A DNA stretch of 44,305 bases from an uncultured Cetobacterium sp. (lineage in GTDB: Bacteria > Fusobacteriota > Fusobacteriia > Fusobacteriales > Fusobacteriaceae), in contig CASFCG010000023.1 in the NCBI GenBank assembly GCA_949293295.1, forward strand, positions 1 through 44,305. The letters run 5' to 3'. Position numbers and translations under genes: made by a program. Position 1 is the first letter of the stretch; the number at the start of each line of letters is the position of its first letter. The notes under the pieces were generated by a model. The model saw nothing but the letters and a program-made list of their open reading frames with translations, did no database searches and had not been told where the DNA came from. Positions 1 to 44,305 of the stretch are shown piece by piece.

Positions 1-1
1 A

Positions 2-514
2 AATGGAGAGGCTTTAAATAGTTTTATTAATATAGCAAATTGGCAGAGGCAAGGAGTTGAATATTTTGTTGAACCATTAATAGCAATAGTGAAGAGGAGT
101 ATTTTTATAAAAGAAAGTTATCTTTTAATGGAGTATTATGAAAATAAAGGGATTAGAACGAAGAAAGATATAGATGAAATTATAGAAATAATAAAGAAAT
201 TACATAAAAAAGGAATATATCATGGGGATTTGAATACATCGAACTTTTTAAAAACTGAAAAGGGGATAAAAATTATTGATACTCAAGCTAAAAGAGAAAA
301 AATATGGTGGTTTAAGAGAGCTTATGATATATTGACTTTAAAAAATGACCTTTTGGTAATAGAATGTGGATATAATGTAGATGAAAACTATAGAGTACCA
401 AGAGGAGTGGGATATCTATTTGCGTATAGTCTAAAAAATATAAAAAAAATAGGTTGGATAAGAAAGATTAGAGGGATAAAAGTCAAATTAAGAGAAAAAG
501 GGTGGAGAATTTGA
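2..514 (+). CDS. LPS core heptose kinase-like protein (5' partial)
   Basis: The frame is open from the left edge, so the gene begins outside the window; the GTG at 89 is only an internal codon. The protein carries a kinase-type catalytic loop, HGDLNTSNF (codons about 75-83), followed by KIIDTQ in the place of the DFG-like metal site. This matches the RfaY/WaaY type of small lipopolysaccharide core kinases, which phosphorylate heptose at the cytoplasmic face. The stop TGA overlaps the ATG of the next gene (ATGA at 514), so the genes are translationally coupled in an LPS operon. The family call is from motif and context; the exact sugar substrate is unknown. Confidence 0.7.
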   Translation, partial: NGEALNSFINIANWQRQGVEYFVEPLIAIVKRSIFIKESYLLMEYYENKGIRTKKDIDEIIEIIKKLHKKGIYHGDLNTSNFLKTEKGIKIIDTQAKREKIWWFKRAYDILTLKNDLLVIECGYNVDENYRVPRGVGYLFAYSLKNIKKIGWIRKIRGIKVKLREKGWRI

Positions 515-1596
515 TGTTTAGAAGATGCAAAAAAATATATATTCAAGAGAGTATAAATTTATATCTAGTAAGAGGAGTATTGAAATTGTTTAAAGGGAGA
601 TTTGCTCCTAAAAAAGATAAAATATTAATAAAAAGTTGTGATGGTCTAGGGGATATTTTAATAAGAAGTAAACTTATGAGTTTGATTGAAAATAAATATG
701 GAAAAGAGAATATAACTGTTTTGGTAAAAGATAATTATGTGCCATTAGGAAATTTTTTAGGATATAATACAATAGGATATTCTCGAAAAGAAAGAAAAAA
801 TTGTTTTTCAAGATTGAAGAAGATGTATATACTTAATAAAATGAGGTTCTCAAAATATATTAATTTGGAATTTTCAAATGATACAGTAGTTGGAAATCTT
901 TTTGCTCCTGAGAGAATTGGAATGATAGATGAGGATTGGAAAGCTAAAAGGAATAATAAATATTATACAAGAGGATTTAAATTATTTGGAGACTATATTC
1001 TATCACAAGTAGCAATTATGGGAAGAGAGATTTTGAACATGGAGATAAAAGAGGAAGACTTAATACCGGATTTAAGAAAAAAGTTTAAAATTGAAGAAAA
1101 GGATATTGTAGTAGCAGTTGGTTCAACTGAGAGAAATAAAGTTTGTTCTCCACTACTAATGGCAAAGTTTTTACAAGTAATAATTGAAAGATATCCTGAA
1201 AAAGATATAATCTTGGTGGGAAATGGAGAATTGCAATACAGATATGCAGAAAGGTTAAAGGAGATTATAAAATTCGATAGAATGCAGAATTTAGTCGATA
1301 AAATATCTTTAGAAGAAGTTTTTAAGATGGTAGCAAAAAGTTTTTTATTTATTGGGTTTGATTCTGGACTATATAATCTTTGTTTTACTTTAAAGAAAAG
1401 GGGAATAATCTTATTTAGAAAAGAAGGTGTGCCATATTATCATAATACCCCATATTTGAAGATATTGACACCTAAAAAGATTAGGAAAGATGTTATTGAT
1501 AAGGAGTATCCAAACTATGAAATAAATAGTATTGAAGAGAATGATTTTAGAAAAGCTTTAGAAGAGGTTAAAAATGAAGAAAAACTTAGTAATTAG
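514..1596 (+). CDS. Glycosyltransferase family 9 (heptosyltransferase-like)
   Basis: A protein of about 360 residues with the two-Rossmann GT-B layout of ADP-heptose:LPS heptosyltransferases. The N-terminal half begins the fold with ILIKSCDGLGDILIRSKL, the C-terminal half has IILVGNGELQYRYAERL and then FIGFDSGLYNL, corresponding to the conserved donor-binding D-S-G region. I chose ATG 514 rather than GTG 502, because GGTGGAG sits at the right distance upstream and the ATG overlaps the preceding stop. It probably adds a heptose or related sugar to the LPS core. The 3' end overlaps the next gene by 23 nt, so the genes form one operon. Confidence 0.75.
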   Translation: MFRRCKKIYIQESINLYLVRGVLKLFKGRFAPKKDKILIKSCDGLGDILIRSKLMSLIENKYGKENITVLVKDNYVPLGNFLGYNTIGYSRKERKNCFSRLKKMYILNKMRFSKYINLEFSNDTVVGNLFAPERIGMIDEDWKAKRNNKYYTRGFKLFGDYILSQVAIMGREILNMEIKEEDLIPDLRKKFKIEEKDIVVAVGSTERNKVCSPLLMAKFLQVIIERYPEKDIILVGNGELQYRYAERLKEIIKFDRMQNLVDKISLEEVFKMVAKSFLFIGFDSGLYNLCFTLKKRGIILFRKEGVPYYHNTPYLKILTPKKIRKDVIDKEYPNYEINSIEENDFRKALEEVKNEEKLSN

Positions 1597-2773
1597 GAGC
1601 GGAAGTTTACGAATGGGAGGACTCGAAAGAGTATTGATTGAAGTAGTACAAAATTTAGATTTAGAAAGATATAATCTCTCGTTAATAATAGAGGATGATG
1701 CAGGGAAAGAGAACATTTTTTTAGGTGATATCCCTAAAGAAGTGGATGTATATTTTATAAAGCCGCAAGAGATGTATAATAGAACTGACTATTATAGGAA
1801 GAGAAAGAAAAATTTTTTTGATAAAATCATGTACAATTACTATATGTTTAAAGAGCATAGATTTGTTTTACCTAAAACGCTTCAAATACTAAAAAAGATA
1901 GAGGAAAAATATGGAGAGATAGATTGTTTTATAGATTATGATTGGGGAGCCAGAAGATATGTGGAAAAATTGAATCTGAAAAAGAGCATAGTATGGCTAC
2001 ATAATTCTATTCCTAACCTTTTGAAGAAAAAAAGTAAAATAAAAAGATTTGGTAAAAATTTAAAAAAATATGATGTAATTGTTGCTATTTGTGATGAGAT
2101 GAAAGCTGAACTAGAAGAGATTTATCCATATCTAAAAGGAAAAGTTAAAAGAGTTTATAATCCATTTAATTTTAAAAGAATTCTCAATTTAAGTGAGGAT
2201 GAAAATGAACTTACTTTAGAAGATAAAAAGTTATTAAAAGATAATTATATTATAGCAATATCGAGATTGGATACAGTTCAAAAAGATTATGATACTTTAA
2301 TTAAGGGATTTAAGAAAGCACTAGATTTAGGAATTAAAGAGAAATTGTATATAGTTGGGGATGGTCCAAATAGGAAAGAGATAGAGGAACTGATTAAAAA
2401 AAATGAAGTAGAAGATAGGGTAATTTTACTTGGAAAGAGAAAAAATCCCTATGTGTGGTTAAAAAGAGCAAAACTTTTTGTACACAGTTCTAAATATGAG
2501 GGATTTGGATTAGTGCTGGTAGAGGCAATGATATGCGGGAAAATGGTAGTTTCTTCGGAGTGTCCGACGGGTCCAAAAGAGATTTTGAAAAATGGAGAGT
2601 GTGGTAATTTATATGAAGTTGGAAATGTTGAAGAATTGGCTTTACTTCTCGATAAAAATTTAAAAAATAAAGAAAATTTAGAGAGTTTTTATGAGGAAAT
2701 AAAGAGAAGGATTAATGAATTTAGAGTAGAAGTTGTAATAGATGAATACTATAAAGTAATAGAAAAAGAGTAA
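1574..2773 (+). CDS. Glycosyltransferase family 4
   Basis: A 399-residue GT-B glycosyltransferase. The N-terminus has SLRMGGLERVL, the usual glycine-rich acceptor-side loop. The C-terminal donor domain has AISRLDTVQKDYDTLI, LYIVGDGPNRKEIEELI and the E-x7-E signature EGFGLVLVEAM. It probably transfers a hexose from a nucleotide sugar to the growing LPS core or O-chain in the cytoplasm. The start ATG lies inside the preceding gene and follows a GAGGT site. The donor and linkage cannot be told from sequence. Confidence 0.8.
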   Translation: MKKNLVIRSGSLRMGGLERVLIEVVQNLDLERYNLSLIIEDDAGKENIFLGDIPKEVDVYFIKPQEMYNRTDYYRKRKKNFFDKIMYNYYMFKEHRFVLPKTLQILKKIEEKYGEIDCFIDYDWGARRYVEKLNLKKSIVWLHNSIPNLLKKKSKIKRFGKNLKKYDVIVAICDEMKAELEEIYPYLKGKVKRVYNPFNFKRILNLSEDENELTLEDKKLLKDNYIIAISRLDTVQKDYDTLIKGFKKALDLGIKEKLYIVGDGPNRKEIEELIKKNEVEDRVILLGKRKNPYVWLKRAKLFVHSSKYEGFGLVLVEAMICGKMVVSSECPTGPKEILKNGECGNLYEVGNVEELALLLDKNLKNKENLESFYEEIKRRINEFRVEVVIDEYYKVIEKE

Positions 2774-2790
2774 ATACAGGAGTGGAAATA

Positions 2791-4032
2791 ATGTTAGCTA
2801 GAGAGAAATTTAGAAAGTTTGAGGAGATATGCCTTTATATTTACGCTGTCTTATTATTTATAAATGATGAGACTATAAAATTTGGAGCAATACTTTTACT
2901 TGTGATATTGATTTTAAGAAAAGTATTGTATAAAGAGGGATTAGAGTGTGGAGATGAGAGGCTAAAAAAATTACTAATATTCCTTGTTATAGGTGGAACA
3001 ATTTGGAATTTTTTCGGTGGAATGGACTATAAACCAGCGAGAAATTATTTAAAATTAATGAGATATATGCCGATAATTTTTTATGTCTATCCATTGATGA
3101 AAAAAGATAAAAATATAATATACAAGTTTTTAATCTCAGCTATAATTGGATATTTTGCACTCTTCGTTAAGATATTTCAACAATATAGTGTTGATTTTGA
3201 TAGGGCAACAGGATTTGAAAGTATCAATATGTCTGGACTTTATGGGGCAATTGTTTCCTGCGTTACAATGGGGTTATTCCTAGGAGAAAAAAATTTTTAT
3301 AAAAAGGTATTTTACCTGATTATTTCATTAAGTGGAATTTTTATAACAATAGCTACAAAAGGAAGAGGACCGCTATTGAGTATTGTATTAGTAGTTATTT
3401 TTTTGATGATAGTATTTCTTTTTTATATGAAAATAAATTTAAGAGAAATTGGAAAAAATATATGTGCACTTTTTATTTTGCTCTTTTTATTTTATAAAAT
3501 AATACCAGAAGAGGATTTAAAGAGATTTACAACTACTTTTAATACAGAAAAAACTGTAGAAAATGCATCTAATGGTCTGAGAATAGAGATGTGGAAAAAT
3601 GCTCTTTGGAGGATAAAGAAAAATCCATTTTTTGGCTCGGGAACAAAGTATGATAAAGAAAAATTATTTAAACAATATGTTGATAATATGCCTGAGGAAA
3701 ATGAGGTTCAAAAACACTATAAAAGAGCGTTAAGAAGATTTGACGATGCTCATTCAATGTATCTTAATGCGATTGTAGATAATGGGACATTTGTAATAGT
3801 TTTATTTTTAGTATGGTTTTATGCACCATTTTTAGCTTTAAAATATGTAAAAGACTCTGAGAATAAAGTATTAATAGTTTCATTACTCGGAGGGATGGTC
3901 TCGTATGAGATACAGGGGTTGTTTTGGCCAATTTGGCGAAATGCACAACAAGCTATATTTTGGGTATTATTTACTTTTATATTAAGTTTAATTTTGATAG
4001 AGAAAAAAGAGTTAAAATCAATAGATTTTTAG
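2791..4032 (+). CDS. O-antigen ligase/polymerase family membrane protein
   Basis: About 413 residues with many hydrophobic segments and the large periplasmic loop typical of the Wzy_C/WaaL superfamily. The loop contains NPFFGSGTKYDKE and DDAHSMYLNAIVDNGT, the conserved histidine-containing region. WaaL joins undecaprenyl-linked O-antigen to lipid A-core on the periplasmic side of the inner membrane; Wzy polymerases look similar, so ligase versus polymerase is not settled. The start is taken at ATG 2791 because AGGAG lies 8 nt upstream; the in-frame GTG at 2782 overlaps that site. Last clear gene of the LPS operon. Confidence 0.72.
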   Translation: MLAREKFRKFEEICLYIYAVLLFINDETIKFGAILLLVILILRKVLYKEGLECGDERLKKLLIFLVIGGTIWNFFGGMDYKPARNYLKLMRYMPIIFYVYPLMKKDKNIIYKFLISAIIGYFALFVKIFQQYSVDFDRATGFESINMSGLYGAIVSCVTMGLFLGEKNFYKKVFYLIISLSGIFITIATKGRGPLLSIVLVVIFLMIVFLFYMKINLREIGKNICALFILLFLFYKIIPEEDLKRFTTTFNTEKTVENASNGLRIEMWKNALWRIKKNPFFGSGTKYDKEKLFKQYVDNMPEENEVQKHYKRALRRFDDAHSMYLNAIVDNGTFVIVLFLVWFYAPFLALKYVKDSENKVLIVSLLGGMVSYEIQGLFWPIWRNAQQAIFWVLFTFILSLILIEKKELKSIDF

Positions 4033-4087
4033 ATGAGTTCATCGGAAGATAAAAAGGATAATGTAAAGTTAGGGCAAGAGGGGATTT

Positions 4088-4531
4088 ATGATAAAGATTG
4101 AAAGATTGAAAGTTATTAGTGATAAGGATATTGATGAAATACTCGCGACGTGGGAGTCAGCTGTGAGGGCTACTCACGATTTCTTAAGTGAAAAAGATAT
4201 AATTTCAATAAAACCTCAGGTTGAAGAGGGGCTAAAATATGTTGAGAATCTGTTATGTGCAAGAGATGAGAACAACGTTATAAAAGCTTTTATAGGAGTA
4301 GATAATTTTAAAATTGAGATGTTATTTGTGAACAATGATAGTAGGGGTAAGGGGATAGGAAAAAAACTTGTGAAACACGTATTGGAAAAATTAAAAGTAA
4401 GATATGTGGATGTAAATGAACAGAATCCAGAAGCTTTTGGATTTTATAAACATCTTGGTTTTCAAGTATTTGAAAGGTCAGAATTTGATGAACAAGGGAA
4501 TCCATTTCCTATACTTCATATGAAAAGGTAA
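4088..4531 (+). CDS. GNAT family N-acetyltransferase
   Basis: A 147-residue single-domain protein. The acetyl-CoA pyrophosphate loop is visible as DSRGKGIGKKLV (R/Q-x-x-G-x-G/A motif), with EMLFVNNDSRG before it (beta-4) and NPEAFGFYKHLGFQVFERS after it, the typical end of the fold. It resembles YjaB-like acetyltransferases. The substrate is not predictable. It lies 55 nt after the ligase gene, with a GAGGGG ribosome site, and may be transcribed with the LPS operon; no separate promoter is evident. Confidence 0.8.
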   Translation: MIKIERLKVISDKDIDEILATWESAVRATHDFLSEKDIISIKPQVEEGLKYVENLLCARDENNVIKAFIGVDNFKIEMLFVNNDSRGKGIGKKLVKHVLEKLKVRYVDVNEQNPEAFGFYKHLGFQVFERSEFDEQGNPFPILHMKR

Positions 4532-4602
4532 ATTTCATCATTTTAAGGAGTTTTTTGAAAATAATTATACTATCGAATTTTTGATATTTTATTTATTAAT
4601 TT

Positions 4603-4632
4603 TTGACAGTAAAATTATATTGTGAATATTTT
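4603..4632 (+). promoter_or_regulatory. Possible sigma-70 promoter upstream of mod
   Basis: TTGACA at 4603-4608 is followed, after an 18-nt spacer, by TATTTT at 4627-4632. The -35 is perfect and the -10 weak. It would start transcription about 280 nt before mod, ahead of a terminator-like hairpin. Confidence 0.35.
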
Positions 4633-4734
4633 ACAAAGTAATAGTTTATTTGCCTAGACCGCGTATATTTGTTTACGAAGTTTTCGATAGAATTATATTA
4701 CTGAAATGAGAGCTAATTCATAGAAAATTGGTAA

Positions 4735-4756
4735 TTTTTACCTATTGAGGTAAAAA
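4735..4756. repeat. 9-bp inverted repeat
   Basis: Arms TTTTTACCT and AGGTAAAAA around the loop ATTG. It is symmetric and not followed by a clear T-run, so it could be an operator or a weak structure; its function is unknown. Confidence 0.4.
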
Positions 4757-4841
4757 AATCTGTGGAGAAGATGAGATAAAATTAATAAAAAGGTTGGAAT
4801 TTAGAATTTTTATAATATTAGAAATAAAATATTGAGATTTA

Positions 4842-4875
4842 CCCTTGCATTATTTATAATGTAAGGGCATTTTTA
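4842..4875 (+). terminator. Terminator-like hairpin upstream of mod
   Basis: Arms 4842-4853 and 4856-4867 pair over 12 bp with one G-U, followed by CATTTTTAT. It would stop transcription coming from the LPS/GNAT side and leaves mod needing its own promoter or readthrough. Confidence 0.6.
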
Positions 4876-4917
4876 TAGAATAAATTTAATGAGGATAAAA
4901 TTTTAAAGGAGTAGAAA

Positions 4918-6821
4918 ATGAAAAAAATACAAAGAACGAGTTTTAGTGTAGTAGAAAACAGTATTGAAAAGATGAAAGAGATATTCCCAGAAGCATTTAT
5001 AGAAGGAAAATTAGACTTTGAAATATTGAAGCAATTATTAGGAGAGTATATAGAGGGGGATAAAGAGAGGTACTCATTTACTTGGAAAGGAAAAACAAAA
5101 GCGAGAAAGATGGCGCAAGATATGACTAATACTACATTGAGACCAGAACAAAATGTTCGAAAGACTACACACACACACACACACATAACATCTATATAGA
5201 GGGAGAGAATTTAGAAGTATTAAAACTTTTGCAAAAATCTTATCACTCAAAGATAAAAATGATATATATAGACCCGCCATATAATACCGGAAATGATTTT
5301 ATTTATAGGGATAATTTTAGAAATAATTTGCAAAACTATTTTGAAATAACAGGTCAATCGGGTAGAGATGGACAGAAATTGAGTACAAACTCAGATTCAA
5401 GTGGAAGATATCATTCTGATTGGTTAAATATGATGTATCCAAGATTAAAATTGGCAAGAAATCTACTAATGGATGATGGAGTTATATTTATTTCAATAGA
5501 TGATAATGAGTTAACTAATTTAAGGAAGATTTGTGATGAGATTTTTGGAGAAGATAATTTTATAGAGCTCTTTTTGTGGAATAAAGGACAGGGAAGTTCA
5601 TTATCTAGATTTACCAGGTCTGATTATGAGTATATTCTTTGTTATGGCAAAAGTAAAAACCGAATTATGTATAAATTTAAAGCGAAGAAAACAGATGAGA
5701 TGCAAGATAGTTCATTGTTAAATAATAGTAATAGATATTCAGAGTTGATTTTTCCTGCTAAAACTATAAATTTTGTAAAAAATAAATCAGGAGTTATTAA
5801 AAGTTTTAAAGAAAATGATTTAGAGTTGATAAATGATATATTTATAGAAAACTATTTTAATAAAAATGAAGTAAGAATTAAGGCTAAGTTTAAGTGGTCG
5901 CAAAAATATTTGGATGATAACTTAAATAAAGGTACAACTATTATATCAAAAACTGATAATTTACGGCTTAGATATATAAAGAAAAAAGAGGAAGATATAA
6001 TAGTTCCGACAAAATCAATCACAGAGAAGAACGAGGTTGGATTTAATTTGAGTGCTTCTTCAGAGTTAAAAAAATTATTAGGAAAAGATATTTTCTCTTA
6101 TCCAAAGCCAGTTTCACTATTGAAGTATATTATAGATATGGTTTGTGATAGGAATGATATAATTCTAGATTTTTTTTCGGGTTCAGCGACAACAGCTCAT
6201 GCAGTAATGCAATTAAATGCAGAGGATGGAGGAGAGAGAAAATATATAATGATACAGGTACCAGAATTGTGTGATGAGAAATCAGAAGCTTATAAAGCAG
6301 GATATAGAAATATATGTGAGATAGGAAAAGAGAGAATAAGGAAAGCTGGAATAAAGATAAGGGAGGATGAAAGTTTATTAATAGAAAATAGGAAAAAGTT
6401 GGATATAGATTTTAAAGTATTTAGGTTAGATAGTTCAAATATAAAGGAATGGGATAATGAAACAAAAAATTTAAAACAGAGTTTATTTGAAATACAAGAG
6501 AGTATAAAAGAGGATAGAACAGAATTGGATTTAATTTATGAGATAATACTGAAGTATGGATTAGAGCTTGATGAAAAAATAGAAAAAAAGGGAGAGATTT
6601 ATTTGATTAAAAGTGGAAGATTATTGATAAATTTAGATAAAAATTTGGATATGAAAATGGTAAATCAGATGTGTGAGGAGTGTAAGAGATTGATGGATAG
6701 GGAGGAAGAAAAGAAAATTAGTGTGATATTGAGAGATAGCTCATTTAAAAATGATACAGATAAAACAAATATAATAAAAAAATTTGAACAAATGGGAATA
6801 AAAGAGATAAAAACTATATAA
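4918..6821 (+). CDS. mod: Type III DNA methyltransferase (Mod), phase-OFF by a (AC)n frameshift
   Basis: The frame from ATG 4918 (AAAGGAG upstream) encodes the usual Mod N-terminus (IFPEAF, FEILKQLLGEY, TLRPEQN) but meets TAG at 5197-5199 just after an AC dinucleotide tract. The rest continues in another frame with NIYIEGENLEVLKLLQKSYH, motif IV DPPYNTG, a central target-recognition region and motif I DFFSGSATTAHAV. Motif IV before motif I marks a beta-class N6-adenine methyltransferase. Losing one AC unit (8) or gaining two (11) joins the frames; with 8 units the product is 633 residues, normal for the family. As read (9 units), only a 93-residue fragment is made. No res gene follows; minC is next. 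It would act as an on/off methylase. Confidence 0.9.
5167..5185 (+). repeat. (AC)9 simple-sequence repeat within mod
   Basis: Nine AC units at 5167-5184 plus an extra A. In frame they encode alternating Thr-His between the N-terminal segment and the NIYIEG block. Dinucleotide tracts in coding DNA are classic slipped-strand phase-variation sites, and each unit changes the frame. Confidence 0.95.
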
Positions 6822-6925
6822 AAATTGACACAGATATTAGGTATTTTAGCCCTAATTTATTAGGAAAAATATCGTAGAAAAAAAGATAAGAACTTATGAC
6901 AAAGTAACAAATTTCCCAAAATCTA

Positions 6926-6954
6926 TTGAATAAAAAAACTTTTAATGTTATAAT
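6926..6954 (+). promoter_or_regulatory. minCDE promoter
   Basis: TTGAAT at 6926-6931, a 17-nt spacer, then TATAAT at 6949-6954. Transcription would begin about 6961, 36 nt before the minC ATG. Confidence 0.75.
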
Positions 6955-6996
6955 TTGTTATAAATATTAAATTTTTTCGTGTCAGGAGAGACAAAA

Positions 6997-7710
6997 ATGC
7001 AAGAATATGTATTTCTAAAAGGAAAAAAGGATAGATTAGTTGTTCAATTAGAAGAGACTGTAGAGTTTGAAGTTTTGAGAGAGCAATTTATTTCAAAAAT
7101 AAAAAAAGCTGAGTCTTTTATTGGAGATAATCCAATTGCAATTGAATTTTCAAAACGTAAACTTTCTGAAGTTGAAGAAGAGATGTTGTTGAATGATATT
7201 CAGGTCAATACAAACATTAAAGTTGTACTCTTAATAGCAGATAATCAGATTTTTAAGGAGCTTCCTATGGCGATGGAACTGCTACAGAAAGTAGATAAAA
7301 AAGAGAATGAAGTAAAGAATGAACCTATTTTATCCAAAGAGTTTCCGACTAAGTTACATAAGGGAACAATCAGATCTGGAAGTGTTTTAGAGTTTAATGG
7401 AAATGTGGTTATACTCGGAGATGTTAATCCTGGAGCTATTATAAAGGCAACAGGGAGTATAGTTGTTTTAGGGTATTTAAATGGAAGTGCACACATTGAA
7501 ACTGAAGAAGCTACTCATTTTGTAGGGGCTCTCTCTTTGAACCCTATTCAGATTAAGATAGGAAGTGTTATAGCTAAAAATCCATCTAAAGATATATTAG
7601 ATGCGAATAAAATAAGAAAAGATTTAGATTTTGAAGTAGCTTATTTAAATGCTGGGAAAATATATGTAGAGCAATTTACAAAGAGCACATTAGAAAAAAT
7701 TATTAAATAG
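6997..7710 (+). CDS. minC: Septum site-determining protein MinC
   Basis: About 237 residues, the FtsZ-assembly inhibitor that MinD brings to the membrane to block division near the poles. The C-terminal beta-helix domain is clear: RSGSVLEFNGNVVILGDVNP, GAIIKATGSIVVLG and GSAHIE. The N-terminal domain is less conserved. I chose ATG 6997, because the AGGAGAG site lies just upstream; the in-frame GTG at 6979 would put that site inside the gene. It is followed 13 nt later by minD, with minE next: a standard minCDE operon. Confidence 0.95.
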   Translation: MQEYVFLKGKKDRLVVQLEETVEFEVLREQFISKIKKAESFIGDNPIAIEFSKRKLSEVEEEMLLNDIQVNTNIKVVLLIADNQIFKELPMAMELLQKVDKKENEVKNEPILSKEFPTKLHKGTIRSGSVLEFNGNVVILGDVNPGAIIKATGSIVVLGYLNGSAHIETEEATHFVGALSLNPIQIKIGSVIAKNPSKDILDANKIRKDLDFEVAYLNAGKIYVEQFTKSTLEKIIK

Positions 7711-7723
7711 TAATGGAGGAGTT

Positions 7724-8515
7724 ATGGGTAAAGTTATAGTTATTACTTCTGGGAAAGGTGGAGTTGGAAAAACTACGTCAAGTGCTAATATAGGGGCAGC
7801 GTTAGCTAAGTTAGATAAGAAAGTTTTATTAATTGATACTGATATTGGTCTTAGAAATTTGGATGTTGTTATCGGTCTTGAGAATAGAATAGTATTCGAT
7901 ATTATTGATGTTGTAGAAAAAAAATGTAAGCCTAAACAAGCTATAATTAAAGACAAAAGAAACGAGAATTTACATCTTTTACCTGCAGCACAGTCAAGAG
8001 ATAAGGATGCTTTAACACCAGAACAAATGAAAAATTTGATTGAATCCCTAAAAAAAGATTATGATTTTATTTTAGTAGATTGTCCAGCAGGTATCGAACA
8101 AGGATTTAAAAATGCTATTGCGGCAGCGGATGAAGCATATATTGTTACTACTCCAGAGATTTCAGCAGTTAGAGATGCTGATAGGATTATTGGACTTTTA
8201 GAAGCTAATGAGATTGAAAATACTAGGTTAATCATAAATAGATTAAGAGTTGAGATGGTAAAAGATGGAAACATGCTTAGTGTTGAGGATGTAACAGATA
8301 TTCTAGGTGTAAAAGTTATTGGGATTGTTCCAGATGATGAAAATATTGTTATATCAACAAATAAAGGAGAGCCCCTGACTTATAAAGGAGATTCATTAGC
8401 TGCAAGAGCGTATATTAATATAGCTAATAGAACTTTAGGACAGGAAGTAGAGTTTTTAAATCTTGAGTCAAAAACTGGAATTTTCGGAAAATTGAAAGAT
8501 ATATTCAAGAAGTAG
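7724..8515 (+). CDS. minD: Septum site-determining ATPase MinD
   Basis: A 263-residue ParA/MinD-type ATPase. The deviant Walker A motif GKGGVGKTT is at residues 10-18, DTDIGLRNLDVVIGLENR is the switch region and VDCPAGIE is the Walker B region. The C-terminal end, TGIFGKLKDIFKK, is the amphipathic membrane-targeting helix. ATP-bound MinD dimerises on the membrane, recruits MinC and is released by MinE. Length and all motifs are normal; GGAGG precedes the ATG. Confidence 0.97.
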   Translation: MGKVIVITSGKGGVGKTTSSANIGAALAKLDKKVLLIDTDIGLRNLDVVIGLENRIVFDIIDVVEKKCKPKQAIIKDKRNENLHLLPAAQSRDKDALTPEQMKNLIESLKKDYDFILVDCPAGIEQGFKNAIAAADEAYIVTTPEISAVRDADRIIGLLEANEIENTRLIINRLRVEMVKDGNMLSVEDVTDILGVKVIGIVPDDENIVISTNKGEPLTYKGDSLAARAYINIANRTLGQEVEFLNLESKTGIFGKLKDIFKK

Positions 8516-8530
8516 TGGAGTGGAGGTAAT

Positions 8531-8791
8531 ATGGGTTTATTTAGTTTTTTTAGTAAGGAAAAGTCCGGAACAGTGGCAAAAAATAGATTAAAGTTAGTAT
8601 TGATACATGACCGAACATTGCTTTCTCCTGAAAAAATGGAAAAATTAAAGAATGAATTGATAGATGTCATTTCTAGATATTTAGAAGTTGACAAGGAAAC
8701 TCTTAATATCGAGATTTCACCAGATGGAGAAACAGGAAGACAAACAGCATTAATAGCAAATATTCCGATAAAAACGAAAAAAGAGATGTAG
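8531..8791 (+). CDS. minE: Cell division topological specificity factor MinE
   Basis: 86 residues, the usual MinE size. The N-terminal membrane/MinD-contact region is followed by NRLKLVLIHDRTLLSPEKME, the conserved anti-MinCD segment, and a C-terminal topological-specificity domain (LIDVISRYLEVD...LNIEISP). It stimulates MinD ATPase to give pole-to-pole oscillation. It starts 15 nt after minD with a GGAGG site. Confidence 0.95.
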   Translation: MGLFSFFSKEKSGTVAKNRLKLVLIHDRTLLSPEKMEKLKNELIDVISRYLEVDKETLNIEISPDGETGRQTALIANIPIKTKKEM

Positions 8792-8799
8792 ATTAAAAA

Positions 8800-8850
8800 A
8801 AGACGAGATTATTTCACATATTACAAGTGTAATGATTTTGTCTTATTTTT
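8800..8850 (+). terminator. minCDE terminator
   Basis: An imperfect hairpin of about 17 bp (arms AGACGAGATTATTTCAC and GTGTAATGATTTTGTCT, several G-U pairs, one mismatch) is followed by TATTTTTATT. Confidence 0.7.
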
Positions 8851-9102
8851 ATTATTGTAATTTTATTAAGTAGGCATAACTAAAAAAAATGGATATATTG
8901 AAATGAAGTATAGAAAATTATATAAAATATTATGAATTTTTCAGATTAAAAAATTAAAAAGCTGAGTTATCTTGAGAAAGAACCGAATATAAAAAATGAG
9001 AGTAAGTATTTAAAAAAGGACAGGAACTTTAAAAACTGACTGTATAGTAGTAGAAAATCGAGTTAATAAGGGATGAATGTATAAAATAATTTTTAAATTT
9101 TC

Positions 9103-9131
9103 TTTACAATTATATTATAATATGATATTCT
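9103..9131 (+). promoter_or_regulatory. Promoter of the beta-glucoside operon
   Basis: TTTACA at 9103-9108, a 17-nt spacer and TATTCT at 9126-9131. The initially transcribed region includes a perfect palindrome at 9132-9143, which could be an operator. Confidence 0.5.
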
Positions 9132-9218
9132 TTATCTAGATAATGATTATTATTAATGTGATAAGTTTTTTTATTTAAATTTATGTTCTAAATAAAAACA
9201 AAAATTGAAAGGGATGAA

Positions 9219-10067
9219 ATGAAGTTACGTGTTATAAAAATTTTAAATAATAATGCCTTTATATCAAAAGATGAAAATAATAAAGAGATTATTGTTATGG
9301 AAAAGGGAATAGCCTTTCAAAAGAAAAGTAATGAAGAAGTAGAAGTTGGAAAGAAGGCTAGAATTTTTTCAAGTGATGAAAGTCAAATAAATGAAAAATT
9401 AAAAAATATAATTTTAAATATCCCTGAAAACTATTTAGATATAACAGAAAGAATTATAGAGATGTTAAGAAATAAGTATAACAAAAAATTGCATAATATA
9501 ATTTATGTCTCTTTGACTGAGCATATACATGGAGCGGTGGAGAGGTATAAAAATGGGATAGAGATAGAGAATCCATTATTAAACGAGATAAAGCATCTTT
9601 ACAGGGAGGAGTATGATGTTGCTCTTGATGGATTAAAGATAATAGAGGAAAAATTAGGTATAAAGTTCAAAAAGGATGAGGCAGGATATATTGCGACCCA
9701 TATAATCAATGCTCAACTTGATGGAACTATAAATAATACTACTGAAATAACAAGGATTGTGCAAAAAATTCTTAATATTATAGAGTTTAATATGCTTATA
9801 GATATAAATAAAGATAGCATTTCATATGATAGAGTTGTTACACATTTAAAATTTCTTTCATTAAGAGTATTAAATAATACGGTTAATGATGAAGATGAGG
9901 AGTTATTTGAAATTTTTATAAAAAAATATCCTCAAGCGTATGAGTGTGTAACTATAATTTGTAAGTATTTTGAGAAAGAATATAATTATTTTTTGACAAA
10001 TGCTGAACAGTTATATTTAATAATTTATATTCAAAGACTATATAAAGAAGCGAAAAATAACAAATAA
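9219..10067 (+). CDS. BglG/LicT-family transcriptional antiterminator
   Basis: 282 residues with the family layout: an N-terminal RNA-binding CAT domain (about 1-57, MKLRVIKILNNNAFISKDEN), then two PTS-regulation domains (PRD1 about 65-165, PRD2 about 170-280). PRD histidines are visible in SLTEHIHGAVERY and YIATHIINAQLDG. These proteins bind a ribonucleic antiterminator (RAT) in the leader of a PTS gene when activated by PTS-dependent phosphorylation. The binding element is visible just downstream, before the EIIBC gene, so it most probably controls the PTS/glucosidase genes here. No RAT is visible ahead of its own gene. Confidence 0.9.
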   Translation: MKLRVIKILNNNAFISKDENNKEIIVMEKGIAFQKKSNEEVEVGKKARIFSSDESQINEKLKNIILNIPENYLDITERIIEMLRNKYNKKLHNIIYVSLTEHIHGAVERYKNGIEIENPLLNEIKHLYREEYDVALDGLKIIEEKLGIKFKKDEAGYIATHIINAQLDGTINNTTEITRIVQKILNIIEFNMLIDINKDSISYDRVVTHLKFLSLRVLNNTVNDEDEELFEIFIKKYPQAYECVTIICKYFEKEYNYFLTNAEQLYLIIYIQRLYKEAKNNK

Positions 10068-10100
10068 GCAATATAGACGAAAGTCATATTAAATATATTT

Positions 10101-10146
10101 GGATTGTAACTGTATTGTGAATGGCCACACATATACAGGCAAAACC
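10101..10146 (+). promoter_or_regulatory. RAT antiterminator element with an extended apical stem
   Basis: The two halves of a BglG/LicT target are present: GGATTGTAACTG at 10101 and CAGGCAAAACC ending at 10146. In classical RATs these are separated by a short loop; here they are joined by a longer arm in which CTGTAT (10110-10115) pairs with ATACAG (10133-10138), and TGTG (10116-10119) can pair with CACA (10126-10129). The ends match the family target closely, so I am confident of the element; the enlarged loop is unusual. Confidence 0.8.
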
Positions 10147-10170
10147 TTTGAAAATAGATTTTTTGGAGGT
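10144..10170 (+). promoter_or_regulatory. Hairpin sequestering the ribosome site, alternative to the RAT
   Basis: ACCTTTGAAAA (10144-10154) can pair with TTTTTGGAGGT (10160-10170) over 11 bp including three G-U pairs, with loop TAGAT. The 3' arm contains the GGAGGT ribosome site of the next gene, and the 5' arm shares ACC (10144-10146) with the RAT, so the two structures exclude each other. There is no free T-run after it, so it does not look like an intrinsic terminator. Stability was judged by eye. Confidence 0.5.
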
Positions 10171-10176
10171 AAATAT

Positions 10177-11613
10177 ATGAATTATATTGAGTTAGCAAAC
10201 AAGATTTTGGAGAAGGTTGGTGGAGCTGAAAATATAAATGATGTAGTTCATTGCATGACAAGATTACGTTTTGATTTAAAAGATTTTTCATTTCTTGATG
10301 ATGAAGGTTTAAAAAGAACGAAAGGAATAGTAGGAACAATTAAAAAATCAGGACAATATCAAGTTATAATAGGAAACGAAGTAGCCTATGTTTATAGAGA
10401 AATTTGTAAGTCAGGGAATTTTACTATGAAAAAAGATAGTAAAATAAAAGTTAAGAAAAAACAGGGAATAATTCCAACTCTTATGGACACAATTTCGTCT
10501 ATAATGGCTCCTGTAATTCCGGCAATAATAGGAGCGGCGATGTTAAAGGTGCTGCTTACTATTTTGACTATGTCAAACCTCATAGATGTAACTGGAGAAA
10601 CTTATGCTATATTGAATGTAATAGGGGATGGGGCTTTTTTCTTTATGCCCGTTCTTATAGCTATGTCAGCAGCAAATAAATTCAATACAAATCCTTATTA
10701 TGCTGTCAGCATTGCATTAGTTATATTACACCCAGGATTTATAAAGATTATGGATACGGCAAAGGCGAGTGGAGAGAGTATACATTTTTTGAATATAATA
10801 CCAATCGTTACAAACAATTATTCATACTCTGTGATTCCCATTATTTTAGGAGTGTGGGTATTATCTTATGTGGAACCGTTGATAGATAAAATAACGCCTA
10901 ATATTACTAAAAACTTTTTAAAACCATTACTGATTTTATTAGTGATTATGCCTGTTACAATGATTATTTTAGGACCATTAGGAGCAATTTTAGGAGAACT
11001 GCTTTCTAAAGTAATATATAAGTTCTATAACACTTTTGGATTTGTTGCTGTAGGAATTATAGGAGGTATCTATCCTTTTATAGTTATGTCAGGAATGCAC
11101 CATGCTTTTACACCAATTAAATTAGGAGTTTTAGCAACGGTGGGATATGAAGCTTTTATTTGTATAGGAGAGTTAGCAGCCAACTTGGCTCAGGGAGGAG
11201 CTGCTTTGGCAGTGGCTGTAAAAAGTAAAAACAAAGATTTTAAACAAATAGCTGGGTCTTCTGCTTTTTCGGCAATAGTGGCTGGAATTACAGAACCAGC
11301 ATTGTATGGAGTCAATGTTAGACTAAAAAGACCTATGATAGGTGCTTGTTGTGGAGCAGTGGTTGGGGGACTTTTTGGTGGATTTATGCAAATGAAATGT
11401 TTTGGCGTGGCAACACCGTCTTTTGTAACAATAGTTCAGTATATCGAAGCGGGAAGAAGTTCGAGTATTATTATTGCTTTAGTGACTATACTGATTGCTG
11501 TGTTGGTTTCTTTCATTATAACATATATAATTGGATTTGAGGATGTAGTGTATGAAGATGAGGAAGAAAAAATTTTAGAGCGTGCTGAAATATTAGATAA
11601 AAAAACTTTATAA
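10177..11613 (+). CDS. PTS beta-glucoside transporter, EIIBC
   Basis: 478 residues from ATG 10177, which has GGAGGT upstream. The EIIB domain (about 1-85) has the phosphocysteine motif NDVVHCMTRLRFDL, Cys at residue 26. The EIIC domain (about 105-465) has many membrane helices and the conserved block GITEPALYGVN. It imports and phosphorylates a beta-glucoside. Unlike B. subtilis BglP it ends at EIIC, so a separate EIIA must donate phosphate. It lies between its likely regulator and a 6-phospho-beta-glucosidase. The exact sugar is inferred only from these neighbours. Confidence 0.88.
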   Translation: MNYIELANKILEKVGGAENINDVVHCMTRLRFDLKDFSFLDDEGLKRTKGIVGTIKKSGQYQVIIGNEVAYVYREICKSGNFTMKKDSKIKVKKKQGIIPTLMDTISSIMAPVIPAIIGAAMLKVLLTILTMSNLIDVTGETYAILNVIGDGAFFFMPVLIAMSAANKFNTNPYYAVSIALVILHPGFIKIMDTAKASGESIHFLNIIPIVTNNYSYSVIPIILGVWVLSYVEPLIDKITPNITKNFLKPLLILLVIMPVTMIILGPLGAILGELLSKVIYKFYNTFGFVAVGIIGGIYPFIVMSGMHHAFTPIKLGVLATVGYEAFICIGELAANLAQGGAALAVAVKSKNKDFKQIAGSSAFSAIVAGITEPALYGVNVRLKRPMIGACCGAVVGGLFGGFMQMKCFGVATPSFVTIVQYIEAGRSSSIIIALVTILIAVLVSFIITYIIGFEDVVYEDEEEKILERAEILDKKTL

Positions 11614-11625
11614 ATAGAGGTGTGA

Positions 11626-13065
<1,440 letters not shown>

Positions 13066-13088
13066 TTTTGAAGTTGAACTTTATATTA

Positions 13089-13132
13089 ATAGCTTTCTAT
13101 GATAAAATTAAACTCATGGGAAGCTATTTTTA
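13089..13132 (+). terminator. Terminator of the beta-glucoside operon
   Basis: ATAGCTTTC (13089-13097) pairs with GGGAAGCTAT (13118-13127), with one G-U, followed by TTTTTA. Confidence 0.7.
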
Positions 13133-13137
13133 TATAG

Positions 13138-13168
13138 AAAAAATACGAGAGTATATATCTATACTCTC
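13138..13168 (-). terminator. Terminator of the minus-strand HAD/punA unit
   Basis: A perfect 9-bp hairpin, GAGAGTATA (13147-13155) with TATACTCTC (13160-13168), is followed on the minus strand by GTATTTTTTC. It faces the plus-strand terminator at 13089-13132; the two operons converge here. Confidence 0.75.
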
Positions 13169-13256
13169 ACTAGTTTAGTTTCTGTAAAGCTTCATATATC
13201 ACATTTTTTCTATTAACAAAATCATAGGATTCATATTGATTGAAGTAAGGAGTTTT

Positions 13257-13994
13257 CTACACATCTTTATTATTGATATCATATAGCTCTACATCTGCAT
13301 TTAATTTATAGATAACATCCTTTCTTTCAACAAATATCTCAACTTTATCTCTTAGATTTTTTTCGTTTTTTATTCTTTCGAGTAACTCTTTTGAAGGATT
13401 AATTGCACGAGGATACCCTACTAAACTCAACATACTATAGTCCCCATTTGTATCTCCATAAGCGTAACTTTTTGATAAATCTATATCATATTTTTTGCAA
13501 AAATTTTCAATAGCTTTCATTTTATTTCTTGAATCCCACATTGGTGAGATTTCGCCTGAAAGCTTTTCATTTTCAACGTGATAAACAGAGCCACAAAAAT
13601 CATCAGCTCCCCATTTTTTTGCCATTCTTGATACTAAAAAATCTGGACTTCCAGAGATAAAAATGACCTTATCTCCTCTTTTTTTATGCCATCTAATCAT
13701 ATCTCGTGTAAATTTATAGACTCTATCTCCTTCTAGTTCTAAAACTTGGTCTGCTATGAAATCATTATATTTTACAGAGAGTCCTTTTATTGCTTCAACA
13801 TATGTTGTTGTTATATTTTCTAAATATTTATCATAATCACCTATTCTATTATCCCATTGTTTAAAAGCTTCCTTGACTTTTAGCTCATATTCTTCTCTAG
13901 TCAGAAGCTCATATTTTATTAACTTTTTAAAATGTTCGGTCAATAAAGAGTTTCGATAGATTGTTCCATCTATGTCAAAAAAAGCTACTCTCAC
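13257..13994 (-). CDS. HAD-superfamily phosphatase (HAD-IB type)
   Basis: About 245 residues. Motif I is FFDIDGT with the nucleophile Asp near residue 7, motif II is VIFISGSPDF and motif III/IV is YGDTNGDYSML. This is the serine-phosphatase-like HAD-IB subgroup; substrates vary. I prefer GTG 13994 over ATG 14003, because AGGAG abuts that ATG but lies 9 nt before the GTG. The frame does not end cleanly: after TAG at 13257-13259 it stays open for 28 more codons to a second TAG at 13170-13172, including FVNRKNVIYE, which resembles FVERKDVIYK before the stop. It follows punA by 12 nt. Confidence 0.85.
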   Translation of the reverse strand: MRVAFFDIDGTIYRNSLLTEHFKKLIKYELLTREEYELKVKEAFKQWDNRIGDYDKYLENITTTYVEAIKGLSVKYNDFIADQVLELEGDRVYKFTRDMIRWHKKRGDKVIFISGSPDFLVSRMAKKWGADDFCGSVYHVENEKLSGEISPMWDSRNKMKAIENFCKKYDIDLSKSYAYGDTNGDYSMLSLVGYPRAINPSKELLERIKNEKNLRDKVEIFVERKDVIYKLNADVELYDINNKDV

Positions 13995-14006
13995 ATTAAT
14001 CATCTC

Positions 14007-14819
14007 CTAAATATTTTTTACTATTTCAACTATCCATTTACAAAGGCAATCTCCTGCTTCATTTGCAGTTTTAACAACGTCCTGATGTGAGTGAGGCTTT
14101 ACTGCGATTCCTGTTGCCATATTTGTGACACAAGATATTCCTAATGTCTCTATTCCTAAATAATTTGAAACTGTTGTCTCTGGAACGGTTGACATTCCAA
14201 CAGCATCAGCTCCAATAATTTCCATCATTTTAATTTCAGCAGCTGTTTCATAAGTTGGACCTGTTGTTCCTAAATACACTCCTTTTTTATAGCTTATTTT
14301 CATTTTGGAGGCTATTTTTTCAGCTAGAGAAATTAAATTTTTACTGTAAACCTCTGTCATATCTGGAAATCTTTTTCCAAATCTTTCATCATTTTTTCCA
14401 ATTAAAGGATTTGTTCCAAACATATTTATATGGTCCGTTATTATCATTAATTCTCCAGCTGAAAAATCTTTGTTTATTCCTCCAGCAGCATTAGTTACAA
14501 TCAGTTTCTCAATTCCCAACATTTTAAAAACATATTCAGGATAAGTGACCTCTTTCATCGTATATCCTTCGTAAAAATGAAATCTTCCTTTCATAGCAAG
14601 AACTTCAACTCCCGCAATTTTCCCAAATACAAGTTCTCCTGCATGTCCCTCAACTGTCGAGATTGGAAAATTTGGAATATCACCATATGGTATGCTCTTT
14701 TTATCCTCAATAAAATCAACTAATCCTCCCAAACCAGAACCTAATATTATTGCTATTTTAGGTTTAGTATTTACCTTAGATTCTAAAAAATTGATAGTCT
14801 CCATTACTTTTTTAAACAT
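14007..14819 (-). CDS. punA: Purine nucleoside phosphorylase (trimeric, PunA type)
   Basis: 270 residues. The phosphate loop IILGSGLGGLVD is at the N-terminus, followed by VEGHAGELVFG, GRFHFYEGY, VTNAAGGINKDF and the base-binding region GTTGPTYETAAEIKMM. It cleaves purine (deoxy)nucleosides with phosphate to free base and ribose-1-phosphate, feeding salvage. Length and motifs are standard for the low-molecular-mass trimeric family. A GAGGTGG ribosome site precedes the ATG. It lies between a lipoprotein gene and the HAD gene, in the same direction. Confidence 0.93.
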   Translation of the reverse strand: MFKKVMETINFLESKVNTKPKIAIILGSGLGGLVDFIEDKKSIPYGDIPNFPISTVEGHAGELVFGKIAGVEVLAMKGRFHFYEGYTMKEVTYPEYVFKMLGIEKLIVTNAAGGINKDFSAGELMIITDHINMFGTNPLIGKNDERFGKRFPDMTEVYSKNLISLAEKIASKMKISYKKGVYLGTTGPTYETAAEIKMMEIIGADAVGMSTVPETTVSNYLGIETLGISCVTNMATGIAVKPHSHQDVVKTANEAGDCLCKWIVEIVKNI

Positions 14820-14832
14820 GACATTCCACCTC

Positions 14833-15828
14833 TTAATAAATTATTTTTATCTCTCTTATAATATCTTTAAACAACTCCTCAAATTTCCTTTCCAATCTTT
14901 TATTTAGTTCTCGTTCAATAAGCCTATTTTCATTATAATCTTTTTTATCAGTCTCTTTTTTTAATGTGTAATCTTCTCGAACGCTAAATCTTTTCTTTCT
15001 TAGAATTTGAGAGGTCTTGTTGTCAAATATGAAATAACTCCCTATAACCTCAAATCTTCTTTTTTCAAATTGAAATTTCTTTCCATCATTTTCTTTAATA
15101 TTATTGCTGTAAGGATAGTGTTCAATTCGGTCTATTTCTATTTTTATTATTACATCAGTTTGTGAATTAATATAGGAACCGTCAAAGTTGCAAAATCCAT
15201 TTCTGTAGCCTCGAATATTCCGAATAGCTCTATCTATAGGATTATCTAGAAAAGTAAAATAAAAATTATTTTTTAATAAAACAGAGATATTGATAACTAA
15301 TTCTCTTTCTACGCGTTCCTCCAACTTTTTAATTTCTGAATTATTATTGTTTCTTTTAAAAATTTCATACCACCTTTTAAGTTCATCTCTGTTATACTCT
15401 TCTATAGTTTTTGAATAAAAAGTTATTTTAAGAATCTTATAGAAATTTTCATCATTATACATAAATTTTTTGTCTTTTTCAATCTTTAATCTTTTTTTTA
15501 TCTCTTCCGGAAAATTCTCGTAAATATTTTCTAAAAGATTTAAAATCTCGTATTTTTCAACAGTTGATAAAGTAGTGTTTTCTTTTTTAATCTCATTGAT
15601 GTAATTTTTCTGTGCATATTCATATTGTTTTTTAAAATTGATTATTCCAAACTCTGAAGAAGGGTCTTTTTTTAATCCTTCTTTAACATTATTTAAACTT
15701 TCTATACTGACCCCGCTTTCAAGAAAAAGTTTTTCGGCATTGTTTATTTTATATTGAGCAATTTTTCTATCAAAAAATGTACAGTTTGTAAAAGATAAAA
15801 TTAAGATAGTTATTATAATTAGTTTAAT
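14833..15828 (-). CDS. Predicted lipoprotein of unknown function
   Basis: I do not recognise the family. About 331 residues begin with a basic residue, a hydrophobic stretch (LIIITILILSF) and a lipobox TNC, so it is probably lipid-anchored. The first half is helical, with repeat-like segments; the second is richer in beta-type residues (IIKIEIDRIEHYPYS, FEVIGSYFIFDNKTSQILR). The start is odd: AAAGGAG directly abuts TTG 15837, so at normal spacing initiation would fall on ATT at 15828. A terminator stands immediately upstream and no promoter is visible, so expression may rely on readthrough from fabK. It lies 13 nt before punA. Confidence 0.6.
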   Translation of the reverse strand: MKLIIITILILSFTNCTFFDRKIAQYKINNAEKLFLESGVSIESLNNVKEGLKKDPSSEFGIINFKKQYEYAQKNYINEIKKENTTLSTVEKYEILNLLENIYENFPEEIKKRLKIEKDKKFMYNDENFYKILKITFYSKTIEEYNRDELKRWYEIFKRNNNNSEIKKLEERVERELVINISVLLKNNFYFTFLDNPIDRAIRNIRGYRNGFCNFDGSYINSQTDVIIKIEIDRIEHYPYSNNIKENDGKKFQFEKRRFEVIGSYFIFDNKTSQILRKKRFSVREDYTLKKETDKKDYNENRLIERELNKRLERKFEELFKDIIREIKIIY

Positions 15829-15848
15829 AAAAATCAACTCCTTTACAT

Positions 15849-15870
15849 AAAAAGGAGGAATTATTCCTCC
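15849..15870 (-). terminator. Terminator after fabK
   Basis: GGAGGAAT and ATTCCTCC form a perfect, very tight hairpin (15854-15870), followed on the minus strand by TTTTTATG. It separates fabK from the lipoprotein/punA/HAD genes. Confidence 0.75.
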
Positions 15871-15879
15871 CTTGACTGT

Positions 15880-16833
15880 TTAAAATATCTCTAGAACTTT
15901 TTTATCTAATTTTTCTTTTTCTCTTCTTAATTCTGCCATTAAATTATCTATAATTGCTTGACAACTCATTCTTTCTTTAACCAGTCCTGCAACTTGACCA
16001 GACATAACACTTCCATTTTCAACATCTCCATCTACAACAGCAAGTTTTAATTTTCCTTTTCCTAACTCCTCAATCTCTTCTTTGGAAGCTCCTTTTGTTT
16101 CCATTTCTAGGATAGTTTTAGAAAATTTATTACTTAAAACTCTCACAGGATGTCCGGTATAATTCCCAGTCGTTACAGTTGACCTATCTTTTGCTTTAAT
16201 AACAAGTTCTTTATAATTATCATGAACTTCACATTCATCAGCAACAATAAAAATTGTTCCAGCTTGAATAGCCTCTCCTCCTAAAGATAAAGCAGCTAAA
16301 AATTGTTCACCTGAAGCCACACCACCTGCAACGATTACAGGTATAGAAACCTCTCTAGCCACTTGAGTAGCTAAAGCCATTGTTGTAATCTCTCCAATAT
16401 GTCCACCAGCTTCCATTCCTTCAGCAATTACAGCATCAGCTCCTATTTTTTCCATTCTTTTCGCCAGTGCAACTGATGGAATAACAGGAATTACTTTTAT
16501 TCCAGCAGCTTTTAGTTTTTCCATATATATACCTGGATTACCTGCTCCAGTTGTTACAACTTTTACTCCCTCTTCAATACAGATATCCACCTGTTCTGCG
16601 ACACTTTCCATCATAAGCATTAGATTCACACCAAATGGATTTGAAGTTATAGCTTTAGCTTTTCTTATCTCTTCTCTTAAAACTTCTGGAGGCATTCCTC
16701 CACCAGCAATAATCCCTAGTCCACCAGCTTTTGACACATGACCAGCAAGATTACCATTTGATATCCAAGCCATTGCACCTTGTATGATAGGATATTTTAT
16801 TCCAAGTAGTTCACATACTCTATTTTTTTTCAT
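15880..16833 (-). CDS. fabK: Enoyl-ACP reductase II (FabK) / nitronate monooxygenase-like flavoprotein
   Basis: 317 residues from ATG 16833, which has an AGAGGAGAG site; the longer frame starts at a TTG inside that site. An FMN-dependent TIM-barrel protein: [15 protein letters not shown] at the N-terminus, [11 protein letters not shown], the catalytic-histidine segment [10 protein letters not shown] and [24 protein letters not shown]. FabK reduces enoyl-ACP in the last step of fatty-acid elongation in bacteria lacking FabI. Nitronate monooxygenases share this fold; the glycine-rich AGGHIG favours FabK, but the neighbours do not decide it. Confidence 0.8.
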
Positions 16834-16854
16834 CTGTATCTCTCCTCTCAAAAA

Positions 16855-17595
16855 TCAAATTTTATGTTTTAAAGTTTTTCTTAACTCTAGAAATTTTTCC
16901 AGCTGTTCAATTGAGCTATTAATTATTAACTCTTCTGGATAATCAACACTCTCTATCAGTTTGATAGCTTTATCAAACACTCCAATTTGCCCAGAATAAT
17001 GAGAATCCGTTCCCAGTGATATATAACATCCTTTTTTCTTTGCCAATTCCAAAAGTATTTTACAATTTTTTTCAGAACCAATTCTTGTTTTTCCATTTAA
17101 TGAAGTATTATTGACTTCTAAAGCTATATTCTGTTGTTTTGCTACTTCAACTACTTTTTCGTAATCTATTGGAAATATAGGATTTCCTAAATGTACAATT
17201 ATATCAGCTTTTTGTTTTTTCATTAAATTTATCACAGCATTTGTATTTTTTTCACGAATACCTATCTCCCCATATCTGTCTATTGCATGGAAACCAGCCA
17301 AAACGATATCTAGTTTATGACATATTTTATCACTTACATCTATATCTCCATTCTCGTTCAATATATTAGCTTCTACTCCTTTTAAGACTCTGACATCCTC
17401 TATTATTTCAGGTAATATTACCATATTTGAAAGATGCCACCAATGTGGAGTATCTTGTAATTCTGGACCATGATTTGTTATTGCAATAACTTTCATTCCC
17501 TTTTTTGATGCGGCTCTTACATTTTCTTCTAAAGTACTAAATGCATGTGGATTAACATTAGTATGAACATGTAAATCAATTTTATATTCTTTCAT
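16855..17595 (-). CDS. PHP-domain metal-dependent hydrolase (YcdX-like)
   Basis: 246 residues with all PHP metal-binding signatures in order: DLHVHTN (His9, His11), ITNHGPE, KGVEAN, LAGFHAIDR, IIVHLGNP and SLGTDSHYSG. PHP proteins of this size act as phosphoesterases, for example histidinol-phosphatase- or YcdX-like; the substrate here is unknown. It starts 2 nt beyond the stop of the upstream membrane-protein gene, whose end supplies the AGGAGG ribosome site, so translation is probably coupled. Confidence 0.82.
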   Translation of the reverse strand: MKEYKIDLHVHTNVNPHAFSTLEENVRAASKKGMKVIAITNHGPELQDTPHWWHLSNMVILPEIIEDVRVLKGVEANILNENGDIDVSDKICHKLDIVLAGFHAIDRYGEIGIREKNTNAVINLMKKQKADIIVHLGNPIFPIDYEKVVEVAKQQNIALEVNNTSLNGKTRIGSEKNCKILLELAKKKGCYISLGTDSHYSGQIGVFDKAIKLIESVDYPEELIINSSIEQLEKFLELRKTLKHKI

Positions 17596-17597
17596 CT

Positions 17598-18761
17598 CTA
17601 TCCTCCTATTATTAACGAATAGGTTAAATTCGTTATAATTCCCGAAACAACTCCTCCGATAGTATGACTTAAAACTGCTTTTCCTGTTAATTTTTTACAT
17701 CCCAGTGAATCCATCATTGCAACATGTGTACTAAGATAACCACTCCAAGTCATTCCCATAGCAGTAAATACAGCTATATCTTTGGATGTAATAAGATTAT
17801 TTTCAATAAATCTAGGTATAAGCCCAAGTGCGGCACCAACAGCTCCTAGTGAAGTAATAGGGAAAGCCAAAGCTTCTGAGCTACTAAAACCAAATAAAGG
17901 CTTCAAGATAAATTCCAATTTTTTTCCAAAATATGGCAAAATAGCTATTCCCTCATAAGCTGTTCCAGTATAACCGTTACTACCTGAACCATTAGTTAGA
18001 AGTAAAACAACGCTACATATTATTAAAACGCCAGGAATTATTTCTAATCCCATTTGAACACCATTTCTTCCACCTTCAAGTAGAGCTTCTAATAATCGCT
18101 CCATAATATTTCCTTCTCTAATCTCTCTATATTTTAAAATATTTTCTGTGGAATCAATCTCTTCAACTTTATCTATATCTTCCTTAAACGCTTTTTTTGA
18201 AAAAAACAGCATCAAATTTACACTGACAATACTTCCAATAAAAGCTCCAAAATTACCCAAAATAACTGGAAATATGAGATTTGTATTCATAGCTGCACTT
18301 TGTGAAATCATAAAAGTCGAAACTATAAAACCCATTCCAAAAGAGGTTCCTAAATTTGTAAGGGCTGGAAGTTGAAAAGCTCTAAAATATCTCTTAAATC
18401 CGTTATTAGAGGCTAAGGCTAAGATAGCTGGATTGTCTGAAATATAAGTCGTAAGAATTCCTAAAGCAGCAGCACCTGGTAATCTATAAAGTGGTTTCAT
18501 TAAGGGAGATAAAATTTTATTTAAAATAGATATAACTCCAAATTCTGAAAGAATAGAAGCAAATGCACCTGCAACAACAGCCATTCCCATAATGAAGAAT
18601 ACCGTATTTAGTAAGAGGTCATGGGCTGTTTTTATCAAGGTATTAACAAGATTTATACCTCCCATCTTCTTTGATAAAAGATACAGAATAATGGTAATAA
18701 AAAAAATAGTAAAAATTCCTTCTAGGGATACAGCTTTTTTTAATTTTTTATTATCTTTCAT
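17598..18761 (-). CDS. Nucleoside-recognition (GATE) domain membrane protein
   Basis: About 387 residues with roughly ten hydrophobic segments. Two similar blocks are seen, around VVAGAFASILSEFGVISI and around GVLIICSVVLLLTNG, consistent with duplicated nucleoside-recognition/GATE domains as in YjiH and spore-maturation-type proteins. GILTTYISDNPAILALASN and AMGMTWSGYLSTHVAMMDSLG are well-conserved loops. Transport of a nucleoside or other small solute is likely but unproven. ATG 18761 is preferred; GTG 18773 overlaps the AGAGGAG site. First gene of a unit with a clear promoter. Confidence 0.75.
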   Translation of the reverse strand: MKDNKKLKKAVSLEGIFTIFFITIILYLLSKKMGGINLVNTLIKTAHDLLLNTVFFIMGMAVVAGAFASILSEFGVISILNKILSPLMKPLYRLPGAAALGILTTYISDNPAILALASNNGFKRYFRAFQLPALTNLGTSFGMGFIVSTFMISQSAAMNTNLIFPVILGNFGAFIGSIVSVNLMLFFSKKAFKEDIDKVEEIDSTENILKYREIREGNIMERLLEALLEGGRNGVQMGLEIIPGVLIICSVVLLLTNGSGSNGYTGTAYEGIAILPYFGKKLEFILKPLFGFSSSEALAFPITSLGAVGAALGLIPRFIENNLITSKDIAVFTAMGMTWSGYLSTHVAMMDSLGCKKLTGKAVLSHTIGGVVSGIITNLTYSLIIGG

Positions 18762-18783
18762 AAAATCTTTCACTCCTCTATGT

Positions 18784-18812
18784 AGTATAACAATTTTTTA
18801 TGATAATAGCAA
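18784..18812 (-). promoter_or_regulatory. Promoter of the GATE/PHP/fabK operon
   Basis: On the minus strand, TTGCTA (18812-18807), a 17-nt spacer and TATACT (18789-18784). Confidence 0.7.
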
Positions 18813-18831
18813 GTAAATATCAAAGATAACA

Positions 18832-18868
18832 AATAAAAAGAGAGATAAGAAAAACTCTTATCATCTCT
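18832..18868 (-). terminator. Terminator after pncA
   Basis: Minus-strand arms AGAGATGATAAG and CTTATCTCT pair around AGTTTTT, with a small bulge, followed by CTTTTTATTT. The hairpin begins right at the pncA stop. Confidence 0.65.
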
Positions 18869-19457
18869 AAAAAAAATTGTGGCTTTCTACCATTTTAGCC
18901 CCTTTTATTTTCATTTCATCAATTGCTTTTTTTTCATCATCCTCATTGAGGTTTACAGCTTTGCAACAATCAATTATTACGTCAACTTCATATCCAAGAC
19001 TTAAGGCATCTAAAACAGTATATTTTACACAATAATCAGTTGCCAATCCAACAATATAAATTTTTTCAATCTTTTCATGTTCTAGATAGGTTCTTAAATC
19101 AGTTTCCATTTTTCTTTCATTGTCAAAAAAACCGCTATAGGAATCAATCTTTTCATCTGTACCTTTATATATGATTTTATCTATAGTTAAAATTAAATCA
19201 GGATGAAGTTTTGCACCATATGTATTTTGCACACAATGAGGAGGCCAGTAGCCTTCTTTGCTTTGTGAATTATTTTTAATAAAATAACTATGGTTTTCCG
19301 GATGCCAATCCATAGTGGCTATTATTTTTTTCCCCTCTGAGATAAATTTATTGATAAGTTTGTTTATAGAAGAAACAATAGTATCTGCATCTTTTATTTC
19401 CAAACTTCCATTTTTACAAAAATCTCTCTGAAGGTCAACAATAATCAGTGCTTCCAT
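18867..19457 (-). CDS. pncA: Nicotinamidase/pyrazinamidase
   Basis: 196 residues of the cysteine-hydrolase (isochorismatase-like) fold. The catalytic triad is Asp8 (LIIVDLQRDFC), Lys98 (YKGTD) and Cys143 (GLATDYCVKYT); metal ligands are in MDWHPENH and WPPHCVQ. It deamidates nicotinamide to nicotinate for NAD salvage in the cytoplasm. It follows the META lipoprotein gene by 10 nt with only a weak ribosome site, suggesting coupled translation. Confidence 0.93.
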   Translation of the reverse strand: MEALIIVDLQRDFCKNGSLEIKDADTIVSSINKLINKFISEGKKIIATMDWHPENHSYFIKNNSQSKEGYWPPHCVQNTYGAKLHPDLILTIDKIIYKGTDEKIDSYSGFFDNERKMETDLRTYLEHEKIEKIYIVGLATDYCVKYTVLDALSLGYEVDVIIDCCKAVNLNEDDEKKAIDEMKIKGAKMVESHNFF

Positions 19458-19467
19458 TTTCTATCAA

Positions 19468-19866
19468 CTATGAATTTTGCTCTACTTGAACATATTCTAA
19501 TGATTCACCATTATTAGTTTTTAATGTTAATTTTTTATTTTTAATCTCATAGTTTGTAACTGTTACTAATTTATCAAAATACTCTCTCTCTGCGTTCATT
19601 TGAGGAATTGGACCAGCCATCATAGTAGCTCCCATTTTATCAAATTTTATGTTATTTCCATCAATTGTGTATTTACCAAAGTAGTTATTTACCCCAGAAA
19701 AACCAGAATAGTTATTCTCATCAAAGCCAATCGTAATATTTTGTTTTTCGTTATTTTTAACCATTATAAATTCTTTTCCTAATAATTGATTATCTGTCTT
19801 TTCCACAGTGGAACATCCTCCTAAAACTAATGTTGTAAAAAGAACACCTAATGCAATCTTTTTCAT
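19468..19866 (-). CDS. META-domain lipoprotein (HslJ-like)
   Basis: 132 residues. A signal peptide ends in the lipobox LGGC (Cys18). The mature part shows the META fold: LLGKEFIMV, ITIGFDENNYSGFSGVNNYFGKYTI and a C-terminal strand KLTLKTNNGESLEYV. HslJ-type proteins are envelope-associated and linked to stress or antibiotic tolerance in other bacteria; the role here is unknown. AAGGAGG stands at good distance before the ATG. First gene of a two-gene unit with pncA. Confidence 0.82.
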   Translation of the reverse strand: MKKIALGVLFTTLVLGGCSTVEKTDNQLLGKEFIMVKNNEKQNITIGFDENNYSGFSGVNNYFGKYTIDGNNIKFDKMGATMMAGPIPQMNAEREYFDKLVTVTNYEIKNKKLTLKTNNGESLEYVQVEQNS

Positions 19867-19969
19867 TTTATCCTCCTTAATATTTAAAATTCATTCATAA
19901 GTGATTACTAATTAATGCATAAGTTAATATATAGGGCAAATGACAAAAACACAATTAACTCTTTTAGAA

Positions 19970-19998
19970 ATTGTATCATATAGTTGCTATATTATCAA
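19970..19998 (-). promoter_or_regulatory. Promoter of the META/pncA unit
   Basis: On the minus strand, TTGATA (19998-19993), a 17-nt spacer and TACAAT (19975-19970), with TGA just before the -10 (extended -10). It gives a leader of about 100 nt. Confidence 0.7.
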
Positions 19999-20244
19999 TA
20001 TGTTCAATGAAAATTAAGAAAATTTATTTAAATAAGTATTGACTGAGAGAAAAAATATGAATGGAAAATCATTAAGTCTAAGTAATGAGACTTAGCAAAG
20101 GTAAAGCATATTGGAGTTTTTAAGAGTAGTAATTTATAGTTGTTTTTAAGATTTTAATTTTTAATAGAAAAGGAAATTTGAAGTTATTTGAAAAAATTTA
20201 TTAATTATAAACCTAAACTGAGTATTTTTCTTTTTATTTTTTTA

Positions 20245-20253
20245 TGGTATACT
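20245..20253 (+). promoter_or_regulatory. Extended -10 promoter of gmhA
   Basis: TGG-TATACT at 20245-20253 gives an extended -10; the -35 position (20225-20230, TTTTTC) is weak. The leader would be about 65 nt. Confidence 0.55.
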
Positions 20254-20324
20254 TAACAATAGGATTATATTTAATTAAGAATTTTTAAGATACATCTTGA
20301 ATATAAATAATAGGAGGAAAAGAT

Positions 20325-20900
20325 ATGGAATTGATAAAATCATATGAAGAAACATATGGATTGTTGGAGAGATTTATACAGGATGAGAGAGAAAGAAAGG
20401 TAACTGAAAAAGTTGCAAAAGAGTTAGCAACTATATTTTTAAATGGTGGTAAAGTTTTGATATGTGGAAATGGAGGCAGTAACTGTGATGCTCTTCATTT
20501 TGCGGAGGAGTTTACAGGAAGATTTAGAGGGGATAGGAGAGCTTTACCAGCCATTGCTATTTCAGATTCTTCGCATGTAACATGTGTTGGAAATGATTAT
20601 GGTTTTGATTATATTTTTTCAAGAGGTGTTGAAGCTTTTGGGAAAACAGGTGATATGTTTATAGGGTTGTCTACAAGCGGAAATTCAGAAAATGTCATAA
20701 AAGCTGTAGAGATTGCAAAAAAAAATGGGTTAAAAACATGTGTTTTACTTGGAAAAGATGGAGGAAAATTAAAGGGAATGTGTGATTATGAGTTCATAAT
20801 TCCAGCCAAAACATCTGATAGAGTTCAGGAGATACATATGATGATACTTCATATAATCATTGAGGGTGTCGAAAGATTGATGTTCCCAGAAAATTATTAA
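20325..20900 (+). CDS. gmhA: Phosphoheptose (sedoheptulose-7-phosphate) isomerase
   Basis: 191 residues, a SIS-domain protein. Characteristic stretches are LICGNGGSNCDALHFAEEFTG, AIAISDSSHVTCVGNDYGFD, LSTSGNSENVIKA and VQEIHMMILHIIIEGVE. It converts sedoheptulose-7-phosphate to glycero-manno-heptose-7-phosphate, the first step to ADP-heptose for LPS core. This fits the heptosyltransferase-like gene at 514. AGGAGG precedes the ATG. The other ADP-heptose genes are not in the window. Confidence 0.93.
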   Translation: MELIKSYEETYGLLERFIQDERERKVTEKVAKELATIFLNGGKVLICGNGGSNCDALHFAEEFTGRFRGDRRALPAIAISDSSHVTCVGNDYGFDYIFSRGVEAFGKTGDMFIGLSTSGNSENVIKAVEIAKKNGLKTCVLLGKDGGKLKGMCDYEFIIPAKTSDRVQEIHMMILHIIIEGVERLMFPENY

Positions 20901-20946
20901 ATTATAAATTTAGGATATTGAAAAATGTTATGGAAAGGAAGAGTCT

Positions 20947-21777
20947 ATGTTAAAAAAGTTTTTTATCTATTTGATGTTAGCAGTTTCAATTTATTCAAAT
21001 CAAGTAGAAAAAACAGCTTATATTGCTACTTTTAATGTATTGAGATTAGGAAAAAATCAGAAAGATTATAAAAGATTAGCAAAAGCTATTGCACCATTTG
21101 ATATTGTAGGATTAGTAGAAGTTATGGATAGAAAAGGGCTTCATAGATTGTTATCAGAATTGCAGAAGTTCGATAAGACTAAATGGGAATATGTAATATC
21201 TCCTTATCCAGTGGGAACAGAGGAGTACAAAGAGTATTATGCTTATATATTTAAGAAAGATAGAGTTAAGCATCTGAAAGATGAAGGGTTTTATCCAGAG
21301 AAAAAAAATGAGTTTATAAGAGAGCCATATGGAGCAACTTTCAAGATAGATAATTTTGATTTTACTTTTGTTTTAATTCATTCAATATATGGGAAATCGA
21401 TAGCTCAAAGGGAAGCGGAAGCGAGAAAAATAATAGAGGTGTATAATTATTTTCAGAATCTTTCAGAAGAGGAAAATGATATTTTGATAGCAGGAGATTT
21501 TAATCTGTCTGCTACTTCGCCTGCATTCAGTAATTTATTAAAACATAAGGACCAAATTATCTATGCAGTAGACCCAAAAATTAAAACTACAATAGGAACG
21601 AAAGGTCCAGCAAATTCATACGATAATATATTTTTATCAAAATTATATACTCAGGAGTTTACAGGAGAGAGCGGAGCTTTAGATATCACTGAGGGAGATT
21701 TTATAAAGACAAGAAAAGAGGTTTCAGACCATATTCCAGTATTTATAAAAGTTAACACAGAGAAAGATGATGATTAG
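20947..21777 (+). CDS. Exported endonuclease/exonuclease/phosphatase-family protein
   Basis: 276 residues. The N-terminus (MLKKFFIYLMLAVSIYSNQ) is a probable signal peptide. The EEP/DNase I-like fold is shown by TFNVLRLGK, FDIVGLVEVMDRKGL (metal Glu), LIAGDFNLSATSP (Asp-x-Asn) and the terminal VSDHIPVFIKV (Asp-His). It may be a secreted or periplasmic nuclease or a phosphodiesterase. The end overlaps the thiamine pyrophosphokinase gene by about 8-11 nt, so the two are co-transcribed. Confidence 0.82.
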   Translation: MLKKFFIYLMLAVSIYSNQVEKTAYIATFNVLRLGKNQKDYKRLAKAIAPFDIVGLVEVMDRKGLHRLLSELQKFDKTKWEYVISPYPVGTEEYKEYYAYIFKKDRVKHLKDEGFYPEKKNEFIREPYGATFKIDNFDFTFVLIHSIYGKSIAQREAEARKIIEVYNYFQNLSEEENDILIAGDFNLSATSPAFSNLLKHKDQIIYAVDPKIKTTIGTKGPANSYDNIFLSKLYTQEFTGESGALDITEGDFIKTRKEVSDHIPVFIKVNTEKDDD

Positions 21778-22408
21778 AATGAGAGCAATTTTATTTCTAA
21801 ATGGAGAGTTTCCGAAAAAAAAAGAGTTTTATGAAGAGTTAAATATTGATGAAAATAATCTATTTTGTGCTGATGGAGGAGCTCGAAAGGCTTTGGAGTT
21901 AAATTTAGTACCTCGAGAGGTTTGGGGAGATTTTGATTCTTTGGATACAGATGAAATAGAGGAGTTAAGAAAAAAAAAGGTTGTTTTAAAAAGCTTTAAT
22001 AAAGATAAAGATTTTACAGATTCTGAGCTGTTGATTGATTATTTGGATAAGAGTAAATATACTGAAATTTTAGTTGTTGGAGGAACTGGAAAAAGGATAG
22101 ACCATTTTTTGACCAATATAAACTTAATTTTTAAATATCCACAATTAAAGTTTATAACAGAAAAAGAGACTATATTTTTTGTGAAGAAAAAAGAGGTCAT
22201 AGAGGACGAAAAAGGCTCAATAATCTCTTTTATTCCTTTTTCAGATGAAGTGATTGATTTAACATTGAAAGGTTTTAAATACTCACTGGAAAAATTTTTG
22301 CTAAAAAGGGGAGAAGCACTTTGTATGAGTAATATTTTGATTGAGGAAAGAGCTATAGTTGAATATACCTCTGGAAAGTTGCTTGGAATAATAACTCGAG
22401 ATAAATAG
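21767..22408 (+). CDS. thiN: Thiamine pyrophosphokinase
   Basis: About 213 residues. Catalytic-domain signatures are FCADGGARKALEL, VWGDFDSLD, NKDKDFTDSELLIDYL and VVGGTGKRIDHFLTNI; the C-terminal beta-domain follows. It makes thiamine pyrophosphate from thiamine and ATP. ATG codons at 21767, 21770 and 21779 are all possible; none has a strong ribosome site, and 21770 fits CAGAG best. It overlaps the end of the EEP gene. Confidence 0.9.
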   Translation: MMIRMRAILFLNGEFPKKKEFYEELNIDENNLFCADGGARKALELNLVPREVWGDFDSLDTDEIEELRKKKVVLKSFNKDKDFTDSELLIDYLDKSKYTEILVVGGTGKRIDHFLTNINLIFKYPQLKFITEKETIFFVKKKEVIEDEKGSIISFIPFSDEVIDLTLKGFKYSLEKFLLKRGEALCMSNILIEERAIVEYTSGKLLGIITRDK

Positions 22409-22415
22409 ATTAATG

Positions 22416-22467
22416 GAGGCTATAAACTTAGTAGTTTTTAGATACTAGTTTATAGCCTCTCTTTTTA
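22416..22467 (+). terminator. Terminator after thiN
   Basis: A perfect 13-bp stem, GAGGCTATAAACT (22416-22428) with AGTTTATAGCCTC (22447-22459), followed by TCTTTTT. Confidence 0.85.
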
Positions 22468-22533
22468 CAAAGATAAAAAAATTATTTAATGATTTGTTTT
22501 TTTATTTTTTCTGTTTTTAAATTTTATGGGAGG

Positions 22534-22571
22534 AAGAAAAAAAGCTAAGGAGATTTTTAATCTCTTTAGCT
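22534..22571 (-). terminator. Terminator of the outer-membrane protein gene
   Basis: Arms at 22543-22555 and 22559-22571 pair over 13 bp with one mismatch-type or G-U position. The minus strand then reads TTTTTTTTC. Well placed 43 nt after the minus-strand stop at 22614. Confidence 0.8.
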
Positions 22572-22613
22572 AATTTTAGATTTTGGAAATATTCAATTTA
22601 AAATGCATTACTT

Positions 22614-23420
22614 CTACTTAAATTTGTATTCAAAACCAACTTTGTAAATAGGTGCAAAATTGTGCTTCACATGGTTTTGTCTATCACGTTGTCTGTCTCT
22701 AAATTCTATGTGCTCTGCACCAATTCCTAGTAGTAGATTCAACTGATTTTTTTCATACTCATAAACTGTAATATTATTTAGAAACTCAATACTTCCCCAA
22801 GACCTCAATTTATCTAGATTAAAAATGGCAGCCTTAGTATTTAATTCTATTCTATATTTTGGTAAAAGTTCATAGCTTAGATTCAATCCAACTTGAGCAC
22901 TTGTCCATCTGAATTTTCTTGCACCTGATATTTTATTACTAGCTGAATATTTATATGCAAAATCAGTCATAATTATATCAAGAGTAGGAGCGACAGAAAA
23001 CTTTTCTGTTTCAAAAATTTCATAACCAAATCCTATTCTATAATTAATATACTCATGCTTAGTATCCATTGTTGTTCCCTTAGGGAAAAAGAAATTATGA
23101 GAAGTTAAGTCATATCCAATTTGATTAGAACCTTTAAAGCTTTTATATTCTAGTCCGAAATTGATAAAAAAATCCTCCCATTTTATTGTTGCTCTGAAAT
23201 CTGGATAATTTATATTATCTATTCCCAAATCTGAGAACTCTGGTTTTTCCACAGTTGTACTTCCAAATTGTCCACCTCTTGGAATTTGCACAAAACCCTC
23301 TATATTTCCAAAGTAGTGCATGTATCGGAAACTATATTCTTTTGGAGCTGTAAAAAGAGGTGCTCCATAAATAGTTTGTCCAATTAATAAACATAAAGCA
23401 ATTTTTCCAAATTTTTTCAA
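22614..23420 (-). CDS. Outer-membrane beta-barrel protein
   Basis: 268 residues starting at TTG 23420, with AAAGGAG 8 nt upstream. A signal peptide (MKKFGKIALCLLIGQTIYGA) is followed by alternating hydrophobic/polar strands rich in Tyr and Phe, for example EYINYRIGFGYEIF, TSAQVGLNLSYELL and YKVGFEYKFK, typical of an outer-membrane barrel of 8-12 strands. The last residue is Lys, with Phe penultimate, whereas many barrels end in an aromatic. No function beyond a channel or adhesin can be assigned. Confidence 0.72.
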   Translation of the reverse strand: MKKFGKIALCLLIGQTIYGAPLFTAPKEYSFRYMHYFGNIEGFVQIPRGGQFGSTTVEKPEFSDLGIDNINYPDFRATIKWEDFFINFGLEYKSFKGSNQIGYDLTSHNFFFPKGTTMDTKHEYINYRIGFGYEIFETEKFSVAPTLDIIMTDFAYKYSASNKISGARKFRWTSAQVGLNLSYELLPKYRIELNTKAAIFNLDKLRSWGSIEFLNNITVYEYEKNQLNLLLGIGAEHIEFRDRQRDRQNHVKHNFAPIYKVGFEYKFK

Positions 23421-23455
23421 TATTTTATCTCCTTTCTTTTTTGGATTTCCTCAGT

Positions 23456-23484
23456 ATGATATACTATTTTAATATCTTTGTCAA
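23456..23484 (-). promoter_or_regulatory. Promoter of the outer-membrane protein gene
   Basis: On the minus strand, TTGACA (23484-23479), a 17-nt spacer and TATCAT (23461-23456). It lies right next to the brnQ stop. Confidence 0.75.
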
Positions 23485-23485
23485 A

Positions 23486-24736
23486 CTAATTTTTATTAAA
23501 TAACTTTTCTAAAATAACTGAGACAAAAAAAGCAATTACGGTTGGTATAAGCCAACTAAACTCCGCACTACTAAAAAAAGGAATAAAATTCAAATCAATC
23601 TTTAGACCTTGTAGGATACTAAATAAAAGAGTTACCCAAACAACTATGTTGAATATAAAACGACTTTTTACACCAAAAATATTTAGAAAAATCAATACAA
23701 TAGTTAAAGGATATAGTATCACAAGAATAGGAATTGAATATTTTATCAAAGCATCCAATCCAATAATAGAGATTACTCCTGAAAATATAGATATAAAAAT
23801 AGCTAATCCTTTATAAGAGATATTTAAAAGTTTTGAAAACCAATCACTTGCAAGGGCAACCAATCCGACAGATGTAGTTAAACAAGCTACTGCAACACAG
23901 ATTCCAAAAGCCAATTTTCCTACGGAACCTAAAGTTTTTTCCGCAAGTGCCAGAGTAATTTGAGCTGTACTTAAATTTGTTTCACTACTAATCTGAGCTC
24001 CTAGATAAATCAAACTGATGTATATACAAGCAAGTCCGACTGCAGCAATGACCCCAGCATTAGCTAAATAAAATTTTTGTTTTTTACTTTCAGTAATCCC
24101 TTTTTCCTTTAATCCTTTAATAATTATAACTCCAAAAAGAACGGAAGCTAGAGCATCCATTGTTTGATAACCACTTAAAAAACCATATGAAAACGCGGAT
24201 ATTTTTAACTCTGTAGATATTGGTGTTCCAAGATTTGATACGAATCCTATAATACTGATTAAAAATAGAATTATGAGAATAATAGGAGTTAGAAATTTTC
24301 CTAATATATCAGTAATAATCGTTTTGTTAATTACCAAAAACAACGTTAATGAGAAAAAGATAATAGCTGTGATGATAGCTAAAATATTTTTATCTAACGT
24401 TGGAAAAAGTGGAAGAACCCCCATTTCAAAAGTTGTAGAACCAGTTCTAGGAATTGCTAAAAGTGGTCCAATAACTAAGATTAAGACTGTGGAATAAAGC
24501 TTATTAAAAAGTGGAGATACTTTATTTGCGAAATCGTCTAAATTTCCAATCTTTGTGAAAGCTAAAATTCCCAACAGAGGTAAACCAATACCTGTCAAGA
24601 AAAATCCGATACTTGCTGAGAACCACTGATTTCCAACTGCGACTCCTAAAGTTGGTGGAAAAATTAAATTACCTGCTCCGAAAAACATAGAGAATAGAGC
24701 AAATCCTAATATTATAATATCTTTTTTTAGTTTCAT
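23486..24736 (-). CDS. brnQ: Branched-chain amino acid:cation symporter BrnQ
   Basis: 416 residues from ATG 24736 (CAGGAGG upstream), with about twelve membrane helices. The N-terminal signature IILGFALFSMFFGAGNLIFP and GPLLAIPRTGSTTFEM, plus GYQTMDALASVLFGVIII, are typical of the LIVCS family. It imports Leu, Ile and Val with Na+ or H+. It is transcribed divergently from an aminotransferase gene, a sensible pairing for amino-acid catabolism. Confidence 0.93.
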   Translation of the reverse strand: MKLKKDIIILGFALFSMFFGAGNLIFPPTLGVAVGNQWFSASIGFFLTGIGLPLLGILAFTKIGNLDDFANKVSPLFNKLYSTVLILVIGPLLAIPRTGSTTFEMGVLPLFPTLDKNILAIITAIIFFSLTLFLVINKTIITDILGKFLTPIILIILFLISIIGFVSNLGTPISTELKISAFSYGFLSGYQTMDALASVLFGVIIIKGLKEKGITESKKQKFYLANAGVIAAVGLACIYISLIYLGAQISSETNLSTAQITLALAEKTLGSVGKLAFGICVAVACLTTSVGLVALASDWFSKLLNISYKGLAIFISIFSGVISIIGLDALIKYSIPILVILYPLTIVLIFLNIFGVKSRFIFNIVVWVTLLFSILQGLKIDLNFIPFFSSAEFSWLIPTVIAFFVSVILEKLFNKN

Positions 24737-24770
24737 AATAGTGTTCCTCCTGATTTTATTATTAGGAATA

Positions 24771-24799
24771 ATTTTAACAAAGTTATGAGAAAAAATCAA
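24771..24799 (-). promoter_or_regulatory. brnQ promoter
   Basis: On the minus strand, TTGATT (24799-24794), a 17-nt spacer and TAAAAT (24776-24771), preceded by TGT (extended -10). Confidence 0.65.
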
Positions 24800-24848
24800 G
24801 AAAAAATATTAAAAATAAAGTATATATATATTAAAAATATAGTACTTA

Positions 24849-24877
24849 TTTAAAATTAAATGATTTTGTGTTATACT
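24849..24877 (+). promoter_or_regulatory. Aminotransferase promoter
   Basis: TTTAAA (24849-24854), a 17-nt spacer and TATACT (24872-24877) with TGT before it (extended -10). Divergent from the brnQ promoter about 50 nt away. Confidence 0.6.
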
Positions 24878-24906
24878 ATGAACATCTTTAAGGGGGTGAA
24901 CTTATT

Positions 24907-26067
24907 ATGCTAAATATAAATAAAAATCTAGAAAAAATTGAAATTTCAATCATAAGGAAGATGAACCAATTTTGTTCCTCTTACCAAGGGAGAAAAAATT
25001 TAATTAATTTAACGGTTGGTGAACCAGATTTAAAGCAGCCTGAGGAGATTTTGAACGGAGTAATTGAAATAATAAAAACAAAACCTTTGGGATATCCTCC
25101 AATCGGTGGTATTTTAGAATTGAAACAAAAAATAATAGAGTTCTACAAAAATAAATATGATGTGACTCTTACAAAGGATGAGATTATAATAACTGTTGGT
25201 ACTACAGAGGGACTTTCAACAGCTTTAAAGACAGTTATTTTACCGGGAGATGAAGTTCTTTTACCACTTCCAGCGTATCCGGGATATGAACCAATAGTGA
25301 TTTTAAATGAAGGAATTCCAATTAAAATAGATACATCTGACAATAATTTTGAGTTAGATGTGGAGATGCTTAAGAGATATATAACACCAAAAACAAAAGC
25401 AATTGTGTTGAATTATCCTATAAATCCAACAGGAGGCGTAATCTCTCAAAAAAATAGAGATGATATTTTAAAATTTGCAAAAGAGAATAATATCTATATT
25501 TTGAGTGATGAGGTTTATAGTGAATTAACTTTTGACGGTAATCATGTTGGATTTCTAGATGATAGATATAGAGAAAATGTAATCGTTGTAGATGGACTTT
25601 CTAAATCACACTCTCTTACAGGATGGAGAGTTGGATATTTAATAGCTTCTGAAAAATTAACTAGAGAGATGATAAAGGTTCATCAGTATACAGTAACTGC
25701 TAGTTCAATAGTCTCTCAGTATGCGGCTCTAGTAGCTTTTAATAAGAGTATGAATACTACGGTTTTACATAGAGAGATTTATAAGAAAAGAGCTGAAATA
25801 ATATATTCTAAGCTATTGAAAAACGGAATAAAAGCATTAAAACCAAGTGGAGGAATATATATATTCTTTAGTATAAAGGAGTTTACAAATCTATCCTCTT
25901 TGGAGTTTGCTTATAAACTTTTGGATACTGAAGGGGTGGCATTAGTTCCAGGAACTGCCTTTGGAATTGAAGGATATGTGAGAATATCCCTAGTAAAAGA
26001 GATTGAGGTGTTAGAAGAGGCAATTGATAGAGTTATAGAGTTTTTAAGAACGCATTCATCTGAATAA
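24907..26067 (+). CDS. PLP-dependent aminotransferase, class I/II
   Basis: 386 residues of fold type I. The N-terminal LTVGEPDLKQPEE, then GTTEGLSTALKTV, the NPTGG motif near residue 173, LSDEVYSELTF (Asp201, Tyr204) and the PLP lysine 233 in DGLSKSHSLTGWRVGYL. It resembles the aspartate/aromatic and PatA-like group; the amino donor cannot be fixed. The divergent brnQ suggests, without proving, a role with branched-chain or aromatic amino acids. The start ATG has GGGGGTG upstream. Confidence 0.88.
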   Translation: MLNINKNLEKIEISIIRKMNQFCSSYQGRKNLINLTVGEPDLKQPEEILNGVIEIIKTKPLGYPPIGGILELKQKIIEFYKNKYDVTLTKDEIIITVGTTEGLSTALKTVILPGDEVLLPLPAYPGYEPIVILNEGIPIKIDTSDNNFELDVEMLKRYITPKTKAIVLNYPINPTGGVISQKNRDDILKFAKENNIYILSDEVYSELTFDGNHVGFLDDRYRENVIVVDGLSKSHSLTGWRVGYLIASEKLTREMIKVHQYTVTASSIVSQYAALVAFNKSMNTTVLHREIYKKRAEIIYSKLLKNGIKALKPSGGIYIFFSIKEFTNLSSLEFAYKLLDTEGVALVPGTAFGIEGYVRISLVKEIEVLEEAIDRVIEFLRTHSSE

Positions 26068-26230
26068 AATCATTATATCGAAGTTAAAGAAAGTAAATAT
26101 CAGCGTTGTTGAGAGATAATTTGGAAGTATTAAAAGTAGTAGATAAGTTGTGAAGTCATTAGATGAGACAGTTGATTTCTGAAAAAAACTCAAATTATTA
26201 CAAAATAATTTTAACCTGACGGACAAGAAG

Positions 26231-26253
26231 TCGCCTACCTCTATAGGTGGCGA
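26231..26253 (+). mobile_element. IS605-type right-end / omega-RNA-like hairpin
   Basis: CGCC-T-ACCT and AGGT-GGCG form a stem with one bulged T around CTAT, flanked by AAGAAGT and AGATGAATTGCCC. I recognise this as resembling the conserved 3'-end hairpin of TnpB elements (omega RNA scaffold). It lies upstream, not downstream, of the remaining tnpB fragment. Confidence 0.5.
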
Positions 26254-26331
26254 GATGAATTGCCCTATTGTTTTTTGGAAAACAAAGTTATATACTATAA
26301 TTAGTAGATATATAAAATAGGGGATAGATTA

Positions 26332-26530
26332 ATAAAACGACTAAAAGCATATAAATTTAGAATTTATCCAAATGAAGAACAAAAGATATTTTTTAGTAAA
26401 ACTTTTGCTTATGTTCGTCTTGCTTACAATCTTATTTAAAGCAGATGAAGAAAGCAAAGGAAAGATAAAATATGCAACTCCTGCAAAACATAAAAAAGAG
26501 TATGAATTTCTAAAAGAAGTTGATAGATAG
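26332..26530 (+). pseudogene. tnpB (IS200/IS605 family) N-terminal remnant
   Basis: The translation from 26332 reads IKRLKAYKFRIYPNEEQKIF and then FFSKTFAYVRLAYN, the unmistakable TnpB N-terminus, to TAA at 26437. After a +1 shift the next part, TPAKHKKEYEFLKEVDR, matches the following TnpB segment and then stops at 26528-26530. The expected start ATG is replaced by TTA, and the RuvC and zinc-finger parts are missing. It is a dead fragment. Confidence 0.85.
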
Positions 26531-26571
26531 TAGAGGTATCCGAAGAGTAAATATGTATCTTTTTACAGTAA

Positions 26572-26606
26572 AAAAGAGCTGAGTAAAACTATTACTCAGC
26601 TTTTTA
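26572..26606. terminator. Bidirectional terminator
   Basis: AGCTGAGTAA (26577-26586) pairs with TTACTCAGCT (26592-26601), with T-runs on either side for both strands. It ends the minus-strand carrier operon (stop at 26610). Confidence 0.8.
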
Positions 26607-26609
26607 TAT

Positions 26610-27890
26610 TTACAGATATCTCAATTTTATATATATTCCAGCTACAATTAAAGTTTGAATAGCTATTAATGCCCCGAATTTTAAAAATTTTATGAAATCA
26701 ATCTTACATCCTGACTTTCCAGCTACTCCAACAGCTACAACATTTGTTGCAGAACCTAAAATTGATATGTTTCCACCTAGACAAGAACCGAAAGATAATG
26801 CCCACCAAAATGCATCGGCATTTACTCCTTTAAACGTAGGTGCCATTACGTTTATAATTTTAGAAACTGTTGCAGCATTTGCAACATTTCCTATGATAGA
26901 TGTAAAAAATGCTGATATAGTCATAATAGAATATGTGGCAAAACCAAAATCACCTTTGGTTAAAGAAATCATTTTATCACCAATAATATCTATTACATTT
27001 ATTTTTTCAATACCTAATACCATCATAAATAGTCCTATAAAGAAGAATAGTGTATCCCATTCGACGTGTTTGAATATATCAGCCGGTTTTCTTTTGGATA
27101 TTATTACAAGAACTATAGCCCCTGTTAGAGATATTATTGCTAAACCTTTATTTATGAAGTTATTTAAAATAAAACCAGCAATGACTAAAATAAAAATTAT
27201 TCCAGCTTGTTTTAATAATTTTTTATCTTTTAAGCTTCTAGCGGGATTCATTTCCATAATTCTGGCTTTAAGTTCGGTTGAAACTTTAAAATCTTTACCA
27301 TATATAAAATAAACATTTAACAAAAGAACTATTATCGCTAAAACAGCAACAGGAGAGGTGTTAAATAGAAAATCGTTAAATCCTAAGCCACTTTCATGTC
27401 CAATGATTAACTGTGTTGGGTCTCCTATTAAAGTGGCTGTTCCACCAATATTTGCCGCCATTATCTCTGTAATTACAAATGGAAACGGATTTAATTTTAG
27501 TTCTCCAGCGAGAAGGATAGATATAGGCGCCATCAATAAAATAGTTGTGACATTATCTAGAAAAGCAGAGCATAGTGCTGTTACTATTGACAAAAATACA
27601 ATTAATAAAAAAGGTTCTCCTCTAACAAATTTAGCCAAAGTAATTGCAAACCACTGAAAAACACCTGTTTCTGATATTAAATGAACAATAATCATCATTC
27701 CAATCAGTAGAAATAGAATTTCTAGTCTACTTGCAATAGCTTCTTCCAAAGCCTCTTTTTCAGTAAAAATTCCAGCAACTGCCATAGCTAAGCCACCTAT
27801 CATAGTTGCCCAAGCCCCAGGAATTTTTTCAGTTATAATACAGTAAAAAACAGCTATAAAAACCACTAATCCAAATATTAAATTGAACAT
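26610..27890 (-). CDS. ArsB/NhaD-type ion permease
   Basis: 426 residues, about eleven membrane helices, of the ion-transporter (arsenite permease / NhaD / SLC13) superfamily. Typical blocks are LISETGVFQWFA, SAFLDNVTTILLMAPI, TEIMAANIGGTATLIGDPTQLIIG and the second-half repeat TSIIGNVANAATVSKI, GSCLGGNISILGSATNVVAVG. Such proteins move arsenite, Na+/H+ or dicarboxylates; the substrate is not clear, and no arsR/arsC genes are near. Third gene of an operon with a TDT carrier and an EIIA-CBS regulator. Confidence 0.85.
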   Translation of the reverse strand: MFNLIFGLVVFIAVFYCIITEKIPGAWATMIGGLAMAVAGIFTEKEALEEAIASRLEILFLLIGMMIIVHLISETGVFQWFAITLAKFVRGEPFLLIVFLSIVTALCSAFLDNVTTILLMAPISILLAGELKLNPFPFVITEIMAANIGGTATLIGDPTQLIIGHESGLGFNDFLFNTSPVAVLAIIVLLLNVYFIYGKDFKVSTELKARIMEMNPARSLKDKKLLKQAGIIFILVIAGFILNNFINKGLAIISLTGAIVLVIISKRKPADIFKHVEWDTLFFFIGLFMMVLGIEKINVIDIIGDKMISLTKGDFGFATYSIMTISAFFTSIIGNVANAATVSKIINVMAPTFKGVNADAFWWALSFGSCLGGNISILGSATNVVAVGVAGKSGCKIDFIKFLKFGALIAIQTLIVAGIYIKLRYL

Positions 27891-27927
27891 TTTATTTCAC
27901 TTCCCTTTATTTTCGTATATCATATAA

Positions 27928-28851
27928 CTATATATGTAAAATTTTCCTAATAATATCTGTTCTTAAAATAACTCCTAAATACCTATTGTTATCAATAACA
28001 TAGATTCTTGTGATACCTTTTGTCATAAAAAGATAGGAGATTTCCATTAAAGAAGCCTCTTTATCAACAGTTATAACACCTTCTTTTCTGTATAATTCTT
28101 TAATTGTAGTTATTTTTTCATTAACAAGATAGTTTTCAAAAGGCTCTCCAACTGTCATAAAATTTAAATCATTCAAAATAGTAGTATATTTTGGCATTCC
28201 GAACGAAATTAACTCTCTTTCTGTTATCTCACCTAAAAAATTCATTTTGTCGTCAACGACTGGGACTCCACTTACCTTTTCCATGATAATTCTTTTTGCT
28301 ACATCTTCTAGTGTATTATCCACAGTTACAGGTTTTGGTAATGTTGTCATTAAATCCTCAGCTGTAATATTCTTATCAATTTCAATATTAGCTTCTTCTA
28401 AAGTTTTTATAACTTGATGAGGGTTTTTCTCAGATATTATTCGTTCTAAAACCTTATTATTTTTTAAAGCTAATTTCGAAATACCAGACATTATTTTTAA
28501 GATTTTTTTACTTTTTAGAACATCAGAAATTACAAGAATAACTATTTTTATTTCCTCTTCCTGATTTGTTAAAGTTTTAGTTTTTACAGGCTTCTCAGGA
28601 AATCCAATAGCGACAAGTATATCATCAAAGTATTCCATTCTTGCATGAGGAATAGCTACCCCATAACCTAAGTAAGTTGAAGCTTCCTCTTCTCTTTTCA
28701 ACACATACTTTTTAATTAATGCTTCTTCACTTTTAAAGTGATGATTATGTTCAGCAATCTTTGTTATTAGGTCTTCTGCCAATTCGCTGATATTATTCCC
28801 TTTTAAATTTGAAATAATCATTTTTTCTGATAAGTAACTTGATAATTTCAT
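27928..28851 (-). CDS. PTS EIIA (fructose/nitrogen type) fused to two CBS domains
   Basis: 307 residues from ATG 28851 (GGAGGT upstream). Residues 1-150 are an EIIA type-2 domain with the phospho-histidine His69 in GYGVAIPHARM. Residues about 160-215 (ITAEDLMTTLPKPVTVDNTL...VSGVPVVDD) and 240-305 (FMTVGEPF...GITRIYVIDNNRYLG) are two CBS repeats. No EIIB/EIIC partner is nearby. EIIA probably takes phosphate from the general PTS, while CBS pairs bind adenine nucleotides. It sits between two carrier genes, so regulating transport is a reasonable inference but unproven. Confidence 0.85.
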   Translation of the reverse strand: MKLSSYLSEKMIISNLKGNNISELAEDLITKIAEHNHHFKSEEALIKKYVLKREEEASTYLGYGVAIPHARMEYFDDILVAIGFPEKPVKTKTLTNQEEEIKIVILVISDVLKSKKILKIMSGISKLALKNNKVLERIISEKNPHQVIKTLEEANIEIDKNITAEDLMTTLPKPVTVDNTLEDVAKRIIMEKVSGVPVVDDKMNFLGEITERELISFGMPKYTTILNDLNFMTVGEPFENYLVNEKITTIKELYRKEGVITVDKEASLMEISYLFMTKGITRIYVIDNNRYLGVILRTDIIRKILHI

Positions 28852-28871
28852 AAAAACCTCCAATATTTGAT

Positions 28872-29825
28872 TTAGCTAGCTCTTTCCATAGCTTTTAGTT
28901 GATTTATAACAATAAAAACTATTTTTATGAAAATAACTGCTATAAAGAAAACTGCCAAATATGTTTCAACACATCCAATAAAATACCAGAAATTTCCCCT
29001 GTTAACATCTATTTTTCCAATATAACTTGAATATCTTAACATAGCTGTTGAACCGATCGCTAATGGGAATGTAAAGGATGCATAAACAGGTGTAAACTTA
29101 AGTCTCATAATTTTAAACATAGAGATGTACACCAAGCAGGTCATAAAAAGTCCTAATGGAAATAAAAATCCAACAATAGCTGAGTTTGGTTCAGAGAATG
29201 CTACTAAATATCCAGCCAGACATAGATTAGGAGGAGCAGCCATTATTGCAAAAGTAGGAAGTCTTGCATCATCAATTTTTTCTACGAAGATAATTCTATA
29301 TAACATCAGAGGTAGCATAACAATATAAAATGCAAAACCAATATAGAAAAGTAGCTGTGCTAAATAATCCATTTGCATAACTGGAGATGTAACTGAAGCA
29401 ACAACAATTCCGATAGGAGGAACAAACCAACTAGGAACCATATGGCGCATATCCCAAGCCTTAAATCTATGATAGATGAAAGATATTGCAAAGATAGTAT
29501 GAATAAATATACAAAGTAACCATAATCCTCTTCCAAAAGCGGGAGAAAAGCTATACAGTACAACTGAGAAATTCATCAAAGCCATATCTAAAGTTGGGAT
29601 AAAGCTTCCAAGTGTGGGATGTGCCAACTCCTCTCTAAAAACTTCAAAGTGAAACAAGTTTTTTAAAATGATAGGAATTAAAAGTAATAATGAAATAAAG
29701 TTTCCTATATATGTAACTGTTGGTGATGTTATTATTGCAAGAGCACCAGTAACTCCAGAAACACCAAGAGCCAGGCCTGTTAATGCTACTGGTAATGTTC
29801 TGAAATAGTTTTTAAATTTTTTCAT
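28872..29825 (-). CDS. TDT-family (TehA/SLAC1-like) membrane carrier
   Basis: 317 residues with about ten membrane helices, as in tellurite-resistance/dicarboxylate transporters (TehA, Mae1, plant SLAC1). Examples are LPVALTGLALGVSGVTGALA at the N-terminus, HPTLGSFIPTLDMALMN, VPSWFVPPIGIVVASVTSP, MAAPPNLCLAGY and FTFPLAIGSTAMLRYSS. Family members are anion channels or carriers for malate and similar ions. First gene of the three-gene minus-strand operon; AGGAGG stands before the ATG. Confidence 0.85.
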   Translation of the reverse strand: MKKFKNYFRTLPVALTGLALGVSGVTGALAIITSPTVTYIGNFISLLLLIPIILKNLFHFEVFREELAHPTLGSFIPTLDMALMNFSVVLYSFSPAFGRGLWLLCIFIHTIFAISFIYHRFKAWDMRHMVPSWFVPPIGIVVASVTSPVMQMDYLAQLLFYIGFAFYIVMLPLMLYRIIFVEKIDDARLPTFAIMAAPPNLCLAGYLVAFSEPNSAIVGFLFPLGLFMTCLVYISMFKIMRLKFTPVYASFTFPLAIGSTAMLRYSSYIGKIDVNRGNFWYFIGCVETYLAVFFIAVIFIKIVFIVINQLKAMERAS

Positions 29826-30196
29826 TGGAATCCTCCTTTTAAATCATAATACGCCCATAAATTAGTGTATCATTTTTTTTAAAATATTACTAGCACTTTT
29901 TGAATTTTAATTCAAAAAATGAAAAAAAGAATTGTAAATTAAAGGCTTAATAAAATATTACTAAAAAGAGAATATAAAATTTAAGTTAACACATACGAAA
30001 TGTTTATTTAGAGTATACCCCAAATAGACAGTTTTTGTTAAGCACTTATTTTTTTAGAATAGTTCGATTTGATATTGTCCTAAGAGTTAAAATTTTGACA
30101 CTAATTTTTTTATTTAGAATTGTTTTTATAGTGGACTTTCTTCAGAATAGAATGAAATTTTCAAAATGACGTTATTATTAGAATTGAAAAAAGTTG
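29826..30196. other. Upstream half of the intergenic region between the TDT operon and purE
   Basis: No gene is seen. An AT-rich 10-bp palindrome lies at 29897-29918, within the probable control region of the minus-strand operon. A TTGACA at about 30096 lacks a good -10. I could not find a convincing minus-strand promoter. Confidence 0.55.
29897..29918. repeat. 10-bp inverted repeat upstream of the TDT operon
   Basis: TTTTTGAATT, loop TT, then AATTCAAAAA. It sits about 75-95 nt upstream of the TDT start and could be a repressor or activator site, or part of an overlapping minus-strand promoter (TTGAAT). Confidence 0.4.
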
Positions 30197-30224
30197 TTGA
30201 ATAAAAAAAGAAATGTGTTATAAT
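30197..30224 (+). promoter_or_regulatory. purine operon promoter
   Basis: TTGAAT (30197-30202), a 16-nt spacer and TATAAT (30219-30224) preceded by TGT (extended -10). The transcript would start about 30231, just before the riboswitch. Confidence 0.8.
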
Positions 30225-30242
30225 ATGAAAAAAGAAAATAAA

Positions 30243-30310
30243 GCTTGTATAATAGTTGTAATCTGGTCAATGAGTTTCTACCTACTTACCGTAAATAAGT
30301 AGACTACAAG
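30243..30310 (+). ncRNA. Guanine riboswitch aptamer
   Basis: P1 is CTTGTA (30244-30249) with TACAAG (30305-30310). The core has GTTTCTACC (J2/3), the L3 sequence ACCGTAAAT between TACTT and AAGTA, and J3/1 GACTA. The C in GACTA and the CCGTAAA loop are the guanine, not adenine, form of the purine riboswitch. L2 reads AATCTGG rather than the common GATATGG, and P2 is weak. It controls the terminator at 30353. Confidence 0.92.
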
Positions 30311-30352
30311 GTTTTTAAAATATGATTTTTTCATATTCTTTAAGATTCTTGT

Positions 30353-30384
30353 AGGAAATTATTTTAAATAATTTCCTTTTTTTT
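30353..30384 (+). terminator. Riboswitch expression-platform terminator
   Basis: AGGAAATTATTT (30353-30364) and AAATAATTTCCT (30366-30377) form the stem, followed by T8. The alternative antiterminator pairs CTACAAG (30304-30310, which includes the P1 3' strand) with CTTGTAG (30348-30354). Guanine binding holds P1 and so favours termination: an OFF switch. Confidence 0.85.
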
Positions 30385-30418
30385 GTAGTTACAAAATGAC
30401 CGGATATCGGGAGGAATC

Positions 30419-30511
30419 TTGAAGATAAAATTAAAAATTATAATGAGTTACATTAGTTATAATAGATATAGAGAAAAAGAAAAAATAAAAAATAGAAGCA
30501 GATTGATATAG
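30419..30511 (+). CDS. Candidate purine-operon leader peptide (30 codons)
   Basis: A GGGAGG ribosome site (30409-30414) stands 4 nt before TTG 30419, which opens a 30-codon frame beginning MKIKLKIIMSYISYN and ending TAG at 30509-30511. An in-frame ATG is at 30443. Its last codons lie on the 5' arm of the second terminator (30497-30504), so a ribosome finishing the peptide would cover that arm. This is the layout of translation-coupled attenuators. The start spacing is short and the product resembles nothing known to me, so translation is inferred, not shown. Confidence 0.4.
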   Translation: MKIKLKIIMSYISYNRYREKEKIKNRSRLI

Positions 30512-30545
30512 GGATAGGAACGCCCTGTGTTAATCTGCTTTTTTT
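30497..30545 (+). terminator. Second terminator/attenuator before purE
   Basis: AGCAGATT (30497-30504) pairs with AATCTGCT (30532-30539), followed by T7. Inside, AGGG (30510-30513) pairs with CCCT (30523-30526), so the hairpin has symmetrical internal loops. It lies about 20 nt before purE and would stop all transcripts that escape the riboswitch unless it is prevented from forming. A strong terminator in this place must be regulated or leaky. Confidence 0.8.
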
Positions 30546-30563
30546 ATACCTTAGGAGGAAAAA

Positions 30564-31037
30564 ATGAAGATAGGAATAATAATGGGAAGTAAAAGTGATT
30601 TACCAGTAATGAGAGAAGCTGAAATAGTTTTAAAGGAGTTGAAAATAGATTATGAAATAAAGATAGTTTCAGCTCATAGAACACCAAAAAGAATGTATAC
30701 ATATGCACTTGAAGCAAAAGGAAGAGGGATAGGTATTATTATAGCAGGAGCAGGTGGAGCAGCACATCTTCCAGGGATGGTAGCAAGTTTAACAACTTTA
30801 CCAGTAATAGGAGTACCTATTCAGTCAAAATCTTTAAAAGGCTTGGATTCATTACTTTCAATAGTTCAAATGCCCAATGGAATACCAGTGGCAACAGTTG
30901 CTATAAATGCAGCAAAAAACGCAGCTCTTTTAGCAGTTAGAATACTTTCAATCTATGACGAGGAGATTAATATTAGATTGGAAGAATATGTAGAAAAGAT
31001 GGAAAAATCAGTGAAAGAAGAGGTAGAGGATGAGTAA
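30564..31037 (+). CDS. purE: N5-carboxyaminoimidazole ribonucleotide mutase
   Basis: 157 residues, class I Pur[14 protein letters not shown] is the phosphate loop, followed by [11 protein letters not shown] (catalytic His), [17 protein letters not shown] and [22 protein letters not shown]. It rearranges N5-CAIR to CAIR and works after PurK, whose gene overlaps it by 8 nt. Class I type agrees with the presence of purK. AGGAGG precedes the ATG. Confidence 0.96.
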
Positions 31038-32109
31038 AAATATTGGAATATTTGGAGGAGGGCAACTTGGAAAATTTTTATGTGAAGCTTTAAAAAAGAG
31101 AGGTTTAAATTCAATAATATACGATACAAATGAAGATATTTGTGCTAAAGAGGGTGCTACTAAAGTTTTTATAGGAGATTTTTTTAATGAGGGGCTTTTA
31201 GAAAGATTTTCTGAAGAGATAGATATAGGGAGTTATGAATTTGAAAATATTCCATATAACTCAATTGAAAAAGTAAAAGAAAAAACAGAATTTCCACAAG
31301 GTTCCAAAATTTTATACTTAAGTCAAAATAGGTTAAGAGAAAAAAGTAAAGTAAAAGAGATGGGGATAAAAGTTCCAAGTTTTATAAAAATAGATAATGA
31401 GAAAAATTTGAAAGGTCAAATAAAAGATTTTGGATTACCTTGTATTTTAAAAACAGCATCTGGTGGTTATGATGGAAAAGGGCAATGGGTAATAGAAGAA
31501 GAAAAGGATATTCCTGAAAATTTAGATTTGAATGCAGAGTATATTTTAGAAGAAAAAATAAAGTTTGAAAAAGAGCTTTCTTGTATGGTTATAAGGAATA
31601 AACAGGGAGAGATAATAACCTTTCCACTAGCTGAGAATATTCATGAACATGGAATTTTAAAAATAAGTATAATGCCAGCTCAAATAGATAATAAAGTAAT
31701 GAATTTAGGAAGAGAATTGGCTATAAAAATAGCAAAGAATTTAGAATTAATTGGACCATTAGCAATAGAGTTTTTTTTAAAGGATGGAGAGTTATATTTT
31801 AATGAGATGGCTCCAAGACCTCATAATAGTTTCCATTCTACCTTAGATGCTTTTGAGGAATCACAATTTGACCTACATATTAAAAGTATTTTAGGGGAAA
31901 AACTAGTAGAACCTAAATTTTTAAAACCAGTTGTAATGCTGAATATTTTAGGTGAAGATAGAGAAAAAGTTGTAAATGAAACTAGTGATAAATTAAAAAA
32001 AATATATATTTATGGGAAAAAAGAATGGAAAAAAGCTAGAAAAATGGGACATATAAATTTTTTTGGTAAAGATATAGGCGAGCTTATAAACATGGCTAAA
32101 AAATTTTAA
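31030..32109 (+). CDS. purK: N5-carboxyaminoimidazole ribonucleotide synthetase
   Basis: 359 residues of the ATP-grasp family. The N-terminus [12 protein letters not shown], the ATP-binding [15 protein letters not shown] and the C-terminal [20 protein letters not shown] are typical. It carboxylates AIR to N5-CAIR with ATP and bicarbonate. The overlap with purE couples their translation. Length is normal. Confidence 0.95.
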
Positions 32110-32121
32110 AGGAGGAAATCA

Positions 32122-35100
32122 GTGAAAAGATTTTTTGTAAAAAAGAGAGATAAGTTTCAAGTAGAGAGTTTAAGTTTAAAAAATGACCTGAGAGATAGTT
32201 TGAAAGAGGATGGGATAGAAGAAATATCCCTTTATAACGTTTATGATATCTTTAATACAACAGAAGAGGAAAATGAGATATTAAAGAGTAGTATTTTATC
32301 AGAAGTAGTAACTGATGAGGTCTTTGAAAAAGTAGATTTAGAGGGGAAGAAATATATTTCTATAGAGCTTCAACCAGGGCAATATGACCAAAGAGCAGAT
32401 TCAGCAAAGCAGTGTTTGATGTTATTTAGTAAAAATGATAAGGCAGAGATAAAATGTGCAACATTAATAGTTTTTCACGGAGAAGTGAAAAATATTGAAA
32501 AAATAAAAGAGTATTTAATAAATCCTATTGAAAAAAGAGAAAAAGATTTTTCAAAATATGAGTTAGAGGAAGAGCTAAAAATTGAACCAGTAGAAAAAAT
32601 AAATGGATTTATATGTAAAAATTCTAGTGAGCTTGAAAAACTTTTAAAAGAATTAGAGTTAGCAATGGATTTAGAAAATTTAAAATATATTCAAGAGTAT
32701 TTTAAAAATACAGAGAAAAGAGACCCTACAATAACAGAGATAAGAGTATTTGATACTTATTGGTCAGACCATTGTAGACACACAACTTTTGAGACTTATT
32801 TGAGAAATATAGAGATAAAAAGTGAAAAATTCCATGAAGAGTTACAAAACTCCTTTGAAAAATATTTGAAGATTAAAGAAAAATTGGGAGATAAAAAAGA
32901 GATAACTTTAATGAATTTGGCAACTTGTGTAGGAAAATATTTTAAAAAAATAGGAAAACTAGAGGATTTAGAGATTTCTGATGAAATAAATGCTTGTAGT
33001 ATAGAGATAGATGTTGATGTAAATGGAAAAATTGAAAAGTGGCTACTGATGTTTAAAAATGAGACTCACAATCATCCTACAGAGATTGAGCCCTATGGCG
33101 GGGCAAGTACATGTCTAGGTGGAGCAATAAGAGACCCATTATCAGGAAGAGCATATGTGTATCAAGCTATGAGAATAACAGGAGCAGGAGATATAACTGA
33201 AAAAATTGAAGATACTCTAGAAAAAAAGCTTCCTCAAAAGAAAATTTCAAAAGAGGCGGCTTTAGGATATTCATCATATGGAAATCAGATAGGACTTTCA
33301 ACAACTTTTGTAAAAGAGATTTTTGATGAAGGTTATAAAGCTAAAAGAATGGAAGTAGGAGTAGTTATAGGAGCTGCTAAAAAAGAAAATGTAAGAAGAG
33401 AAAAACCTATTCCAGGAGATGTAATAATTCTTTTAGGTGGAAGAACTGGAAGAGATGGAATAGGTGGTGCAACTGGTTCATCTAAAGAACATACAGAGGA
33501 ATCAATAGTAAAGTGTGCAGCAGAAGTACAAAAAGGAAATGCAGTTATAGAAAGGAAAATACAAAGACTATTTAGAAATCCAGCTGTTACAAAACTTATA
33601 AAAAAATCAAATGATTTTGGTGCAGGTGGAGTAAGTGTAGCTATAGGAGAGCTAGCAGAGGGAATAGAGGTAAATTTAGATAAAATAAAAACTAAATATA
33701 GTGGATTAAATGGAACAGATTTAGCAATTTCAGAATCACAGGAAAGAATGGCTGTGGTAGTTGATAAAAAAGATGTTGAGAGATTTTTGAAATATTCAGA
33801 AGAGGAAAATCTAGAAGCAACAGTAGTGGCAGAGGTAACAGATAATAAAAGATTAATCCTTAAATATAAAGGGGAAAATATAGTTGATATCTCTAAAGAG
33901 TTTTTAGATAGTAACGGAGTAATGGGAATACAAGATGTTCAAATAAAAGATAGTCATGAGTTAAATCCTTTTGAAGTAAAAAAAGAGCTAACAAAAGAAA
34001 ATATTCTAAACACCTTAAAAGATTTAAATGTGTGCTCACAAAGAGGAATGGTAGAGATGTTTGACTCTAGTATAGGTAGAAGTACAGTGCTTATGCCATA
34101 TGGTGGAAAATATCAACTAACAGAGATTGAAGCAGGAGTTCAAAAACTACCTGTAGATGGGATTACAGACAGTTGTTCAATACTATCTTATGGATATAAT
34201 CCACAAATATTTAGATATTCTCCATATTTAGGAGCACAGTATGCAGTGATAGAATCTTTAGCAAAAATAGTTGCAACAGGTGGAGATTATAAAAAAGTTA
34301 GATTAACTTTCCAAGAGTATTTTGAAAAATTAGGAAATAATAGTGAAAAATGGGGAAAAGTTTTAGGGGCATTATTAGGAGCATTAGAAGCACAACTTCA
34401 CTTTGATACACCAGCAATAGGTGGAAAAGATAGTATGAGTGGAACTTATAATAATTTAAATGTCCCTCCAACACTTATATCTTTTGCTATAACAACAGAA
34501 AAAACGAAAAATATAATTTCTCCAGAGTTTAAAGAGGGTGGAAATAAAATCTATTTAGTAAAAAGTAGTAGATTAGAAAAAAATATCCCTAATTATCAAG
34601 AGATAAAATCAAATTTTGAAAAGATAAGAGAAGAGATTATAAAGGGGAATATCCTTTCTGCTTTAACTATAAAATTTGGTGGAATAGTAGAGGCAATTTT
34701 TAAAATGAGTTTTGGAAATAAAATAGGAGCTTTAGTAAAAACTGATGAAAATCTATTTAGTATAGCCCCTGGAAGCTTTATAGTTGAAACTAAGGAAAAC
34801 TTGGACTTTGGGATTTTATTAGGAGAAACCACTAAAGAATCAAAAGTAAGTATAAATGAAGTGGAAGTAGGGATATCAGAAGCTGTAAAAAGTTGGGAGA
34901 GCACTCTTGAAAAAATATATCCATATACTGGAGAAAACAAAGGTGAAATAACAGAAAAAACTTGTGAAAAGAAAGTTGTAAAAAAAGCAAAATATTTAGT
35001 AGAAAAGCCAAAGGTATTAATTGTTGTTTTTCCAGGAAGTAATTGTGAGTATGATAGTAAAAAAGCTTTTGAAAAAGCTGGAGCAGAGGTAGAGATATTT

Positions 35101-35802
35101 GTATTTAATAATTTAAATAATGAAAAAATAGAGGAAAGTATAGAAAAAATCAGTGAAAAAATAAGAACTTCACAAATTTTTATGATACCAGGTGGATTCA
35201 GTGCTGGGGATGAACCTGATGGTTCTGGAAAATTTATAGCTAATATCCTACAAAGTGAGAAGATAAAAGAGGCTATTGAAAAGCTTTTAGAGAGAGATGG
35301 ATTGATTTTAGGGATTTGCAATGGATTTCAAGCACTTATAAAATCAGGATTACTTCCATATGGAAAGATAGGAGCAGTATCAAAAAATTCCCCAACATTA
35401 TTTAGAAATAATATAAATAGACATATATCAAGAGTTGTAAATACGAAGATAGTCTCTACTAATTCTCCGTGGTTGACTTCCTTTGAAGTGGGAGAGATAC
35501 ATAGTATTCCAGTTTCTCATGGAGAGGGAAAAATCGTTATAGATGAAAAAGAAGCTAGAGAACTATTTGAAAATGGGCAGATAATAACTCAGTATTGTGA
35601 CATAGATGGAAATGTAACAATGAATGAAAAAGTAAATTTAAATGGTTCTTATTACAATATAGAGGGTATGATTTCAAAATGTGGAAGAATTCTTGGAAAA
35701 ATGGGACATTCAGAAAGATATGAAGTGGGGCTTTTGAAAAATATTTTTGGAAATAAAGAACAGGACATATTTAAAAATGGAGTAGAGTATTTCAAAAAAT
35801 AA
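32122..35802 (+). CDS. purL: Phosphoribosylformylglycinamidine synthase, single-chain PurL
   Basis: 1226 residues, the long single-chain form as in proteobacteria (about 1,290), not the split PurS/Q/L of Bacillus. The N-terminal PurS-like region is followed by the synthetase ([43 protein letters not shown]), and from about residue 1000 by the glutaminase: [11 protein letters not shown], Cys1066 in GICNGFQ, and His1133/Glu1135 in SHGEGK. It converts FGAR to FGAM with glutamine and ATP. The start is GTG 32122 with AAAGGAGG. Confidence 0.96.
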
Positions 35803-35815
35803 AGGAGTGATTGGA

Positions 35816-36529
35816 ATGAATAGAAAGGAACTATATGAGGGAAAAGCAAAAAAGATATATCAAGGGGATAAAGATGATGAAGTTATAATCTATTACAAAG
35901 ATGATGCAACAGCATTTAATAATCTAAAAAAGGGAAAAATTCAAAATAAAGGAGTCTTAAATAATCAAATAACAACTTTAATATATGAATATTTAATGAA
36001 AAATGGAGTAAAAACCCACTATATACAGAGTCTTTCAGATAGAGAGCAACTTTGTAAAAAAGTAGAGATAATATCTTTAGAAGTGATTACAAGGAATGTT
36101 ATTGCAGGGTCAGCATCAAAACTTTTAGGAATAGAAGAGGGAAAAGAGTTGAAAACTCCTATATTTGAAATATGTTACAAAAAAGATGAGTTGGGAGACC
36201 CTATGATAAATAATACCCATGCAATAGCTCTTGGGATTGCAACTGAAGAAGAGTTGAAAAAAATCTATGAAGAAACTAAAAAAATAAATGAACTATTAAA
36301 ATCATTTTTTGATAAAGCTGGAATAAATTTAATTGATTTTAAAATAGAGTTTGGAAAAGATAGTGATGGGAATATTATCTTGGCAGATGAAATATCCCCA
36401 GATTGTTGTAGACTTTGGGATAAAAATACAAATATAAAAATGGATAAAGACAGATTTAGAAGAGATTTAGGAAATGTGGAAGAAGCTTATATTGAAGTCT
36501 TAAGAAGATTAACAAAAGTGGAGGACTAA
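35816..36529 (+). CDS. purC: SAICAR synthetase
   Basis: 237 residues. [13 protein letters not shown] is the N-terminal ATP region; [21 protein letters not shown] and [23 protein letters not shown]-type blocks (split by residues) are the family signatures. It joins CAIR and aspartate. ATG 35816 is chosen because AAGGAG stands 8 nt before it; the in-frame GTG at 35807 overlaps that site. Its stop overlaps the purF start (TAATG). Confidence 0.95.
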
Positions 36530-37926
36530 TGCTTAAAGATATATTTGATAGAAAATTAAACGAGGAATGTGGAGTATTTGGAGTATTTAATTTAAAAGAA
36601 GCAACAATGTTGACCTATTATGGAATTCACTCTTTACAACATAGAGGACAAGAGGGAGCAGGAATAGCAGCTGTAATAGATGGAAAAATAAAGGTAGAAA
36701 AGGGGGAAGGACTTGTAACAGAGGTCTTTTCTCCAGAAAGTTTGACAAAAATAGAGAGTAAAATGGCAATAGGTCATGTAAGATATTCAACTGCAGGCGG
36801 GGGAGGAATAGAAAATGTACAGCCTATTTTTGTAAGATGCCATCAAGGGGATTTTGCTATTGTTCATAATGGAAATATAGTTAATGCAAATGAATTAAAA
36901 ATAGAGCTTGAATCAGAGGGAAGTATATTTTCAACAACTTCTGATACTGAGATATTAGGTCATCTAATCCAAAAAGAAAAGGGAAGTTTTGAAGAGAGAA
37001 TAAAAAAAGCTTTATTAAGATTAGAGGGAGCTTTTTCTTTCATGATTTTAACAAAGGATACTCTATATGTAATGAGAGATAAAAATGGATTTAGACCATT
37101 GTCTTTGGGGAAATTAGGAGAGGGTTATATTGTAAGTTCAGAGACATCAGCATTTGACAATATAGGAGCTGAATACATAAGAGATATAAAACCAGGAGAG
37201 ATTTTAAAAATATCTAAAAATGGATTGGAAGAAAGTAACTATACAGAAAAAGTAAATAACAGAATGTGTGCCATGGAGTATATCTATTTTTCTAGACCAG
37301 ATAGTCAAGTAGAAGGATTAAATGTCCATCAGTGCAGAAAAAAATGTGGTGAGATTTTAGCAAGAGAAGCTTTAGTTGATGCAGATATAGTTATAGGAGT
37401 TCCAGATTCTTCACTCTCTTCAGCTATGGGATTTGCGGAATATTCAAAAATACCTTATGAAATGGGACTTATAAAGAATAGATATATTGGAAGAACATTT
37501 ATAAAGCCCAGCCAAGAGCAAAGAGAAAGAGGGGTAAAGATGAAGCTCTCAGTTTTAAAAAGTGTCATTTCAAATAAAAGAGTTATTTTAGTAGATGACT
37601 CAATTGTGAGAGGAACGACTTCAAAATATATAGTAAAGTTATTAAAAGATGCGGGAGCTAAGGAAGTACATATGAGAATAGCTTCTCCTCCAATAATAAG
37701 TCCATGTTTTTACGGTGTAGATACCTCGACATATAATGAGTTAATTAGTGCTAAATTAACAGTTGAAGAGGTAAGAAAAGAGATTGGAGCAACAAGTTTA
37801 GCTTTTTTATCTATGGATGGATTAGAAGAAGCTATTGGAAAAAAACTATGCACAGCATGTTTTACAGGGAAATATCCGACAGAGATATTTAGTATGGATA
37901 AGATGATAAAAAACAGGAGGAAATAG
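36529..37926 (+). CDS. purF: Amidophosphoribosyltransferase
   Basis: 465 residues. A short propeptide ends before the catalytic Cys14 (EECGVFGVF), the N-terminal glutaminase nucleophile after processing. RHVRYSTAG-type segment (IGHVRYSTAGGG), FAIVHNGNIVN and the PRPP loop VILVDDSIVRGTTSK follow. CAMEY, CRKKC and KLCTACFTG supply cysteines as in the [4Fe-4S] Bacillus-type enzyme. It makes phosphoribosylamine, the committed step; the family is typically feedback-inhibited by purine nucleotides. Confidence 0.96.
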   Translation: MLKDIFDRKLNEECGVFGVFNLKEATMLTYYGIHSLQHRGQEGAGIAAVIDGKIKVEKGEGLVTEVFSPESLTKIESKMAIGHVRYSTAGGGGIENVQPIFVRCHQGDFAIVHNGNIVNANELKIELESEGSIFSTTSDTEILGHLIQKEKGSFEERIKKALLRLEGAFSFMILTKDTLYVMRDKNGFRPLSLGKLGEGYIVSSETSAFDNIGAEYIRDIKPGEILKISKNGLEESNYTEKVNNRMCAMEYIYFSRPDSQVEGLNVHQCRKKCGEILAREALVDADIVIGVPDSSLSSAMGFAEYSKIPYEMGLIKNRYIGRTFIKPSQEQRERGVKMKLSVLKSVISNKRVILVDDSIVRGTTSKYIVKLLKDAGAKEVHMRIASPPIISPCFYGVDTSTYNELISAKLTVEEVRKEIGATSLAFLSMDGLEEAIGKKLCTACFTGKYPTEIFSMDKMIKNRRK

Positions 37927-37927
37927 A

Positions 37928-38950
37928 GTGAGCAGAAAATATGAAGAAGCAGGAGTAAGCTTAGAGGCGGGATATGATTCAGTAAGAAGAATAAAAAAAC
38001 ATGTTGAAAGAACTAAGATAAAAGGGTGTATGGGGAATATAGGTGGATTTGGAGGGATGTTTGATTTATCTCAATATAATATTAAAAATCCAGTATTAGT
38101 TAGTGGAACAGATGGAGTAGGAACAAAATTAAAAATAGCTATAGATATGGATAAACACCATACAATAGGGCAGGATGTTGTTGCTATGTGTGTAAACGAT
38201 ATAATAGTCCAAGGGGCTAAACCCTTATATTTTTTAGATTATATTGCTGTTGGGAAAAATAGACCTGAGCATATAGAACAAATAGTAAAAGGAGTAGCAG
38301 ATGGTTGTGAACTAGGAGAGTGTGCTTTAATAGGAGGAGAGACAGCTGAAATGCCTGGTATGTACAGAGATAAAGATTATGATATAGCGGGATTTGCAGT
38401 GGGAGTAGTAGAAAAAGAGGAGTTAATTACAGGAAAAGAGATAACTGATGGGGATATTATTGTAGGAATAGCTTCTAGTGGAGTACATTCAAATGGATTT
38501 TCTTTAGTTAGAAAAATAGTTAAGGATAGTGAGTTAGATTTAAATAAAATCTATTTTGGTGATAAAACTCTAGGAGAGGTACTTTTAGAGCCAACTAGAA
38601 TTTACACTAAAATAGTTAGAAAAGTATTGGAAAATCTTAAGGTAAAAGGGATGGTTCACATAACTGGGGGTGGATTTTATGAAAATATACCTAGAGTAAT
38701 ACCAGAAAAATTAGGAGTTGAATTGGATTTGTCAAATTATATAGTACCTGAAATATTCAATTTTTTAGGAGAAAAGGGAAAAATTTCTAAAAAAGAGATG
38801 TGTAATGTATTTAATCTGGGAATAGGATATATTTTTATAGTAAATAGGGAAAAATTAGAAGATTTGGAAAGAGTATTAAAGGAAATCGGAGAAAAATATC
38901 ATATTATTGGAAAAGTAGTTAAAGGAGAAGGACTAAAAATAAAATGGTAA
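37928..38950 (+). CDS. purM: AIR synthetase (phosphoribosylaminoimidazole synthase)
   Basis: 340 residues. LVSGTDGVGTKLKIA, IGQDVVAMCVNDIIVQGAKPL, LIGGETAEMPGMY and VHITGGGFYENIPR are the PurM signatures. It cyclises FGAM to AIR with ATP. The start is GTG 37928, with a GAGGAAAT site overlapping the purF end. It overlaps purN by 7 nt. Confidence 0.96.
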   Translation: MSRKYEEAGVSLEAGYDSVRRIKKHVERTKIKGCMGNIGGFGGMFDLSQYNIKNPVLVSGTDGVGTKLKIAIDMDKHHTIGQDVVAMCVNDIIVQGAKPLYFLDYIAVGKNRPEHIEQIVKGVADGCELGECALIGGETAEMPGMYRDKDYDIAGFAVGVVEKEELITGKEITDGDIIVGIASSGVHSNGFSLVRKIVKDSELDLNKIYFGDKTLGEVLLEPTRIYTKIVRKVLENLKVKGMVHITGGGFYENIPRVIPEKLGVELDLSNYIVPEIFNFLGEKGKISKKEMCNVFNLGIGYIFIVNREKLEDLERVLKEIGEKYHIIGKVVKGEGLKIKW

Positions 38951-39519
38951 AGGTAGCTGTTTTTGCTTCAGGAAATGGAAGTAATTTTGAAAACTTAGTT
39001 AAAAAAAAGAGAGAGGGATTATTAAAAGGGGATATAGTGCTTTTAATAGTAGATAAAAAAGAGGCTTATGCACTAAAAAGAGCTAAAAAATTAGGGATAG
39101 AATCAGTTTTTATAGACCCAAAAAGTTTTTTGTCAAAAGAGGAGTATGAAAAAGAGATAATAGCAACTTTAAAGAAAAAAGATATAGATTTTATAGCATT
39201 AGCTGGGTATATGAGAATTGTAGGAGAAACACTATTAAAAGAGTATGAGGGAAGAATTGTAAATATTCATCCATCATATTTGCCTGAATTAAAGGGAAAA
39301 GATAGTATAAAAAGAGCTTTTGAAACAAAAAAAGATTTTACAGGAGTAACTATTCATTTTGTTGATAGAGGGGTAGATACTGGAAAAATTATTTATCAAG
39401 AAAAATTAGTAATTGATAAAAAATGGACTTTAGAGGAGTTAGAGAAAAAAATCCATGAACTGGAATATGAAATCTATCCTAAAGGATTAAATTTGATTTT
39501 TGATAAGGAGAGTTATTAA
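38944..39519 (+). CDS. purN: GAR transformylase
   Basis: 191 residues. VFASGNGSNFENLV at the N-terminus, the catalytic Asn/His region IVNIHPSYLPELKG and FTGVTIHFVDRGVDTGKII are diagnostic for the formyl-tetrahydrofolate-dependent enzyme. It makes FGAR from GAR. It overlaps the end of purM and is followed 3 nt later by purH. Confidence 0.95.
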   Translation: MVKVAVFASGNGSNFENLVKKKREGLLKGDIVLLIVDKKEAYALKRAKKLGIESVFIDPKSFLSKEEYEKEIIATLKKKDIDFIALAGYMRIVGETLLKEYEGRIVNIHPSYLPELKGKDSIKRAFETKKDFTGVTIHFVDRGVDTGKIIYQEKLVIDKKWTLEELEKKIHELEYEIYPKGLNLIFDKESY

Positions 39520-39522
39520 AGT

Positions 39523-41037
39523 ATGAAAAAAAGAGCATTGGTAAGTGTATCTGAGACGATGGGATTGGAAAAATTTTGTGAAAAATTAATCAAACTAGGA
39601 TATGAAATAGTAGCTACAGATGGAACAGGGAGATATTTAGAAAAGTTTGGGATAAAAAATATAAAAATATCTGAAATTACTGGATTTCCAGAGATTTTAG
39701 ATGGAAGAGTAAAAACACTGCATCCTAAAATTTATGGGGGGATATTATCGGTAAGAGAAAATGAAAAACATTTGAAAGAGGTAGAGGAAAACAGTATAGA
39801 TTTTATAGATATAGTTGTAGTAAATTTATATCCATTTAAAGATGTTCTTTTAAAAGGAGAAGAGGAAAAAGTTATTATTGAGAATATAGATATTGGTGGT
39901 CCTAGTCTAATAAGAGCAAGTGCAAAAAACTTTGAATATATAACAGTTTTAGTTGACCCAAAAGATTATGATAGAGTTATAAAAGAGCTAGAAGAGAATG
40001 GAAAAACAAACAGAGAATTGAGAAAAGAATTAGCAGGAAAGGCTTTTAGACATACAGCTGCATATGATTGTCTAATAGGAGATTATTTCACTAAGGAATT
40101 ATTTCCAGAGAGTTTAAATTTAACTTTTGAAAAGGTAAGTGAACTAAGATATGGAGAAAACTCTCATCAAAAAGCAGCCTTTTACAAAGAGATTAAATCA
40201 GGGTATTCTTTAGTTGAGGCAAAACAGCTTCATGGAAAGGAGTTGTCATATAATAATATTCAAGATACCAATGCAGTCATAGAGATTTTAAAAGAGTTTA
40301 AAGAACCTACAGTAGTAGCAGTAAAACATATGAATCCGTGTGGAGTAGGAAGTGCAGATACTATATATGAAGCGTGGAAAAAAGCTTATGAAGCAGATTC
40401 AGTTTCAATTTTTGGTGGAATTGTTGGGCTAAATGAAAAAGTAACAGAAAAAATAGCAGAAGAGATGTCTAAAATATTTTTAGAGGTTATAATTGCTCCG
40501 GAATATGAAAAGAAAGCTTTAGAGATACTAACTCAGAAGAAAAATGTAAGGATAATGAAAATGGATATGTCTAAAAAAGTGGAAAATAAATTAAAATACA
40601 CTAGTATTTTAGATGGTTTGTTAGTCCAAGAACGTGACGAAAAAGAGTTAGAGGAATTAAATCAAGTTACTAAAAGAGAGGTTTCAGAAAAAGAGTTAGA
40701 AGATTTGAAATTTGCATGGAAAGTTGTAAAACATGTAAAATCTAATGCTATAGTTATAGCAAAAGATAAAAAAACAGTTGGGATAGGAGCGGGACAGATG
40801 AATAGAGTTGGTTCTGCTAAAATTGCATTGGAACAAGGGAAAGAATTATGTAGTGGAGCTGTAATGGCATCAGATGCTTTTTTTCCAATGAATGATACAG
40901 TTATAGAAGCTGCGAAATATGGGATAAAAGCTATAATCCAACCAGGGGGTTCAATAAAAGATAAAGATTCAATAGAAGCTTGTGATGAAAATGATATAGC
41001 CATGATTTTTACTAAAATTAGACATTTTAAGCATTAA
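39523..41037 (+). CDS. purH: Bifunctional AICAR transformylase/IMP cyclohydrolase
   Basis: 504 residues. The N-terminal MGS-like cyclohydrolase domain (about 1-145) has LVSVSETMGLEKF, DGRVKTLHPKIYGG and VVNLYPF. The transformylase domain has LRYGENSHQKAAFY, KHMNPCGVGSADT, VKSNAIVIAKDKKTVGIGAGQ and SDAFFPMNDTVIEAA. It carries out the last two steps to IMP. Confidence 0.96.
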   Translation: MKKRALVSVSETMGLEKFCEKLIKLGYEIVATDGTGRYLEKFGIKNIKISEITGFPEILDGRVKTLHPKIYGGILSVRENEKHLKEVEENSIDFIDIVVVNLYPFKDVLLKGEEEKVIIENIDIGGPSLIRASAKNFEYITVLVDPKDYDRVIKELEENGKTNRELRKELAGKAFRHTAAYDCLIGDYFTKELFPESLNLTFEKVSELRYGENSHQKAAFYKEIKSGYSLVEAKQLHGKELSYNNIQDTNAVIEILKEFKEPTVVAVKHMNPCGVGSADTIYEAWKKAYEADSVSIFGGIVGLNEKVTEKIAEEMSKIFLEVIIAPEYEKKALEILTQKKNVRIMKMDMSKKVENKLKYTSILDGLLVQERDEKELEELNQVTKREVSEKELEDLKFAWKVVKHVKSNAIVIAKDKKTVGIGAGQMNRVGSAKIALEQGKELCSGAVMASDAFFPMNDTVIEAAKYGIKAIIQPGGSIKDKDSIEACDENDIAMIFTKIRHFKH

Positions 41038-41050
41038 AATTGGAGGTAAA

Positions 41051-42280
41051 ATGAAAATATTAGTTATTGGAAGAGGCGGAAGAGAACATGCTATAGTTCA
41101 TTCTGTATCTAAAAGTTCAAAAGTAAAAGAGGTATTTGTAGCTCCTGGAAATATAGGGATGAGAAAATTAGCTACATTAGTTGATATAAATGAGACAGAG
41201 TTAGAAAAATTAGCAGAATTTGCAGAAAAAGAAAAAATTGATTTAACAATAGTAGGCCCAGAGGTGCCATTATCTTTAGGAGTTGTTGATATTTTTGAGG
41301 GAAAAGGAGTGAAAATATTTGGACCAACTAAAGAAGCTGCTAAAATAGAAACAAGTAAAGAGTTTGCAAAAGAACTTATGAAAAAATATAAAGTTCCAAC
41401 TGCAAAATACAAATCATTTAATAATTTTGAGAATAGTTATAACTATGTAAAAACACAAAGTTTTCCTTGTGTTATAAAAGAGGATGGTCTTAGAGCTGGA
41501 AAGGGAGTTACAATAGTATACTCTTTGGAAGAAGCAGAGATTCTTTTAAAGGAATTATTTGAAGTAGAAAATAAGGTAGTTATAGAGGATTTTTTAGAAG
41601 GTTTTGAATTTTCTATGATTGCTATGGTAAATGAAGATATAGTAATACCTCTAGAGTTAGCACAGGACCATAAAAGAGCCTATGATGATGATAAAGGACC
41701 AAATACTGGTGGGATGGGATGTTATTCCCCTCTTAATAAAGTGGATAAAGAAACAGAAAAGGAAGCTTTAGAGAAGGTGTTTTTTCCTATGGTGAATGGA
41801 ATGAAAAAAGATGGAATACCATTTAAAGGGTTTTTATTTGCTGGATTAATGAAAACTATTGAGGGAGTTAAGGTTATAGAGTTTAATGCAAGATTAGGAG
41901 ACCCAGAAACACAAGTTATTTTACCAAGATTACAAAGTGATTTTGTGGAAGTTATACTAGAACTTTTAGATAAAAAAGAGAGGAAATTAAAATGGGATGA
42001 GAGAACAACAATTGGAGTTGTAATGGCTGGAAAAGATTATCCTAATAATAGAAGTGTAGGGGCTAAAATAGAGATAGATGAAAGTATTAATTCTATACTA
42101 TATCATATGGGAACAAAAATTGAAAATGGAAAATTAGTGACAAATGGTGGAAGAGTTTTAACTGTTGTTTCTTTCGGGGAAACTCTAGAAAAGGCACAGA
42201 AAAATGTGTATAATGAGGTAAATAAAATCTCTTGTAAAGAGCTTATGTTTAGAAAAGATATAGGAAATAAAGGGGTGTAA
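41051..42280 (+). CDS. purD: GAR synthetase (phosphoribosylamine-glycine ligase)
   Basis: 409 residues of ATP-grasp type. VIGRGGREHAIVHSV, VGPEVPLSLGVVDIF, IKEDGLRAGKGVTIV and QDHKRAYDDDKGPNTGGMG are the classic signatures, then EFNARLGDPETQVILPRL. It joins phosphoribosylamine and glycine. GGAGG lies just before the ATG, 13 nt after purH. Confidence 0.96.
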   Translation: MKILVIGRGGREHAIVHSVSKSSKVKEVFVAPGNIGMRKLATLVDINETELEKLAEFAEKEKIDLTIVGPEVPLSLGVVDIFEGKGVKIFGPTKEAAKIETSKEFAKELMKKYKVPTAKYKSFNNFENSYNYVKTQSFPCVIKEDGLRAGKGVTIVYSLEEAEILLKELFEVENKVVIEDFLEGFEFSMIAMVNEDIVIPLELAQDHKRAYDDDKGPNTGGMGCYSPLNKVDKETEKEALEKVFFPMVNGMKKDGIPFKGFLFAGLMKTIEGVKVIEFNARLGDPETQVILPRLQSDFVEVILELLDKKERKLKWDERTTIGVVMAGKDYPNNRSVGAKIEIDESINSILYHMGTKIENGKLVTNGGRVLTVVSFGETLEKAQKNVYNEVNKISCKELMFRKDIGNKGV

Positions 42281-42285
42281 ATTTG

Positions 42286-43746
42286 ATGAATGGAAAAATT
42301 TTAAAGGAAGCAATAACTTTTGATGATGTATTATTAGTACCAGCAAAATCAGATGTATTACCACATGAGGTTAGTTTAAAAACAAAATTAACAAAAGATA
42401 TAGAGTTAAATGTTCCAATAATAAGTGCTGCAATGGACACTGTAACGGAGTCAGATTTAGCTATTGCAATAGCTAGAGAGGGTGGAATAGGCTTTATTCA
42501 TAAAAATATGAGCATAGAGGAGCAAGCAGCAGAAGTAGACAGAGTAAAAAGAAATGAAAGTGGAATGATAAGAAATCCAATAACTTTGACAAAAGAGTCT
42601 ACAGTTGAAGTGGCACAAGAAATAATGAAAAGGTATAAAATATCAGGGCTTCCAGTTGTAGAAAAGGATGGCTCATTGTTAGGAATTGTGACAAATAGAG
42701 ATTTAAAATATAGAACTAATAAAAATCAATTAGTAAGTGAGATAATGACTAAAGAAAACTTAGTAACAGCTCCAGTTGGAATAACTTTAGATGAAGCAAA
42801 AGAGATATTGTTAGAAAAAAGAATAGAGAAACTACCAATAGTAGATGAAAATAAGAAATTAAAAGGATTAATTACTATTAAAGATATAGATAATATGGTA
42901 GAGTATCCAAATGCTTGTAAGGATTCTCATGGAAGACTTAGAGTTGGTGGGGCAGTAGGAGTAGCAGAGGATACTTTAGAAAGAGTAGAAGCTTTAGTAA
43001 AAGCAGGCGTTGATATAATAACTGTTGATTCTGCCCATGGTCATTCAAAAGGAGTAATAGAACAAATAAGGAAAATAAGAGAAAAATTTCCAGAATTAAA
43101 TATAGTAGGAGGGAATATTGTAACAGCACAAGCAGCTAAAGAATTAGTAGAAGCAGGGGCAAATGCTGTAAAAGTAGGAATAGGACCAGGGTCTATCTGT
43201 ACTACAAGAGTTATTGCAGGGGTAGGAGTTCCTCAACTTACAGCAATAAATGATGTATATCAGGTATGTAAAGAGATGGGAATACCTGTTATTGCCGATG
43301 GTGGAATAAAAATGTCTGGAGATATTGTAAAGGCATTGGCTTCTGGAGCAGATTGTGTAATGCTAGGAGGAATTTTAGCAGGAACAGAAGAAGCCCCTGG
43401 AGAAGAGGTAATTTATGAGGGAAGAAAATATAAGGTATATGTAGGAATGGGGTCAATTGCAGCGATGAAAAGAGGCTCAAAAGACCGTTATTTTCAAAAA
43501 GATAATAACAATAATAAATTGGTTCCAGAGGGAATAGAAGGAAGAGTATCATACAAAGGTAGATTAAAAGATGTTATATTTCAATTGTGTGGGGGAATAA
43601 GAGCTGGGATGGGATATTGTGGAACTGGAACAATAGAACTTTTAAAAGCAAATGGAAAATTTGTAAAAATTACAGGAGCAGGATTAAAAGAGAGTCATCC
43701 ACACGATATAATAATAACTAAAGAAGCACCTAATTATACAAAATAA
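42286..43746 (+). CDS. guaB: IMP dehydrogenase
   Basis: 486 residues. [16 protein letters not shown] at the N-terminus, a Bateman module of two CBS repeats (about 93-205), the dinucleotide/IMP region VDSAHGHS and the active-site Cys305 in [12 protein letters not shown], then the flap RGSKDRYFQ. It oxidises IMP to XMP, committing flux to GMP. ATG 42286 is preferred over the TTG just before it, with AGGGGTG 8 nt upstream. Its place at the end of the pur operon puts guanine synthesis under the guanine riboswitch. Confidence 0.96.
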
Positions 43747-43766
43747 CGCATATATGCGTTATTTTT
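43744..43766 (+). terminator. purine operon terminator
   Basis: TAACGCAT, AT, ATGCGTTA and then T5. The stem begins with the guaB stop codon, so the terminator overlaps the gene end. Confidence 0.85.
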
Positions 43767-44193
43767 ATTTAAAGTAAAATACTAGATTATACAAAAAATA
43801 TTGTTGAAAATTAAAATAGTTATTGAAAATGATACAGAAGAGTGGAAGTGCATAGAAAAATCTTGGACAAAAAATATTCATCAAAGAGAGGAGTTATAGA
43901 GAGAAAATAAGCAGAAAAAATTAAAGGGAAAATAGTAATGGTGTAAAAAAAGAAATTAAACGTAAAAAGTAATGATAGTATTTATGAATATAAAGACAGG
44001 AGAAAGATTAGGAAATTGTGTTGTGTAATCAATAGAGAAAGAAAAGAATTAGTAAAAGGTTAAAGTAGAAAAAATAGTTATCCAAGAGGGATATTGAAAG
44101 AAAATAGAAAATAAAAGTAAATGATGAAAAATAAATGATAAAAAAGCAAATAGTTAGTAGTATAAAAAAAATAAATAAAAAATAAAAAAATAG
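43747..44193. other. A-rich gene-free stretch after guaB
   Basis: About 450 nt, very purine-rich on the plus strand, with stops in every frame. I see no gene, structure or recognisable relic beyond the terminator at its start. Confidence 0.6.
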
Positions 44194-44222
44194 TTGACAT
44201 AAAATAAAAGTTGTGATAATAT
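44194..44222 (+). promoter_or_regulatory. Strong promoter at the right edge
   Basis: TTGACA (44194-44199), a 17-nt spacer and TAATAT (44217-44222). The leader of about 50 nt begins with a hairpin (44223-44250). Confidence 0.75.
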
Positions 44223-44250
44223 ATCCTTTGTCAGCGAAAAGCTGAAAAGG
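44223..44250 (+). promoter_or_regulatory. Leader hairpin
   Basis: TCCTTT-G-TCAGC pairs with GCTGA-AAAGGA around GAAAA, with one bulged G. It lies at the probable transcript 5' end; its role (mRNA stability or operator) is unknown. Confidence 0.5.
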
Positions 44251-44278
44251 ACATTAGCAATAGAATAGAGAGAAAGTT

Positions 44279-44305
44279 ATGCAAGTCAGAAATGACAGAC
44301 CAATA
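44279..44305 (+). CDS. Start of an unidentified gene (3' partial)
   Basis: ATG 44279, behind AGAGAGAAAG, opens nine codons (MQVRNDRPI) running off the right edge. The promoter and leader upstream support it as a real start, but nine residues are too few for a family assignment. Confidence 0.45.

Follow-up and report, generated by a model that had tools for sequence, protein, structure and literature searches.

When the only genome at hand presents a DNA methyltransferase gene as two overlapping reading frames, is the gene broken, or is it switched off? The question is raised by a locus of an uncultured Cetobacterium sp. in a window of 44,305 nucleotides (the whole stretch of DNA that was analysed). 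In our reading, which we consider the probable one, it is a type III mod gene with a frame set by an AC repeat, which would act as a slipped-strand mispairing switch, is presently OFF, and apparently lacks a Res partner.

The frame break in mod

The gene is split at an uninterrupted (AC)9A tract, ACACACACACACACACACA, read from the sequence as (AC)9 at 5167-5184 followed by A5185. This confirms the original prediction that the Mod frame is broken exactly at nine AC units, and its coordinates were correct. The upstream ORF starts at an ATG (4918) behind AAAGGAG and encodes about the first 90 residues of Mod. In the present register, it ends at a TAG (5197-5199) a few codons past the tract, and its product, MKKIQRTSFSVVENS...LRPEQNVRKTTHTHTHITSI*, has 93 aa. 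The rest of Mod is encoded in another frame, that of position 5187, which is open through the tract and as far as 6821; over the tract itself, the two frames overlap. The second out-of-frame register meets an immediate stop (TAA 5186-5188). A single register out of three joins both parts, giving 633 aa at the shorter of the joining lengths, in agreement with the earlier arithmetic that 8 or 11 units restore one frame (633 residues with 8). Outside the tract, the roughly 1.9 kb of mod contain no further stop or frameshift. An internal start for the 3' part was considered and rejected, because the first in-frame candidates (TTG 5229 and ATG 5259) fall within the methyltransferase core.

At the protein level, the tract encodes a Thr-His linker that joins the N-terminal domain to the methyltransferase domain, just ahead of the NIYIEG strand. 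Both the length and the sequence of this linker vary among relatives.

Table 1. Features of the mod locus (positions in the window)
Feature	Position	Strand	Basis
Promoter-like TTGAGA-17-TATAAT, best match upstream of mod	4832..4860	+	consensus scan, 11 of 12
Inverted repeat CCCTTGCATTATTTATAATGTAAGGG, 11-bp, overlaps -10	4842..4867	+	fold z -3.3
Ribosome-binding site AAAGGAG of mod	4905..4911	+	read from sequence
5' part of mod, 93 aa, present (OFF) register	4918..5199	+	MTase_III profile; 63% identity to G027 Mod N-terminus
(AC)9A tract, frame break, presumed switch	5167..5185	+	sequence reading, genome-wide count
3' part of mod: methyltransferase domain, target-recognition region, C-terminal region	5187..6821	+	PF01555, MTase_III and EcoP15I Mod matches
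Catalytic motif IV DPPYNTG	5271..5291	+	translation, alignment
Variable target-recognition region, approximate limits	5562..6056	+	poorly conserved alignment block between motifs IV/VIII and I
SAM-binding motif I DFFSGSATT	6168..6194	+	alignment

The overlap of the frames across the tract would fit a programmed ribosomal frameshift that yields full-length Mod from the present sequence. We regard this as scarcely credible, since ACACACA is not a slippery heptamer and the gene of a relative in another genus of the same family (G027) is plainly in frame. It is also very unlikely that the break is an assembly artefact, with a true or majority tract length that is in frame and a mod gene that is simply ON. 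Repeat counts can be miscalled in the consensus of a draft assembly, but any common read is long enough to span a tract of 19 bases, and at such lengths dinucleotide runs are usually called well. Even if the count were wrong, the tract would stay the presumed switch.

Family and state of preservation

In profile searches, the 3' part of mod matches PF01555 (E 2e-39) and positions 95-621 of 621 of the PADLOC MTase_III profile (PDLC03634, E 3e-172), and the 5' part matches positions 3-95 of the latter (E 5e-21). The halves tile one profile with no other break, which bears out the claim that both flanking parts are intact; the break therefore costs mod nothing except its frame. The methyltransferase motifs were said to be all present, and DPPYNTG (motif IV) and DFFSGSATT (motif I) are indeed found, the latter in the form that is most frequent in the family (61 of 85 sequences). 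The order of motif IV (DPPY), target-recognition region and motif I is that of the beta class. Judged by its sequence, the gene product, Mod, is a beta-class DNA methyltransferase of type III and is predicted to act on N6 of adenine. The class assignment is to a type III-type Mod and does not extend to a type III restriction-modification system, as no cognate res adjoins the gene.

We know of no repeat tract in the Mod protein of EcoP15I. That protein (PDB 4zcf) is of the same family and has, by sequence, the same motif order as the window Mod, but it is part of the active EcoP15I enzyme and has a dissimilar target region.

In an alignment with 84 homologues, the 3' part matches 71 of the 74 near-invariant columns, at which intact relatives score 97.5% on average and 88.5% at the minimum. 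The exceptions, numbered along the 3' part, are positions 7 (D to E), 386 (R to K) and 408 (G to D). With so many of these positions kept, mod is therefore not visibly decaying. This bears on the possibility that the locus is the remnant of a type III restriction-modification system, which has lost res and in which mod is a pseudogene, inactivated recently by slippage in the AC run and bound to decay. The frame is broken in the sole genome at hand, and res is found neither beside mod nor elsewhere in the assembly, as such a remnant would have it. We nevertheless consider this explanation unlikely, in view of the kept near-invariant residues and the otherwise uninterrupted frames, and also because a nine-unit uninterrupted AC tract is reversible and would not be predicted by random decay. 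The loss of res could still mean that the mod locus is on its way out.

Rarity of the tract

From a first-order Markov composition, about 5e-8 occurrences of (AC)9A are expected per genome. No second run of eight or more AC units occurs in the 1.175 Mb assembly; the tract in mod is uninterrupted, lies within an ORF, has a unit that is not a multiple of three, and is far above the chance expectation. Runs of (AC)8 or more occur at four loci in the 96 genomes of the order, of which two are intergenic and two within genes. The two genes, the mod of the window and a type I hsdS of genome G056, are both restriction-modification genes, and both are broken at the tract.

An AC run in the mod linker is found in only one other of the 96 genomes, that of G027. 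The G027 gene has 55% identity to the window mod product over the catalytic part and 63% over the N-terminus, and its AC run is in the same linker. It differs in having (AC)5, an intact frame, and res directly downstream. Five and nine units correspond to different registers, and the G027 register is predicted to be ON. The G027 run, at five units, is short and may not switch. The tract length of the window mod is known from one consensus genome, in a set with one genome per species in which this distant relative differs in count. A scan of genome contigs for sister strains returned matches from other phyla and no sister strain. Viral contigs searched for the tract-plus-motif pattern gave no match, and the AC tract is absent from the corresponding linker in the related viral Mods that were retrieved. 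The plasmid Mods were, without exception, below 60% identity.

The hsdS gene of G056 (G056:C1:159915-159938; L196 1501-1524) is broken by (AC)12 ahead of its third Methylase_S segment and has an HsdR-like ORF just 3' of it. It looks like a second AC-driven phase-variable restriction-modification gene of the same order.

A mod gene without res

The gene that directly follows mod in the window is minC, and the original prediction had been silent on the absence of res beside mod. A PF19778 profile search of the assembly (G000, 82.8% complete) found no type III Res, and the Res of G027, used as a query against the same assembly, had no match. The two strongest PF04851 matches in the assembly are a type I HsdR on contig C17 and a type IV-like DUF3427 helicase-PLD protein on contig C5. 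Both were rejected as the missing Res, the former as a type I and the latter as a type IV enzyme. Given minC next to mod and the empty Res searches of an assembly that is 82.8% complete, the window Mod is likely, though not certainly, a solo Mod.

At the related loci retrieved from the order, a Res-sized ORF is present downstream of mod in ten out of ten cases, and at five of these a type III Res was confirmed by PF19778. In six, res is directly downstream; in G022, G040 and G042, it is one to a few genes away. In G010, which belongs to the genus of the window, the res beside mod is split into two overlapping frames (L043 4892-4931) without an obvious repeat.

The regularity of this arrangement, together with the roughly 83% completeness of the assembly, might suggest that the cognate res falls within a part of the genome that the assembly lacks, and that the switch toggles a restriction-modification system in defence. 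This is also unlikely in our view. The res of the relatives adjoins mod or is a few genes away, whereas here minC follows, and the Res searches of the assembly came out empty although the same family search matched five relatives.

An empty-site search was made at the minC junction. In nine congeners, other genes occupy the flanks upstream of minC, and both mod and the GNAT gene are absent there. The junction varies among the congeners, and therefore nothing firm can be said on insertion.

The genome that carries the split mod also encodes a homologue of type IV methyl-directed restriction enzymes (C5), in addition to the type I HsdR (C17). The type IV homologue could conflict with a switching methylase.

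The proposed switch and its precedents

A switchable mod gene, which we prefer to the alternatives above, would operate as follows. During replication, slipped-strand mispairing would change the number of AC units in either direction. Full-length Mod (ON) would result from one of the three registers, and translation in the other two would soon terminate, a few codons from the tract, so that the OFF state would leave a fragment of 93 aa. As a gain or loss of two residues should be tolerated in the linker, the ON state would be compatible with several tract lengths. Because no res adjoins mod, the most likely effect of the ON state would be a methylation mark with no restriction to match it, and the OFF state would remove this mark. 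Methylation without restriction would fit a regulatory or an anti-restriction role.

We infer slipped-strand mispairing from the anatomy of the locus and from the tested precedents mmyCImod and ModS. The earlier proposal that a type III methyltransferase is phase-variable and OFF here gains, at the sequence level, from the intact halves, the unique tract at the exact break, the length-tolerant linker, and the in-frame run of G027. Its further suggestion, that cells of the population differ in methylation and in the expression of several genes, goes a step beyond these findings. Slippage, where it occurs, may lead to mixed populations, and methylation in ON cells may alter gene expression in the manner of a phasevarion.

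In a more specific version, Mod would be a stand-alone phase-variable enzyme that has lost its restriction partner and serves as a pure epigenetic switch in a small-genome congener. The ON state would perhaps clash with the type IV enzyme on contig 5, and would survive only if that enzyme ignores the mark or is silent. We find so detailed a scenario improbable. From 1.175 Mb and a completeness of 82.8%, a genome of about 1.4 Mb is extrapolated, which is small in comparison with most congeners; those that are near-complete have 2.1-3.1 Mb. The low GC, the genes present and the set of genomes point to the Fusobacteriales.

A close precedent is mmyCImod of Mycoplasma mycoides subsp. capri, which is OFF at 12 and ON at 10 AG units (PMC3498834). 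In it, too, a dinucleotide tract lies in frame within a type III mod, the OFF stop comes just after the tract, and the other registers are intact. However, its repeat is AG and not AC, and its res is directly downstream and overlaps mod. Moreover, two tract lengths and the activity of the ON clone have been demonstrated for mmyCImod (PMC3498834). The products of phase-variable mod genes in known phasevarions, ModS of Streptococcus suis (PMC8125046), ModA, ModH and ModM, share with the window gene an ORF repeat near the 5' end, a central variable target region, and ON/OFF control by frame. They differ in the repeat unit; length variation, methylation and a regulon have been demonstrated for them, and no res was found in the window genome. 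According to a figure quoted in PMC7394358, 17.4% of the type III mod genes surveyed in REBASE have repeats of this kind.

To the known phase-variable mod genes, the locus adds an AC-dinucleotide example that apparently has no res. In the literature searched, no phasevarion has been described in the lineage of the window. A Mod without Res would be a clean case in which to ask whether such switches serve gene regulation rather than phage defence. The locus also illustrates that a single reference assembly can show a switchable gene as broken, though it may be intact in sister cells.

Control region and surroundings

The promoter-like site upstream of mod (Table 1) is weak evidence, because shuffled sequence would be expected to give just as many such sites in the region. 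The inverted repeat that overlaps its -10 element may be a putative operator or a leader hairpin. Just upstream of mod (89-4032), the window contains kinase-like, heptosyltransferase-like, GT4 and O-antigen-ligase-like (Wzy_C) genes, which form a surface-polysaccharide cluster.

Other repeats in the Mod family

Repeat tracts recur in the Mod family and are not confined to one place in the gene, as other repeats are carried by G029, Methanobrevibacter curvatus and a Bacteroidales MAG. The assembly of G029 broke at a poly-G/C run in a related mod, so that the gene is shared by two contigs (L047 9034-9110; L070 1-28). One contig end has 77 C, which probably represent an artefact of the assembly on top of a real repeat. 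The Bacteroidales MAG (L090 5805) has two tandem mod genes, the second of which is frame-broken at G11 near its start. In M. curvatus (NZ_LWMV01000222.1, L134), a single contig has three mod paralogues, at 3309, 6413 and 10608, with (GA)n at the same place in 13, 4 and 7 units, each frame-broken there as read so far. These counts are all 1 mod 3, which is odd under random switching.
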